Shown piece by piece: positions 1-64,000 of a DNA stretch of 64,000 nt (positions are counted from its first letter, which is position 1; every line of letters starts with the position of its first letter). The DNA comes from Edwardsiella hoshinae NBRC 105699 = ATCC 33379. Lineage in GTDB: Bacteria; Pseudomonadota; Gammaproteobacteria; Enterobacterales; Enterobacteriaceae. A program made the position numbers and the translations under genes. The stretch is from positions 1-64,000 of the forward strand of contig NZ_BAUC01000034.1 of the NCBI RefSeq assembly GCF_000474215.1, given 5' to 3'. The notes below the pieces were generated by a model. That model searched no databases. It saw nothing but the letters and a program-made list of their open reading frames with translations, and was not told the DNA's origin.

Positions 1-16
1 TCCGGGAGGCTTTTTT
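1..16 (+). terminator. 3' half of an intrinsic terminator (cut by window edge)
   Basis: The window opens with GGGAGGC followed by six T residues, which looks like the right arm and T-tract of a rho-independent terminator. Its left arm would lie before base 1, so the terminated plus-strand gene is outside the window. Confidence 0.45.
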
Positions 17-25
17 ATGGCGCGT

Positions 26-343
26 TCAGACGTTACTCAGCTTCAATCCCAACATGCCACAGACAATCAATCCCAGGCTCAGTAAGCGTAACAGGCTGGC
101 CGACTCCCCCAAGAGGATCATCCCCATCATCGCCGTACCGACGGCACCGATACCGATCCAAACGGCATACGCCGTACCGGCGGGTAAGGTTTTCATCGCA
201 TGCGCCAACAGCAGCACACTGGTCACCATCGCCACTACGGTGACGAGACTGGGCCACAAGCGGGTGAATCCATGTGAATACTTCAGGCTGAGCGCCCACA
301 CGACCTCTAATAGGCCGGCGAGCAACAACACTACCCAAGACAT
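26..343 (-). CDS. sugE: SugE/Gdx, SMR-family guanidinium exporter
   Basis: Small multidrug resistance family protein of 105 residues and four predicted membrane helices, acting as a dimer in the inner membrane to exchange guanidinium for protons. The Glu in GLLEVVW (helix 1, about residue 13) is the family's essential substrate and proton site. The sequence follows E. coli SugE along its whole length. An in-frame TTG lies four codons upstream, but the ATG at 343 matches the family N-terminus MSW and has a GGA about 9 bases ahead. A guanidine-II-like RNA motif lies immediately upstream, which supports the Gdx rather than the quaternary-ammonium label. Confidence 0.93.
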
Positions 344-361
344 GATAAGATCCAACGAATA

Positions 362-408
362 CCCGGGACGTCCCTGAGAGGCGTGGTCTGCACGGGACGT
401 CCCGTGAC
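362..408 (-). promoter_or_regulatory. Guanidine-II (mini-ykkC) riboswitch-like tandem hairpins
   Basis: On the minus strand two short hairpins precede sugE: CACGGG-ACGT-CCCGTG (391-406) and GGG-ACGT-CCC (365-374), separated by 16 bases. Two GC-rich stems with ACG-starting tetraloops in the leader of a guanidinium exporter is the architecture of the guanidine-II riboswitch, whose loops pair with each other when guanidinium binds. As I recall the published consensus, the loop is ACGR; both loops here read ACGU, so the assignment rests on architecture and gene context. The second hairpin ends about 20 bases before the sugE start, fitting translational control. Confidence 0.7.
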
Positions 409-483
409 AGAAGGAGCCGTAAATGGCTCAGCGAGCCTACCCCGCCCTTGAGATAAAACCAAGCCCCCGCAGGCCGGGGGCGA

Positions 484-511
484 AAAAAAACCGCGCCAGG
501 CGCGGTTTTTG
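484..511 (-). terminator. Bidirectional-looking terminator after efp
   Basis: CCGCGCC (491-497) pairs with GGCGCGG (499-505). The stem is flanked by an A8 tract on the left and a T5 tract on the right, so on the minus strand it ends with T residues just past the efp stop. A second GC hairpin lies at about 465-482. Confidence 0.75.
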
Positions 512-524
512 TCGTGACGCGAAG

Positions 525-1091
525 TTACTTCACGCGGGAAACATATTCGCCAGAGCGTGTATCCACCTTGATCACTTCCCCGATCTGAACAAACAACGGC
601 ACTTTAACCACCGCGCCGGTGCTCAGGGTCGCCGGCTTACCGCCAGTCCCCGCGGTATCGCCCTTCAGACCCGGATCGGTATCGACGATCTCCAGTTCGA
701 CGAAGTTCGGCGGAGTGACGGCGATCGGTTGGCCGTTCCACAGGGTAACCACGCACTCGGCCTGATCCAGCAGCCACTTGGCGTTATCGCCAACCGCTTT
801 GGCATCGGCAGCCAGCTGCTCAAAGGTATCGTTGTTCATGAAGTGCCAGAACTCACCGTCGTTGTACAGGTAAGTCAGGTTCACGTCCATGACGTCAGCC
901 CCCTCAGCACTATCGGTAGACTTGAAGGTCTTCTCGATCAGCTTGCCGGTCAGCAGGCGGCGCAGCTTAACGCGCGCAAAGGCCTGGCCTTTACCCGGTT
1001 TGACGAACTCGCTGGATTCGACGGCGTAAGGTTCGCCGTCCATCATGATTTTAAGACCGGAGCGGAAATCGTTGCTAGAATACGTTGCCAT
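525..1091 (-). CDS. efp: Elongation factor P
   Basis: Translation factor that binds between the ribosomal P and E sites and relieves stalling at consecutive prolines. At 188 residues it has the usual length and three beta-barrel domains. The loop PGKGQA carries Lys34, the residue that EpmA/EpmB beta-lysylate; the modification gene epmB lies divergently, starting about 40 bases from this start codon. The start ATG gives the canonical [10 protein letters not shown]-terminus. A terminator follows the stop codon. Confidence 0.98.
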
Positions 1092-1133
1092 AAAGGCCCT
1101 CTGAATAATTTACTTGGTAGCTTAGCCAAAAAA

Positions 1134-2162
1134 ATGGCACATATTGTAACCCAAAAAGGGCAGCCGAGAGAAGATTGGCTGCAACAACTTGCCGACGTTG
1201 TCACCGACCCCGCCGACTTACTGGCTCAACTGGGCCTCGCCGACCACCCAGAATGGCGCGCGGGCTGTGAGGCACGCCGTCTGTTTCCTTTGCGGGTACC
1301 ACGCGCCTTCATCCGCCGCATGCGTCATGGCGATCCCCGGGATCCCCTATTGCGCCAGGTGATGAGTGATGCCGCCGAGTTTATCGAAACCCCCGGTTTC
1401 TCGACCGATCCGCTGGAAGAGCAGCATAGCGTGGTGCCCGGCCTGTTGCATAAATACCACAACCGAGCCCTGTTGCTAGTTAAAGGAGGCTGCGCCGTTA
1501 ACTGCCGTTACTGCTTCCGTCGTCACTTCCCCTACCAGGAGAATCAAGGGACGCGCGCCAACTGGCAACGTGCGCTAGAGTACCTCCGCGAGCACCCGGA
1601 ATTGGATGAGATCATCTTTTCCGGCGGTGATCCGCTGATGGCCAAGGATCATGAACTCGACTGGTTGTTCACACAACTGGAGTCATTGCCGCACCTCAAG
1701 CGGTTACGCATTCACAGCCGCCTACCGGTAGTGATCCCGGCGCGTATCACCGAGGCACTGTGTCAGCGCATGGCCGATTCTCCGCTCCAGATGCTGCTGG
1801 TCACACATATCAACCACGCCAACGAGATCGATGATGAGTTACGCACCGCTATGGGGAGCCTGAAACAGGCGGGGGTGACGTTGTTAAACCAGAGCGTACT
1901 GTTGCGGGGTGTCAACGACCATGCCGAGACCTTGGCCGCGCTGAGCAATGCGCTGTTCGACGCCGGTATCCTGCCCTATTACCTGCATGTACTGGACCGG
2001 GTACAGGGAGGGGCTCACTTTATGGTTCCGGACGACGAAGCTCGCGTCCTGATGCGGGGATTACTGGCCCGGGTCTCGGGTTACCTGGTTCCGCGCCTAA
2101 CGCGCGAAATCGGTGGTGAACCGAGCAAAACCCAGCTTGATTTGCACCTGCGTCAACGCTAA
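1134..2162 (+). CDS. epmB: EF-P (R)-beta-lysylation 2,3-aminomutase EpmB
   Basis: Radical SAM, PLP-dependent aminomutase that converts (S)-alpha-lysine to (R)-beta-lysine for attachment to EF-P Lys34. The cluster motif CxxxCxxC is seen as C120, C124 and C127 (CAVNCRYC). The protein is 342 residues, the same length as E. coli EpmB. The open frame runs further upstream to 423, but that part is antisense to efp. The ATG at 1134 gives the family N-terminus MAHIVTQ, so it was chosen. It is divergent from efp and shares the intergenic region with it. Confidence 0.97.
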   Translation: MAHIVTQKGQPREDWLQQLADVVTDPADLLAQLGLADHPEWRAGCEARRLFPLRVPRAFIRRMRHGDPRDPLLRQVMSDAAEFIETPGFSTDPLEEQHSVVPGLLHKYHNRALLLVKGGCAVNCRYCFRRHFPYQENQGTRANWQRALEYLREHPELDEIIFSGGDPLMAKDHELDWLFTQLESLPHLKRLRIHSRLPVVIPARITEALCQRMADSPLQMLLVTHINHANEIDDELRTAMGSLKQAGVTLLNQSVLLRGVNDHAETLAALSNALFDAGILPYYLHVLDRVQGGAHFMVPDDEARVLMRGLLARVSGYLVPRLTREIGGEPSKTQLDLHLRQR

Positions 2163-2443
2163 TCCCCCCGCAATCGAGCCCGGCATTATGCGCCGACCGC
2201 TCACCTGCTGATCTAGCCCGCCGCGCTTGATGCGGGCTGCTGCGTCTTTTCTCTCGCCTTAATCCATCGAATAACAATAAACCCTAAACTCACCACATAA
2301 ATCTACCAATATCGCGATAACTTTTAACCTTTATTTAAATTGAAGCGATCCAGCTACGTGCATTAACCAGTTATTTACGTTATAAACACAGCGCAGTAAA
2401 TCATCATACCAATAATAGTAACCTGAGTTAGATAGGGAAATTT

Positions 2444-3997
2444 ATGCCTGCTTACCTACCATTCCTGTTGGGGATCTTACCTCTCGTCGTTATGATTATT
2501 CTGATCCTCAAAATCAAAACCCCCATTCACTACGCCGTGCTACTCACCCTGGCGCTGACGCTGCTGGTCACCGGGCTGTATTGGCATACACCGTTACAAA
2601 CACTCGGCTCGGCAGTACTCTATGGTGCCTTGAAGGGGTTGTGGCCGATCATCATCGTGATCCTCGGTGCCATCTACAGCTACAACCTGATGCTGAAGAC
2701 CGGTAGCATGGATGTCCTGCGTCATGTATTAGCCACAGTCAGCGACGATAAGCGTATCCAAGTGCTCCTGATAGCCTGGTGCTTCGGCGGTTTTCTCGAG
2801 GCCGCTGCGGGCTATGGCACCGCCGTCGCCATCCCCATCGGTATCCTGATCGCACTCGGCTTTAACCCGCTCAAGGCCGCCATCGCTTCCCTGGTCGCCA
2901 ACACGGTGCCCACCGCCTTCGGTGCCGTCGGCATCCCAGTATCGATCCTGGCCGAACAGGTCAATCTGCCCGTCACCGCCCTCAGCGCGACCATCATCGC
3001 TCAGTTAGCGTTGTTTAACATCCTGCTGCCCTTCGTCATCGTCGCCATCATCGGCGGCGGGATCCGCGCACTGCGTGGTATGGTTGGCCTAACGCTGGTG
3101 TGTGGCATCGCCACCTTAGTTCCTCAGTATATCGTGGCCATCAAGCTGGGTGCCGAGCTGCCCGCTTTCGCCGGCAGCCTGGTCAGCCTGATCGCCGTTA
3201 CCCTGATGGCCAAAGCCCGGCGTGCTGAGACTGCTGCCGAGTACCGCATCGATAGCACGCATCTGTCTGGGGAGTGCCATTACTCCACCGTGCAGCTGCT
3301 ACGCGCCTGTGCCATCTATATCCTGATCTTTATCTTCATTCTGCTCTGCTCACCACTGTTGCCAACCCTACGTGCGACGGTCGCCCAAGTCGCCAGCGTG
3401 ATCAGCTTCCCGTTAGCCGATGGCCAAGCATTGCGCCTAAAAATCGACTGGATCGCCACCCCGGGCGTGCTGATCATCATCGCCACCCTGCTCGGTGGCC
3501 TCATACAGAGGGCCACCATTGGCCAGATGTTGCATGTCTTCGTCGCCACCGTGAAGCAACTGAAGAATTCGATCATCGCCATCTGCGCCATCGTCGCCAT
3601 GGCGACGGTTATGGACGTCAGTGGCCTGATCGCCACCTTGGCACAGACCCTGGTTGACGTCACCGGCGGCGGCTACCTGTTCATCGCCCCGATCATCGGC
3701 GCTTTGGGCACCTTCGTCACCGGCAGCGACACCAACTCCAACGTACTGTTCGGCAAACTACAAACCATGGCGGCCGAGCGGCTACACGTCGATCCGTTAT
3801 GGCTGGCAGCGGCCAATACCTCCGGCGCAACCGGCGGCAAGATGATCTCGCCGCAAAGCATCGCCATCGCCGTTTCGGCCACCCGTATGGAGGGACAAGG
3901 CAGCGCCATCATGTCCGGTACCCTGAAGTATTGCTGCGCCTACATCGTGATCCTCGGGGTGAAGATCGGCTTGGTTTACTACTTTTTCATGGCTTAA
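2444..3997 (+). CDS. lldP: L-lactate permease LldP
   Basis: Inner-membrane lactate/glycolate:proton symporter of the LctP family, 517 residues, with about 12-14 hydrophobic helices throughout. The conserved stretch GGFLEAAAGYGTAVAIPIG (about residues 115-133) is a family hallmark. It is followed after 48 bases by the three LutABC-type genes, so uptake and oxidation of L-lactate are encoded together. The 281-base region before it is AT-rich and presumably holds the promoter. No lldR or lutR regulator is adjacent. Confidence 0.95.
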   Translation: MPAYLPFLLGILPLVVMIILILKIKTPIHYAVLLTLALTLLVTGLYWHTPLQTLGSAVLYGALKGLWPIIIVILGAIYSYNLMLKTGSMDVLRHVLATVSDDKRIQVLLIAWCFGGFLEAAAGYGTAVAIPIGILIALGFNPLKAAIASLVANTVPTAFGAVGIPVSILAEQVNLPVTALSATIIAQLALFNILLPFVIVAIIGGGIRALRGMVGLTLVCGIATLVPQYIVAIKLGAELPAFAGSLVSLIAVTLMAKARRAETAAEYRIDSTHLSGECHYSTVQLLRACAIYILIFIFILLCSPLLPTLRATVAQVASVISFPLADGQALRLKIDWIATPGVLIIIATLLGGLIQRATIGQMLHVFVATVKQLKNSIIAICAIVAMATVMDVSGLIATLAQTLVDVTGGGYLFIAPIIGALGTFVTGSDTNSNVLFGKLQTMAAERLHVDPLWLAAANTSGATGGKMISPQSIAIAVSATRMEGQGSAIMSGTLKYCCAYIVILGVKIGLVYYFFMA

Positions 3998-4045
3998 TTT
4001 ATTGAATTTAAATGTTTTACTATTACACAATGGAGAGCCTTCGTC

Positions 4046-4765
4046 GTGAACGTTAACTTCTTTGTCACCTGTCTGGGCGATGTCCTCAAGTCGCGCATGG
4101 CGCGCGACTCGGTGCTGCTGCTGGAGCAGTTGGGTTGTACGGTGCATTTCCCAGAAAAACAGGGATGCTGCGGCCAACCAGCCATCAACGGTGGCTATGT
4201 CGCCGACGCCATCCCCGGGATGAAAAACCTGATCCGCGCGCTGGAAGAGAATGACGATCCGATCATCTCGCCAGCGGGCTCTTGCACCTACGCCGTCAAA
4301 AGCTACCCCAGCTACCTGAGCGCCGAGCCCGAATGGGCGTTACGTGCCGAGCGGGTCGCTAATCGGATGGTGGATCTAACCTCCTTCATCGTGAATACCC
4401 TGGGCATCCAGGATGTGGGTGCCCGCCTACCGGGACGGGCGGTCTACCATCCCTCCTGTAGTCTGCTACGTAAGATGAAAGTGCGCGATGAGCCGTTGAT
4501 CCTGCTCAAGCATGTGCAAGGGTTGGAGCTGCAACCCTTCCCCGATGCCGAGACCTGTTGCGGTTTCGGCGGCACTTTCTCCATCAAGATGGCCGAGATC
4601 TCCGGCGAGATGGTGAAGGAGAAGGTCAGCCATATGATGACGGCCCAACCGGACTACCTGATCGGCGCGGATATCAGCTGCCTGATCAACATTGGCGGCC
4701 GCATGCAGCGCGAAGGCTTGCCGGTCAAGGTGATGCACATCGCCGAAGTCTTGATGTGCCGTTAA
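4046..4765 (+). CDS. ykgE: L-lactate oxidation iron-sulfur protein, LutA/YkgE
   Basis: First subunit of the LutABC-type L-lactate oxidase, which feeds electrons to the respiratory chain. The 239-residue protein has the two CCG-type cysteine motifs of the heterodisulfide-reductase CCG domain: CCGQP (about residue 42) and CCGFGG (about residue 171). Translation starts at GTG, with GGAGAG about 9 bases ahead, and gives the family N-terminus MNVNFFVTC. It is the second gene of a probable lldP-ykgEFG operon, with a 10-base gap to the next gene. Confidence 0.95.
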   Translation: MNVNFFVTCLGDVLKSRMARDSVLLLEQLGCTVHFPEKQGCCGQPAINGGYVADAIPGMKNLIRALEENDDPIISPAGSCTYAVKSYPSYLSAEPEWALRAERVANRMVDLTSFIVNTLGIQDVGARLPGRAVYHPSCSLLRKMKVRDEPLILLKHVQGLELQPFPDAETCCGFGGTFSIKMAEISGEMVKEKVSHMMTAQPDYLIGADISCLINIGGRMQREGLPVKVMHIAEVLMCR

Positions 4766-4775
4766 GGAGGATGCT

Positions 4776-6197
4776 ATGTCGCTACAAACCAGCGCAATGA
4801 AATTTAAGGAGCGCATCCGCGTCCAACTGGACGATAGCGTGATGCGCAAGGCGGTGGCCAACGCCCAGGCGCGTATCGGCGCCAACCGACAGAAAATGGT
4901 GGATGAGCTTGGCCACTGGGAGGCATGGCGCGAACGCGCAGAACAGATCCGAGACCATGTTCTGGACAACCTCGATGCCTACCTGTATCAGCTCGCAGAA
5001 AAGGTACAGGCCAACGGCGGTCATGTCTACTTCGCCAAGACGAAAGAAGATGCCACAAGCTACATCTTACACGTCGCCCAAGCGAAAAATGCCAAGAAAG
5101 TGGTCAAGGCCAAGTCGATGGTCACCGAAGAGATCGGCATGAACGCTGTGCTACAAGAGGCGGGTATTCAGGTGGTGGAAACCGATCTCGGCGAATATAT
5201 CCTCCAGCTCGATCAGGATCCGCCCTCTCATGTGGTGGTGCCGGCGATCCACAAGGATCGTCACCAGATCCGCCGGGTACTACATGAACGACTGGGTTAT
5301 GACGGCCCGGAAACGCCAGAGGCGATGACACTCTTCATCCGCCAGAAGATCCGTCAAGACTTCCTCAGCGCCGAGATCGGCGTCACTGGCTGTAACTTCG
5401 CTGTCGCCGAAACGGGCTCGGTCTGCCTGGTAACCAACGAGGGTAACGCCAGGATGTGTACCACCCTGCCACCGACCCATATCGCCGTGATGGGAATGGA
5501 GCGTATCGCACCGACCTTTGAAGAGGTGGATGTGTTGATCACCCTGCTGGCGCGCAGCGCAGTCGGTGCCCGGTTAACTGGCTACAATACCTGGCTGACT
5601 GGGCCACGCCTGGATGATGAGCTCGACGGCCCGCAAGAGTTTCACTTGGTAATCGTCGACAATGGTCGCTCGGCGGTGCTTGGCTCTCCCTTCCGCTCGG
5701 TGCTACGCTGCATTCGCTGTGGCGCCTGCATGAACACCTGTCCGGCCTATCGTCACATCGGCGGACACGGCTATGGTTCGATCTACCCCGGCCCGATCGG
5801 TGCAGTGATCTCACCGTTGCTTGGCGGCTATGCCGCTTTCAAGGATCTGCCTTACGCCTGCTCGCTCTGCACCGCCTGCGACAGCGTCTGCCCAGTGAAG
5901 ATCCCCCTCTCTCAACTGATCTTGCGCCACCGCCGCACCATGGTGGAAGCGGGCCTGCCCCCGCGCGCCGAACAACGCGCTACTCGGTTGTTCACTTACG
6001 CCAATAGTCACCCCGCCATCTGGAAGGTCGGCATGATTGCCGGAGCACATGCCGCCAGTTGGTTTATCAAAGGCGGCAAAGCGCCGATCAATGTCGGTGC
6101 TCTGGCCGAGTGGACCGAGGCGCGCGATCTGCCGCAAGCCGATGGCGAGAGCTTCCGTAGTTGGTTTAAGCAGCATCAGGCGCAGGAGAAGAAATAA
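4776..6197 (+). CDS. ykgF: L-lactate oxidation iron-sulfur protein, LutB/YkgF
   Basis: Iron-sulfur subunit of LutABC, 473 residues. It has an N-terminal LUD (DUF162) domain and two [4Fe-4S] motifs near residues 310-370: CIRCGACMNTC and CSLCTACDSVC, each followed by Pro. The ATG follows an AAGGAGG ribosome site. The stop codon overlaps the start of the next gene by one base (TAATG), indicating translational coupling. Confidence 0.96.
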   Translation: MSLQTSAMKFKERIRVQLDDSVMRKAVANAQARIGANRQKMVDELGHWEAWRERAEQIRDHVLDNLDAYLYQLAEKVQANGGHVYFAKTKEDATSYILHVAQAKNAKKVVKAKSMVTEEIGMNAVLQEAGIQVVETDLGEYILQLDQDPPSHVVVPAIHKDRHQIRRVLHERLGYDGPETPEAMTLFIRQKIRQDFLSAEIGVTGCNFAVAETGSVCLVTNEGNARMCTTLPPTHIAVMGMERIAPTFEEVDVLITLLARSAVGARLTGYNTWLTGPRLDDELDGPQEFHLVIVDNGRSAVLGSPFRSVLRCIRCGACMNTCPAYRHIGGHGYGSIYPGPIGAVISPLLGGYAAFKDLPYACSLCTACDSVCPVKIPLSQLILRHRRTMVEAGLPPRAEQRATRLFTYANSHPAIWKVGMIAGAHAASWFIKGGKAPINVGALAEWTEARDLPQADGESFRSWFKQHQAQEKK

Positions 6198-6892
6198 TGA
6201 ATAACCGCGACACATTCCTGGCAAACATCGCGAGCCAGCTCGGACGCGAGGTGCGCCACACCCCGCAGCCTCGCCCACAACCGATCAACGATTATGCCCA
6301 AACTCGCTTGACGGAGCTGACACTGGCACAACGCCGCGATACCTTTATCGAGGTCGCCAGCCATGTCATGCTGGCGCACTGCGAACGCTGTAGCGCAAGC
6401 GAAGCCCCTCAGGCTGCATTGCGCCTCTGCGAGCGTTATGGCCGCACTCCGGCCATCGTCAGCGGGGATGAGCGCTTAGCTCAATTGGGAATCCGTGAAT
6501 ACTTGCTGCGTGAGTGCCCCGCGACGCTCTGGGACCCCGTCAATGGGGTGGAGAATCTCCGTCTGGCAGAGCAGGCCAAAGTCGGCATCGTCTTCGCAGA
6601 ATACGGCCTGGCCGAATCCGGTGGCGTCGTGTTGTTCTCCTCCGCACAACGCGGACGCGCCCTCAGCCTGCTGCCGGAATCGTCGATCTTTGTCCTGCGC
6701 CAGAGCACTATCCTGCCGCGCGTCGCGCAACTGGCCAGCCAGCTGCACCAGCAAGCCCTACGCGGGGAACGTATGCCATCGTGCATCAACCTGATCGGTG
6801 GCCCTAGCTCGACCGCCGATATCGAGCTGATTAAAGTAGTCGGCGTACACGGTCCGATCAATGCCGCCTACCTGATCATCGACGACTGTTAA
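6197..6892 (+). CDS. ykgG: L-lactate utilization protein LutC/YkgG
   Basis: Third LutABC component, 231 residues, with a LUD domain in its C-terminal half (GLAESGGVVLFSSAQRGRAL region and the terminal IGGPSSTADIELIKVVGVHG-like signature). It is coupled to ykgF by a one-base overlap. As in other enterobacteria it has no cofactor motif of its own, and its exact part in lactate oxidation is not settled. It converges on yjeI. Confidence 0.94.
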   Translation: MNNRDTFLANIASQLGREVRHTPQPRPQPINDYAQTRLTELTLAQRRDTFIEVASHVMLAHCERCSASEAPQAALRLCERYGRTPAIVSGDERLAQLGIREYLLRECPATLWDPVNGVENLRLAEQAKVGIVFAEYGLAESGGVVLFSSAQRGRALSLLPESSIFVLRQSTILPRVAQLASQLHQQALRGERMPSCINLIGGPSSTADIELIKVVGVHGPINAAYLIIDDC

Positions 6893-6918
6893 CCACGCCT
6901 CCGTCATGCGCCCATGCC

Positions 6919-6988
6919 TGCCATCCCTCTCGGCTATGCCGAGGAGGATGGCAGCGACAAAAAAGCCGCAGCTCTCAGGCTGCGGCTT
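6919..6988. terminator. Hairpins between convergent ykgG and yjeI
   Basis: Two hairpins lie in the convergent gap. The first is a long two-part stem, TGCCATCC/GGATGGCA at 6919-6953, with an inner CTCGGC/GCCGAG. The second is AAGCCGCAG/CTGCGGCTT at 6963-6988; on the minus strand it is followed by six T residues, making it the likely yjeI terminator. The first has no T-tract on either strand. Confidence 0.65.
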
Positions 6989-7012
6989 AAACTCTTCGAG
7001 CTACCCGATGAC

Positions 7013-7360
7013 TCAGTTCGGGCACTTATAGACCTGGCCGCTCATCTTGCTATCCAGCGGCGCGAAGCTGGACCAGAAACCTTCGCTGGGACTAACAGCC
7101 CCGTAGATCACATTCCCGCCCATCGCGGCGGCTTTGTTACGCAGATCGTTAGCGGCGGCACGCATCGAGCTCGTTTCGCCCCCCTGACCGGACAACCAGT
7201 TACTCTGCGTCCCCGTTGCCTCACCCAGCAGTTGGCATTCGGCACCCGGCTTGGTATCGGTGAATTTTACCTGCTGGCCGGCGGAAGACAGCTGAGTCAT
7301 GGAACTGCACCCAGCCAGCAGCATGACGGCTGCCAGACCCAGTAACCCTTTAATCCGCAT
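7013..7360 (-). CDS. yjeI: DUF4156 lipoprotein YjeI
   Basis: Small envelope lipoprotein of 115 residues with a type II signal peptide ending in the lipobox LLAGC (Cys about residue 18). The C-terminal two-thirds matches E. coli YjeI closely (GAECQLLGEATGTQSNWLSG and GGNVIYG). Function is unknown. The ATG at 7360 was chosen over more upstream starts because it has GGGGAA 6-7 bases ahead and begins the signal peptide MRIKGLLG. In E. coli yjeI also neighbours groL. Confidence 0.9.
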   Translation of the reverse strand: MRIKGLLGLAAVMLLAGCSSMTQLSSAGQQVKFTDTKPGAECQLLGEATGTQSNWLSGQGGETSSMRAAANDLRNKAAAMGGNVIYGAVSPSEGFWSSFAPLDSKMSGQVYKCPN

Positions 7361-7561
7361 CTTATTCCCCATTTGATGTGTAAATGTTATCCGAATAATA
7401 CCAGAATCCGTTGCCAACACTTAATGAATGTGTTGCGCGGCTACGCTGGTGGGTTAAGACACCCTTAGGGATCCCGGTATGCCACTGCATAGTAGTGTAT
7501 ACCCACGCGCTTAGGCCACAATGATATGACAAAATTTCGTGCCATATCATACGCCAGATAG

Positions 7562-7584
7562 AAAAAACCCCCGCAAAGCGGGGG
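7562..7584 (-). terminator. groL intrinsic terminator
   Basis: On the minus strand CCCCCGC, loop TTT, GCGGGGG is followed by six T residues, 29 bases past the groL stop. Confidence 0.9.
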
Positions 7585-7612
7585 TCGTTAATCAACGGCG
7601 TCGCTAGCGGGA

Positions 7613-9268
<1,656 letters not shown>

Positions 9269-9321
9269 TTAAATTCGTTCAAATTGGATAGTGATAGTGC
9301 GAGCGCTTGCCAATGCGGCGA

Positions 9322-9648
<327 letters not shown>

Positions 9649-9705
9649 TTAGGGTTGAAAGCCGGGCACGGGGATTTACACCGCGCTTCGGACTCATGTT
9701 TTGCT

Positions 9706-9738
9706 AGATTGGGGCGCCGTTTTCCACCTTCAAGGGGG
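9706..9738 (-). promoter_or_regulatory. Sigma-32 (RpoH) heat-shock promoter of groSL
   Basis: On the minus strand CCCCCTTGAA (its CTTGAA core is at 9729-9734) is followed after 14 bases by CCCCAATCT (9706-9714). This fits the sigma-32 consensus CTTGAA / CCCCATNT and lies at nearly the same relation to groS as the E. coli groE promoter. The untranslated leader would be about 85 bases. Confidence 0.85.
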
Positions 9739-9867
9739 CAATGGCAAAAAAATTCGCTTTTTTTTAACCTGCGAAGGTCAAAGATGCAACCGTGGCGTGA
9801 TGACAGCCTGTCACGATGACAGGCCGGAGAGGTAATCGCCGAGGATGGCGGGCACGTCTAGCGAGGC

Positions 9868-10335
9868 TTACTTATGATCCAGATGACGGTGATCGTCATC
9901 TTTGCGTTCGAACTCACCGTCGAAGGTCTGTCCGCCGCCGAAGCCACCGCCGCCCTCTCCCGGGCCACCGCCGCCACGATAGAAACGAAAATAAGGCAAC
10001 AGTTTCAGCACCAGATGCTTCTGCACCGGCGGCAACATCAAGAGCAGCCCGAGGAAGTCGGTAAAGAATCCAGGAACGAGCAACAATAAGCCCGCCATCA
10101 CCAGCGACACACTCTTGATCATCTCGGCGGCGGGACTCTCCCCTTGTGCCAACTTCTGCTGGATCTGCATCAGGGTCTTCATGCCTTGATTACGCACCAG
10201 CGAGGCCCCGAGGCACGAAGTCAAGATCACCAGCAAGAGTGTCAACGCGACCCCAAAAACAGCCGCAACTTTGATGAAGATCGATATTTCTATATAGACA
10301 TATAAAAATACCAGTATGAAAGGCAACCAGCGCAA
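9868..10335 (-). CDS. fxsA: FxsA membrane protein
   Basis: Inner-membrane protein of 155 residues named for overcoming phage T7 exclusion by F plasmid in E. coli; its normal role is unclear. It has two to three hydrophobic helices in the first 100 residues, with the conserved LVRNQG and VPGFFTDFLGLLL blocks, and a glycine-rich then charged cytosolic tail. The start is TTG, with GGAG 6 bases ahead, giving the family N-terminus MRWLPF. It lies divergent from aspA, as in E. coli. Confidence 0.92.
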   Translation of the reverse strand: MRWLPFILVFLYVYIEISIFIKVAAVFGVALTLLLVILTSCLGASLVRNQGMKTLMQIQQKLAQGESPAAEMIKSVSLVMAGLLLLVPGFFTDFLGLLLMLPPVQKHLVLKLLPYFRFYRGGGGPGEGGGGFGGGQTFDGEFERKDDDHRHLDHK

Positions 10336-10699
10336 AGGATGTCTCCTAATTAAACGACTGTTTCACTATCTACACGAATGTAAATAAAAAACGACTACTT
10401 TAAAAATAAAATTATATTGGCGTCAAAAAAAGCGTCAATATAATTTGTATGATGTTATTTTCATCACCAGACACCCCCTAACTCGTGTGGGTTATTTACA
10501 TTAACTGTGAGTATTATCACAGATATGATAATCAAAGGGATAAGATGCACCATATAGTGATCTAGGTTCATACTTTTCCCTCCCGGCAGCATATGATCGT
10601 GTTCATAAAAGAGAGAACGGTGAATTCTCTCTGTTGTTCCTTAAAGAAAATTAATTTATTAGCTAATTTACTATTCGGCATCAATGAAAGAAGGTTCTC
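10336..10699 (+). promoter_or_regulatory. AT-rich fxsA/aspA control region
   Basis: This 364-base divergent intergenic region has no gene. It contains a perfect CRP site (listed separately) about 180 bases before aspA and stretches of AT-rich sequence. I looked for an FNR palindrome next to the ATCAA at about 10530 and found only a half site. Confidence 0.6.
10506..10521. promoter_or_regulatory. CRP binding site
   Basis: TGTGA-GTATTA-TCACA matches the CRP consensus TGTGA-N6-TCACA at all ten defined positions. It fits known catabolite control of aspA in E. coli. Confidence 0.85.
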
Positions 10700-12136
10700 A
10701 TGTCAAATAACATCCGTATTGAAGAAGATCTATTAGGCACCCGTGAAGTTCCTGCTGACGCTTATTATGGCGTCCACACCCTACGTGCGATGGAAAACTT
10801 CTATATCAGCAACAACAAAATCAGCGATATTCCTGAATTTGTTCGTGGTATGGTTATGGTTAAAAAAGCGGCAGCGATGGCTAACCGCGAACTGCAAACT
10901 ATTCCGCGTAAAATTGCTGACACCATTATCCAGGCCTGTGACGAAGTTCTGAATAACGGCAAGTGCATGGATCAGTTCCCGGTAGATGTATTCCAGGGCG
11001 GTGCTGGTACTTCTGTCAACATGAACACCAACGAAGTCCTGGCTAACATCGGTCTGGAGCTGATGGGTCACAAGAAAGGTGAATACCAGTACCTGAACCC
11101 GAACGACCATCTGAACAAGTGCCAGTCCACCAACGACGCTTACCCGACCGGTTTCCGCATCGCCGTTTACGCTTCCATCATGAAGCTGATCGACGCGATC
11201 ACCAACCTGCGTGAAGGCGTTGACCGTAAGGCCGAAGAGTTCAAAAACATCCTGAAGATGGGCCGTACTCAGCTGCAAGACGCTGTACCGATGACCTTGG
11301 GTCAGGAATTCCACGCATTCAGCGTTCTGCTGAACGAAGAAGTGAAAAACCTACATCGTACCGCTGAACTGCTGCTGGAAATCAACCTGGGTGCTACCGC
11401 TATCGGTACCGGTCTGAACACGCCGGAAGGCTACCAGAAACTGGCCGTACAGAAACTGGCCGAAGTCAGCGGTCTGCCGTGTGTCCCGGCCGAAGACCTG
11501 ATCGAAGCCACCTCTGACTGTGGTTCTTACGTCATGGTTCACGGCGCCCTGAAGCGTACCGCGGTCAAACTGTCTAAGATCTGTAACGACCTGCGTCTGC
11601 TCTCCTCTGGTCCGCGTGCTGGCTTGAACGAAATCAACCTGCCGGAACTGCAAGCAGGCTCCTCCATCATGCCGGCTAAAGTTAACCCGGTGGTACCGGA
11701 AGTCGTTAACCAGCTGTGCTTCAAAGTCATCGGTAACGATACCTGCGTTACCATGGCCGCTGAAGCTGGTCAGCTACAGCTGAACGTAATGGAGCCGGTT
11801 ATCGGTCAGGCCATGTTCGAATCCATCTCTCTGCTGACCAACGGTTGCTACAACCTGCGTGAGAAATGCATCGACGGCATCACCGCCAACAAAGAAACGT
11901 GCGAAAAATTCGTCTTCAACTCTATCGGTATCGTTACCTATCTGAACCCGTTCATCGGTCACCACAACGGCGACATCGTAGGTAAGATCTGTGCCGAAAC
12001 CGGTAAGAGTGTACGCGAAGTCGTGCTGGAGCGCGGCCTGCTGACTGAAGCGCAGCTGGACGACATCTTCTCTGTTGAGAACCTGATGCACCCGGCATAC
12101 AAAGCTAAGCGCTACACCGACGAAAGCGAAAAATAA
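10700..12136 (+). CDS. aspA: Aspartate ammonia-lyase
   Basis: Cytosolic homotetramer that deaminates L-aspartate to fumarate and ammonia. The 478-residue length matches E. coli. The fumarase/aspartase signature [11 protein letters not shown] (about residues 318-328) includes the catalytic Ser of the mobile loop. AAGGTTCTC precedes the ATG. The neighbour dcuA encodes the matching aspartate/fumarate/succinate carrier, so together they supply fumarate for anaerobic respiration. Confidence 0.99.
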
Positions 12137-12155
12137 TTAACGTATCGCTTATTGT

Positions 12156-12193
12156 AGGCACGTCTGGTCCCCTGGTCAGTCGTGCCTTTTTAT
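12156..12193 (+). terminator. Terminator between aspA and dcuA
   Basis: AGGCACG (12156-12162) pairs with CGTGCCT (12181-12187) across a loop of about 18 bases, followed by TTTTTA. It probably terminates part of the aspA transcripts before dcuA. Confidence 0.7.
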
Positions 12194-12249
12194 TGTTATT
12201 GTAGAGAAAAAATAAGAATTATTATCATTACACTTTAAGGAGAAACACT

Positions 12250-13551
12250 ATGCTAGTTCTAGAACTGGTGATTGTTCTGCTGGCGATTTTCTTGGGGGCC
12301 AGACTAGGAGGGATCGGGATCGGCTTCGCCGGCGGTCTCGGGGTCTTAGTGCTCGCCGCCATCGGCGTTGCCCCAGGTAAAATTCCGTTCGACGTTATTT
12401 CCATCATCATGGCCGTTATCGCCGCCATCTCCGCGATGCAAGTAGCCGGTGGTATGGACTATCTGGTCCATCAGACCGAAAAAGTTCTGCGTAAAAACCC
12501 GAAACACATCACCATTCTGGCGCCAGTTGTCACCTACCTGCTGACCATCTTCGCCGGTACAGGTAACATCTCTCTGTCCGCACTGCCGGTTATTGCCGAA
12601 GTTGCCAAAGAGCAAGGCATTAAGCCATGCCGTCCGCTGTCTACCGCAGTGGTCTCCGCTCAGATCGCGATTACTGCCTCACCGATCTCCGCCGCCGTGG
12701 TGTACATGTCTTCCGTCATGGAAGGCCATGGTGTCAGCTACCTGCATCTGCTGATGGTCGTCCTACCGTCCACCTTCCTGGCGGTACTGGTCATGTCTCT
12801 GATCATCTCCTGGTGCTTCGACTCCAAACTGTCTAACGACCCAATCTACCGCAAGCGTCTGGAAGAAGGTCTGATCACGCTGCGTGGCGACAAGCAGATT
12901 GAGATCAAGAAAGGGGCTCAGACCTCCGTCTGGTTGTTCCTGCTGGGCGTTATCGCCGTCGTGGTTTATGCCATCGTCAACAGCCCGAGCCTGGGTCTGG
13001 TGGAAAAACCGCTGATGAATACCACCAACGCTATCCTGATCATCATGCTGAGCGTGGCTACCCTGACCACCATCATCTGCCGCGTTGATACCGATAACGT
13101 GCTGAACTCCAGCACCTTCAAGGCCGGTATGAGCGCCTGTATCTGTATCCTGGGTGTCGCATGGCTGGGTGATACTTTCGTTTCCGCTAACATCGATTGG
13201 ATCAAAGAGACTGCCGGTACGGTTATCCAGAACCATCCGTGGCTGCTGGCGGTGATCTTCTTCTTCGCTTCCGCGCTGCTGTACTCTCAGGCCGCCACTG
13301 CTAAGGCATTGATGCCGATGGCTCTGGCACTGAACGTCTCTCCTCTGACCGCCGTGGCCTCTTTCGCCGCCGTATCTGGCCTGTTCATCCTGCCAACCTA
13401 CCCGACACTGGTTGCTGCGGTACAGATGGATGACACTGGTACTACGCGCATCGGTAAACTGGTCTTCAACCACCCGTTCTTCATTCCGGGGACCCTGGGT
13501 GTTGCCCTGTCAGTCTGCTTCGGCTTCGTACTGGGTAGCGTGATGCTGTAA
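12250..13551 (+). CDS. dcuA: Anaerobic C4-dicarboxylate transporter DcuA
   Basis: Inner-membrane exchanger for aspartate, fumarate, malate and succinate, 433 residues and about ten helices. It carries the conserved N-terminal GARLGGIGIGFAGGLGVLVL-like block and the FAGTGNISLSALPVIAEVA region. AAGGAG lies 10 bases before the ATG. It follows aspA as in E. coli. Confidence 0.97.
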   Translation: MLVLELVIVLLAIFLGARLGGIGIGFAGGLGVLVLAAIGVAPGKIPFDVISIIMAVIAAISAMQVAGGMDYLVHQTEKVLRKNPKHITILAPVVTYLLTIFAGTGNISLSALPVIAEVAKEQGIKPCRPLSTAVVSAQIAITASPISAAVVYMSSVMEGHGVSYLHLLMVVLPSTFLAVLVMSLIISWCFDSKLSNDPIYRKRLEEGLITLRGDKQIEIKKGAQTSVWLFLLGVIAVVVYAIVNSPSLGLVEKPLMNTTNAILIIMLSVATLTTIICRVDTDNVLNSSTFKAGMSACICILGVAWLGDTFVSANIDWIKETAGTVIQNHPWLLAVIFFFASALLYSQAATAKALMPMALALNVSPLTAVASFAAVSGLFILPTYPTLVAAVQMDDTGTTRIGKLVFNHPFFIPGTLGVALSVCFGFVLGSVML

Positions 13552-13570
13552 TTATTCACCACATCACGTT

Positions 13571-13601
13571 AACGGGGCGCACTGCGCCCCGTTGTCATTT
13601 T
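13571..13601 (+). terminator. dcuA terminator
   Basis: AACGGGGCGC, loop ACT, GCGCCCCGTT (13571-13593), followed by GTCATTTTT. Confidence 0.8.
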
Positions 13602-13676
13602 TGCCCCTGACAAGCCCGCCCCCCTCACGGTATAGTGTCGAAATCATCATCAACCGGCAATGCCTCGAGGTTCGTT

Positions 13677-14045
13677 ATGTCCCAGACCGTAACTCCCCTT
13701 ACCGCCTCTGCGGTGGTTCCTGCTGAGCACTGCGATGCTATCGTGGTGCTCAGCACCGCGCCGGATGAAGCCTGCGCACAGGAGCTTGCCGCCAACCTCC
13801 TCGGAGAAAAGTTAGCCGCCTGTGTCACCATCCTGCCTGGCGCCACCTCGATGTACCACTGGGAGGGCAAGCTCGAACAGGAGTACGAGGTACAGATGAT
13901 CATCAAGAGCAAACGGCGTCACCAGCACGCCTTGCTCGCCTTTCTGAAACACCATCACCCCTACCAAACACCGGAGTTGCTGGTCATTCCCGTGTTGGCA
14001 GGAGAGCAAGACTATCTATTATGGCTCAACGCATCCTTGCGCTGA
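13677..14045 (+). CDS. cutA: Divalent-cation tolerance protein CutA
   Basis: Small trimeric ferredoxin-like-fold protein of 122 residues linked to copper tolerance. The conserved blocks are [22 protein letters not shown] and [19 protein letters not shown]. The frame opens earlier with a GTG at 13635, but the ATG at 13677 has GAGG six bases ahead and was preferred. Its last 25 bases overlap the start of dsbD, as expected for the cutA-dsbD operon. Confidence 0.93.
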
Positions 14046-15766
14046 TTGCGCTATTTATTCTCACCCAGTTGCCAGCCCAAGCCTCTCTGTTTGGCGGGCA
14101 GCCACGCTTTGTTCCGGTGGATCAGGCTTTCGCCTTTAATTTTCAGCAACAAGGCGCTCGCCTGACCCTACACTGGCAGATCCAACCCGGCTATTACCTC
14201 TATCGCCAACAGATCCATATCACCCCTCATCAGGCGCAATTGGGAGCCTGGCAATTGCCCGCAGGGACCCCGCATCACGACGAGTTTCAGGGCGAAACTG
14301 CCATCTTCCGCGAGCGACTCGATCTCACATTGCCGCTGCTCAGCGCCACATCCGGTGCCGAGATCAGTGTAACCTACCAAGGGTGCGCCGCCGCTGGCTT
14401 CTGTTACCCCCCGGAAACACGGCGTATTCCACTCAATACTGTCAGCGCCACTCACACATCCGCACCGGCGGATAGCATATCGCCACCCAGCAGCCAAGCG
14501 GCAGATCCGGCCGCGGCACCAAGTGTACCCACGCTGCCCTTCCCCGCGCTGTGGGCGCTCCTGATCGGTATCGGCATTGCGTTCACCCCCTGTGTGCTGC
14601 CGATGTACCCGTTGATCTCAGCGTTAATTCTGGGACAGAAACAGCGCCACAGCTGGGGGCATACCGCCTTGCTGGCGCTAGTGTATGTACAGGGTATGGC
14701 GATTACTTATACTCTGCTTGGGATGATCGTCGCAGCGGCGGGGCTGCAATTCCAGGCCGCCTTCCAGCATCCCTATGTACTGGTTGGCTTATCACTCCTG
14801 TTCATTTTACTGGCACTCTCGATGTTCGGGGCCTTCACCCTACAACTGCCTTCGGCCATACAGACACGCCTGACGCTATGGAGTAATCGCCAACGCGCAG
14901 GCTCGCTGCTGGGCGTTTTCGTCATGGGTGCCTTAGCCGGCCTGATCTGCTCCCCCTGCACCAGCGCGCCACTCAGCGCTATCCTGCTGTATATCGCCCA
15001 GAGCGGTAATCTGTGGATCGGTGGTGGTACGCTCTACCTGTATGCGCTGGGGATGGGGATCCCACTGATCGCCATCACCCTGTTTGGCAACCGCCTACTG
15101 CCACGCAGCGGGCCGTGGATGCAACACGTCAAAGAAGGTTTTGGCTTCGTCATCCTAGCGCTGCCAGTATTCCTGCTGGAGCGGGTATTGGGTGATGTCT
15201 GGGGCTGGCGCTTGTGGAGCCTGCTTGGCATCGCCTTCTTGCTGTGGGGCTTCACACTGACGCTACACAGTCAGCGACGGGGTGTCCGCCTGTGGCAAAT
15301 CGTGCTGCTCGGCGCCGCGCTAGTCATCGCCCGCCCCTTGCAAGAGTGGGCTTTCGCCTCCTCGCCGCAGAGCGCTAATTCCCCCGCGCAAGCCTTGGCG
15401 TTTCAGGCCATCGATAGCCCGGAACAGCTGGCCAGCGCCCTGGCTCGGGCTAAGGCGAACGAGCAACCGGTGATGCTGGACTTCTATGCCGACTGGTGCT
15501 CCGCCTGTAAAGAGTTCGAGAAGTACACCTTCAGCGATGAGGCGGTGCGCAAACAACTGGCCGGTACACTGCTATTGCAGGCGAACGTGACCGCTAACAC
15601 GGCGCAACATAATGCGCTGCTGCAACAGCTTAATGTGTTAGGGCTACCCTCAATCCTGTTCTTCACGGCCGATGGACAACCGCTAGATCAGGCCCGGGTG
15701 ACAGGTTTTATGGATGCCGAACGCTTCCTCGCCCATTTGCGGCAGTTGCCGCAAAAAGGGCGATGA
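14021..15766 (+). CDS. dsbD: Thiol:disulfide interchange protein DsbD
   Basis: Inner-membrane reductase that moves electrons from cytosolic thioredoxin to periplasmic DsbC, DsbG and the cytochrome c maturation system. Three parts are visible: a signal peptide and periplasmic alpha domain with C122 and C128 (GCAAAGFC); an eight-helix beta domain with its cysteines in [10 protein letters not shown] and [10 protein letters not shown]; and a C-terminal thioredoxin-like gamma domain with WCSAC. The 581 residues match the family. It overlaps cutA by 25 bases. Confidence 0.97.
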
Positions 15767-15777
15767 CGGAGGAGACG

Positions 15778-16356
15778 ATGATAGCACGGGAACAGATCCT
15801 GACTCTGGCACTACAACGCCTAGAACAGCACGGGCTAGCGGGTGCCACCTTAGAGAATCTGATCGACCAGGCGACGCTCCCCCTGGAGCTGGCGCGGCGC
15901 TACTGGCCCGATGATGAGGCGCTGCTGTACGACTGCCTACGCTTTCATGGCCAGCAGATTGATGCCTGGCGACGCCGGATCGCGTTAGATGAGCAACTCA
16001 GCAATGACGATAAGATCCTGGCCCGCTATCCCGTACTGGCGGAGTATGCCGACCAGGGGCGCTTTCCCGGGTGCCTGTTTATCGCCGCCTGCATCCACTA
16101 CCCGCACGGCGATCATCCACTTCATCAATTAGCCGCCTGGCAAAAACAGGCCTCGTTCGACTTTACTCTGCGCTTACTACAGGAGAGCGACATCGATGAC
16201 GCCCCCCTGCTTGCCCAGCAAATAGAACTGGTACAAGAGGGCTGCCTGAGCCGACTGCTGCTCAGTCACCTGCGACAAGATATCGACATCGCCCGGCAAT
16301 TGGCACAAGACATCCTACACATCGCCCACTGTCGTCGACACGACGCGCTCGGTTAA
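15778..16356 (+). CDS. yjdC: TetR-family transcriptional regulator YjdC
   Basis: DNA-binding regulator of 192 residues. An N-terminal helix-turn-helix (about residues 20-50) precedes a C-terminal domain matching E. coli YjdC, including GCLFIAAC and QIELVQEGCLSR. The frame could start at 15763, overlapping the dsbD stop, but the ATG at 15778 has GGAGG at a better distance and gives the E. coli length. Its position after dsbD suggests a role in thiol-redox control; the target is not visible here. Confidence 0.88.
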   Translation: MIAREQILTLALQRLEQHGLAGATLENLIDQATLPLELARRYWPDDEALLYDCLRFHGQQIDAWRRRIALDEQLSNDDKILARYPVLAEYADQGRFPGCLFIAACIHYPHGDHPLHQLAAWQKQASFDFTLRLLQESDIDDAPLLAQQIELVQEGCLSRLLLSHLRQDIDIARQLAQDILHIAHCRRHDALG

Positions 16357-16363
16357 ACCGCAA

Positions 16364-16390
16364 TAAAAAGCCACCTCCGAGGAGGTGGCT
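16364..16390 (-). terminator. yfdX terminator
   Basis: AGCCACCTCC-GA-GGAGGTGGCT at 16369-16390; the minus strand continues into a T5 tract. It lies between convergent yjdC and yfdX. Confidence 0.8.
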
Positions 16391-16429
16391 GAGACAACCC
16401 GCGCCAGAAGCGCAGCGCGCTGGCGACTA

Positions 16430-17071
16430 TCAGTTGCCGTTAACCAACGTTACGCTATCGGTCACGACACCCTCTTCAGCCCCTTTCAGCGCCAAGTTCG
16501 CTTCATAGTATTTGCCGGCCTTCAGCAGACTTTGTGCATGAGCGACGGCCTGGCGGGTCTGTTTCAGCGGCATCAAATACTGGGTTTCAGTGATACCGAC
16601 CCCAGCCAGACGCAACTCGTCTAACGCCCCTTTACGATCACCTTTGCTCAGTTTTTCGTTCGCTTTGGCGATGGCCTTCTGTTTCTCCGGCGTCGCCACG
16701 AAATCCTCAGCCAGGGCAATAGAGGCATTAATGATCACATAATTATCACCGGCTAACGGCGCCTTCTTATCACTCTTAATAAAGGCTTTCCAATCGGTGC
16801 TATCGTCGGCCAACAAGCCAGCGGCTTGATTGGTCAGCTTCGTCGCAACATCCGGATAGCCACGGAACAGCGCCACACGCGCATACTGCATATCACGCAT
16901 CGCCGTAAAGCCCTGTTGTGCTACTTTCGCTACATCCTGCACCTGCTGGGCGGACAGACCGGCTGCCGCAGCGGTGGTACTAGCCGGCGCAGCAGGTGCG
17001 GCATCGGCAGCCCAGGTAAAGGTTGAAAACATCGCCAGAGAAAGTGCTGTTGCTGTCAAAATACGTTTCAT
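16430..17071 (-). CDS. yfdX: YfdX-family periplasmic protein
   Basis: Secreted protein of 213 residues with a signal peptide (MKRILTATALSLAMFS..., cleavage near AWAADA), followed by an Ala-rich linker and the YfdX domain (from about LSAQQVQDVAKVAQQG). E. coli yfdX is under EvgA acid and drug resistance control next to frc/oxc; here it is alone beside tRNA-Phe. The ATG at 17071 was chosen because it begins the signal peptide. Molecular function is unknown. Confidence 0.88.
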   Translation of the reverse strand: MKRILTATALSLAMFSTFTWAADAAPAAPASTTAAAAGLSAQQVQDVAKVAQQGFTAMRDMQYARVALFRGYPDVATKLTNQAAGLLADDSTDWKAFIKSDKKAPLAGDNYVIINASIALAEDFVATPEKQKAIAKANEKLSKGDRKGALDELRLAGVGITETQYLMPLKQTRQAVAHAQSLLKAGKYYEANLALKGAEEGVVTDSVTLVNGN

Positions 17072-17514
17072 AATCTTGGCCCGTTTATCCCATACTGGTT
17101 GAATCATTCATTACAGCGGAGGGGGTCTACGCATTCCTCCCGCTGACCCATTTAGTTATAGACTTCACCGGGATCATGTCAATTCCACTCCTGACGCCAA
17201 CACTCAGCGGCAAAAAAACGCCACACTCTCTGTTTTCTTGCGCGTACATGGCCTTGGTGAAATTTAATCTTCATTACATAGCACGCTAACTCACTATTTT
17301 TTAATGCGTTATTTATTACTGAATTTAACTAAATAACGCTCTCGGCCCTCTTCAGATACCAAGAAGCCGCGGTTAGCGCCAACGAGGCAACAGGAACGTC
17401 GCCATCCTCTGCGCCAAACCACTTCGCTAGATCCATATGAGCCTAGCGAAGCGGCGCTCAGGACCCGGCATTGCTGCTTTTCTCTCCATCCAACGCGAAT
17501 ACGCGATAAAATCG
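17072..17514. other. Non-coding gap before tRNA-Phe
   Basis: No convincing gene in these 443 bases. The left part must hold the yfdX promoter. The rest is AT-rich around 17270-17340 and becomes GC-richer toward the tRNA promoter. Confidence 0.5.
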
Positions 17515-17550
17515 TTGACGTACCGGACGCAATACGGTTTAATGCGCCCC
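17515..17550 (+). promoter_or_regulatory. tRNA-Phe promoter with GC-rich discriminator
   Basis: TTGACG (17515-17520), a 17-base spacer, TTTAAT (17538-17543), then GCGCCCC. The GC-rich discriminator between the -10 box and the start is typical of stable-RNA promoters under stringent control. Confidence 0.8.
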
Positions 17551-17553
17551 GTT

Positions 17554-17629
17554 GCCCGGATAGCTCAGTCGGTAGAGCAGGGGATTGAAAATCCCCGTGT
17601 CCTTGGTTCGATTCCGAGTCCGGGCACCA
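17554..17629 (+). tRNA. pheU: tRNA-Phe (anticodon GAA)
   Basis: A 76-base cloverleaf including an encoded CCA end. Acceptor arms GCCCGGA/TCCGGGC pair fully, the D-stem is GCTC/GAGC, the anticodon stem is GGGGA/TCCCC around loop TTGAAAA (anticodon GAA), and the T-stem is CTTGG/CCGAG. By eye it is identical to E. coli tRNA-Phe. In E. coli pheU also lies near yjdC. Confidence 0.98.
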
Positions 17630-17638
17630 TTTATTCTG

Positions 17639-17672
17639 AAAACCCTGCCTGATGGCGGGGTTTTCGCTTTTC
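17639..17672 (+). terminator. tRNA-Phe terminator
   Basis: AACCCTGCC, loop TGAT, GGCGGGGTT, then TTCGCTTTT, 10 bases after the tRNA. Confidence 0.85.
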
Positions 17673-18115
17673 TGGTTACGGTAGATTTCTGCTTACGTTT
17701 CCGCCTCATCGGTCATGGCGCCGCATTTTCATGCGTTCTACGTCTGAGTCATCATTATCCTGCTCAATGATGACATCCACGAGCTCCTCAGTTTTGCTCC
17801 ACTTTCCTCGCTCCGCAAGTACGCGACCAACCAGACAAGGGCTCGCCAGGTCAACGCCCATTCGTTCTTGCTAAGTTAAAAGCTCGGTAGCAATCATATC
17901 CGCACTTTCTATTCTCACGCTATACAATCACTTCGTATCATTATCATCAATGATATGTCCTACCTCATCATTTTCAGAATACTTTGTGAACACACTCACG
18001 CTTTATCTCAGTGAATAATGCTTATTCGCTGGCACATTTCTTGCTTTTTTTATTCTGCGTAACCGATTGCGTGATTATTCAGATAAAAAACAAAACAGGT
18101 CAAAGAGATTACACT
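17673..18115. other. AT-rich gap after tRNA-Phe
   Basis: No gene seen. The composition becomes clearly more AT-rich than the flanking core genes from about 17880 onward and continues so into the NCS2 permease gene. I found no repeat of the tRNA 3' end here that would mark an integration site. Confidence 0.5.
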
Positions 18116-19453
18116 ATGAAAACAAATACAAAAAATGATGAAGTCAATGAAATGATGCCGATGCGAAAACTGTTCCCCTATGCGGTTCAGCACATTTTCG
18201 CCATGTTTACCGGTACCATTGCTGTACCAATAGTAATATCTCAAGTTTTAAAACTGTCGCAGGAAGACACCACTCTACTGATTGCCGCCGCAATATTTGT
18301 CTCCGGTGTCGGGACCCTGATACAATCACTTAGCATCACCAAATATGTCGGTGTCAGTCTCCCGCTAATCCTCGGCACCTCATTTGTGGCAATGCCCCCG
18401 GTTTTTATTATCGCTTCACAGTTTGGTGGCGGGATTGAATCGCTATCTTATGTTTTCGGCGGGACACTCGTCTCCGGGATACTCCTGTTTTTCCTCGCGC
18501 CACTATACGGAAAAATCGCGTTTTTATTCAAACCAATAGTCATCGGTTGCTATCTTATTATGCTCGGCGTTTCATTGCTGCCGGTCTCTTTTTCCGGCAT
18601 TGTCGGTTATCCTGGCGAAGCCTCCTACGGCGATCCGGCTGGTATTTTTCTCGGTGTACTCACCATTGCATTAATTGTGTTGTTGAATCGTTTTGGGAAA
18701 GGTGCTTTGCGGGAGATGTCGATTCTTATCGGCCTGATCGTAGCCACACTGGTTGCGGTAGGAATGGATATGGTCAATTTCGGCCCGCTGAGTAATGCCA
18801 GTTGGTTTTCGTTCGTCCGTCCTGCACATTACGGTATTCACTTTGACCTGACGGCCATTATTCTGATGTTCCTCGGTACTTTTATGGCAACATTGGATTC
18901 TGTCGGTACCTTCTCTACAGTCGGGCGCCTATGTAATCGCTCTATGGAAGGTAATGCACTGAACGCTCCCATGCGTGGCGAGGGGGTCGCAGTGACAGTT
19001 TCCGGACTATTTAACTGTACGCCGCTGACATCTTTTATTAACAACGCCGGAGTGATTATTATTTCTGGTGTGCGTAGCCGCTATGTAACTGCGTGCAGTG
19101 GCATTATTCTAATCATTCTCAGTATTATTCCAAAATTTTCTGCGATTGCCACGATGATCCCTGCATCCGTTTTCGGCGGGGCGACACTGGTTATTTTTGC
19201 TTTTATTACGGTGGCGGGGATAGACACACTCGCAAAATCTGTCGATATGAGCAAAATGGGCAATATGATGGTAGTGGGAATTTCCGTCAGTGTTGGACTG
19301 ATGTTTAATGGGCAAGGTGAAGCTCTGGCTCAGTTACCGAAAACATTACAGATTATTCTTTCCCAAGGGGTGATAGTAACCTTTGTCCTGGCTATCGTTC
19401 TAAATCTTTTATTTAATTTTAATAGTGTCGTTAGTAAAAAAGAAAACCTGTGA
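18116..19453 (+). CDS. NCS2/NAT-family nucleobase permease, atypical
   Basis: Membrane transporter of 445 residues, about 12-14 helices, of the nucleobase-ascorbate (NCS2) family that takes up xanthine, urate or uracil with protons. The frame is open from 18011, but MKTNTK at 18116 is the natural start. Residues that normally form the substrate site are altered: the TM8 E-S-V-G-D pattern reads D-S-V-G-T (D261, T265), the TM9 Asp appears as E289, and the TM10 Q-N-N-G signature reads N-N-A-G (309-312). The TM1 QH pair is kept (Q25-H26). Substrate cannot be predicted. The gene is more AT-rich than its neighbours and stands alone next to tRNA-Phe, which fits acquisition by transfer. Confidence 0.85.
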   Translation: MKTNTKNDEVNEMMPMRKLFPYAVQHIFAMFTGTIAVPIVISQVLKLSQEDTTLLIAAAIFVSGVGTLIQSLSITKYVGVSLPLILGTSFVAMPPVFIIASQFGGGIESLSYVFGGTLVSGILLFFLAPLYGKIAFLFKPIVIGCYLIMLGVSLLPVSFSGIVGYPGEASYGDPAGIFLGVLTIALIVLLNRFGKGALREMSILIGLIVATLVAVGMDMVNFGPLSNASWFSFVRPAHYGIHFDLTAIILMFLGTFMATLDSVGTFSTVGRLCNRSMEGNALNAPMRGEGVAVTVSGLFNCTPLTSFINNAGVIIISGVRSRYVTACSGIILIILSIIPKFSAIATMIPASVFGGATLVIFAFITVAGIDTLAKSVDMSKMGNMMVVGISVSVGLMFNGQGEALAQLPKTLQIILSQGVIVTFVLAIVLNLLFNFNSVVSKKENL

Positions 19454-20079
19454 TGCGGCGACCTGCTGGTCAGCGGAATCCTCCGTTACCAGCAGGAAAT
19501 ATCTACCATTGGTAAAATAACAACATAGAATGCTAACCAGATGGCTAGAATCAGCGATATCAGTGCACGCCAGCAAGAGATGCGCTAACCAGTAAAATTC
19601 TACTTAACGCATTGAGCGCGACAGTCTGGAGAAGTCCCGTCAACAACAGCTACGCGCATCAATGGCGAAAGATGGCACATTGACATGCTATCAATTACTT
19701 CCGACGTCAGCCATCAGTTAAAGCGATGATCAACCATTTGCCATGGATCATATCGCGCAGATAAGCCGCGTCATAATGTGCCATGAATACCCCATCCAGG
19801 ATATGATCTTGATGATTTTATATAATATTCATTCCATATCCGTCTGGTCTGTAATGTCACGAGTTCAGTAGGCGAAGGCCTATCACGCGCTCTGCCGCCG
19901 ATCATATCCTGACAAAAATAGTCTGAGTTTATTTATGGATTATTTTTCCGTTGTAAACCCTGCGCCGAATAACGTAACAGAACGCGTCCATAGGCGATAT
20001 GCCGTTTGCCATTAACCCGCCGTTCGCCAAATACTGTGACTACACTCACTATAGGGCTTCTCCGTTATAGGACAGGATC
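19454..20079. other. Gene-free stretch between permease and decarboxylase
   Basis: 626 bases without a convincing gene. Only short open frames are present, for example 25 codons on the minus strand at 19707-19784 with no clear ribosome site. It could be decayed sequence. The right end must carry the promoter of the decarboxylase gene; a single TGTAAA at 19952 is only half of a TyrR-type box. Confidence 0.45.
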
Positions 20080-21732
20080 ATGACAAGTGTGGTTGAGTAT
20101 GTGCTCTCACGGTTATACGACTTAGGTATTCGAGATATTTTCGGCGTTCCCGGCGACTATGCCTTTCCGATTGAGGATGCCGTCTGTGCCGATCCCCGCC
20201 TGCGCTGGGTCGGAAACTGCAACGAATTGAATGCCGCCTATGCGGCGGATGGTTATGCGCGGATCCAGGGTATGGCGGCCCTAAGCACCACCTTCGGGGT
20301 AGGAGAGCTCAGCGCCCTTAATGGCATTGCCGGTGCCTACGCCGAATCACTCCCTCTATTTCATCTGGTCGGTATGCCAGCGAGCGCAGTACAAGCGGCG
20401 GGAAAATTAGTGCACCACACGCTCGGCGACGGAGACTTTAGCCATTTCGCGCACGCCAGTGCGGCCTTCGTCTGCGCCAGCGCCATTCTGACGCCGGAAA
20501 ACTGCGTCGTGGAGCTCGCTCGCCTAATCGACGCCGCGCTCCGCTACCGTAAACCGGTTTATATCGGCATTCCCTGCGACTATGCCGTCATGCCGATTAA
20601 CACCAGCACCGTTCCTCTCAGCACGCCGCTGCATAGCGATCCTCAGGTACTGGCCGAGGTGAGTGCACGGATCGTCGAGCGGCTCAAGCAGAGCCAGCAG
20701 GCCTGCGCATTACCCGGGATCTACCTTACCCGTCATCAGGTACGCCAAGCGGCGCAAAACCTGATTGAGGCAGCAAATCTCTGCTTCGCGACCATGATTA
20801 TGGACAAAGGCGTGCTGGATGAATCACACCCAAACTACATTGGCATGTATAACGGCCAGCTACTCAACCCAGAGGTACGCGATTTCGTAGAAAGTTGCGA
20901 CTGCGTGTTGCTGATGGGTACCTTGCTATCCGACTTCAACAGCGGGGGCTTTACCGCTCGCCTCGATCCTACGCGCTGCATCACACTCATGCCAGAGTCG
21001 GTGCGCATCGGCGCCACCGAATACCTCCAGGTTCGAATGGAGGATGTTCTGAATGCCGTCGTCCAGCAGGTCAGCCCGTTGCCTCGCCCAACGGAAGCAC
21101 CGCAGCCACAGCCTCTGGCAGCAGTCAACGCCAGCGGCGCCATCAATGCGTCCTACCTCTATGCCCGCTGGCAACAGATGCTGCGTCCCCATGACATCGT
21201 GGTAGCGGAAACCGGGACGGTCTCTATGGGGCTCAGCTTTGCGCTGCTGCCGCCTGGAGCGAGCTTCCATAATCAGACACTCTGGGGTGCCATCGGTTGG
21301 GCGACACCGGCGGCCCTTGGTTGCGCCCTCGCCTCGCCGACGCAACGCACTCTCCTGCTCAGCGGTGAAGGCGCGCATCAGTTAACGGTACAAGAGATCA
21401 GCCAATTCGCCCGCCACGGGGTAAAACCGATCATCTTCATCTTGAACAACGATGGCTATCTGATCGAACGCCTGCTATGTCAAGATGGGGAGGCTGGCTA
21501 TAACAATCTGGTACCCTGGCAGTACGCGCAACTTCCCCAAGCGTTGGGGTGTCAAGGATGGTTCTGCGCGCGGGTCACTACCTGTGAAGCGTTGGATGAG
21601 GCAATTCGCCACGCCGAACAATGTGACCGGGGGGCTTATATCGAGGTGATCACCGGCGAGTATGTTGCCCCTCCACTAGCCGAGAAGATGCATCACGCCA
21701 TGGCGTCGCTATACCACGACCACGCCGGCTAA
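20080..21732 (+). CDS. ipdC: ThDP-dependent 2-oxo-acid (indolepyruvate-type) decarboxylase
   Basis: Cytosolic decarboxylase of 550 residues in the pyruvate/indolepyruvate decarboxylase family. Indole-3-pyruvate to indole-3-acetaldehyde is the likeliest reaction in an enterobacterium, but phenylpyruvate or branched-chain oxo acids are possible. It has the catalytic Glu49 (NCNELNAAYAADGYAR), the His pair H112-H113 before TLGDGDF, and the ThDP/Mg motif from residue 429 to NNDGY (456-460). The motif's usual GDG reads GEG (E430), a conservative change at a metal ligand. AGGACAGG precedes the ATG. It stands alone. Confidence 0.85.
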   Translation: MTSVVEYVLSRLYDLGIRDIFGVPGDYAFPIEDAVCADPRLRWVGNCNELNAAYAADGYARIQGMAALSTTFGVGELSALNGIAGAYAESLPLFHLVGMPASAVQAAGKLVHHTLGDGDFSHFAHASAAFVCASAILTPENCVVELARLIDAALRYRKPVYIGIPCDYAVMPINTSTVPLSTPLHSDPQVLAEVSARIVERLKQSQQACALPGIYLTRHQVRQAAQNLIEAANLCFATMIMDKGVLDESHPNYIGMYNGQLLNPEVRDFVESCDCVLLMGTLLSDFNSGGFTARLDPTRCITLMPESVRIGATEYLQVRMEDVLNAVVQQVSPLPRPTEAPQPQPLAAVNASGAINASYLYARWQQMLRPHDIVVAETGTVSMGLSFALLPPGASFHNQTLWGAIGWATPAALGCALASPTQRTLLLSGEGAHQLTVQEISQFARHGVKPIIFILNNDGYLIERLLCQDGEAGYNNLVPWQYAQLPQALGCQGWFCARVTTCEALDEAIRHAEQCDRGAYIEVITGEYVAPPLAEKMHHAMASLYHDHAG

Positions 21733-21819
21733 ATATCGCGCTGACTATCACGGTTGCCAAGGCGCACGCAGGGTAACCTTGGCTGGCCGCCAACGATAAG
21801 GCGACAAGCCAAACGATAT

Positions 21820-21841
21820 AGGCCGGCGTTACCGCCGGCCT
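21820..21841. terminator. Hairpin between ipdC and the small membrane protein gene
   Basis: AGGCCGGCG, loop TTAC, CGCCGGCCT. A strong stem between convergent genes, but without a good T-tract on either strand, so termination is inferred from position. Confidence 0.5.
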
Positions 21842-21856
21842 AAGTTTACTACGCTG

Positions 21857-21997
21857 TTACAACGCCTGTGCGATCAACAGCAACATACCGCCCAATGCCG
21901 CCCCTCCGAGTAACAACAAGAAAAAAATCACCCATCCTAGCTTGAGTCGCCACCGCCTCGTCGTCGAGGCGACGTCCCGCGCTTTTGCCTGCCACAT
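21857..21997 (-). CDS. Small single-helix membrane protein of unknown function
   Basis: A 46-residue protein with a basic N-terminal half (DVASTTRRWRLKLG) and one long hydrophobic helix (WVIFFLLLLGGAALGGMLLL). The ATG at 21997 has AAGGAG six bases ahead, much better than the 14-codon longer start at 22039. It lies about 120 bases behind torS on the same strand, so it may be read through from it. I do not recognise the family. The shape is like small subunits or regulators of membrane complexes such as CydX or NapE, but sequence similarity is not evident. Confidence 0.6.
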   Translation of the reverse strand: MWQAKARDVASTTRRWRLKLGWVIFFLLLLGGAALGGMLLLIAQAL

Positions 21998-22115
21998 CAC
22001 TGGCTCCTTTCCTCTTATCCGCACATCGCTCGTCGTCACTCCTTGACGACATCACTCGGTGATATGCAGTACCGGTGTCTGATTCGCCACCCTTGAATGT
22101 TAAAAATAGGTTCTA

Positions 22116-24914
22116 TTATGCCGAATTACTGCCATCCTGTTCTGATATTTCATTTAACCATACCGCCAGCGCCGCCAAACCGTGCTGCACCGCCAAGTCC
22201 GGTAACGACGCCGTCAACGGGGCTTGCTCCAACGCCAAACACGCCTCGGCGGCCTGGTTCATGCCTAAGCTGGCGCAGCTCCCTTTCAGACGATGTGCCA
22301 GACGGGCGACCTGCTCGCTGTCCCCACCTTCACGCGCCATGACTATCTGTGCCAGCAGGGGGAGCGAATGTTCACGGAACAACGTTAGCCACTCTTCCAG
22401 GCGTTCCCGGCCAAACGCGGCCACATCCTGCGCCAGCTGCGCCAAGGCCAGTACCGGCTCGTCGGGCTGCCCCGACACTTGCGTCGTGTCGCTCGGTGCA
22501 GAGGGGTCATCCCCCGCCAGATAATGAGCCAGCAGGCGGCACAATTCGGCACACGGTACCGGTTTCTGAATCAACCCACAGAACAGCGGCAGGATCCGCC
22601 GTCGCTGTGCCTCATCTAACACATGAGCGCTAAAGCCGATACGCTTCAATTTAGGATACTCGGCTACCATCTGCTGCGCCAATGTCGGGCCATCACTATC
22701 CGGCAGGTCAAAGTCCACCAGCGCCGCATCAAAGGCGGCATCCCGCGCCAATATCGCCAACGCCTGGCCCGCGCTGGCGGCGACCGTGACCTGAACATCG
22801 GCGCTCTGCAACATTTCAGCGCTGATACGTTGGCTAAGCGGGTTATCCTCGATCAATAATATGCGCCGTCCTCGTAATGACCATGAGCGCGCCGCATCAC
22901 TCTGCGGTGGACGCGCCGCCCGGCGCAGCGGTAGCGTAAGACAAAAGCGACTCCCCTCGCCGGGAGCACTGCTCACCGTTAGGCTGCCCGCCATCGCCTG
23001 GGCTAGGCCTCGGCAAATAGCCAGTCCCAAGCCGGTGCCGCCACGCCGGGCACTCAATTGCACAAACGGTTGGAAAATGGCGGCCTGTTGTGCCGGCGCA
23101 ATACCGCAGCCACTGTCCTGCACCGCGATCCACCAGTGTGTCTGATCGCAACCACTCTGAAGCGCGATCACGCCATGCTCGGTAAAACGTAAGGCGTTAT
23201 TTAGCAGATTCATGACGATCTGGCGGATGCGACGCGGATCGCCCTGCAACCATGCCGGCAACGCGTCGGCGTAGTCATGCTCCAAGCGCAGTGGCCGCTG
23301 CTGCACTCGCCCCTCGACCAAACGCAACACACTATCCAGTAACTGACGCGGCGCAAAGGGCTCATCGCTCAACGCCACGCTATGGCTGCCAGCCTCGATT
23401 GCCGAGTAATCCAGTACATCGTTCAACACCGCCAGCAACGATTCGCCAGAGTCGTTGATCGCCTGCACATAGTCCCGACAACGCGGGGAGAGCGACTGCC
23501 CGGCTAACAGTTGAGCGGTGCCGAGAATACCATGCAGCGGTGTGCGGATCTCATGACTCATCGCCGCCAGAAAGGCCGACTTAGCGCTGTCCGCCTGCTC
23601 CGCCGCGGCCCGCGCCTGCCGGTGTTCGACCACCAGCGCCTGTAACTCAGCGGTTCGCCTCTGTACCTGATCGGCCAGATGCTGACGTTGATGGCGTAGC
23701 GCCTGCACGCTGGTGCGAAACGCCTCCATCAAGCGCCCAATGGTATCCAGTTCACGCACCCCGGTACGATTAGGGAACGGCGAGTCAACATCGCCATCCA
23801 ATAGCCGCTGCAACGCCGCCGTTTGGCGCGCCAACGGCCGCGAGACCGAACGATAGACCACTCGCCATAGTATCAGACACAGCGCCAACAACGCCGCTCC
23901 CCCCAACAGCGTCAACCACGTCAATCCCAGACGACGTGCCTGTTGGAGTCGCGCCAACGAGTCGGCGTTACGCTGCTCGATGTCGCTGACCTGGCGGCCG
24001 ATCTCCGCGCTAAAGTGGGTAAAGAGATCCAGATTGTTCTGGGACAACGCCTGAAGCCGGGCCTGAATGTCATTTTCCTGGCGATATAACGCTACCAAGG
24101 TGGGATAGTGCGCGACCTGAGTCAGCGCTTGGGCGATCTGCGCCCGAATACGCGGATCCTCAACGCGCTGTTGGCGGCGCTGGAGGATGCGCAGCGCCTG
24201 AGCCAGACGATCCTCCTGCACCGTCAAGGCCAAACGGCCACTCTCGCTCTCTAGCGCCATGATCATCTGCTGCACGCGCAACGCGCTCAAGCGTAGCTCA
24301 CTCATTTGGTTGAGGTATTCCAGATCGATGTCGATCAGGCGATCCAGCGCCCGCTCCGCCGCCTGTTGACGATGCTGCTCGATCAGATCGTAAATCCCGG
24401 CCTGAGTCGCACCCGCTGCCGTGGCGGCGTTACTCGCCTGCCCCTTGGCTAAGTCGGCGATCTGCCCGGCAGCCGCGGCGATTTGCATGCTGAGCTGGCG
24501 CTGGCGCGCACGTAATTGCAGGCGCTGTCCCACCAATTCCCCCTGCTCCCCCAACGACTGCGTGATCGCCATTTCTTGCTGGGCGATGGCACTGGTGTCA
24601 AACCCCTGCACGCGCAACTGCTCCAAGAGATCGCTGATCTTCAAGCTCTGCGCCGTGAGCATCCGCCCTTGTGCCAACCACTCACTCTCGCTGTCCGCAT
24701 TACCGAGGCTCTGCGCGGAAAAAAGTTCATAGGCCCCGGCCTCGCTCAACTGACGAGCCATGTTCATGGTCGGTAACAGCGCCTGGGTATTGGCGCGTTC
24801 GACTTGGCCGACATAGCGCAAACTGAACCAACCGACCAGTCCACTGCCCAACGTCAGCGCCGCCATCAACGCAAAGGCCAGCCAGAGCCGGCGGGTAAGA
24901 GAAGGATTGCCCAT
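22116..24914 (-). CDS. torS: Hybrid sensor kinase TorS
   Basis: Inner-membrane sensor of the TMAO response, 932 residues. Visible in order: TM1 (about 9-31), a long all-helical periplasmic sensor region, TM2 (about 331-351), HAMP, histidine kinase with H454 ([10 protein letters not shown]) and ATP-lid GTGLGL, a receiver with D734 ([10 protein letters not shown]), and an HPt domain with H874 ([12 protein letters not shown]). This is the full four-step phosphorelay known for E. coli TorS, which works with TorT outside and TorR inside. The ATG at 24914 was taken over a GTG one codon earlier because of GGAA spacing. Divergent from torT with 80 bases between. Confidence 0.96.
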
Positions 24915-24994
24915 CACGTTTCCACGTCGTAAAAAACATTGAGTTCATCGCCGAGATGGCTCTAGCATAAAGACTTACCCAGTATGAGGCCATT

Positions 24995-26053
24995 ATGTCC
25001 CTACGGCGATCCCTGATCCTCGCATTGCTCTGCCTGCCCCTCGCCAACGCGCGGGCCGACGACACCCTACGCCACTGGCGCAACGAACGTCAGGCCGACG
25101 CGATCCGGCAAGCGGCGTTATCCGCGCCCCCCGCCATGACAACGCCCAAGCTCTGCGCGCTCTACCCCAGCCTGAAGGATGCCTACTGGTTATCGATCAA
25201 CGACGGCATGGCGCGCGCGGCAGCGCGCCTCGGCGTCACCCTGAAAGTATTCGAGGCCAGCGGCTACCGCCAGTTGGCGGCACAGCGTGAACAGATAGCC
25301 CTATGCCGCGACTGGGGAGCCGATGCCATCTTGCTCGGCAGCAGCGTCGAGCACTTCCCCGATTTGGCGACGCTGGCGGGAGAGACGCCGTTGATCGAGG
25401 TGGTCAACGCTCTGCATGATCGCGCCATCCGTACCCGGGTCGGCGTTCCCTGGTTTCAGATGGGCTATCAGCCGGGCCGTTATCTGGTACGCCAACTGGG
25501 GCAACGACCACTGAAAGTGCTGCTAATGCCCGGTCCCCGCGACGCAGGTGGTAGCCGTGAGATGAGCGCCGGTTTTCGCGCCGCCCTGGCGGGCAGCCGA
25601 TTGGAGATCGTGGATGTCGCTTATGGCGACAATGATATCGAGGTACAACGCAACCTACTGCAAGACATGCTGGAACACCATCCCGACATTGATGTCGTCG
25701 CCGGCACCGCCATCGCCGCCGAAGTAGCGATGGGTGAGCGGCGTAACCGTGCCACACCGCTAACCATCGTCTCCTTCTACCTGTCACATCAGGTCTATCG
25801 TGGACTGAAGCGCGGACGCATCTTAGCCGCCGCCAGCGACCAGATGGTATGGCAGGGTGAGCTGGCCGTCGAACAGGCGTTGCGTGTCTTGCGAGGACAA
25901 CCGGTACCGGATAACATCAGCCCGCCTATCTTGCTGCTCACCCAGCATAACGTCAGCCGTCAGTTAGTGCGCCGCTCCCTCTCACCGCTCGGCTTCCGCC
26001 CGGTCTATCTGTACCAGCCCGCCTCCCCCCGGCAGGGTAATGGCGCCGGCTAA
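24995..26053 (+). CDS. torT: Periplasmic TMAO-binding protein TorT
   Basis: Type I periplasmic binding protein of 352 residues that binds TMAO and presents it to TorS. The signal peptide (MSLRRSLILALLCLPLANARA) is followed by the TorT core with CALYPSLKDAYWLSINDGM and the GTAIAAEVAM region. It is transcribed away from torS, and its last four bases overlap the end of convergent torR. Confidence 0.94.
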   Translation: MSLRRSLILALLCLPLANARADDTLRHWRNERQADAIRQAALSAPPAMTTPKLCALYPSLKDAYWLSINDGMARAAARLGVTLKVFEASGYRQLAAQREQIALCRDWGADAILLGSSVEHFPDLATLAGETPLIEVVNALHDRAIRTRVGVPWFQMGYQPGRYLVRQLGQRPLKVLLMPGPRDAGGSREMSAGFRAALAGSRLEIVDVAYGDNDIEVQRNLLQDMLEHHPDIDVVAGTAIAAEVAMGERRNRATPLTIVSFYLSHQVYRGLKRGRILAAASDQMVWQGELAVEQALRVLRGQPVPDNISPPILLLTQHNVSRQLVRRSLSPLGFRPVYLYQPASPRQGNGAG

Positions 26054-26739
26054 CTTACCTCAGCCGCCAGAAAGTATCCCTCGCCATGTTGCGTGACGAA
26101 GAGCTCGGGGCTAAGTTTGGCGCGCAGCCGGCGGATCAACACGTCCACCGTGCGTAAGTCAGGGTTATCGACACGATGCGATGAGAGCGTGCGCAGTAGA
26201 CGCTCGCGGCTCAGAATCGCGCCGGGGTTAGTGACAAAAGCCAGTAACATCTCATATTCCGCGCGGGTCAGGCGGATCGGTTCGCCAGCGCGCTCTAGCG
26301 TATGACGCGATACATTCAGGCAGTAGTCGGCAAACAGGTAGCAGTTATCCGCCGCGGGTTGTGCCTGGCGAGCCAGATCGATGCGCCACAGTAGGTTCTT
26401 CACCCGCACCACGAGCTCACGCAGCTCCAACGGCTTGGTGACATAGTCATCCGCGCCCATCTCCAACCCGACGATACGGTCGATCTGATCGCAGCGTCCG
26501 GTCACCAGGATGATCCCCACCGTCGAACGCTCACGCAGCGCGCGCGTCAGCATCAAGCCATTCTCATCGGGCAGGTTAATATCCAGCAGGATCACATCCA
26601 CCGGTTGCAGTAGCATTAGCTCGCGTAACCCTGCGCCACTGGCGGTCACCGAAACCTGATACCCCTCTTGGACGAAATAATCGCGTAACCGCGTCTGGGT
26701 CACCGGTTCATCTTCAACAATCACAATGTGGTGTGTCAT
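26050..26739 (-). CDS. torR: OmpR-type response regulator TorR
   Basis: Response regulator of 229 residues that activates torCAD. The receiver domain carries phosphoacceptor D53 (LLDINLPDENG) and the conserved T/K (VTGRCD, TKPLELREL). The C-terminal winged helix contains RTVDVLIRRLRAKL. The ATG at 26739 gives the E. coli-like N-terminus M-HHIVIVEDEP; a GTG two codons earlier is possible. It is divergent from torCAD across the tor boxes, one of which lies close enough to its own start to allow autoregulation. Confidence 0.97.
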   Translation of the reverse strand: MTHHIVIVEDEPVTQTRLRDYFVQEGYQVSVTASGAGLRELMLLQPVDVILLDINLPDENGLMLTRALRERSTVGIILVTGRCDQIDRIVGLEMGADDYVTKPLELRELVVRVKNLLWRIDLARQAQPAADNCYLFADYCLNVSRHTLERAGEPIRLTRAEYEMLLAFVTNPGAILSRERLLRTLSSHRVDNPDLRTVDVLIRRLRAKLSPELFVTQHGEGYFLAAEVS

Positions 26740-26758
26740 CGCCACGGCTCACCGTTAT

Positions 26759-26821
26759 CTGTTCATATCTGTTCATATTCTGACGTATCGCGTTCATGCT
26801 GACCAGTGACCCTGTTCATAT
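26759..26821 (+). promoter_or_regulatory. Four tor boxes (TorR operators) before torCAD
   Basis: Three copies of the decamer CTGTTCATAT are exact (26759-26768, 26769-26778, 26812-26821). A fourth is degenerate, GCGTTCATGC at 26790-26799. This matches the tor-box sequence and the four-box layout described for E. coli torCAD. The last box would overlap the -35 region of the torC promoter. Confidence 0.93.
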
Positions 26822-26876
26822 TTAATCAATAAGATCGCGCATGACCCTCCTTTCCTCATCATGACAGGATATTGCG

Positions 26877-28034
26877 ATGAAAAAACTCTGGAACAGGCTG
26901 AACCGCCCTAGTACGCGCTGGTCGGTACTGGCGTTGCTGGTACTGGGCATCGTCATCGGCCTGGCGTTGATCATCCTGCCGCACGTCGGCATCAAGATGA
27001 CCAGCAGCACTGAATTCTGCGTCAGCTGCCATAGCATGCAGCCGGTCTACCAAGAATATAAGCAGTCCGTTCACTTCAAGAATGCCTCCGGCGTACGCGC
27101 CGAATGCCACGACTGTCATATTCCCCCCGACATCCCCGGAATGGTGAAACGTAAGCTGGAAGCCAGCAACGACATCTACCAAACCTTCATCGCCCATTCG
27201 ATCGACACGCCGGAGAAGTTCGAGGCCAAACGCGCCGAACTGGCAGAGCGCGAATGGAAGCGAATGAAAGAGAACAACTCGGCCACCTGCCGCTCCTGCC
27301 ATAACTATGACGCGATGGATCACGCCAAGCAGCATCCAGAAGCCGCCAAACAAATGGCCATCGCCGCCAAGGATAACCAGTCCTGCATCGATTGCCACAA
27401 GGGCATCGCCCATCAACTGCCGGACATGAGCAGTGGTTTCCGTAAACAGTTCGCCGAACTGCGCCAGAATGCCAGCGACGAAGGCAACACCTTGTACACC
27501 CTGGACATGAAGCCGATCTACGCCGCGAAAGGCGACAAAGAGCCAGCCGGCTCTCTGCTGCCCGCCTCCGAAGTCACCGTACTGAAGCGTGACGGCGATT
27601 GGCTCCAGGTGCAGATCGAGGGTTGGACCGAAACCAACGGCCGCCAACGTGTTCTGTCGCTACTGCCGGGCAAGCGCATCTTCGTCTCCTCCATCCGCGA
27701 TCAGGTGCAAAAACGCGCTAAAACGCTGGAGAAGACCACCGTCGCCGCCACCGGCGTAGAGTGGAGCAAGCTGCAAACCACTGCCTGGGTACAGAAGGGC
27801 GATCTGGTCAACAACATCAAGCCGATCTGGGCCTATGCCGACGCGTTGTACAACGGCACCTGTAACCAATGTCATGGCGCGCCGGATAAGTCGCATTTCG
27901 ACGCCAACGGCTGGATCGGCACCCTCAACGGCATGATCGGCTTCACCAGCTTGGATAAACGTGAAGAGCGTACCCTGCTCAAATATCTGCAAATGAACGC
28001 CTCAGATACCGGCGGCGCCGATCAGAAACACTAA
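26877..28034 (+). CDS. torC: Pentahaem c-type cytochrome TorC
   Basis: Membrane-anchored cytochrome of 385 residues that passes electrons from menaquinol to TorA. After an N-terminal anchor helix (about 16-35) it has four NapC/NirT-type haem sites (CVSCH 48-52, CHDCH 77-81, CRSCH 138-142, CIDCH 170-174) and a C-terminal domain with a fifth, CNQCH 329-333. Length and haem count match E. coli TorC. It is the first gene of torCAD, 14 bases before torA. Confidence 0.97.
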   Translation: MKKLWNRLNRPSTRWSVLALLVLGIVIGLALIILPHVGIKMTSSTEFCVSCHSMQPVYQEYKQSVHFKNASGVRAECHDCHIPPDIPGMVKRKLEASNDIYQTFIAHSIDTPEKFEAKRAELAEREWKRMKENNSATCRSCHNYDAMDHAKQHPEAAKQMAIAAKDNQSCIDCHKGIAHQLPDMSSGFRKQFAELRQNASDEGNTLYTLDMKPIYAAKGDKEPAGSLLPASEVTVLKRDGDWLQVQIEGWTETNGRQRVLSLLPGKRIFVSSIRDQVQKRAKTLEKTTVAATGVEWSKLQTTAWVQKGDLVNNIKPIWAYADALYNGTCNQCHGAPDKSHFDANGWIGTLNGMIGFTSLDKREERTLLKYLQMNASDTGGADQKH

Positions 28035-28048
28035 GGGAGAGAGACTCG

Positions 28049-30595
28049 ATGAACAAGAATGAAAGTGTCAGCGTATCGCGCCGCCGTTTTCTGTCACAGC
28101 TGGGCGGTCTGACCGCCATCGGCCTGTTAGGTCCCTCCCTGCTGGTCGCCCGCGATGCGCGGGCGACCACCGCGGGCGCCGCCTCTGGCTCCCAGGAGGG
28201 GATACTGACCGGCTCCCACTGGGGCGCCATCCGCGCTACGGTGGTGGATGGGCGCTTCGTCGCCGCCAAGCCTTTCGAACTGGATAAATACCCCTCCAAA
28301 ATGGTAGCGGGGCTGCCGGACCATGTGCATAACACCGCCCGCATCCGCTACCCGATGGTACGCATCGACTGGATGCGCAAGCGCCACCTCAGCGATACGC
28401 GCCAACGCGGCGACAACCGCTTCGTACGTGTCAGTTGGGATGAGGCGTTAGATCTGTTCTACCAAGAGTTGGAGCGTATCCAGACCACGTACGGCCCCAG
28501 CGCCCTACTGAGCGGCAGCGGCTGGCAGTCCACCGGCATGTTCCACAATGCCGCCGGCATGATGGGGCGTGCGCTGGCGCTGCACGGCAACTCCGTCTCG
28601 ACCGGCGGAGACTACTCCACCGGTGCGGCGCAAGTAATCCTGCCACGGGTGGTCGGTTCGATGGAGGTCTACGAACAGCAAACCTCCTGGCCGTTGGTGC
28701 TGGAAAACAGCCAGACTATCGTACTGTGGGGCTCCGATCTGGTGAAGAACCAGCAGGCTAACTGGTGGTGCCCGGATCACGACGTCTACCAATACTATGC
28801 TCAGTTGAAAGAGAAGGTCGCCAACGGCGCCATCCGGGTGATCAGCATCGATACGGTCGTCTCCTCCACTCACGACTACCTGGGACGCGACAAGGTGCAG
28901 CACATCGCCGTCAATCCGCAGACCGACGTACCGTTGCAGCTGGCGCTAGCCCATACCCTGTATACCGAAAAACTGTACGATGCCCATTTCCTGGATAACT
29001 ATACCGTCGGCTTCGACCAGTTCCTGCCCTATCTGTTAGGGACGCAGGACGGCCAGCCAAAGGATGCCGAATGGGCCGCCAAACTGACCGGTATCGATGC
29101 CGAGACCATTCGCGCCCTGGCACGCCAGATGGCCGCGGGGCGGACTCAGATCATCGCCGGCTGGTGCGTCCAACGCATGCAACACGGCGAACAATGGGCC
29201 TGGATGATCGTGGTGTTGGCCGCCATGCTGGGCCAGATCGGCCTACCGGGGGGCGGATTCGGTTTCGGTTGGCACTACAACGGCGCTGGCACCCCAAGCC
29301 GTAAAGGGGTCATCCTTAGCGGCTTCTCCGGCGCTACCAACACGCCGCCGCTGCATAATAACAGCGACTACCGTGGCTACAGCAGCACCATTCCCATCGC
29401 ACGCTTTATCGACGCCATGCTGGAGCCAGGCAAAACCATCGACTGGAATGGCAAGCAGGTGAAACTACCGCCGTTGAAGATGTGTGTTTTCGCCGGCACC
29501 AACCCGTTCCATCGCCATCAGCAGATCAACCGGATGATCGCTGGCTGGCAGACGCTGGAGACGGTGGTGGCGATTGACAACCAATGGACCGCCACCTGCC
29601 GCTTCGCCGACATCGTATTGCCGGCGACCACCCAGTTCGAGCGCAACGATCTGGATCAGTACGGCAACCATTCTAATCGCGGCATCCTGGCGATGAAGCA
29701 ACTGGTTCCGCCGCAGTTCGAAGCGCGTAATGACTTCGACATCTTCCGTGATCTCTGCCGGCGTTTTAACCGTGAACAGGCCTTCAGCGAAGGGCTGGAT
29801 GAGATGGGCTGGATCAAGCGCATCTATCAGGAGGGAGCACAACAAGGGAAAGGGCGTGGCATTCACTTGCCGGCGTTCGACACCTTCTGGAACCAGAGCG
29901 GCTACGTGGAGTTCGGCGATCCGCAGCTGTTCGTACGCCATCAGGCATTCCGCGACGATCCGGATCTGGAGCCGCTCGGTACCCCAAGCGGATTAATCGA
30001 GATCTACTCCAAGAGTATCGCCGACCTGCATTACCGTGACTGCCAAGGCCACCCGATGTGGTTCGAAAAGGTGGAACGCTCCCACGGCGGTCCCGGCTCG
30101 GCCCGTTTCCCGTTACACCTACAATCGGTACACCCCGACTTCCGCCTGCACTCACAACTGTGTGAATCGGAAACGTTGCGCGCGCACTACAGCGTGGCGG
30201 GACGAGAGCCGGTATTCATCAGCCCACAGGACGCCCAAGCACGCGGGATCCGCAACGGCGACGTAGTCCGGGTATTCAACGATCGTGGCCAAGTGCTGGC
30301 CGGTGCCGTGGTTTCCGACCGCTATGTTCCAGGGGTGATCCGCATCCACGAGGGCGCGTGGTACGATCCGGATCGCGGTGGCGTAGCCGGGGCGCTGTGT
30401 AAGTATGGCAACCCCAACGTGCTGACACTGGACATCGGTTCTTCACGCCTGGCGCAAGCCACCAGCGCCCACACCGCCATCGTCGAAATCGAGAAGTACC
30501 GTGGCCCGCTGGAGCCGGTCAGCGCCTTTAATGGACCCCAGGAGATGGTGGCGCAATGCCACTACGTGCCGATGCCGGCGGAGAGCCAAGCATGA
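28049..30595 (+). CDS. torA: Periplasmic TMAO reductase TorA
   Basis: Molybdenum (bis-MGD) enzyme of 848 residues reducing trimethylamine N-oxide to trimethylamine in the periplasm. The Tat signal contains SRRRFL (10-15) and a hydrophobic stretch ending near RDARA. The molybdenum-ligand serine is expected at S190 in GGDYSTGAAQV. DMSO/TMAO reductase domains follow, with a C-terminal cofactor-binding fold from about residue 700. Its stop codon overlaps the torD start. Confidence 0.98.
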   Translation: MNKNESVSVSRRRFLSQLGGLTAIGLLGPSLLVARDARATTAGAASGSQEGILTGSHWGAIRATVVDGRFVAAKPFELDKYPSKMVAGLPDHVHNTARIRYPMVRIDWMRKRHLSDTRQRGDNRFVRVSWDEALDLFYQELERIQTTYGPSALLSGSGWQSTGMFHNAAGMMGRALALHGNSVSTGGDYSTGAAQVILPRVVGSMEVYEQQTSWPLVLENSQTIVLWGSDLVKNQQANWWCPDHDVYQYYAQLKEKVANGAIRVISIDTVVSSTHDYLGRDKVQHIAVNPQTDVPLQLALAHTLYTEKLYDAHFLDNYTVGFDQFLPYLLGTQDGQPKDAEWAAKLTGIDAETIRALARQMAAGRTQIIAGWCVQRMQHGEQWAWMIVVLAAMLGQIGLPGGGFGFGWHYNGAGTPSRKGVILSGFSGATNTPPLHNNSDYRGYSSTIPIARFIDAMLEPGKTIDWNGKQVKLPPLKMCVFAGTNPFHRHQQINRMIAGWQTLETVVAIDNQWTATCRFADIVLPATTQFERNDLDQYGNHSNRGILAMKQLVPPQFEARNDFDIFRDLCRRFNREQAFSEGLDEMGWIKRIYQEGAQQGKGRGIHLPAFDTFWNQSGYVEFGDPQLFVRHQAFRDDPDLEPLGTPSGLIEIYSKSIADLHYRDCQGHPMWFEKVERSHGGPGSARFPLHLQSVHPDFRLHSQLCESETLRAHYSVAGREPVFISPQDAQARGIRNGDVVRVFNDRGQVLAGAVVSDRYVPGVIRIHEGAWYDPDRGGVAGALCKYGNPNVLTLDIGSSRLAQATSAHTAIVEIEKYRGPLEPVSAFNGPQEMVAQCHYVPMPAESQA

Positions 30596-31275
30596 ACGTC
30601 GCCACCCCGCTGACTGCCCAGCACTATGCCTGCCTGTATGCCTGGCTGGCGGGGCTGTTCGCCCGCGAGCAGGATGAGACTCAGTTAGCGCATCTCCAGT
30701 CATCCGAGACGCGCGACTGGCTCGCCATGCTGGCGCAACAGCCGACGCTCGCGCCAGCGGTAAACGCGCTGCGCCAAGCGCTAAACGCGCTGGCCCATCG
30801 CCCCGATGCCCGCCTCGAACTGGCAGCGGACTTCGCCGGTCTGTTCCTACTGTCGCAGAAGCGGGCGGCGTTGCCCTACGCCTCCTGCTATCAAGGCGAG
30901 AGGGCGCGTTTCTGCCAATCGGCCTGTGATGAGATGCATCGCCTGCTGAGCCAAGCGGGAATGCAGCTCAGCGCCGACTTTCCCGAGCCTGAGGATCACC
31001 TGGCCATCTTCCTGGAGTTACTCAGCCATCTGCACTTCGCCAGCCTGACGCCAGCAGAGGCGTCGCCAGCGCAAGGCGAGCCATTGCGGCAGCGCACGCT
31101 GACGCTGCTGCTCACCTGGTTACCGGAGTTCGATGAGTTGTGTCGCCAGCACGATCCCTTCGGCTTGTATGCCGCACTGAGCCAATTACTGTTGGCCCTG
31201 GTACGGCTCGACGCCGCCGCAGGGAGCGCAAGTGAGGCGAGGAAAGATTCAGCAACACCAGCGATATCATTATAA
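30592..31275 (+). CDS. torD: TorA-specific chaperone TorD
   Basis: Cytosolic chaperone of 227 residues that binds the TorA signal and core and assists molybdenum cofactor insertion before Tat export. The all-helical TorD/DmsD fold is recognisable by AADFAGLFLLSQKRAALPYASCY and PEDHLAIFLELLSHL. The frame is open from 30556, but the ATG at 30592 overlaps the torA stop (ATGA) and begins MNVATPL, so it was chosen. Last gene of torCAD. Confidence 0.94.
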   Translation: MNVATPLTAQHYACLYAWLAGLFAREQDETQLAHLQSSETRDWLAMLAQQPTLAPAVNALRQALNALAHRPDARLELAADFAGLFLLSQKRAALPYASCYQGERARFCQSACDEMHRLLSQAGMQLSADFPEPEDHLAIFLELLSHLHFASLTPAEASPAQGEPLRQRTLTLLLTWLPEFDELCRQHDPFGLYAALSQLLLALVRLDAAAGSASEARKDSATPAISL

Positions 31276-31295
31276 AAAATTATAAAAAACCATTT

Positions 31296-31322
31296 CGGGC
31301 AGATTATTCTGCCCGTTTTTTT
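31296..31322 (+). terminator. torCAD terminator
   Basis: CGGGCA, loop GATTATTC, TGCCCG, then seven or more T residues, 20 bases after torD. Confidence 0.92.
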
Positions 31323-31464
31323 ATTTCTCATGCGCTTAGCTGGCGAGCTTGCGGGTAGAGCCACTGCGCCGAAAATAGCGGGGAAAACTTCATCACCCGG
31401 AAAAAGTGAGCCTGCTTCGTGCCCAGCCGCTCATGCCAGGCACGTCGCTAACGAACTTCCCCCC

Positions 31465-32382
31465 TCAGTCGAGGCGACAGTGGCTGTCGGGGCAGACGCG
31501 CGCCAGATGGGTATGATCGTTGATCATATCGCGCAGATTGGACTCTACCGTATGGGCCATGGCGTTTAACGGTAGATCATTAGCCTCGGTACCGAACGGA
31601 TCCTCCAGCTCTTCCGCCAGGGCATCCAGGGCGATAAAGGTGTAAGAGATAAAGACCGAAACCAAGGGCGTCATATAGTGCAGATCGGTAACCAGCGCGA
31701 AAGGGAGCAGCGCACAGAAGACATAGACGGTGCGATGGACGATCAGACTATAGGCGAAGGGGATCGGCGTATTCGAGATACGCTCACAGCCACCTAAAAT
31801 CACCGATAGCTGGTTGAGATTGGTATCGATGGTCTGGAAGTCGATATCACTCAAGTAACCGCGCCGGCGCTGCTCCCCCAGCCACTGTCCCATCAGTTGC
31901 AACAGGCGGTTACAGGGGGAGTAACTCGTCAGTACCGCCGCCTTGTCTTGGGCGGGCAACAGCCGGGTTAGCTCCATCGCCATCGGTTCGTGGCGTAGAT
32001 GGTGTTTCAGCGCATAGGTAAAGGCGGTCAGCAACATAGCGAATCGGCGATGCTCTCCGCCGGGATGCGGCATCAGACTAATAGCTTGGCGCATCAACGA
32101 ACGGGTAGTGATCAGCAACGAGCCCCACAATACCCGCGCCTCAATGAAGCGGGCATAACTGGCGTTGTTGCGAAAACCGAGGAAGATGGCAATCGCCACC
32201 CCCAGCAGGCTAAAAGGCCCCAAGGTCAGATTGACGTTGAAATCCTCATGCCAGTGGTAGCACAACACCGCCAGGCAAGAGACGATGAAATTAAGACTGA
32301 GTCGGAAAAGAATATTCGGCAACACCGAACCATGCCAGACGAACAAGCGCCGGAACCAGTGTTGCGGGGGTCTAACGATCAT
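31465..32382 (-). CDS. yneE: Bestrophin-like chloride channel family protein YneE
   Basis: Membrane protein of 305 residues of the bestrophin/YneE family, expected to form a pentameric anion or ion channel in the inner membrane. It has hydrophobic segments near residues 20-45, 55-75, 215-235 and 240-260, and the hallmark acidic motif EELEDPFG (about 258-265). It is monocistronic, with no neighbours that hint at a pathway. Confidence 0.88.
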   Translation of the reverse strand: MIVRPPQHWFRRLFVWHGSVLPNILFRLSLNFIVSCLAVLCYHWHEDFNVNLTLGPFSLLGVAIAIFLGFRNNASYARFIEARVLWGSLLITTRSLMRQAISLMPHPGGEHRRFAMLLTAFTYALKHHLRHEPMAMELTRLLPAQDKAAVLTSYSPCNRLLQLMGQWLGEQRRRGYLSDIDFQTIDTNLNQLSVILGGCERISNTPIPFAYSLIVHRTVYVFCALLPFALVTDLHYMTPLVSVFISYTFIALDALAEELEDPFGTEANDLPLNAMAHTVESNLRDMINDHTHLARVCPDSHCRLD

Positions 32383-32888
32383 ACTGAATTACTCGGAAAA
32401 ACGACACCGCGCACATGACGGGGGAACATCCCTACGGTCGTCGTCCCTGCGCGGTACGGGGCGGCGGCGCGCCAGTGTACGCCTGTGATCATCACGGCAG
32501 CAACCGTTAGCCGCGCCTCGTCTCCCCGCTCGGGCAAAAAAGCGCCATCTGCCGGTAAAACAGAGGAAAAGCGGCGTTTTATCGGCCATCTCCCGCTGGA
32601 AAGCATGCTTGCCAGTCATCCACTTTGCACAGTTCCCCCCGCACAAAGCGAGGCGCTCAGCTAGCGTTACAACACTCGGCCTCACTAATCACAGCCATTT
32701 TTTGCAGTGATTCCGATCATGGATTATTACTAGGTAGAGTCCTGAGGTGCAGCGACAATCGATGCCGCACGCCAGGGAGTGGAAATCGAGTCACCCTGCC
32801 GTCGTCGCTGGGACGATGTCAGGTAAATTACGCGCGGCGCCGCGTCCCCGTGCTTAGGAACGCCCGCTCGACGGGTTAGGGAGTTACC
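32383..32888 (+). other. Long region before hdeD-like gene
   Basis: 506 bases with only overlapping short frames and no recognisable protein. A possible sigma-70 promoter is TTGCAG (32702-32707), 17 bases, TATTAC (32725-32730), which would give a leader of about 150 bases for the hdeD-like gene. The stretch at 32400-32530 is GC-rich and belongs to neither neighbour. Confidence 0.35.
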
Positions 32889-33458
32889 ATGATTTACTTC
32901 GATCGCAACCATCTATTGCAACTGGATCCACGCTTTCTCAAACAACAACGCATCGCGTTAGTGATCCTTTCGCTGCTGTTGCTGCTCGGCGGCTTGTTCT
33001 GCCTGTTTCGCCCGCTCACCTCCGGCGATGCCCTAAGTGCCATACTGGGTATCTTGATGATGTTGAGTGGCGTCGGCCTGATCATCGGCATGGTTGCCAA
33101 CCGCGCCAATAACTTCTGGCCGATGGTCGGCGGTGTATTGATGGGGATCGCCTATTTGGTGATGGGCTTCATTTTTATCCGTAGCCCACAGATCGGCCTG
33201 TTCACCGTCGCCGTACTGGTCGCCACGCTGTTCGCTCTGGGGGGGATCGCCCGCCTGGTGGCCGGCTTTAAACTCAAAGGCGCCAGCGGCGGTTGGCTAC
33301 AGGTTGTCATCGGTTTGCTGGATCTGATTATCGCCTGGATGCTGATCAGCGCCGGACCTCAAGATTCCATCCTGCTGGTAACCATGATCGTCGGCATTGA
33401 GATGTTGTTCAGCTCCTTTAGCCTGTTCCAGGTCGCCCAGATGCTGAAGGCACGTTAA
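32889..33458 (+). CDS. hdeD: HdeD-like (DUF308) membrane protein
   Basis: Inner-membrane protein of 189 residues with six hydrophobic segments, matching E. coli HdeD across its length (NNFWPMVGG, GLLDLIIAWML). HdeD is linked to acid resistance at high cell density in E. coli. Here hdeA, hdeB and gadE are not adjacent, so the acid role is uncertain. GGGAG lies before the ATG. Confidence 0.85.
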   Translation: MIYFDRNHLLQLDPRFLKQQRIALVILSLLLLLGGLFCLFRPLTSGDALSAILGILMMLSGVGLIIGMVANRANNFWPMVGGVLMGIAYLVMGFIFIRSPQIGLFTVAVLVATLFALGGIARLVAGFKLKGASGGWLQVVIGLLDLIIAWMLISAGPQDSILLVTMIVGIEMLFSSFSLFQVAQMLKAR

Positions 33459-33476
33459 CGCTCGACAGACACGACG

Positions 33477-33504
33477 ACGGGGCGCCCTAAGGCGCCCCGT
33501 TTCA
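33477..33504. terminator. Terminator between hdeD and fucO
   Basis: ACGGGGCGCC, loop CTAA, GGCGCCCCGT then TTCATT. Perfect stem between convergent genes; the T-tract is short. Confidence 0.7.
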
Positions 33505-33519
33505 TTGCTAGGTATAAAC

Positions 33520-34668
33520 TTAATAAGCTTGGCGATAGAGTTGCTCAATATCCTGAAGCGTCGCGCTACGCGGATTGCCCCCGGTGCACACATCGGCCAG
33601 CGCCGCCGCGGCCAATTGCGCAATATCCTCCTCACACACCCCGACCTCACGCAGCGCGGGGGGAATGCCCACCTCGCGATTCAATGCCTCGACCGCCTCG
33701 ACCGCCGCCCTCTGTGCCTGCTCCAGGCTCAGCCCATCACAGGCGACACCTAACGCCCGAGCGATATCGCGGAATTTCTCGCCACAGGCGGCAGCGTTAT
33801 AACGCATCACATGCGGCAACAGGATAGCGTTAGCCACACCATGCGGCGTGTTATAGAACGCCCCCAACGGATGCGCCATGCCGTGTACCAGTCCGAGGCC
33901 GACGTTGGAGAAGCCCATTCCCGCCACATACTGCCCCAGAGCCATCGTTGCGCCGGCCTCGGCATCGCCGCGCACCGAATCGCGCAAAGCACCGCCGATC
34001 AGTTCGATAGCCTTGAGATGTAGGGCATCGGTCAACGCCCAGGCACCGCGAGTAAGATACCCCTCGATGGCATGAGTCAGAGCATCGACCCCGGTCGCCG
34101 CCTTCAATGCTGGCGGCATGCCGTCCATCATATCGGCGTCGATAAATGCCGCCTGCGGAATATCGTGCGGATCGACACAGACAAACTTACGCCGTTGTTC
34201 CTCATCGGTAATGACGTAGTTAATAGTTACCTCGGCGGCGGTGCCGGCGGTAGTCGGTATCGCCAGGATCGGCACGCTCGGCCGCGTAGTCGGTGATAGC
34301 CCCTCCAGGCTACGCACATCCTCAAAGGCAGGGTTATTGCTGATGATACCGATCGCCTTGCAGGTATCCTGCGGCGAACCACCGCCGATGGCGATCAGAT
34401 AGTCGGCATCACACTCACGGAATACCGCCAAGCCCTGCTGCACTACCCGGATGGTCGGATTGGGCACCACTCCGTCGAACAACGCATAGGGCAAACCGGC
34501 GCGGTCCAGATGAGCGGTAACGCGGGCGACGGCACCACAGGCGACCAGAGTACGATCGGTGACGATCAACGCCTTACGGTAACCACGGCGTAGGATCTCT
34601 CTGGGTAATTCGGCGATGGCGCCGCGGCCAAACCAAGCGGTCTCGTTCAAGATCATGCGATGTGCCAT
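33520..34668 (-). CDS. fucO: Lactaldehyde reductase FucO
   Basis: Iron-dependent group III alcohol dehydrogenase of 382 residues that reduces L-lactaldehyde to L-1,2-propanediol in anaerobic fucose and rhamnose breakdown. It shows the NAD-binding GGGSPQD, the metal-ligand region DALTHAIEGY (Asp, His) and HGMAHPLGAFYNTPHG (two His). Sequence is very close to E. coli FucO. It lies 10 bases downstream of fucA. Confidence 0.98.
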   Translation of the reverse strand: MAHRMILNETAWFGRGAIAELPREILRRGYRKALIVTDRTLVACGAVARVTAHLDRAGLPYALFDGVVPNPTIRVVQQGLAVFRECDADYLIAIGGGSPQDTCKAIGIISNNPAFEDVRSLEGLSPTTRPSVPILAIPTTAGTAAEVTINYVITDEEQRRKFVCVDPHDIPQAAFIDADMMDGMPPALKAATGVDALTHAIEGYLTRGAWALTDALHLKAIELIGGALRDSVRGDAEAGATMALGQYVAGMGFSNVGLGLVHGMAHPLGAFYNTPHGVANAILLPHVMRYNAAACGEKFRDIARALGVACDGLSLEQAQRAAVEAVEALNREVGIPPALREVGVCEEDIAQLAAAALADVCTGGNPRSATLQDIEQLYRQAY

Positions 34669-34678
34669 GTCCGTTCCC

Positions 34679-35326
34679 TCACTCTTCGATGCGTAAGCCG
34701 TACGTTTTAAACTTCTCCAAGACCACCGCGATCTCTTCGTCAGACAGTACCGGCACCGGATCGGCGATCGCCAAGGTGGTAAGATACAACTGGGCTAATA
34801 CCTCGACTTCATGAGCCAACCACAATGCCTTTTGCAAGTTTTCGCCGCAGGCGATCAAACCATGGTGCTGTAGCAGCGTCGCCTTACGGTACTTCAACGC
34901 CTCGGTGACATATTCTGATAGGGCCTGAGTGCCGAAGGTGGCATAGGGAGCGCAAGGGATGGTATTTCCCCCGGCGGCGGCGATCATATAGTGGATCGCC
35001 GGGATAGGACGGTTCAGGATCGAGACGGCGGTACAGTGGATGGCATGATTATGTACCACCGCATTGGCATCCGGGCGCGCCTGATAGGCGGCCAAATGGA
35101 AACGCCATTCGCTGGAGGGGAGTTTGCCCTCTTCATGGCGTCCCGCCCCATCGACATAGACGATTTGCTCGCTACGCAGCTGTTCATAAGGAATACCGGT
35201 CGGGGTAATCAGCATGCCGTCACGATAGCGCACGCTGACGTTACCCGCCGTGCCCTGATTCAGCCCAAGACGCGTCATCTCCAGGCAGGTATCGATAATG
35301 GCACGCGCCAGTGTTTCTCTTTCCAT
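34679..35326 (-). CDS. fucA: L-fuculose-1-phosphate aldolase FucA
   Basis: Zinc class II aldolase of 215 residues that splits L-fuculose 1-phosphate into dihydroxyacetone phosphate and L-lactaldehyde. The zinc histidines are in VVHNHAIH (about 92-94) and HHGLIACGE (about 155); the catalytic Glu is at about residue 73 (SSEWRFH). It is the first gene of fucAO, divergent from fucPIKUR. Confidence 0.97.
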   Translation of the reverse strand: MERETLARAIIDTCLEMTRLGLNQGTAGNVSVRYRDGMLITPTGIPYEQLRSEQIVYVDGAGRHEEGKLPSSEWRFHLAAYQARPDANAVVHNHAIHCTAVSILNRPIPAIHYMIAAAGGNTIPCAPYATFGTQALSEYVTEALKYRKATLLQHHGLIACGENLQKALWLAHEVEVLAQLYLTTLAIADPVPVLSDEEIAVVLEKFKTYGLRIEE

Positions 35327-35480
35327 GGTTAACCTCTCTCAGGGTGATAGCGAACAGATCTGTTGCCCGAGCCTGCCCGTTCGATACGCAGGCCGCTGTG
35401 ACTGTCGCACTAATTTCTCTTAATATCTGCCACCCATATTTCTCCTGAATATCGGTGCGGGAAACCGCTAGGTATTATTT

Positions 35481-35496
35481 TGTGACCGGCTTCAAG
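35481..35496. promoter_or_regulatory. CRP-like site, fucA side
   Basis: TGTGA-CCGGCT-TCAAG: eight of ten consensus positions. It lies about 155 bases before fucA. Confidence 0.45.
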
Positions 35497-35570
35497 ACTA
35501 TTCCCTGCTCACAGCGAAATTCACGACAAATAAGTCATGAAAAAATGTCCGTTTCAGCGATTCATGGACT

Positions 35571-35610
35571 AAACGGGCAAGCCGATTGATTTATTAACAA
35601 TTGCCCGTTT
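35571..35610. repeat. Perfect 10-bp inverted repeat in fuc control region
   Basis: AAACGGGCAA (35571-35580) and TTGCCCGTTT (35601-35610) are exact inverted copies separated by 20 bases, followed by an AT-rich run on the right. It could be a regulator operator (FucR is a candidate) or an RNA hairpin. A weaker related copy, TGTCCGTTTCAG, lies at about 35546. Confidence 0.7.
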
Positions 35611-35695
35611 TAAATAAAAAATGCCTATTCGGTCATTCTCCCTGTGTATTTAAATTAAATACCAGCACAAACGGTCATCTATTTAATCGCGATAG

Positions 35696-35711
35696 GGTGA
35701 CTGGCTTCACA
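35696..35711. promoter_or_regulatory. CRP-like site, middle of fuc control region
   Basis: GGTGA-CTGGCT-TCACA: nine of ten consensus positions. Confidence 0.6.
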
Positions 35712-35734
35712 CTTCCCCCGCCAGGCGAATTAAA

Positions 35735-35750
35735 TGTGATTGGTTTCATA
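35735..35750. promoter_or_regulatory. CRP-like site, fucP side
   Basis: TGTGA-TTGGTT-TCATA: nine of ten consensus positions, 39 bases from the start of the preceding site. Confidence 0.6.
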
Positions 35751-36342
35751 TTTTCGGCGCTTTTTTATTTTGAGAATAGCATTGCGTTACGGCAACAGGG
35801 CATGATGTGGGCGCATTTGTCAGCGGATGGATACCGCCTACCCATGAACGGTGCAGATGGCAGAGAAGAACCCACTTCCCCGCCAGAACAGACGAGGATG
35901 AGATGAGTATACGCGATTTATTATCAGTAAATTATAGAATCAGCGTGCGTTTCCCTCTCCCCCCAGGGAGCTACGCGCCACGCCATAGTCCATCACTGAT
36001 AAGCGCGCATATTATTTCCTTTATTTCTAACCTTGGTGCTTTCTCTCAGGATAAGCGGAGAAATAATATCGCCGGCACACGCTTGTACTTTAATTTACTA
36101 AATGCATGCCGAGCTGCCATGAATATATTTGGCGAAAAAACCATCTCTTTTCTGGTCACGGCCATAGCACGCCTCACTATTTCGCCACTACGCGGCATCA
36201 TAGATAAGCGTTGCTTAAGCCACAGCGCCCGCCTGATTCCAGCGGGGCGCAATACTACCGATTACACCACAGCGGACGATTAACCTCATCGCCGCCGAAT
36301 AATTAAAACATCCCTATCCGATACAAATGTGGAGTGTTAGTC

Positions 36343-37647
36343 ATGTCCGATATTACGACCAAGAGTACTAGCGCAACAAACATTGCCTCGACGGCCACCC
36401 GCATCGCCGTCGTGCCTAAGACTATCTTATTTCCCTTTATTCTCTTAACCAGCTGCTTCGCGCTATGGGGGCTAGCCAATAATATGACGGATGTGCTGAT
36501 CGCACAGTTCCGTAAGGTCTTTACCCTCACCGATATGCAATCCGGCCTGGTGCAAACCGCTTTCTACGGGGCCTACTTCTGTCTGGCGCTACCCGCCGCC
36601 CTATTCATCAAACGTTTCAGCTACAAGGCGGGCGTGCTACTCGGCCTCGGTTTGTTCTGTAGCGGTGCATTGCTGTTTTACCCCGCCAGCCAGATCATGG
36701 CCTACGGCCCCTTTCTGATGGCCCTGTTCATTCTGGCCGGCGGGTTGTCTATTCTGGAGACCAGCGCCAACCCCTATATCATCGCGATGGGACCGCAAGA
36801 GACAGCGACTCGTCGCCTCAACCTGGCACAATCCTTTAATCCCATCGGCTCCATCACCGGCGTGTTGATCGGCAAGTTCTACATCCTGGCGCAACTCAAC
36901 CCGGCCAGCGACGCCGAGCGCGCCATCATGGATCCCGACGCGCTGGCTACCATCCAATCCGCCGAACTCTCCGCCGTGATGGGCCCCTATGTGGTGGTCG
37001 CCCTGGTGATCATCATGGTCTGGTTAGCCATCGCCTTTACCCGCATGCCCGTCGCCCACGACAGCAGCGCCAGCGATGGATCATTAAAGGAGAGCTTTAG
37101 CCGACTGCTCAGTAAGGGGTACTTTGTACGCGGCGTGATCGGCCAGTTTTTCTATGTCGGTGCCCAAATCGGTTGCTGGTCCTACACTATCCGCTATGTG
37201 ATGGCCGAGGTCGGCGGCAACGAGGCCGAGGCTTCCAGCTACCTGCTGCTCTCCATCGTGCTGTTCTCCGCCTTCCGTTTCGTCTGTACCGCCATGATGA
37301 AGTTCGTCTCGCCGGCTATCTTGCTCGGTCTGCTGGCTAGCCTGGCCTCCGTCAGCCTGCTGCTGGTGATGTTCGTCGGTGGCCTCACCGGGGTCTATGG
37401 CCTGGTGGCGGTCTCCGCTTGCATGTCGCTGATGTTCCCGACCATCTTCGGTTTGTCGGTGCATGGTCTGGGTAAAGACACCCAATTCGGTGGCAGCTGC
37501 CTGATCATGGCCATCCTCGGCGGCGCAGTGTTGACCGCCCTGATGGGCCAGATCTCCGACATGGCCGGTATCCGCATGGCCTTCCTCATCCCGCTGCTTG
37601 GCTTCATCTATTTGATTCACTTTGGTTTTAAAGGCCATAAGGCCTAA
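36343..37647 (+). CDS. fucP: L-fucose:proton symporter FucP
   Basis: Major facilitator superfamily transporter of 434 residues and 12 helices. The N-terminal block [19 protein letters not shown] and [10 protein letters not shown] are FucP family features. The ATG at 36343 has GGAG eight bases ahead and was preferred over an upstream start at 36334. It is the first gene of fucPIKUR, 83 bases before fucI. Confidence 0.96.
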
Positions 37648-37730
37648 GTCCAGCACATTGGCTCGGCTGGCATCCCCACGGCGGTGCCGCCCCGATATTG
37701 CGCATTAACCGATTACTACGAGGTAACAGC

Positions 37731-39512
37731 ATGAACCAGCAACATACCCTGCCTAAGATTGGTATTCGTCCGGCCATCGATGGCCGCCGCATGGGCGTCC
37801 GCGAATCCCTTGAGGCGCAGACCATGGCGATGGCACAGGCCACCGCCCGTCTACTCAGTGAGCAACTGCGCCATCCATGTGGTGCCGAGGTCGAATGCGT
37901 GATCGCCGATACCTGCATCGCCGGCATGGCTGAAGCCGCCGCCTGTGACGCGAAGTTCAGCCGCCATAACGTCGGTCTGACCATTACCGTCACCCCCTGC
38001 TGGTGCTATGGCAGCGAGACCATCGACATGGATCCGCTGCGGCCGAAGGCCATCTGGGGCTTCAACGGCACCGAACGCCCGGGTGCCGTCTATCTGGCCG
38101 CCGCCCTGGCCGCCCACAGCCAGAAAGGGATCCCCGCCTTCTCCATCTATGGTCATGACGTGCAAGATAGCGACGACGAAGGCATCCCGGCCGACGTGCA
38201 GGAGAAATTGTTGCGCTTCGCCCGCGCCGGCTTGGCTGTCGCCGGGATCAAGGGTAAGAGCTATCTGTCACTGGGCGGCGTGTCGATGGGCATCGCCGGC
38301 TCCATCGTCGATCACGACTTCTTTGAATCCTGGCTGGGCATGAAGGTACAGGCCGTCGATATGACCGAGCTGCGCCGCCGCATCGATAATCAAATCTACG
38401 ACCCGGAAGAGCTGGCGCTAGCGCTCGACTGGGCCGACCATCACTTCCGCTATGGCCCGGATCTCAACGCCGAACAGTATCGCCGCTCCCCCGAGGATAG
38501 CCGCCGTGTACTGCGTGAAAGCCTACTGATGGCCATCTGCATCCGTGACATGATGCAGGGCAACCCGAAGCTGGCCGAGCTGGGCTGGCAGGAGGAGGCG
38601 CTGGGCTATAACGCCGTGGCCGCCGGTTTCCAGGGCCAACGTCACTGGACCGATCAATACCCTAACGGCGACACCGCCGAGGCGTTGCTCAACAGCGCCT
38701 TCGACTGGAACGGCGTACGTCGTCCGCTGGTGGTGGCCACCGAAAACGACAGCCTCAACGGTGTAGCGATGTTGTTCGGTCACATGCTGACCGGCACCGC
38801 CCAGGTCTTCGCCGACGTCCGCACCTACTGGTCGCCGCAGGCAGTCGAGCGCGTCACCGGCCAACCGCTACAGGGTCTGGCCGAGCACGGCATCATCCAC
38901 CTGATCAACTCTGGCTCCGCCGCACTCGATGGCACTTGTCGCCAACAGGATGCCGCGGGACACCCCACCATCAAACCACATTGGCAGATCAGCCAGCAAG
39001 AAGCTGACGCCTGCCTGGCGGCCACCGAATGGTGTCCGGCGATCCATGAATACTTCCGCGGCGGCGGTTTCTCCTCGCGCTTCCTCACCCGCGGCGGTGT
39101 GCCGTTCACCATGAGCCGCGTCAACCTGATCAAAGGTGTCGGCCCAGTATTACAGATCGCCGAAGGCTGGAGTGTCGAGCTGCCGGCGGAGATGCATGAC
39201 ATCCTCGACAATCGCACCAACGCCACCTGGCCGACCACCTGGTTCGTGCCGCGCCTAACCGGTGAGGGACCATTCAAGGATGTCTACTCGGTGATGGCTA
39301 ACTGGGGCGCCAACCATGGGGTGTTGACCATCGGCCACGTCGGGGCCGATCTAATCACCCTGGCCTCGATGCTGCGCATCCCGGTATGCATGCACAACGT
39401 CGCCGACGACGCCATCTACCGTCCCTCAGCCTGGGCCGCCCACGGCATGGACAGCGAAGGCCAGGACTACCGCGCCTGCCAGAACTACGGCCCGCTGTAC
39501 AAGCGCGCCTAA
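37731..39512 (+). CDS. fucI: L-fucose isomerase FucI
   Basis: Manganese-dependent aldose-ketose isomerase of 593 residues, usually hexameric, converting L-fucose to L-fuculose. The frame is open 11 codons upstream, but the ATG at 37731 has GAGGT ahead and gives the family start [19 protein letters not shown]. Conserved segments include the catalytic Glu region ([15 protein letters not shown]) and [10 protein letters not shown]. Confidence 0.97.
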
Positions 39513-39559
39513 TGCAACCGGGCGGCATCATGCCGCCCACCTTTTGCCAAGGAGGCGGT

Positions 39560-41023
39560 ATGACTCATGATGTTGTTTTGGTCCTGGACTGCGGTGCCAC
39601 CAATGTGCGCGCCATCGCCGTCGATCCCCAGGGCAAGGTGGTGGCCCAAGCCTCACAGGCTAACGCCAGCCAAGTCGGCGATGAGGACGCGCGTTGGCAT
39701 GTCTGGTCGCTGGAAGCCATTCTGCAACGCTTCGCCGATTGCTGCCGCCAGATCGCCCCCCAACTGGCTCAGACGCGCATCCAGGCGCTGACCGTCACCA
39801 CCTTCGGCGTCGACGGTGCCCTGGTCGATCGCCACGGCGCGCTGCTTTACCCGGTGATCAGTTGGAAATGCCCACGCACCGCCGAAGAGATGGCGGGCAT
39901 TGAGCGCTACATCTCGCCGGAAGAATTACAGACCCTCTCCGGCATCGGTCAATTCAGTTTTAATACGCTGTACAAACTACTGTGGTTCAAACACCATCAC
40001 CCGGCACTACTGGAAAAGGCGCACGCCTGGCTGTTTATCTCCTCGCTGATCAACCAGCGCCTGACCGGCGAATTCACCACTGACCGCACCATGGCAGGCA
40101 CCAGCCAGTTGCTGGATGTGCGCCAAGAGGTGTTTAGCGACACCATCCTGCGCCGTACCGGACTACGCACCGATCTGTTTCCACGCATGGTCGCCGCCGG
40201 CGAGCGTATAGGTCTCCTGCTGCCGAGCATGGCGCAACGGCTCGGCCTACCGGCGGGTATCCCGGTGATCGCCGCCGGGCACGACACCCAATTCGCCCTG
40301 TTCGGCTCCGGCGCGGGGCTGGAGCAACCGGTGCTCTCCTCCGGCACCTGGGAAATCTTGATGGTACGTACCCCTCAGGTCAATACCGCCCTGCTGCCGC
40401 GTCACGCCGGCTCCACTTGCGAACTGGACAGTTGCCCTGGCCTGTTCAACCCTGGTCTGCAATGGTTGGCCTCTGGAGTACTGGAGTGGATCCGCCAACT
40501 CTACTGGCATGAGGTGCCGCGCCAAGAGGCCTATGCCCAGATGATCGCCGAGGCGGCCGCCGTCGCCCCCGGTTGCGACGGAGTACGCATGAATAGCCAC
40601 CTGCTCCAAGCCGACGGCCAGGCCGGTTGGCGGGGGGTGAGTCTCCATAGCGGCCGCGGCCACTTCTACCGTGCCGCGCTAGAGAGCCTCGGTTGGCAAT
40701 TACGTCACAACCTACATACCCTACAAACACTGGGTGGCTTCCAAGCGCAAAGCCTGCTGTTGGTCGGCGGCGGCAGCCGCAACGCCCTGTGGAACCAGAT
40801 CAAGGCCGATATCCTCGATATGCCGGTCCGTGTGCTGGCCAACGCCGAAACCACTGTCCTCGGCGCCGCCCTATTCGCCTGGCGTGGTGCCGGTTACTAC
40901 GCCTCGGCGGAACAGGCACGCGCCGCCGTCACCTTGACCTATCACGATTACATTCCGGGCGAACAGCGCGCGTACTACCAATCGCAGATCGCCTCCTCGC
41001 CCACCAGGAGTCATCCATGCTGA
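39560..41023 (+). CDS. fucK: L-fuculokinase FucK
   Basis: FGGY-family sugar kinase of 487 residues phosphorylating L-fuculose at O1. The N-terminal phosphate loop is [14 protein letters not shown]; the middle has [15 protein letters not shown]; the C-terminal adenosine site is near [15 protein letters not shown]. The frame is open further upstream inside fucI, but the ATG at 39560 has GGAGG ahead and matches the family. It overlaps fucU by seven bases. Confidence 0.96.
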
Positions 41024-41439
41024 AAAACATCTCTCCGCTGATCTCGCCGTCACTGCTAAAAACCCTGGCCGAAATGGGCCACGGCGATGAGATCATCTTC
41101 GCCGACGCCCACTTCCCGGCCCACGCCATGGGGCCGCAGGTGATCCGTGCCGACGGCTTGAGCGTCAGCGATCTGTTGGCGGCGATCATTCCGCTGTTCG
41201 AACTGGACAGCTATGCGCCACCACTGGTGATGATGGCGGCGGTCGAGGGCGACACCCTCGATCCGCGCGTCGAGGCGCGCTATCTGGCGGCCCTGTTCGG
41301 TGATACGCCACCACAACCAGTGACACGCATCGATCGCTTCGCCTTCTATCAACGCGCGCAGCAAGCGTTTGCGATCGTTATCACAGGAGAGCGCGCCAAG
41401 TACGGCAATATCCTGTTAAAAAAGGGCGTGACCCCGTAA
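41017..41439 (+). CDS. fucU: L-fucose mutarotase FucU
   Basis: Decameric RbsD/FucU-family enzyme of 140 residues that interconverts alpha and beta fucose anomers. Recognisable by [15 protein letters not shown] and [21 protein letters not shown] lies six bases before the ATG, within fucK. Same length as E. coli FucU. Confidence 0.96.
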
Positions 41440-41493
41440 TCTCTCCCCGTCGCCGCCCCGGAGCACCGGGGCGGCCTCATTCGGGAGTCGAAG

Positions 41494-42231
41494 ATGAAAT
41501 ACGATCGTCATCAAGCCATCATTCAACTGGTGGCCCAATACGGTACGCTGAGTACCGAGGCACTGGCCCAACAACTGGAGGTTAGCCGCGAAACCATTCG
41601 TCGCGACTTAAACACCCTCCAGCAACAAGGCAAGATCGTGCGCCGCCACGGACGCGCCACCAGCCTAGGAGGGGAAACCCAGGACAGCGGCGACCCGTTC
41701 AATGCTCGGCTAAAGAGTCACCTCTCCGGCAAGGCGGAGATCGCCCGCCAGGCGCTGGAGTGGATCGACGAAGGCATGACCCTGGCTCTCGACGCCAGCT
41801 CCACCTGCTACTATCTGGCCCGCCAATTGCCCGATATCGACATCACCGTATTCACCAATAGCCTGCGCATCTGCCAGGAGTTAGCCAAGCGCCAACATAT
41901 CCAGTTGATCAGTTCCGGCGGCCTGTTGCAACGCAAGTACGCCTGCTACGTCAACCCGGCGATCCTCTCCCAGCTCAAGTCATTGGAGATCGATCTGTTT
42001 ATCTTTTCCTGCGAAGGGATCGATGGACGCGGCGGACTGTGGGAATCCAACGCCTACAACGCCGACTTCAAGGCGTTGCTACTTAAACGCGCCGCCCAAT
42101 CGCTGCTGCTAATCGATAAGAGCAAGTTCAACCGCGCCGGCGAGATCCAGATAGGCACCTTGGATGAGGTCGCCCAGGTGATCTCCGACACCCAAGATGG
42201 TGAGCGGCCGGGCGACGATAGCCGTGCCTGA
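41494..42231 (+). CDS. fucR: DeoR-family fucose operon activator FucR
   Basis: Regulator of 245 residues that in E. coli activates the fuc operons with fuculose 1-phosphate as inducer. The N-terminal helix-turn-helix is in STEALAQQLEVSRETIRRDL, followed by the DeoR C-terminal sugar-phosphate domain (LDASSTCYYLARQLPD, LISSGG). It closes fucPIKUR; its operators are expected in the 35.3-36.3 kb region. Confidence 0.96.
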   Translation: MKYDRHQAIIQLVAQYGTLSTEALAQQLEVSRETIRRDLNTLQQQGKIVRRHGRATSLGGETQDSGDPFNARLKSHLSGKAEIARQALEWIDEGMTLALDASSTCYYLARQLPDIDITVFTNSLRICQELAKRQHIQLISSGGLLQRKYACYVNPAILSQLKSLEIDLFIFSCEGIDGRGGLWESNAYNADFKALLLKRAAQSLLLIDKSKFNRAGEIQIGTLDEVAQVISDTQDGERPGDDSRA

Positions 42232-42438
42232 ATCGGCCAGGCATGGGAAACAACGCCGCGTACCGCCCCCCAAGCCCAGTATAAAGCGCGAGCCACGGCA
42301 CATTCTCGCTTCAGAGTATGTAAATCCGCGCCCGCGCGCCGCCGCGCGCTTTAAATATAACCAGCTTTCACCTATGCTATCGGCAATCTGGGTAATACGG
42401 GCATGGCTTTTGCTTAGCCCGCAACGGAGAACCACACC

Positions 42439-43110
42439 ATGAAACGGACCAAACACATTAACCGCGGCGCCTTCCGCAAACACTGGCGCATGGCACCGCT
42501 GGCGCTGGCCGTCAGCGCGGTCTTCTTGTTGGCCGGTTGCGAGAAGAGCGATGAGACGGTGTCGCTGTATCAAAACGCCGACGACTGTAGCAAGGCTAAT
42601 CCGTCAATGAGCGCGCAGTGCAAGGAGTCCTACGACAACGCATTGAAGGAGGCGGCAAAGACCGCGCCGAAGTATGCTAGCCGTGAGGATTGCATCGCCG
42701 AATTCGGCGAGGGGCAATGCACCCAGGCACCGGCACAGGCCGGCATGGCACCAACCAGCAATGGCAACAATGCCGAAGCGGCACAGAGCAGTGGCAGCTT
42801 CTGGATGCCGCTGATGGCGGGCTATATGATGGGTCGTCTAATGGGCGGAGGCTTCAACCAACAACCACTGTTCACCCCGCGCAGCGCCGCCAGCCCAGCT
42901 AACGGCCAGTTCGTCGACGCCAGTGGCAAAAGCTATGGCCCGGCTACCGCCGGCGGACGCACCATGACGGTGCCGAAGACCGCCATGGCGCCGAAGCCGG
43001 CGACCACCACCACCATCACTCGTGGCGGCTTCGGTGAAACCGTCGCTAAGCAAAACAGCCTGCAACGCAGCAGTGCCAGCAGCACCGGCTCACGCAGCAT
43101 GGGCGGTTAA
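42439..43110 (+). CDS. ygiB: DUF1190 protein YgiB
   Basis: Envelope protein of 223 residues with an N-terminal hydrophobic signal ending in VFLLAGC, a lipobox-like site, followed by [14 protein letters not shown]. The rest is low-complexity and rich in Ser, Gly and Thr, with a central [13 protein letters not shown] motif and a tail ending SRSMGG, all close to E. coli YgiB. Function unknown; it forms a pair with ygiC three bases downstream. Confidence 0.93.
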
Positions 43111-43113
43111 TCG

Positions 43114-44274
43114 ATGAAACGCATTGCCATCAGCGAGCGCCCAGACTGGCGCGCCAAAGCTAACGAATTCGGTTTTCAGTTCCACACCCTGTATGGCGAA
43201 CCCTACTGGTGCGAGGATGCCTACTACCAGTTCACCCTGGCACAGATCGAGACGCTGGAGGAGACCACCGCCGAACTGCACCAGATGTGCCTCCAGGTCG
43301 TGGAGCGCGTGGTCGACAGCGAAGCGTTACTGACCCGCTTCCAGATCCCCAAACACACCTGGGACTTCGTACGCGCCTCCTGGCGCTCGGGCCAGCCATC
43401 ACTCTATTCACGCCTCGACTTGGCCTATGACGGTCAAGGACCGGCCAAGCTGCTAGAGAATAACGCCGACACGCCGACTTCGCTGTATGAGTCCGCCTTC
43501 TTCCAGTGGATCTGGCTAGAAGATCAGATCCGCGCCGGCAAGCTACCCGCCAATGCCGACCAATTCAACAGCCTGCAAGAACAGCTGATCGCCCGCTTCG
43601 CCGAGCTGAAGGCCAACTACGGCTTCCAGTTGCTGCACATGGCTTGCTGCCAGGATAGCGAAGAGGATCGTGGCACGGTGCAATACCTGCAAGATTGCGC
43701 CGCGGAGGCCGGATTGGCCACCGAGTTCCTGTATATGGATGAGATCGGCCTCGGGGAGAAAGGGCAGTTTACCGACGGCCAGGATCACGTGATCAGTAAC
43801 TTGTTCAAGCTCTATCCCTGGGAATTCATGCTACGCGAGATGTTCTCGACCAAGCTGGAGGATGCTGGAGTGCGCTGGTTGGAGCCGGCATGGAAGAGCA
43901 TTCTCTCCAACAAGGCTCTGCTACCGATGTTGTGGGAAATGTTCCCCAACCACCCCAACCTGCTGCCGGCCTACTTCGCCGACGGCAGCCAGCCGCCGAT
44001 GGATCGCTATGTGGTGAAACCACTGTTCTCCCGCGAAGGCGCCAACATCCGCATCATCGAAAACGGCCAAGAGATCGAGCGTGTCGATGGCCCCTATGGC
44101 GAAGAGGGGATGATTGTGCAGCAGTATCACCCGCTGCCCAAGTTCGGGGACAGCTACACCCTGATCGGTAGCTGGCTGGTCAACGACAGCCCGGCGGGGA
44201 TCGGTCTGCGTGAAGATCATAGCCGCATCACGCAGGATCTGTCGCGTTACTACCCACATATCATCCTGGACTAA
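43114..44274 (+). CDS. ygiC: Glutathionylspermidine synthase-like ATP-grasp protein YgiC
   Basis: Protein of 386 residues resembling the synthetase half of glutathionylspermidine synthase, an ATP-grasp amide ligase. Conserved parts are [22 protein letters not shown] and [13 protein letters not shown]. Its real substrate is unknown. The ygiB-ygiC pair is probably co-transcribed. A hairpin without a T-tract follows at 44276-44299. Confidence 0.93.
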
Positions 44275-44331
44275 CAGGCGCTTCCCTACGGGAGCGCCTC
44301 GCCCACCTACCGCGATGAGATAGACGGTAAT

Positions 44332-44360
44332 AAAAAAGGCACCGCCGGCGGGCGGTGCCT
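44332..44360 (-). terminator. cadBA terminator
   Basis: AGGCACCGCC/GGCGGTGCCT at 44337-44360; the minus strand continues into six T residues, 27 bases after the cadA stop. Confidence 0.88.
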
Positions 44361-44386
44361 TCGCTTTCTCTGGTATTGGCCGACCT

Positions 44387-46537
44387 TTACGTCTTGTCGC
44401 CGTAATTCTTCAGTACCACCACTTCATATTCTCCCCGCCCGTTGCACTGTACGCCATGAATATCGGTCTCGAAGCCGGGATAGTGAGCGCCAATGTCACA
44501 CAACAGTTGCAGGAAATCCAACACCGGCTTACTGGCCTCGGTGATCATCTCACCCGGCATGATCAAGGGAACGCCCGGCGGATACGGCAGGATCATGTTG
44601 GCGCTGACCCGACCGATCATCTGCTGTAACGGACAGCTTTCGATGTTGCCGCGCACTTCCTCCTGGAAAGCGTCATGCGGCGTCAATACCAAGGTCGGCA
44701 GCACGTCGAAAGCGCTGTACATCAGATCCGGCAAATGGGAGTCACTGGTCAGGGTATGGATCCCTTGCGCCAACTCCTGAATGCGTATGTTCTCATAGAA
44801 CTCCGGCGCCTCCTGGTACAACGACGGCAACACATTCTTCACCCGCAGGTTAAGATCGTAGACGCGTTTGAAGTCAGTCAAGGCACGCAGCAGGCTAAGG
44901 GCCTTGGTCTTATCAATGCCAATGCTAAACAAGAACAACAGGTTATACGGCCCAGTTTTCTCGACGATGATGCCATGTTCGTCTAAGTACTTAGCGACGA
45001 TCGATGCCGGGATCCCCCAGCTATCCATGGTGCCATCCGCTTTCATCCCAGGGGTCAGCAAGGTCACCTTGATCGGGTCCAAGAACATGTGGTCATCATC
45101 GATATTCTTGAAACCGTGCCAGTCGTTGCGCGCGTTCAGCGGCCAGCAGGCGACCTCATCGATGTTATCCGGTTGCCACACGTCGAAGAACCATCCTTCG
45201 GACTCGGTTCTTAGTCGCTTAATTTCTTTACGGAAACGAATAGCGCGCTCGATGGAATTGGCGATCAGGCGCTTACCGGTGTTACCCTTCATCATCGCCG
45301 CCGACATCTCGGCCGAGGCCACGATGCCATAGTGCGGCGAGGTGGAGGTGTGCATCATGTAAGCTTCGTTAAACGTCTCCTCATTGATGATCCCCTTCAC
45401 ATGGATCATCGAGGCCTGGGAGAAAGCCGCCAGCAACTTGTGGGTGGACTGGGTTTCATAGATCACCTTGCCCGGCACCCGCTCACCACTCATCCCAGCC
45501 TTACCCTGATAGATGGGATGGAAGTTGGTGTAGGGAACCCAGGCGGAGTCGAAGTGGATCGACTTCACATCCAGTGTCTGCTTGATATAGTCGGTGTTAT
45601 AGAACAGGCCGTCATAGGTGGAGTTAGTGACCACCGCATGCACCGGCCAACTGGCATTAGGCGTATTACGTACCTTCTCTTCGATGGCCTCACGGCTAAA
45701 TTCCTGGCGCGGAATCCCCCCCAGAATACCGTAGGCGTTACGCGTCGGGCGCAGGTACAGCGGTACCACGTTACTCATCATCATCAGATGGGTCAGCGAT
45801 TTATGGCAGTTACGATCGATAAGGATCGAGGCGCCGGCCGGTGAAGAGTACATCCCGACGATCTTGTTGGCCGTCGAGGTGCCGTTGGTGACGATATAGC
45901 TACGATCGGCATTAAAGGTGCGGGCGATATACTCCTCTGCCTCGCGATGCGGGCCGCTGTGATCCAACAGCGAGCCTAACTCGGCCACCGAGATGGAGAT
46001 ATCGGAGCGTAAGGTATTCTCACCGTAGAAATCGTAGAACAGGGTGCCCACTGGGCTTTTCTCGAACGCGGTACCGCCCATGTGCCCCGGCGTACAGAAG
46101 GTGTACTTCTCCTCATGGACATACTTAAACAACGCCTTGGTCAACGGCGGCATGATGGCATCGATGTACTGATCGGTACTTTGGCGGATCTTGAGCGCAA
46201 TGTCTTGCGCGCTGCCCAAGGTGTACTCGAAGAAACGCACATTGAGACGCAAGTCACTCATGCTCACGTCCAACGTCGAGTAGGTATTGGCGAAGGCGTA
46301 GATCGGTAGCATCTTGTTCAGTGCACTGATCTCCTCGCACAACGCCAAGTTGTATTTATCCCAGTCGAAGATCACCCCGCATAGGCGGGCGTTATTTTCG
46401 ATCAGTTTGAGTAAATCATTACGATCATGCGGGTAGGCGATGCGAAAACCGGCCTTCTCCAACTCCAATTGCAACTCACGCAGCGGCTCTTCCTTAAAAT
46501 ACACGCTCATGTCATTCATTATGGCGATGATATTCAT
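44387..46537 (-). CDS. cadA: Inducible lysine decarboxylase CadA
   Basis: PLP-dependent decarboxylase of 716 residues, decameric in E. coli, converting lysine to cadaverine and consuming a cytosolic proton. It has an N-terminal wing domain, the conserved CTPGHMGGTAF, the PLP lysine in STHKLLAAFSQ (about residue 367), and a C-terminal domain with ILPYPPGVPLIMPGEMI. Sequence is nearest to E. coli CadA rather than arginine or ornithine decarboxylases. The ATG at 46537 has GGAGAG ahead. Second gene of cadBA. Confidence 0.97.
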   Translation of the reverse strand: MNIIAIMNDMSVYFKEEPLRELQLELEKAGFRIAYPHDRNDLLKLIENNARLCGVIFDWDKYNLALCEEISALNKMLPIYAFANTYSTLDVSMSDLRLNVRFFEYTLGSAQDIALKIRQSTDQYIDAIMPPLTKALFKYVHEEKYTFCTPGHMGGTAFEKSPVGTLFYDFYGENTLRSDISISVAELGSLLDHSGPHREAEEYIARTFNADRSYIVTNGTSTANKIVGMYSSPAGASILIDRNCHKSLTHLMMMSNVVPLYLRPTRNAYGILGGIPRQEFSREAIEEKVRNTPNASWPVHAVVTNSTYDGLFYNTDYIKQTLDVKSIHFDSAWVPYTNFHPIYQGKAGMSGERVPGKVIYETQSTHKLLAAFSQASMIHVKGIINEETFNEAYMMHTSTSPHYGIVASAEMSAAMMKGNTGKRLIANSIERAIRFRKEIKRLRTESEGWFFDVWQPDNIDEVACWPLNARNDWHGFKNIDDDHMFLDPIKVTLLTPGMKADGTMDSWGIPASIVAKYLDEHGIIVEKTGPYNLLFLFSIGIDKTKALSLLRALTDFKRVYDLNLRVKNVLPSLYQEAPEFYENIRIQELAQGIHTLTSDSHLPDLMYSAFDVLPTLVLTPHDAFQEEVRGNIESCPLQQMIGRVSANMILPYPPGVPLIMPGEMITEASKPVLDFLQLLCDIGAHYPGFETDIHGVQCNGRGEYEVVVLKNYGDKT

Positions 46538-46610
46538 GTGAACTCTCCTGGCCAATTGACTGGCAATACCGGCGACCTCCTCGCCGCCGGTCGGTTAACA
46601 ACGGTCACGT

Positions 46611-47930
46611 CTAGCTACGCGGGGCGATATCCTTCTCCTGCGCGGAGCCCAGCTTGCGTGAGTAGAACATCAGGATGATCAGGCTGACGATAAAGGTACC
46701 GGACAGCTCGATCGAGTTGGCCCCCATCAGGGCGATAAAACAGAACACACAACCAAGAATCGAGGCCAACAGGCTGAGAACGTTCTTGATATTGGCACCA
46801 TCGAAACGGATCAAGTCGATACAGGAGTAGAAGTAGGGCAACATGGTCAACAGCACCGCGATACCGGTCAACTCACCGAACAGATCGGAGGCCTTACCGC
46901 CGCTGGCGTTCATCACGGTGATCAGCACCATCAGGATGGTCATCTTGATCGCGGCCAGGAACAGCCCCTTCTTCGGCAAGCCATTCTTATCCAACTCGCC
47001 ATAGATCTTAGGGAAGTTGCCATCATGGGCCGCACGCGCGCCCGCTTGGCCGACCAGCATCATCCAAGAACCGAGCGACGTCAGGCAGGCGAAAGCGGTA
47101 AAGGCAGAGACCAACGGACCGGCCCAACTGCCTACCATGGTGGAGGCGCTAATGGCAAAGGGAGCGCCAGAGGCTGCCATCTCATGTGCCGGATACATCC
47201 CGGCGATCGCCTGGGTAGCCGCAATGTAGACCACCCCGGCCAGGAAAGTCCCCATCATGGTCGCCAGCGGAACGTTACGCTGCGGGTCCTTGACCATCCC
47301 GGTACTGACGGACGCAGATTCTACCCCGATAAACGCCCACAGGCACAACAGGATACTCTTGATGACCGCATGGTAGTCGGTGCCGCCGGAGGTGTTCCAG
47401 TTTGCCATGTAGGTGCTCGGCTCGAACCAGAACCAGCCGGCGATCCCGGTAGCGATAACCGGGATCAGCACCAACACCAGGCCGAGAGTGGTCAAGCGAC
47501 TCACCCAAGCACCGCCCAGCATATTGACGAAAGTGAAAATCCAGACGATGGCGATACAGGCGATCCCCGCCGGGATCGGCTGGTTCAGTACGGGAAAGAA
47601 GGTCGAAAGATAGGAGACGGCGGTAATGCCGATCGCCAAGTTACCGATCCAGTTGGCGTGGTAATACAACACCCCGGTCTGAAAACCGAATGCCGCGCCG
47701 ACCTCACCAGCGTAGGCCACCGGCCCCCCCTCCTGCGGGTTCTTGGTCGCCAAACGGGCATAGACATAAGCCAGCGAGATAGCGCCAACCAGCGCGATCA
47801 ACCAGCCCCATACTGCGATTGACCCGAGACTTGCCAGGTTCGCGGGCAACAACGCGATGCCGCTGCCCATCATGTTGCCGGCAACCACCCCGGTACAGGC
47901 GATAAGCCCAATTTTTTTTGCAGAAGCCAT
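46611..47930 (-). CDS. cadB: Lysine/cadaverine antiporter CadB
   Basis: APC-family exchanger of 439 residues and 12 helices that imports lysine and exports cadaverine, pairing with CadA in acid defence. The N-terminus shows KIGLIACTGVVAGNMMGSGI and the conserved LYYHANWIGNLAIGITA. The ATG at 47930 matches the E. coli start (M-SAKKIGL) and was chosen over a longer frame. The regulator cadC, adjacent in E. coli, is not present here. Confidence 0.97.
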   Translation of the reverse strand: MASAKKIGLIACTGVVAGNMMGSGIALLPANLASLGSIAVWGWLIALVGAISLAYVYARLATKNPQEGGPVAYAGEVGAAFGFQTGVLYYHANWIGNLAIGITAVSYLSTFFPVLNQPIPAGIACIAIVWIFTFVNMLGGAWVSRLTTLGLVLVLIPVIATGIAGWFWFEPSTYMANWNTSGGTDYHAVIKSILLCLWAFIGVESASVSTGMVKDPQRNVPLATMMGTFLAGVVYIAATQAIAGMYPAHEMAASGAPFAISASTMVGSWAGPLVSAFTAFACLTSLGSWMMLVGQAGARAAHDGNFPKIYGELDKNGLPKKGLFLAAIKMTILMVLITVMNASGGKASDLFGELTGIAVLLTMLPYFYSCIDLIRFDGANIKNVLSLLASILGCVFCFIALMGANSIELSGTFIVSLIILMFYSRKLGSAQEKDIAPRS

Positions 47931-48329
47931 AGTCTGCGCTCCCCTGTGATGATGATTGGCCATACATGACATTGGCCCACTGGAGCGCGCGTCAGCAAAC
48001 CGCCAGGCTCCGCTGATAATTATAGAAAAGGAAGTAATATTTTCCCGTTAGAAACAATAAATTTACTCGCCTTTTTTTATTTAAAATTCATATTGTTACA
48101 TTTGAAAATACCCTTGGATATTTTATGGAAATAAATATACTTTATAATCATTGAGATAATATTTACCCACTCACTCTGCTCTCTCGCGATATTGCTAAAA
48201 GATTAATATTCGTGAGGGGGAGTAAGCTCGACGCAGACGAATACTTTAATTTAATTAATCTATCCGTCGCCAATAAGAGACCACGCGCCAGGCTTGAACA
48301 TCCCCGTTGCTGCCGTTATGCTGGCCGCC
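47931..48329. promoter_or_regulatory. AT-rich cadBA / sprT control region
   Basis: 399 bases without a gene. The part at about 48020-48160 is strikingly AT-rich with A/T runs, as expected for a CadC and H-NS controlled cad promoter. No defined operator could be assigned by eye. Confidence 0.5.
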
Positions 48330-48845
48330 ATGAACAACGCGCGTATTCCCATCGCCCTACAGCAATCGGTCATGCACACTCTGCGCAGCAAATTGGCTCT
48401 CGCCGAACAACGGCTAGACGCCGCATGGCCTTTACCCAGCGTCAACTACCGTCAACGTGGTACCAGCGCCGGCAGCGCCTGGCCCCAACAATGGGAAATC
48501 CGCCTCAACCCGGTGTTGCTGCTGGAAAATGGCCATAGCTTCATCGCCGAGGTGATCCCGCACGAACTCGCCCATCTGCTGGTGTATCGCCAATTTGGCC
48601 GCGTAGCGCCGCATGGCAAGGCATGGCGCTGGATGATGGCCGAGATCCTCGATGCCGAGCCGCGCCGCACCCATCGCTTCACCGTCGACTCGGTGCGTGG
48701 GCCGACGTTCCCTTACCGTTGTCGCTGCCAATTACATCAACTGACGCTGCGCCGCCATAACCGCGTCCAGCGCGGCGAATCCCGTTACCAGTGCCGCCAA
48801 TGTGGTGAGACCCTGCGCTGGAGCCCGACTCCCGTTTCACGCTGA
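48330..48845 (+). CDS. sprT: SprT-family zinc protein
   Basis: Predicted zinc metalloprotease-like protein of 171 residues. It has the HExxH motif (PHELAHLLV) and a C-terminal zinc ribbon with CRC...CRQCGE. The start is unsure: the frame is open from 48294 (TTG) and has an ATG at 48321, but MNNARIP at 48330 matches E. coli best. No strong ribosome site is seen. It precedes endA as in E. coli. Confidence 0.85.
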
Positions 48846-48964
48846 ATCACGCCAAAAACTTTCCCGTACTTTTCCAAAATCGAGGGCAGTAGGCGCAAAG
48901 GGTTGCCCGAGCGTCTTGTATTGTCTACCCTGCTGACTTTCTCACTGTGACAAGATTTTAGAAG

Positions 48965-49684
48965 ATGTCAGGCAAAACCCTACTCTCTCTCGCCGCCCTG
49001 CTGGGTGCCGTGCTGCTACCACTGGGCAGCCAAGCTCAGACGGACAAGATCAACAACTTCACTCAGGCCAAGGCCGTCGCCGCCAAAATCAACCATGATG
49101 CGCCCGGCACCTTCTACTGCGGTTGCCGTATCGAATGGCAGGGCAAAAAAGGTACACCCGATCTGGCTAGTTGCGGCTACCAGGTGCGGAAAAATGCCCA
49201 CCGAGCCGAGCGCATCGAATGGGAACATGTGATGCCCGCCTGGCAATTTGGCCACCAACTTCAGTGCTGGCAGCAGGGAGGACGAAAAAACTGCGCCAAG
49301 AATCCAGACTATGTGCGCATCGAAACCGACCTGCATAACCTGCAACCCGCCATCGGTGAAGTCAACGGCGATCGCAGCAACTTCGCCTTCAGCCAGTGGC
49401 GAGGTGGCGAGGGGCAGTACGGCCAGTGTACGATGAAGGTCGACTTTAAAAACAAGCAGGCTGAGCCGCCGGAACGCGCGCGCGGCGCCATCGCCCGAAC
49501 CTACTTCTATATGCGCGATCGCTACCATATCCGGCTCTCCGCGCAGCAGACTCATCTATTCGAGGTATGGAACCGCCAATACCCGGTCAGCACCTGGGAG
49601 TGTGAGCGTGAGGCGCGCATCGCCAAAGTGCAGGGCAACCCGAACCCTTATGTCCAACAAGCTTGCGCCGCAAGCAAACCGTGA
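48965..49684 (+). CDS. endA: Periplasmic endonuclease I
   Basis: Double-strand-cleaving DNase of 239 residues secreted to the periplasm by an N-terminal signal peptide (cleavage near SQAQT). The His-Me nuclease motif is [15 protein letters not shown], and several cysteines suggest disulfides. It matches E. coli EndA. A terminator follows 60 bases after the stop. Confidence 0.95.
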
Positions 49685-49746
49685 TCGTCCGCGCCAGCGC
49701 TGCCACTCGGCGCATGACGGGTATATAATCACGCTCAGTCGTGAAT

Positions 49747-49770
49747 GGCGTGCCAAGGCACGCCCTTTTT
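49747..49770 (+). terminator. endA terminator
   Basis: GGCGTGCC-AA-GGCACGCC, then CTTTTT; it sits only 21 bases before rsmE. Confidence 0.8.
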
Positions 49771-49790
49771 ACCCTGTCTGAGGATCCTGC

Positions 49791-50522
49791 ATGCGCATTC
49801 CCCGTATTTACCACCCGCAGCCCCTGAGCATTCCCGGCGAAGTCAGCCTATGCGACGATGCCGCCAACCATGTTGGCCGCGTCTTGCGCATGGGGCCCGG
49901 TCACGCCCTACAGCTGTTCGATGGCAGCAACCGGGTCTTCGACGCCGAGATCGTCAGCGCCGATAAGAAGAGCGTGCGCGTACGCCTGACGGCGGTGCAT
50001 GAGGAGAGCCGTGAGTCGCCGCTGCACCTGCATCTGGGACAGGTGATGTCACGCGGCGAAAAAATGGAGTTCACTATCCAGAAGTCGATCGAGTTGGGGG
50101 TCAACGTCATTACCCCGCTGATTTCCGAACGCTGTGGGGTTCGGCTGGACGCGGAGCGTCTAGCTAAAAAGCAACAGCAATGGCAAAAGATCGCCATCGC
50201 CGCCTGCGAGCAGTGCGGGCGCAATAGCCTGCCGCAGATCCGCCCAGCAATGACGCTGGAGGCGTGGTGTGCCGAGCCAGACGATGGCCTACGGCTCAAC
50301 CTGCACCCGCGCGCTAGCGCCAGCATCAACACCCTACCGCACTCCCTCAACCGGGTACGTTTGCTGATCGGCCCGGAAGGCGGCCTGTCGGCGGATGAGA
50401 TTGCCATGACCGCCGACTACCACTTTACTGATATTCTATTGGGGCCGCGCGTTCTGCGCACCGAGACGACGGCGTTAACCGCCATTACCGCACTTCAGGT
50501 CCGCTTTGGCGACTTAGGCTGA
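49791..50522 (+). CDS. rsmE: 16S rRNA m3U1498 methyltransferase RsmE
   Basis: SPOUT-class methyltransferase of 243 residues acting on U1498 of 16S rRNA. The N-terminal PUA-like part is followed by the knotted SAM-binding end: [14 protein letters not shown] and [16 protein letters not shown]. It lies between endA and gshB as in E. coli. Confidence 0.96.
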
Positions 50523-50554
50523 GGCAGAATCCGCGAAGGAGACAGGAGAATAGT

Positions 50555-51505
50555 ATGATTAAGCTCGGTATTGTGATGGATCCCATCGCATCCATTAACA
50601 TCAAGAAAGACACCAGCTTCGCCATGTTGCTAGAGGCACAGCGCCGCGGCTACCAACTGCACTACATGGAGATGGCCGATCTCTACTTACACCAGGGGGA
50701 GGCGCGGGCGCAGACCCGTCTGCTCAGCGTCAACGATGACAAGGCCAACTGGTATCGTTTCGACAGCGAACAGGATATCGCCCTGGCCGAGCTCGATGTG
50801 ATCCTAATGCGCAAGGATCCGCCGTTCGATACCGAGTTTATCTACGCCACCTATATTCTGGAGCGTGCCGAAGCCTTCGGCACGCTGATCGTCAACAAAC
50901 CGCAAAGCCTACGGGACTGCAATGAAAAGCTGTTCACCGCCTGGTTCGCCGACCTAACGCCGGACACGCTGGTCACCCGCCGCGCCGATCAGTTACGCGA
51001 CTTCCATACTCGCCACGGCGACATCATTCTCAAGCCGTTGGATGGCATGGGGGGAGCATCGATCTTCCGGATCAAGCCGGATGATGCCAACGTGTCGGTG
51101 ATCATCGAAACCCTCACCGAACACGGCCAGCGTTTCTGCATGGCACAAAACTACCTGCCGGCCATCAAAGAAGGCGACAAGCGCGTCTTAGTGGTGGATG
51201 GCGAGCCGGTGCCCTACTGCCTGGCGCGCATTCCGAAGCTCGGCGAGACACGCGGCAACCTCGCGGCTGGCGGCCATGGCGAGGCACGTCCCCTGAGCGA
51301 GAGCGACTGGGCTATCGCGCGTAAGGTCGCGCCGATCCTCAAGGAAAAGGGGCTGATCTTCGTCGGCTTGGACATCATCGGCGACCGTCTAACCGAGATC
51401 AACGTCACCAGCCCGACCTGCGCCCGCGAGATCGAAGCAGTCTTCCCGGTCTCTATCACCGGCATGCTAATGGACGCCATCGAGGCACGTCTGGCGACGC
51501 GCTGA
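50555..51505 (+). CDS. gshB: Glutathione synthetase
   Basis: ATP-grasp ligase of 316 residues joining gamma-glutamylcysteine and glycine to make glutathione. Visible are the N-terminal KLGIVMDPI, the ATP-grasp core ILKPLDGMGGASIFR, and INVTSPTCAREIE near the C-terminus. GAGACAGGAG precedes the ATG. Confidence 0.98.
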   Translation: MIKLGIVMDPIASINIKKDTSFAMLLEAQRRGYQLHYMEMADLYLHQGEARAQTRLLSVNDDKANWYRFDSEQDIALAELDVILMRKDPPFDTEFIYATYILERAEAFGTLIVNKPQSLRDCNEKLFTAWFADLTPDTLVTRRADQLRDFHTRHGDIILKPLDGMGGASIFRIKPDDANVSVIIETLTEHGQRFCMAQNYLPAIKEGDKRVLVVDGEPVPYCLARIPKLGETRGNLAAGGHGEARPLSESDWAIARKVAPILKEKGLIFVGLDIIGDRLTEINVTSPTCAREIEAVFPVSITGMLMDAIEARLATR

Positions 51506-51716
51506 TCCTAGCTCCCTGTGGGGCCGTTCGGGGCGAGTGAGTCGCTCGTCCCGATCTCTTGCCATTATCTCATTCTCGCCTCGCCCCGCATCAGCGTACT
51601 GCCGCTCCGCACCCGATAGCATGCGCGGCATCGAATACCCGCCGCTCCCCCCGTGACTTGCGCGGCAAAAATTCGCATACTGACGCCTACAAAAACAGCG
51701 AGTTGAAAATATCACC

Positions 51717-52280
51717 ATGAAACTAGCGCACCATTTTCTGATTGCTATGCCTTCCATGCAGGACAGTCGCTTCAAACGCACCGTCATCTATGTGTGCGAG
51801 CACAATGAGGATGGCGCCATGGGCATGATCATTAATAAACCCCTGGAGCAGCTCACCCTCGCCACCTTGCTGGAGAAACTCGACATCGAGCCCACCCCGC
51901 GCGATGCCGCCATCCGCCTGGATAAACCGGTACTGGCCGGCGGCCCGCTGGCAGAAGATCGTGGCTTCGTCCTGCACAGTCCGAGCGATGCTTTCGGCTC
52001 CAGTGCCGACATCGGCCCCGGTTGTATGCTGACCACCTCACGCGACGTGCTGGAGACCCTAGGCACCGATCGCCAACCTGAGGAGATCCTGGTCACCCTA
52101 GGCTACTGTAGCTGGGGCAAGGGGCAGTTGGAGCAGGAACTGCTCGATAACGCCTGGCTGACGGTGGAAGCCGACAGCCAGATCCTCTTCCACACCCCGC
52201 TGGCAGACCGCTGGATCTGTGCGGCGAAAAAGCTGGGCGTGGATATCCGTAATATGCCTTGCAATGCAGGACACGCCTGA
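51717..52280 (+). CDS. yqgE: UPF0301 protein YqgE
   Basis: Cytosolic protein of 187 residues, same length as E. coli YqgE, with the blocks NHFLIAMP-like ([12 protein letters not shown]), [11 protein letters not shown] and [13 protein letters not shown]. Function is not established. Its stop overlaps the ruvX start by one base (TGATG), an arrangement kept in many gamma-proteobacteria. Confidence 0.95.
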
Positions 52281-52702
52281 TGAATCCCCGTACCATACTC
52301 GCCTTCGACTTTGGCACTCGTAGCATCGGCTGCGCCATCGGCCAAGAGCTGACCGGTAGCGCCCGCCCGCTGCAATCCTTTAAAGCCAACGACGGCATTC
52401 CCGACTGGCAGCAGATAGAAAAGGTGCTGCGTGAATGGCAACCGGATCTGGTGGTAGTCGGCCTGCCGCTGAACATGGATGGCAGCGAACAAGCGCTAAC
52501 GCAACTGGCGCGTAAGTTCGCCAACCGGCTGCATGGCCGCTTCGGCGTACAGATAGCCCTGCATGACGAGCGCCTAAGCACGGTAGAAGCCCGCGCCCAC
52601 CTGTTCGCCGGCGGGGGCTACCGCGCCCTGGAGAAGGGGCGGGTCGATGCCGCCTCTGCCGCGCTGATCCTCGAAAGCTGGTTCGACAATCACGTCGGCT
52701 AA
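52280..52702 (+). CDS. ruvX: RNase H-fold protein RuvX/YqgF
   Basis: RuvC-like nuclease of 140 residues involved in 16S rRNA maturation; essential in E. coli. The acidic motif is [21 protein letters not shown] and the terminal [10 protein letters not shown] carry the other acidic residues. The start at 52280 overlaps the yqgE stop and fits the family N-terminus. Confidence 0.95.
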
Positions 52703-52896
52703 ACGCCACCGCTGCCGCGCCGCGCGCCCAGGGATTGACTCTCGCTACACCGTCCCCATCTATTATGAACGATGGGTCGCCACATCCGGCAACGGCGCGA
52801 AACGTGCAGCGCGGCGCCGTTTTGCTTTACACTACGCGAGGGTTACCGGCGCTTAGCGCGGCCGGCACGATTTCCCACTCCCCGGGACGAGGCATC

Positions 52897-53607
52897 ATGA
52901 ACAGTACCATTGAACACCAGCTCAACGCAGTCCGTCAGCGTATCGCCCAGGCGGCCGCCCAGTGCGGACGCGATCCGCACGCGATCACGCTACTGGCGGT
53001 CAGCAAAACCAAGCCTATCGCCGACATCGACGCCGCGATTGCCGCTGGCCAACGTGCCTTCGGCGAGAACTATGTGCAGGAAGGGGTCAGTAAGATCCAG
53101 CATTACCGCCAACACCCCGGTGGCAACACATTAACTTGGCACTTCATCGGGCCGCTCCAGTCCAACAAGAGCCGCCTGGTCGCCGAGCATTTCGATTGGA
53201 TCCATACTATCGATCGTGTAAAAATCGCCCAACGCCTCAACGAGCAGCGCCCGGCGACGCTGCCGCCGCTCAACGTGTTGATCCAGGTGAATATCAGCGA
53301 CGAACAGAGCAAGTCCGGGGTCACCCTGGAGCAGGTCGAGGCTCTGGCGGACGCCATCAGTCAACTGCCTAACCTACGCCTACGTGGCCTGATGGCCATC
53401 CCGGCACCCGAGGACGATCCGGCACGACAATTGGCTGTCTGCCGTCGTATGGCACAGGCGCTGCAAACCCTCCAACAGCGTTACCCACTGCTGGATACTC
53501 TGTCGCTGGGGATGACCCACGACATGGAGGCCGCCATCGCCGCCGGCAGCACCTTGGTGCGCATCGGCACCGCGATTTTCGGCGCCCGTGACTACGGCAA
53601 CGCCTAG
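52897..53607 (+). CDS. yggS: PLP homeostasis protein YggS
   Basis: Single-domain PLP-binding protein of 236 residues (alanine racemase N-terminal fold) that buffers PLP and affects amino-acid pools. The PLP lysine is in [18 protein letters not shown] and the C-terminal [13 protein letters not shown] (SxGMSxD-type) motif are kept. The frame is open from 52735, but the ATG at 52897 with GAGG ahead gives the family length. Confidence 0.95.
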
Positions 53608-53709
53608 CTCACGGCGACGTCAGGCTGCCAACGACAGCCTGTTTTATCACCCCGCCCGGCGCACCGCCCCGGCGGGTAAGCTTTACTACCGACGGAAAAA
53701 GGGCTTTTC

Positions 53710-54264
53710 ATGCTAACACTGACGTTTCTGGTCAAAACCCTGCTCGATCTGTATGTCATGGTGCTACTGCTGCGCATCTGGATGCAGTGGGCGCGTAGCG
53801 ACTTCTACAATCCGCTTTCGCAATTTATCGTCAAGTTGACCCAACCTGTGGTAGCGCCGCTGCGTCGCATCTTGCCGCCGCTGGGGCCGATCGACTCTGC
53901 CTCGCTGCTGTTGGCGTTCATCCTGATGACCGTCAAGTATCCGCTGCTATTACTGATCCAGAGCGGTTCGCTCTCTCTCAGTCCCTATAACCTCCTATTC
54001 GGCCTGATCTCGGTGGTCAAGTCCGCCGGTTATCTGGTGTTCTGGGTGATCATCATCCGCTCCATCATGAGCTGGATTAGCCAGGGGCGCAGCCCGATGG
54101 ACTATGTGCTCTATCAGTTGACCGAGCCGATGATGGCGCCGATCCGCCGCATCATCCCGGCAATGGGGGGGCTGGATTTCTCCGCCATGGTGGTGATTCT
54201 GGTGCTGTACCTGCTCAACTATTTGGGCATCGATCTATTCGGCCAGCTGTGGTTCCTGCTGTGA
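53710..54264 (+). CDS. yggT: YggT-family membrane protein
   Basis: Inner-membrane protein of 184 residues with two tandem YggT repeats; each ends in a PxRRIxPxxGxxD motif ([11 protein letters not shown] and [11 protein letters not shown]). Function is uncertain. Its stop overlaps the GTG start of yggU. Confidence 0.95.
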
Positions 54265-54551
54265 GTGCAGTCAGCCGTGAAGGGGATGACTGGATCCTAC
54301 GGCTGTATATCCAGCCCAAGGCCAGTCGTGATCAGATCGTCGGCCTGCACGGCGATGAGCTGAAGGTGGCGATCACCGCACCGCCGGTCGATGGTCAGGC
54401 TAACGCCCACCTGCTAAAATTCATCGCTAAACAATTTCGCGTCGCCAAGAGCCTAATCACCATCGAGAAGGGGGAGTTGGGGCGCCATAAACAGCTGCGC
54501 ATCCACCAACCGCAACAGATCCCCGACGCGGTGGCGGCAGCGCTCGAGTAA
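54261..54551 (+). CDS. yggU: UPF0235 protein YggU
   Basis: DUF167 protein of 96 residues; conserved core [20 protein letters not shown] and [14 protein letters not shown]. The start is GTG at 54261, overlapping the yggT stop and giving the E. coli-like MSAV N-terminus; an upstream GTG at 54249 is less likely. Function unknown. Confidence 0.93.
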
Positions 54552-54636
54552 AGGCGGGAAACACCCTCGCCGCACATTGATACGATACAACGGCAGGCCT
54601 CCTCGGCCTGCCGTTGTCCTCAATAGGATCCGAATC

Positions 54637-55230
54637 ATGCAACACGTGGTACTCGCCACCGGTAACGCCGGTAAAGTCCGTGAACTGGCCTCCTTGCTGG
54701 CTGACTTTGGTCTGAACATCGTCGCCCAGAGCGAATTGGGTATCGACAGCGCCGACGAGACCGGGCTGACTTTTATTGAAAACGCCATCCTTAAGGCACG
54801 CCATGCCGCCCGGATCAGTGGATGTGCGGCGATCGCCGACGACTCCGGCCTGGCGGTAGACGCCCTCGGAGGGGCGCCGGGGATCTACTCCGCCCGTTAC
54901 GCCGGTGAAGATGCCAACGACCGCGCCAACGTGGAGAAACTGTTGCACGCCCTGCGCGACATCCCCGCCGGCCAGCGCCAAGCACGCTTTCACTGTGTGC
55001 TGGTCTACCTGCGCCACGCCGACGATCCCACCCCGCTGGTGTGTCATGGCGTCTGGCAGGGCGAGATCGCGGCGGCGCCCTACGGCGAAGGCGGCTTCGG
55101 CTACGATCCTATCTTCTTCATCCCAGCCCTGAGCTGCACCGCGGCTCAGCTGAGCCGCGAGCAAAAGCAGGCCATCTCACACCGTGGCCAGGCGCTGCAA
55201 CAGTTGCTGGATCAAATGCGCCATGCTTAA
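54637..55230 (+). CDS. rdgB: dITP/XTP pyrophosphatase RdgB
   Basis: House-cleaning enzyme of 197 residues that hydrolyses dITP, ITP and XTP to monophosphates. N-terminal motif [14 protein letters not shown], active-site [20 protein letters not shown] and C-terminal GFGYDPIF and SHRGQAL are present. The ATG at 54637 was preferred over an open extension from 54577. Overlaps hemW by eight bases. Confidence 0.97.
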
Positions 55231-56353
55231 GCTGCCGCCGCTCAGTCTGTATATCCATATCCCCTGGTGCGTGCAGAAGTGCCCCTACTGTGACTTTAAC
55301 TCCCATGCGCAGAAAGGGACGATCCCTCAACAGGCTTATATCGAGCACCTGCTGGCCGATCTGGATCAGGAGTTGCCGCGCGTCGCCGGACGCACTCTGC
55401 GCAGTGTGTTCATCGGCGGCGGCACTCCCAGCCTGTTCAGCGGTGCGGCACTGCAACAGCTACTAGACGGAGTGCGCGCGCGCCTGCCCCTGGCGATCGA
55501 TGCCGAGATCACCCTAGAGGCCAATCCGGGCACGGTGGAGTCCGAGCGTTTCAGCGCCTATCAGCGCGCCGGGGTCAACCGTATCTCCATCGGCGTACAG
55601 AGCTTCAGTGCCGACAAGCTCCAACGTCTGGGACGTATCCACGGCCCGCAGGAAGCCATCGCCGCAGCCCGACTGGCGGCCGAGCTGGGGCTACGCAGCT
55701 TTAACCTGGATCTGATGCATGGCCTGCCACACCAGAGCCAAGCGGAGGCGCTGGACGATCTGCGCCAGGCCATCGCCCTGAATCCGCCGCATCTGTCCTG
55801 GTATCAACTGACCATCGAGCCGAATACCCTATTCGGCTCGCGCCCGCCGCGTCTACCAGACGACGATGCCCTGTGGGCGATCTTCGAGCAAGGCGATCGT
55901 CTGCTGCGTGAGTCCGGTTACCACCAGTATGAAACCTCGGCCTATGCCTTAGCGGGACGCCAGTGCCAGCATAACCTCAACTACTGGCGCTTCGGCGACT
56001 ATCTGGGGATCGGCTGCGGAGCGCACGGCAAGCTGACTTTCGCCGATGGACGTATCGAGCGGCGCGCCAAGACGCGCCACCCGCGCGGCTATATGCAGGG
56101 CAACTACCTGGATCAGCAGCAGCAGGTGGCGCTAGCGGATCGGCCATTCGAGTTTTTCATGAACCGTTTCCGTCTGCTGGAGCCGGCACCGCGCGCCGAC
56201 TTTACCGCCTATACCGGTGTGGACGAAACGACCATCCGCCCGCAGTTGGAAGCAGCGCTGGCGCAGGGCTACATCACTGAAAGCCCCCATCACTGGCAAA
56301 TCACGCCGCATGGTAAGCTGTTCCTCAACTCACTGCTGGAACTGTTCCTCTAA
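55223..56353 (+). CDS. hemW: HemW, radical SAM haem chaperone
   Basis: HemN-like protein of 376 residues that binds haem and, in E. coli, delivers it to respiratory enzymes; it lacks the coproporphyrinogen oxidase activity of HemN. The cluster motif is [10 protein letters not shown] near residue 16 after LSLYIHIPW. The ATG at 55223 fits the family; it begins within the end of rdgB. Confidence 0.96.
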
Positions 56354-56404
56354 GCATCCTCTCTGCCGGCGGCCCCGTCATACACCGGGCCGCCGCCCTC
56401 ACCC

Positions 56405-58036
56405 TCAGTGGGCGCGGATATACATATCCTTACTGTAGATATAATCCATATTGCCGGGATTAAACCCGCCGACATAAGGCTTCACCAGCCGCACGCTGAC
56501 GTAGTGATAGAGAGGGATCGCCGGAACATCCTCAGCCAGGATCGCCTCGGCCTGTTGGAACAACCGCTGACGCTCCGCCTGATCCTGACTGGCCGCCGCC
56601 TGCGTCAGCAATGCATCGAAACGGGGGTTACTGTACTGCGGGGTGTTGTTGCTATCGCCGCTGCGAAAACCACTCAGCATCGACGCCGGATCGTCGTAGT
56701 CGGCGATCCAGGCGGATCGTACCAGCTCAAAGTTGCCGTTACGCATGGTATCCAGCATAGTCTTCCACTCTTGATTATTTAGCGTGGCCTCAACGCCCAG
56801 ATTCTTCTTCCACATCGAGGCGGCGGCGATGGCGATGCGTTGGTGCCCCTCGGAGGTGTTATACAGCAGCGAGAAGCGCAACGGATTATCCGGCCCGAAC
56901 CCCGCCTCGGTCAGCAATGCCTTGGCGCGCGCGAAGCGTTTCTCACGCGGCCAGTTGGCGTAATCCGGGCCGTGGAACGTCATTCCGCCGATGTGCTCGG
57001 CGCTGACCAGCCAGGCGGGGCGCTGCCCCTGACCCAGCACCTTTTCGGCGATGACCGCCTTGTCCAACCCCAGATTGAGCGCCAAGCGCACTCGTGCATC
57101 GTCGAACGGCGCCTTGCGAGTGTTAAAGTGGTAATAATAGGTGCCGAGTTTGTCGGCGATACGGATCTCGTCGCCCAACGTCTTACGCAGGGCGGCGAAC
57201 TGAGGGTTGGGGATACTGCTAATGTCGAGCTCTCCGGAGCGATAACGGTTAAATCCGGCGGTCTCCGAGGAGATCGGCAGGTAAATCACTCGCTCGATCA
57301 CCGTATGAGCATCGTCCCAGTAACGCGGGTTGCGCACTCCGCTTACCCGCTCATTCACGATCCAGTCGCTGAGGGTATAGGCACCGTTACCGACGAAGTT
57401 ACCCGGCTGGGTCCATTTGTCGCCATAACGGGCAAGCACCCGCGCGTTGAGCGGCACCAATGTCGGGTGCACCATCATCGACAGGAAGGTCGACAACGGC
57501 TGATCCAGCGTGACGCGTAGCGTGCGCGCATTCGGCGCCGTGACACCTAACGCACTGGGCGGTAGCTTGCCATCCTGGATCGCCGCGGCGTTCTTCATTC
57601 CCATGTTGACCAGGAAGGTGGCGTAGGGAGAGGCGGTAGCCGGATCGATCAGCCGCTGCCAGCTAAACACCAGATCCTGCGCCGTCAGCGCCTCGCCATT
57701 AGACCAGTGCAGATTGGGACGCAACGAGAACGTCCATACCCGTCCCTGCGCCTCGCTTTGCCAGTGCTCGGCCAAGCCTGGACGCAATTTTCCATCGCCG
57801 TCGAGAGTCAACAGCCCCTCAAAGAAATCACGGATGATATTGAATTCGACATCGCTCTCCGACTTGTGTGGGTCGAGGGACGCCGGCTCGCTACCGTTAT
57901 TGCGCGTCAGCACCTGGTTAGCGGCCAACCTCTCCCCCTCGGGTACCACGGCGGCGTGCGACGCGCCGGGGAGGCTCAATCCGACGGCCAGCATAAAAAA
58001 AACATATCGCATAAAATAATTATATTTTAATTTCAT
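56405..58036 (-). CDS. Peptide-type ABC transporter solute-binding protein (OppA/MppA-like)
   Basis: Periplasmic SBP family 5 protein of 543 residues with a signal peptide (MKLKYNYFMRYVFFMLAVG..., cleavage near SHA). Typical features are EPASLDPHKSESDVEFNIIRD, the middle FVGNGAYTLSDW, and the C-terminal Y-S-N-P-R-F-D block. Closest in shape to OppA/MppA oligopeptide or murein-peptide binders. No permease or ATPase genes are adjacent, so it must borrow a partner. GGAGGG lies before the ATG at 58036. It sits between hemW and yggN, where E. coli has yggM and ansB. Confidence 0.85.
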   Translation of the reverse strand: MKLKYNYFMRYVFFMLAVGLSLPGASHAAVVPEGERLAANQVLTRNNGSEPASLDPHKSESDVEFNIIRDFFEGLLTLDGDGKLRPGLAEHWQSEAQGRVWTFSLRPNLHWSNGEALTAQDLVFSWQRLIDPATASPYATFLVNMGMKNAAAIQDGKLPPSALGVTAPNARTLRVTLDQPLSTFLSMMVHPTLVPLNARVLARYGDKWTQPGNFVGNGAYTLSDWIVNERVSGVRNPRYWDDAHTVIERVIYLPISSETAGFNRYRSGELDISSIPNPQFAALRKTLGDEIRIADKLGTYYYHFNTRKAPFDDARVRLALNLGLDKAVIAEKVLGQGQRPAWLVSAEHIGGMTFHGPDYANWPREKRFARAKALLTEAGFGPDNPLRFSLLYNTSEGHQRIAIAAASMWKKNLGVEATLNNQEWKTMLDTMRNGNFELVRSAWIADYDDPASMLSGFRSGDSNNTPQYSNPRFDALLTQAAASQDQAERQRLFQQAEAILAEDVPAIPLYHYVSVRLVKPYVGGFNPGNMDYIYSKDMYIRAH

Positions 58037-58112
58037 ATAGTTACCCTCCTTGGCTGACATGGTCAACATTAAAACAGCAAAACCCAACGTAGGGCAGGGC
58101 AAAAAATGGCAC

Positions 58113-58138
58113 AAAAAAACCCGGCGCGCTGGCCGGGT
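58113..58138 (-). terminator. glsB-yggN terminator
   Basis: ACCCGGC/GCCGGGT stem; the minus strand runs into seven T residues, 24 bases past the yggN stop. Confidence 0.85.
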
Positions 58139-58162
58139 CATATTATGTGATATATATCACTG

Positions 58163-58894
58163 TTAGGAGGCGGGTAATGCCTGCAACAACGCTTTACGCT
58201 GACTGTCCAGCGACTGCACGCGCGCGCAAGCCTGCTGACCGAAGGCTCGCAGATCGTTATCCTGTTTATCCCACTCGCTACGGATGGCCTGTTGCAGACC
58301 GCCGAGGTTACCCAGTACCGCCTGTAACGGGTTCTCCGACTTGCCGGCTTGCAGCAACCCCTTGGCACCCATCTCGTTGATGCTGTCCTGCAATACGCCG
58401 CCCAACGTCTGGTTCACCAGCGTCTGCCCCTCTTTCTCTACCTGGGCGATCGCCTGATGATGGAAGGCGTAACCGTCGTTGCGTTTCTCCAGTACCCGAT
58501 TCATCTGCACTTTAAGCTGGGTGTCTAACGTCGCCAGGCGTTGGCGCACATGACTATCGCTACCCAACTGCTCGACGATGATGCTATCCAGTGCACCACG
58601 GGCACGATCCAAGCGCGTCTGGATCCCCTGATCGATCCACGGTACGTCGCGACGCAGATCGCGCTGGAGCATCTCAGCTTGGCGGCGGGCGTCGGCGCTG
58701 AGCGTCAATGGCCGGCCATCGCGTGTTACCGCTCCATCGCGGGCAATCTGTAGGTTGCCGCTGGCACCGACGATCTGCACCTGCTGCGCACTGATAATAA
58801 TGTCATCCTGCGGTTTGACCTGACATTGCCAAGCAGCCTGCGCCTGTGTCGCCGCCAGCAACAACAGCAAGGAACATCCCCATTTACCCATCAT
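58163..58894 (-). CDS. yggN: DUF2884 protein YggN
   Basis: Predicted periplasmic protein of 243 residues with a signal peptide (cleavage near TQAQA) and the YggN blocks PWIDQGIQTRLDRARGALD and GGVLQDSINEMGAKG. Function unknown. A second ATG one codon in (58891) is better spaced from GAGG. It follows glsB by seven bases, so they are probably co-transcribed. Confidence 0.9.
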   Translation of the reverse strand: MMGKWGCSLLLLLAATQAQAAWQCQVKPQDDIIISAQQVQIVGASGNLQIARDGAVTRDGRPLTLSADARRQAEMLQRDLRRDVPWIDQGIQTRLDRARGALDSIIVEQLGSDSHVRQRLATLDTQLKVQMNRVLEKRNDGYAFHHQAIAQVEKEGQTLVNQTLGGVLQDSINEMGAKGLLQAGKSENPLQAVLGNLGGLQQAIRSEWDKQDNDLRAFGQQACARVQSLDSQRKALLQALPAS

Positions 58895-58901
58895 GACCTC
58901 G

Positions 58902-59828
58902 TTAAAATATTGAGCGGCCCAGTCGCTGGGCTAAACACTCCAGCGCCGCGACGCCAGCCAGTGAATTACCGCAACTATCCAGCTGCGGACTCCAGACGGC
59001 AATACTCATCTCGCGTGGCACCACAGCAATGATACCGCCGCCGACGCCAGACTTCCCCGGCATACCGACGCGATAAGCGAACTCGCCAGCCCCATCATAC
59101 AGCCCGCTGGTCACCATCAAAGCATTGATCTGACGCGCCTGACGCTCACCGATCATCGGCTCCGCTAGCCCTAGGGCTCGCCCCCGATTGGCAAGATAAA
59201 CAAAAGTGCGCGCCAGTTCCATACAGTTCATTCTTAAAGCACAGTAGTGGAAGTAGTTGTGCAGCACGGTGATTACATCGTTATCGAAGTTGCCGAACGA
59301 CTTCATCAGATAAGCGATGGCCGCATTACGATCCGAGTGCTCGAACTCAGATCGCGCCACCCGGGCGTCGTAGCAGATGTCGGCGCTGCCACTCAGCGCA
59401 CGTACCACCTCCAGCATGCGTTGACGCGGCGCACTCAGCCGGGTCTGCAACATGTCGCATACCACCAACGCTCCCGCATTAATAAAAGGATTGCGTGGCT
59501 TACCCTGCTCCAGCTCCAACTGGACCAGTGAGTTAAAAGGCTGACCAGAGGGCTCTTTGCCGACCCGTTGCCAGATCTCCGCCTCGCTGTAACGGTGCAT
59601 CGCCAGCGTCAGGCTCAATACCTTGGAGATCGATTGGATGGAGAAGCGCTCGGCGGCGTCACCGGCGCAAAACATCTGTCCGTCGACGCGACACACCGCG
59701 ATCCCCAACCGATCCGCCGGCACCTCGGCCAACGCCGGAATATAGTCGGCCACCCGCCCTCGCCCCAGCAACGGACGAACCTGATCCAAGATCTCTGCTA
59801 AGAGTTGATCGCTTAATTCAGTTTGCAT
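58902..59828 (-). CDS. glsB: Glutaminase GlsB
   Basis: Serine-dependent beta-lactamase-fold glutaminase of 308 residues, converting glutamine to glutamate and ammonia. Active-site Ser-x-x-Lys is in [12 protein letters not shown]; further conserved blocks are [15 protein letters not shown] and KSGVGGGI. The ATG at 59828 gives the E. coli GlsB length; a longer start at 59867-59870 is possible. In E. coli this gene lies elsewhere (yneH). Confidence 0.95.
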
Positions 59829-60025
59829 GGCGAGACTATCGACTCCATGGGGCACAAGCTGTGCCATCACGCTTTAGGTTATGACAGACGCACGCTCATC
59901 GGGAGGCCAAGTTACCCCTGCCGGCATGATTGTGGCAATATTCAGGATGACAGAGAGGCATCAACGATGAGCGGAATACAGAAGAGGCATGGCGCCACCG
60001 CGCAGGCGGCGCCAGCGTGAGGGAA

Positions 60026-60352
60026 TTACTCCCACCACACATCAAACAACTCGCTGACGACGACGTCCAGCATCCCCTGGCTTTCCAGCCAGTCTTTAAT
60101 CAACTGGCGCTGCTCATCGCTGCAACGACCGATCTGTTGCAGGCAGATCAACCCTTCCCAGCGGAGATAGCCACTGCCGTCGAAGGCTAACCCTTGCGGT
60201 TCGATCACCTCGTCGATCAGGCGATCGAGTACGGCATCGACCGTCTCGACCGGCGTACCCTCGGCAAAACGCCAACTAACGCTGAAGCCCACTTCCTGAA
60301 ACTCGTCAATGTGCAGCTTTTTGCGCAGACGACGACTACGATTTTTCGCCAT
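60026..60352 (-). CDS. yggL: YggL (DUF469) ribosome-associated protein
   Basis: Small cytosolic protein of 108 residues, basic at the N-terminus ([20 protein letters not shown]) and acidic at the end. It matches E. coli YggL, which has been linked to the ribosome. Its start overlaps the trmB stop by one base, so it is translationally coupled to trmB. Confidence 0.94.
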   Translation of the reverse strand: MAKNRSRRLRKKLHIDEFQEVGFSVSWRFAEGTPVETVDAVLDRLIDEVIEPQGLAFDGSGYLRWEGLICLQQIGRCSDEQRQLIKDWLESQGMLDVVVSELFDVWWE

Positions 60353-61068
60353 TACTCTACCCTCTCAAACATCAGGTCCCAGTTGCCATGCCCCAAACGC
60401 TGACCGCGTAGCTCAAACTTCGTGACTGGACGCGAGTCAGGACGCGGGACATAGGTATTATCGTCGGACAGGTTGCGATAGCCCGGCGCATGATTCATTA
60501 CTTCCAGCATATGCTCGGCATAGTTTTCCCAATCGGTCGCCATGTGGAACACACCGCCGACCTTCAGCTTGCCGCGGATACGTTCGGCGAAAGCCGGCTG
60601 CACGATGCGGCGCTTATGATGACGCGCCTTATGCCACGGATCGGGGAAAAACAGCTGCACCATATCCAGCGAGGCGTCAGGGATCATTCGCTCTAATACT
60701 TCGACCGCATCGTGGCACATCACACGCAGGTTGTTTACCCCGGCCTCATGTGCCGCCGCCAGGCAGGCGCCCACGCCCGGGGAATGCACCTCGATACCGA
60801 GGAAGTCGCGCTCCGGGTGTTGCTGCGCCATGGTGACCAGCGAGGCGCCCATACCGAAACCAATCTCCAGCACCACCGGCGCCTGGCGGCCGAACAACGC
60901 CGGCAGATCCAGCGCTTCGGGCGTAAACTCGACACCCATCAGCGGCCAGTACTGTTCCAGCGCCAGTTGCTGCCCTTTGGTCAGGCGCCCCTGACGGCGT
61001 ACAAAGCTACGAATCCGGCGTATGGCGCGGCCGTTTTCATCAAATTCCGCTGTGATCACTTCATTCAT
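60352..61068 (-). CDS. trmB: tRNA (guanine-N7-)-methyltransferase TrmB
   Basis: SAM-dependent enzyme of 238 residues making m7G46 in tRNA. SAM-binding loop [12 protein letters not shown], then [16 protein letters not shown] and the C-terminal [19 protein letters not shown] are diagnostic. Divergent from mutY with 266 bases between, as in E. coli. Confidence 0.97.
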
Positions 61069-61334
61069 GTCGCGTTTTCATCTACCTGGATAATCAAAGT
61101 CAGGGCATTATGCAAAGTTACCCCATTTACACAAGCGCTGATTTTACCAGCAAGCCACAGACTACGGGGAAAATCGCACTACCTATAGTAAAAATTTATA
61201 CTATCTGTCGTTTATCTCATACGTCCATCGAGTACTCCTGCCGGTAAAGATCCGGTTTACAGGTCGGTCCGGCTGTGCTGCAATTCCGTCCCGCGCTGCG
61301 GCGCAACCGAACAGAGTGAGGACATGACTGGTTT

Positions 61335-62423
61335 ATGATGCAGGCGCAATCCTTCGCCCAGGCCGTGCTAGCCTGGTATGCATGCTTCGGACGTAAGACA
61401 CTGCCGTGGCAAAATCCCAAGACCCCCTATCGGGTATGGCTTTCCGAAGTGATGCTGCAACAGACCCAGGTTGCAACGGTGCTCCCCTATTTCCAACGCT
61501 TTACCCAACGCTTTCCCGATGTGCAGGCCTTGGCCGCGGCACCGTTGGATGAAGTCTTGCACCTGTGGACCGGGCTAGGCTACTACGCCCGCGCACGTAA
61601 CCTGCACAAAGCCGCCCAAATCATCGTTGCCCAATATGGCGGCGAGTTTCCCCGCCAGTTCGAGCAGGTGGCCACCTTACCGGGGATTGGCCGTTCGACC
61701 GCCGGAGCCATTCTGTCGCTCTCTCTCGGCCAGCACCATCCGATCCTGGACGGCAACGTTAAACGGGTACTGGCACGCTGCTATGCCGTCGCCGGTTGGC
61801 CGGGGAAGAAAGCGGTCGAACAGCGCCTGTGGCAACTCAGCGCTCAGGTAACCCCCTCCGACGGCGTCAGCCAGTTTAACCAGGCGATGATGGATCTCGG
61901 CGCCCTGGTCTGTACCCGTAGCCGCCCCAAATGCGAGCTGTGTCCGCTCAACGCTGGCTGTCTGGCCTACGCCAACGGCGATTGGGCCGCCTACCCGGGG
62001 AAAAAACCCAAGCAGACCCTACCCGAACGCCAGGCCTACCTGTTACTACTGCAACACGAACGCCAGGTCTGGCTACAACAGCGCCCGGCCAGCGGCCTAT
62101 GGGGCGGGCTATTCTGTTTTCCGCAATTCGACAACGAGGCAATGCTGCACGCGCATCTGCGCCAATTAGGGCTAGATCCCGCGGCGGCGCAAGTCCTAAC
62201 GGCATTCCGCCACACGTTTAGCCATTTTCATTTGGATATCATCCCGGTATGGTCGCACTACGCCCCGGCAACGAGCTGCATGGATGAAGGTGCGGGACTC
62301 TGGTATAACTTAGCGCAGCCGCCCTCCGTCGGGCTGGCGGCGCCTACCGAGCGCCTTTTACAGCAACTGCCACTACAGCCGCTGGCCGCGGGTCGGCGCG
62401 CTGATGCGCAGCATGAGGAGTAA
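61335..62423 (+). CDS. mutY: Adenine DNA glycosylase MutY
   Basis: Base-excision enzyme of 362 residues removing adenine opposite 8-oxoguanine. Catalytic Glu in [12 protein letters not shown], helix-hairpin-helix [13 protein letters not shown], catalytic Asp in ILDGNVKRV, iron-sulfur cysteines in [17 protein letters not shown], and a C-terminal NUDIX-like 8-oxoG recognition domain. Two consecutive ATGs (61335, 61338) could start it. Confidence 0.97.
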
Positions 62424-62425
62424 GC

Positions 62426-62698
62426 ATGAGCAGAACTGTATTTTGTACTTTCTTAAATCGTGAGGCCGAGGGACTGGATTTTCAGAGTTATCCCGGCGAT
62501 CTGGGCAAGCGCATCTATGACCACATCTCCAAGGAAGCGTGGGGGCAATGGATGGCCAAGCAGACCATGCTGATCAATGAAAAGAAATTGAATATGATGA
62601 ACCCGGACGACCGGAATCTGCTGGCCCGGGAGATGGAGAAGTTCCTGTTCGAAGGCCACGACGTCCACATCGAAGGCTACACGCCGCCGAATCAGTAA
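62426..62698 (+). CDS. yggX: Fe(2+)-trafficking protein YggX
   Basis: Small protein of 90 residues linked to iron-sulfur cluster protection and SoxRS oxidative-stress response. It begins [20 protein letters not shown], with conserved Cys7. It lies two bases after mutY, with GGAG before the ATG; mutY-yggX-mltC is the E. coli order. Confidence 0.97.
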
Positions 62699-62702
62699 AA
62701 CC

Positions 62703-62718
62703 GGGCGCACGTGCGCCC
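62703..62718 (+). terminator. Hairpin between yggX and mltC
   Basis: GGGCGCAC/GTGCGCCC is a perfect 16-base palindrome 4 bases after yggX, without a T-tract. It may be a weak terminator or mRNA stabiliser. Confidence 0.4.
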
Positions 62719-62745
62719 TGATGTCATTCAGATATGGCTGTTACC

Positions 62746-63825
62746 ATGAAGAAAGTCCTTGCGCTGGCGTTAATCGCCCCGTTGCTGATCTCGTGCTCCA
62801 GCAAGAAGCCAGAGCGCGACAGCGAAGCATATATTAAAGACACCAACGGGTTCGATATTCTGATGGGACAGTTCGCCCATAACATCGAGAATATCTGGGG
62901 AATTAACGAGGTGTTGATCGCCGGTCCCAAGGACTATGTGAAATATAGCGATCAGTATCTGACCCGTAGCCACATTAACTTTGAAACCGGCCAGATCACC
63001 ATCGAGACCATCGCGACGCTCGATCCGGCAGAGAGTCTGCGTCAGGCTATCGTCACCACCTTGCTGATGGGCGACGACCCCAGTGCCATCGATCTCTACT
63101 CCGATGCCAACGACATCAAACCGAGCCGTGAACCGTTCCTCTACGGTCAAGTGCTGGACAACACCGGACAACCTATCCGTTGGTCTGGGCGCGCCAATAA
63201 CTTCGCCAACTATCTGTTGCAGCACAAGCTGATGAAACGCAGCTCCGGGCTGCACGTCATCTACTCGGTCACCATTCAGTTGGTACCCAACCACCTGGAT
63301 AAACGCGCCCACAAATACTTGGGCATGGTGCGCCGCGCCTCAGAGCGCTATGGCGTCGACGAATCGCTGATCTTGGCGATCATGCAGACCGAGTCCAGCT
63401 TCAACCCCTACGCCGTCAGTCGTTCCGATGCCCTGGGATTAATGCAGGTGATGCAACATACCGCCGGCAAGGATGTCTTCGTCTCGAAAGGGAAATGGGG
63501 CACCCCGAGTCGTAGCTACCTGTTCGATCCAGAGAAGAACATCGATACCGGCACCGCCTACCTGGCGATCTTGCAGAATAACTACCTGGGCGGCATTCAG
63601 AATCCGACCTCTCGCCGCTATGCTGTGATCACCGCCTACAACGGCGGAGCGGGCAGCGTACTGCGCATCTTCTCCAGTGATAAGGGACAAGCGGTCAACA
63701 TCATCAACCAGATGTCGCCCGGCGATGTATATGAAGCGTTGACCCAGCGCCACCCTTCAGCGGAGTCGCGCCGTTATCTGTACAAGGTCAACAACACGCA
63801 GAAGAACTACCGTCGCATCCGCTGA
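62746..63825 (+). CDS. mltC: Membrane-bound lytic transglycosylase MltC
   Basis: Outer-membrane lipoprotein of 359 residues that cleaves peptidoglycan. The lipobox is PLLISC (Cys about residue 17); the N-terminal DUF3393 domain is followed by the SLT domain with catalytic Glu in [15 protein letters not shown]. The ATG at 62746 begins the signal peptide [11 protein letters not shown]; an in-frame ATG at 62734 is less likely. Confidence 0.97.
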
Positions 63826-63845
63826 CGGTAGCGCATCCCCCTTCT

Positions 63846-64000
63846 TCAGTCGTGCGAAGGGTGATGAGGGTGAGCGTGGTCATGCCCCTCACCCTCATCA
63901 CCCGGCACCACCACCAACTTGCCATGACGCACACCCCGCTCGGCGATCACCTGCTCGGCGAAACGCATAACCTCAGTACCCGCCCCCTTCAGCAGCGAGA
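63846..64000 (-). CDS. nikR: NikR-like nickel-responsive regulator, 3' end (partial)
   Basis: The last 50 codons of a minus-strand gene that runs off the window. The translation (SLLKGAGTEVMRFAEQVIAE, then RGVRHGKLVVVP) matches the C-terminal ACT-like domain of NikR, a ribbon-helix-helix repressor of nickel uptake genes; E. coli NikR ends with RGVRHGHLQ. After this a His/Asp-rich tail, GHDHAHPHHPSHD, extends beyond the E. coli end. The DNA-binding half is not in view. Confidence 0.8.
   Translation of the reverse strand, partial: SLLKGAGTEVMRFAEQVIAERGVRHGKLVVVPGDEGEGHDHAHPHHPSHD

Follow-up and report, generated by a model that had tools for sequence, protein, structure and literature searches.

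A predicted NCS2 permease lineage with shortened purine-contact side chains and a candidate link to anaerobic urate breakdown

The permease locus

The window, by which we mean the whole 64,000-nucleotide stretch of DNA that was analyzed, encodes a permease of the NCS2 family on an insert of low GC content that lies next to a tRNA gene:

17554..17629, + strand: tRNA-Phe, just before the insert
17672..19887, no strand assigned: low-GC insert, 2,216 bp, 45% GC, absent from the same-genus genome G001
18116..19453, + strand: NCS2 permease gene, 445 aa, identified by its open reading frame, by profiles and by orthologues that are 93–95% identical in four Morganella genomes

The reading frame is intact over 445 residues from the ATG at 18116. 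An alternative GTG start at 18011 gives a longer frame but lies upstream of the promoter at 18030–18045 described below. The product passes the gathering cut-off of Pfam PF00860 (Xan_ur_permease; 253.6 bits against 27, residues 18–396), the Pfam search found no domain beyond the permease domain, and a sequence alignment with UraA spans residues 10–426. The Gln-His pair of TMS1 that PMC5972032 gives as a canonical NAT criterion is present as Q25-H26. A predicted structure computed from a six-row alignment had a mean pLDDT of 44.7, too poor for use.

Narrower profiles place the protein at the edge of the recognized groups. The nearest is that of pbuX (TIGR03173), on which the window permease scores 372.1 bits against a cut-off of 414.15; UacT (509.8) and an Enterococcus PbuX (529.8) pass, XanQ (413.7) falls 0.5 bit short, and a protein from Niallia (370.3) also misses. 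The cut-off of NCBIfam TIGR00801 (ncs2), 291.8 bits, is narrowly missed by the window permease (289.1 bits, 2.7 short) and cleared by the Morganella copy in locus L017 (293.4 bits). Both cut-offs are cleared by UacT, the Enterococcus PbuX, a Rhodococcus protein and a Klebsiella plasmid protein, and the Niallia protein lies below both. The protein also clears the cut-off of a further profile, NF037981 (102 against 40), which does not discriminate, as UacT and PbuX clear it too.

Shorter side chains at both purine contacts

We aligned the window permease using MAFFT with XanQ, UacT, XanP, UraA, RutG and YbbY of E. coli K-12 and with one Enterococcus PbuX. The positions that differ from the studied members are encoded as follows, each assigned by alignment:

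18896..18898, + strand: codon of D261 (XanQ E272, the TM8 Glu)
18908..18910, + strand: codon of T265 (XanQ D276), a variable column
18980..18982, + strand: codon of E289 (XanQ D304)
19040..19051, + strand: codons of N309-N310-A311-G312, of which N309 is the unusual one

Ungapped within the motifs, D261 falls on XanQ E272, T265 on D276, E289 on D304 and N309-N310-A311-G312 on Q324-N325-N326-G327, and a larger alignment of 97 rows reproduces these matches. The TM8 stretch reads D261-S-V-G-T265, and the TM10 signature reads N309-N-A-G-V-I-I-I-S317-G, with Asn at position 4 and Ser where Thr is usual. An earlier note, made from the window sequence, had named D261, T265, E289 and N-N-A-G as changed, and both alignments bear out the residues and their numbering. 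Because the motifs are ungapped and columns 261 and 309 are those of UraA E241 and E290, the usual residues cannot be recovered by shifting either alignment. PMC3405029 treats UraA E241 and E290 as the substrate-contact pair and equates them with UapA E356 and Q408. The two main purine contacts are described as the Glu of TMS8 and the Gln or Glu of TMS10 (PMC5972032, PMC3405029), the former as absolutely conserved in the NCS2 family (PMC5972032).

The 97-row alignment comes from a scan of 110 loci, which yielded 95 proteins once contained repeats and fragments shorter than 300 aa had been removed; with nine references it comprises five rows of the permease clade (the window copy and four from Morganella) and 92 others, two of them repeat copies (E. 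coli UacT and UraA). Its rows derive from Pseudomonadota genomes and from plasmid-borne proteins of several phyla, not from the chromosomes of other phyla, and the absence of a residue refers to this set. D261 and N309 are common to all five clade members. Among the 92 other rows, column 261 holds Glu in 90 and Asn in two (YbbY and a relative) and never Asp, and column 309 holds Gln in 77, Glu in 11, Ser in three and Gly in one and never Asn; thinning to 53 rows gives 51 Glu and two Asn at column 261, and 41 Gln, eight Glu, three Ser and one Gly at column 309. Column 265 is highly variable (M 39, D 23, N 12, H 5, S 4, L 3, Q 2, and one each of A, V, G and T). Glu at column 289 occurs in three of the 92 (PbuX, L106 and L108) and Ala at column 311 in two.

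Only D261 and N309 are thus absent from all 92 other rows; T265, E289 and A311 are uncommon but found elsewhere. The suggestion that several substrate-site residues had changed therefore holds in full for the two direct purine contacts, and three of its five positions carry residues seen in 1, 3 and 2 of the 92 rows. The TM9 change from Asp to Glu in particular was correctly read but is less telling than had been proposed: the E289 column is that of UacT D298, at which the working purine transporter PlUacP has Glu (PMC6070649), as does PbuX. By alignment, both purine contacts keep their chemistry and are each one carbon shorter, Glu becoming Asp and Gln becoming Asn. In UapA, the engineered E356D variant gained 18-fold in xanthine affinity, lost transport and yielded a more stable purified protein (PMC3405029). 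The remainder of the core is largely intact: 61 columns have the same residue in 80% or more of the 53 thinned other rows, and the clade retains 48 of these (among them Q25-H26, N310, G312 and R322), departs from 12 (D261 included) and is itself variable at one.

One of the aligned proteins, an NCS2 permease of Niallia taxi (L106:189-1523), has the motifs E-T-T-G-T, G-E-G and S-S-N-A-G, with Ser at the position of the purine-contact Gln.

A deep-branching clade on the urate/xanthine side of NCS2

To place the permease in the NCS2 family we used two trees built on thinned rows. In the 46-row tree, from which YbbY and two long-branch rows were left out, the window permease and its Morganella orthologues form their own clade (three rows, 100/100 support), whose stem measures 2.59 changes per site. 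The clade lies outside the XanQ/XanP, UacT and RutG/UraA groups, in the half that contains UacT and PbuX (89/91 support), and its branching relative to PbuX, represented by a single row, is unsettled. A quick 49-row tree puts it in the same UacT/PbuX half with support of 86.

On these trees the permease represents a deeply branching lineage, as yet without a name, among the urate/xanthine transporters of NCS2. The earlier note had offered a different substrate or an unrecognized subfamily as the explanation for the changed residues. The second part is upheld by the fully supported, long-stemmed clade outside the characterized groups and by scores below the pbuX and, narrowly, the ncs2 cut-offs; a different substrate is only possible. 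A urate/xanthine cluster 1 has been described in PMC6308229, which counts the Morganella morganii proteome, with 11, among the richest in these transporters. No paper on this permease surfaced in the literature searched, which was thin in subscription journals and so gives weak evidence of absence.

Elsewhere in the set, a conjugative plasmid of Klebsiella carries an NCS2 permease gene (L110:207-1511) downstream of a gene for a ring-opening amidohydrolase; as a guess, this permease may carry rings of the barbiturate or cyanurate type.

Patchy distribution and apparent transfer between genera

Close orthologues (93–95% identical) were found only in Morganella. The permease is present in five of 392 genomes drawn from the larger family, namely the window genome and four Morganella, and in four of the six Morganella genomes. 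Four further genomes from the same genus as the window lack an orthologue and have only a 34% paralogue. Samples of the larger order and class returned the window itself as the sole carrier (1 of 295 and 1 of 274). Three Morganella records matched when genome_contigs, a collection described as covering 84,980 species, was scanned with six exact 8-residue patterns, which would miss relatives of 50–60% identity.

Across the two genera the permease is 94.8% identical at the amino acid level, compared with 74–81% for five pairings of other NCS2 proteins from the same two genomes. Its GC content is 45.5% against 57.6% for the window, and genome G001 has about 310 bp in place of the 2,216-bp insert. 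The permease was apparently transferred horizontally between the two genera, to judge from these comparisons, and vertical inheritance is disfavored by the patchy distribution together with the cross-genus identity. The permease gene comes after a tRNA gene both in the window (tRNA-Phe) and in two of the three Morganella loci (tRNA-Asp). A search for att-type repeats of the tRNA ends gave a longest common word of 9 bases in the window and none of at least 9 in Morganella L017. We also considered mobile carriers. Single-protein patterns found no relative in IMG/VR, and a profile-based scan of IMG/VR gave only two relatives, so a phage or virus origin was set aside, as was a plasmid origin, for which 509 PLSDB records match, all at less than 60% identity.

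Because synonymous divergence between the window copy and the Morganella copies is 0.8–1.0 and dN/dS against three of them is 0.026–0.040, the two genera's copies must have parted some time ago and the protein must be in use. We consider it very unlikely that the protein serves as a non-transporting purine receptor or transceptor that binds its ligand tightly without moving it. UapA E356D provides a precedent for such a state in its higher xanthine affinity, lost transport and greater stability (PMC3405029), but here the conserved transport core is mostly kept under strong selection, a pattern hard to square with loss of transport; the second change, Gln to Asn, may compensate, and the protein has no domain besides the permease.

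Two neighboring regions deserve mention. In Morganella L018, the permease is immediately preceded by a gene that looks integrase-like and by a gene group with one PAAR-like product (L018:6346-7557, − strand, and 149-3937, + strand). They occupy the place that tRNA-Asp has in two other Morganella loci, which would fit the insertion of an island. Beyond the insert in the window, the gene at 20080–21732, presumably for a decarboxylase-like thiamine-diphosphate enzyme, is 87% identical in one same-genus genome and 65–66% identical in three others.

A sigma54 promoter and a dyad upstream of the permease

The region upstream of the gene contains four sites of regulatory interest:

17942..17955, + strand: dyad TATCA-N4-TGATA, candidate activator site, its spacing one over the N3 consensus; sole match in the window
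17966..17978, + strand: position, by alignment, of the perfect TATCA-N3-TGATA of Morganella, degenerate in the window (3 mismatches)
17985..18000, + strand: CRP-like site TGTGA-N6-TCACG, 1 mismatch; 10 of 500 shuffles equal
18030..18045, + strand: sigma54 −24/−12 promoter TGGCACATTTCTTGCT, about 70 bp upstream of the ATG, exact consensus match

The sigma54 site TGGCACATTTCTTGCT is the sole exact match in the 64 kb (0.07 expected) and is conserved in all four Morganella permease copies; the pattern occurs in 15 of the 114 loci searched, all of them copies of this permease gene except L065 and L069. About 50 bp above the sigma54 site, each of the four Morganella promoters has a perfect TTATCA-N3-TGATAA, six bases a side, which none of 500 shuffles equaled in any of the four. 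The best N3 dyad in the 250 bp upstream of the window permease has 2 mismatches, matched by 126 of 500 shuffles. For the N4 dyad, 0.05 matches are expected in the window and none of 500 shuffles was as good, or three of 500 if spacings of 2–5 are allowed, the N4 spacing having been picked after the dyad was noticed. The window copy is thus the weak point of the case for shared regulation: its N3 dyad is degenerate and it has the N4 variant only. The CRP-like site occurs in both genera; the window copy and three Morganella copies have 1 mismatch each, and the fourth Morganella copy has 2.

Neither a loose NtrC pattern (GCAC-N5-7-GTGC) nor an IHF pattern matched upstream of the permease. A riboswitch search of the same region picked up nothing except the tRNA and, overlapping it, a weak rnk_pseudo hit that stays below threshold; this match to the Pseudomonas rnk leader (17555–17673; 33 bits, gathering 55, E 0.0044), which covers tRNA-Phe and the hairpin that follows, is probably due to chance.

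The N3 dyad recurs at anaerobic urate genes

Both the window genome and Morganella carry xdhD, ygfM, ssnA, ygfK, ygeWXY, hyuA and yqeA together with ygeV, which encodes a sigma54 activator, and both also have guaD, xanQ and uacT, with UacT and XanQ orthologues that are 68–82% identical to those of E. coli. The corresponding E. coli cluster is described as the anaerobic reductive urate pathway (PMC12507026). The permease gene is distant from the urate cluster in both genomes.

We counted all 5-base dyads at spacings of 0–10 with at most one mismatch in 12 intergenic purine/urate regions from three genera. TATCA-N3-TGATA came out on top de novo, in 10 of the 12 (0.27 regions expected; in 60 shuffled sets no dyad reached more than 6), having first been noticed near E. 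coli ygfK, which is one of the 12, and the Morganella permease. The other two regions, those of Morganella xdhA and ygfT, have no close dyad, nor do the 164 bp upstream of E. coli xanQ, which lie outside the 12 and would make the count 10 of 13. A held-out region, upstream of Morganella ygfK, has a perfect dyad (one of 300 shuffles as good) and a sigma54-like site with 3 mismatches 87 bp before the start; sigma54-like sites at urate-cluster genes have 2 mismatches each. Genome-wide, the perfect 15-mer occurs four to six times in each of four Morganella genomes, where the backward control gives 0; the 15-mer and control counts are 1 and 1 in both the window genome and G001 and 1 and 0 in G004. 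All controls for the dyad were dinucleotide shuffles and genome-wide counts, as distinct from upstream regions of other genes.

Individual dyads lie at L115:18790-18804 in E. coli K-12 (183 bp before the ygfK sigma54-like site), at L138:15014-15028 in Morganella, upstream of ygfK in L161 and in intergenic regions of L137 and L141. The sole perfect TTATCA-N3-TGATAA of the window genome (G000:C89:134783-134797; about 2784 in L137) is at the end of yqeC, before yqeB, and each of two same-genus genomes searched has this same single site.

From its recurrence, TATCA-N3-TGATA is a candidate operator of these anaerobic urate genes, probably bound by YgeV, which we predict as the binder because it is the sigma54 activator encoded within the urate cluster. 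It is unlikely that the permease works outside purine breakdown under another sigma54 activator, for example NtrC at nitrogen limitation. These genomes encode several proteins with a sigma54-activator domain, no purine gene was recognized among the neighbors of the permease, either in the window or in Morganella L017, and the window dyad is spaced N4 rather than N3, all of which would fit such control; against it, the perfect N3 dyad of the four Morganella promoters is the urate-gene dyad, and the loose NtrC-like pattern is missing upstream. The promoter sequence points to the purine/urate pathway over an unrelated ring compound.

A proposed role in oxopurine import

We give about even odds (roughly 0.5) to the reading that the permease is an oxopurine symporter of the sigma54/urate regulon, with a re-tuned purine site, that was acquired by horizontal transfer. 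By homology it would be an NCS2 secondary transporter, presumably a proton symporter with the elevator mechanism of UraA and UapA; horizontal transfer would have carried its lineage into Morganella as well as into the window genome. Transcription from the sigma54 promoter would depend on the activator of the urate genes, most likely YgeV, perhaps with CRP. Given control by that activator, the permease is predicted to import an oxopurine (urate, xanthine or, for example, 2,8-dioxopurine) during purine breakdown. The shorter Asp and Asn side chains should shift the position of the ligand or the size preference relative to UacT and XanQ and, because the same genomes have orthologues of both, the permease may prefer another oxopurine. 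Several observations count against this reading: the loss of transport in engineered UapA E356D (PMC3405029), the degenerate N3 dyad of the window copy, the 15-mer counts that do not exceed the control in the window genome and G001, the distance of the gene from the urate cluster, the purine/urate regions that lack a close dyad, and the 2 mismatches in each of the cluster's sigma54-like sites.

The protein could instead be an ordinary xanthine/urate permease, in which Asp and Asn are a compensated neutral variant, the substrate is that of UacT or XanQ and the extra copy adds capacity. We regard this as possible but doubtful. The pbuX profile is the nearest, the tree position is in the PbuX/UacT half and the regulation looks urate-type, as it would for such a permease; yet across the rest of our sample the two contacts vary little or not at all, both genomes already have the UacT and XanQ orthologues, and UapA E356D does not transport (PMC3405029). 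A more specialized version of oxopurine import seems to us rather unlikely, namely that the permease is a dedicated carrier for an unusual oxopurine such as 2,8-dioxopurine, held by a re-spaced Asp/Asn clamp that occurs in no other aligned NCS2 protein. This compound (yanthine) is reported as an intermediate of the reductive urate pathway that is released by E. coli and present in human serum (PMC12507026).

A lineage with natural Asp at one contact and Asn at the other, kept under strong selection, amounts to a natural experiment on the purine clamp and the choice of substrate, set against a family whose TMS8 Glu is called absolutely conserved (PMC5972032) and in which even Asp kills transport by UapA (PMC3405029). 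The promoter evidence suggests a testable substrate class, the oxopurines of anaerobic urate breakdown, which is topical for purine balance in the gut, and the dyad is a site through which the urate cluster of E. coli may be controlled, as a candidate operator.

Comparison with characterized NCS2 transporters

The xanthine permease PbuX (TIGR03173) and the urate:H+ symporter UacT of E. coli belong to the same family and the nearest half of the tree, at 31–34% identity, and the acidic residue of TM9 is Glu in PbuX too. The window permease differs from both in having Asp for their TM8 Glu and Asn for their TM10 Gln, and in forming a separate, long-stemmed clade. The xanthine:H+ symporter XanQ of E. 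coli is alignable over its full length and shares the His of TM1 as well as the residues aligned with N310 and G312, but it is only 24% identical, and its E272, D276, D304, Q324 and N326 are all changed in the window permease. The Niallia taxi protein (L106) shares the Gly-Thr after the TM8 acid, the G-E-G of TM9 and the N-A-G of TM10; it differs in keeping the TM8 Glu and in having Ser at signature position 4, at 26% identity. UapA of Aspergillus nidulans is a relative of solved structure whose E356 and Q408 occupy the columns of D261 and N309 (PMC3405029). There the Asp was engineered and abolished transport (PMC3405029), whereas in the window permease it is natural and paired with Asn.
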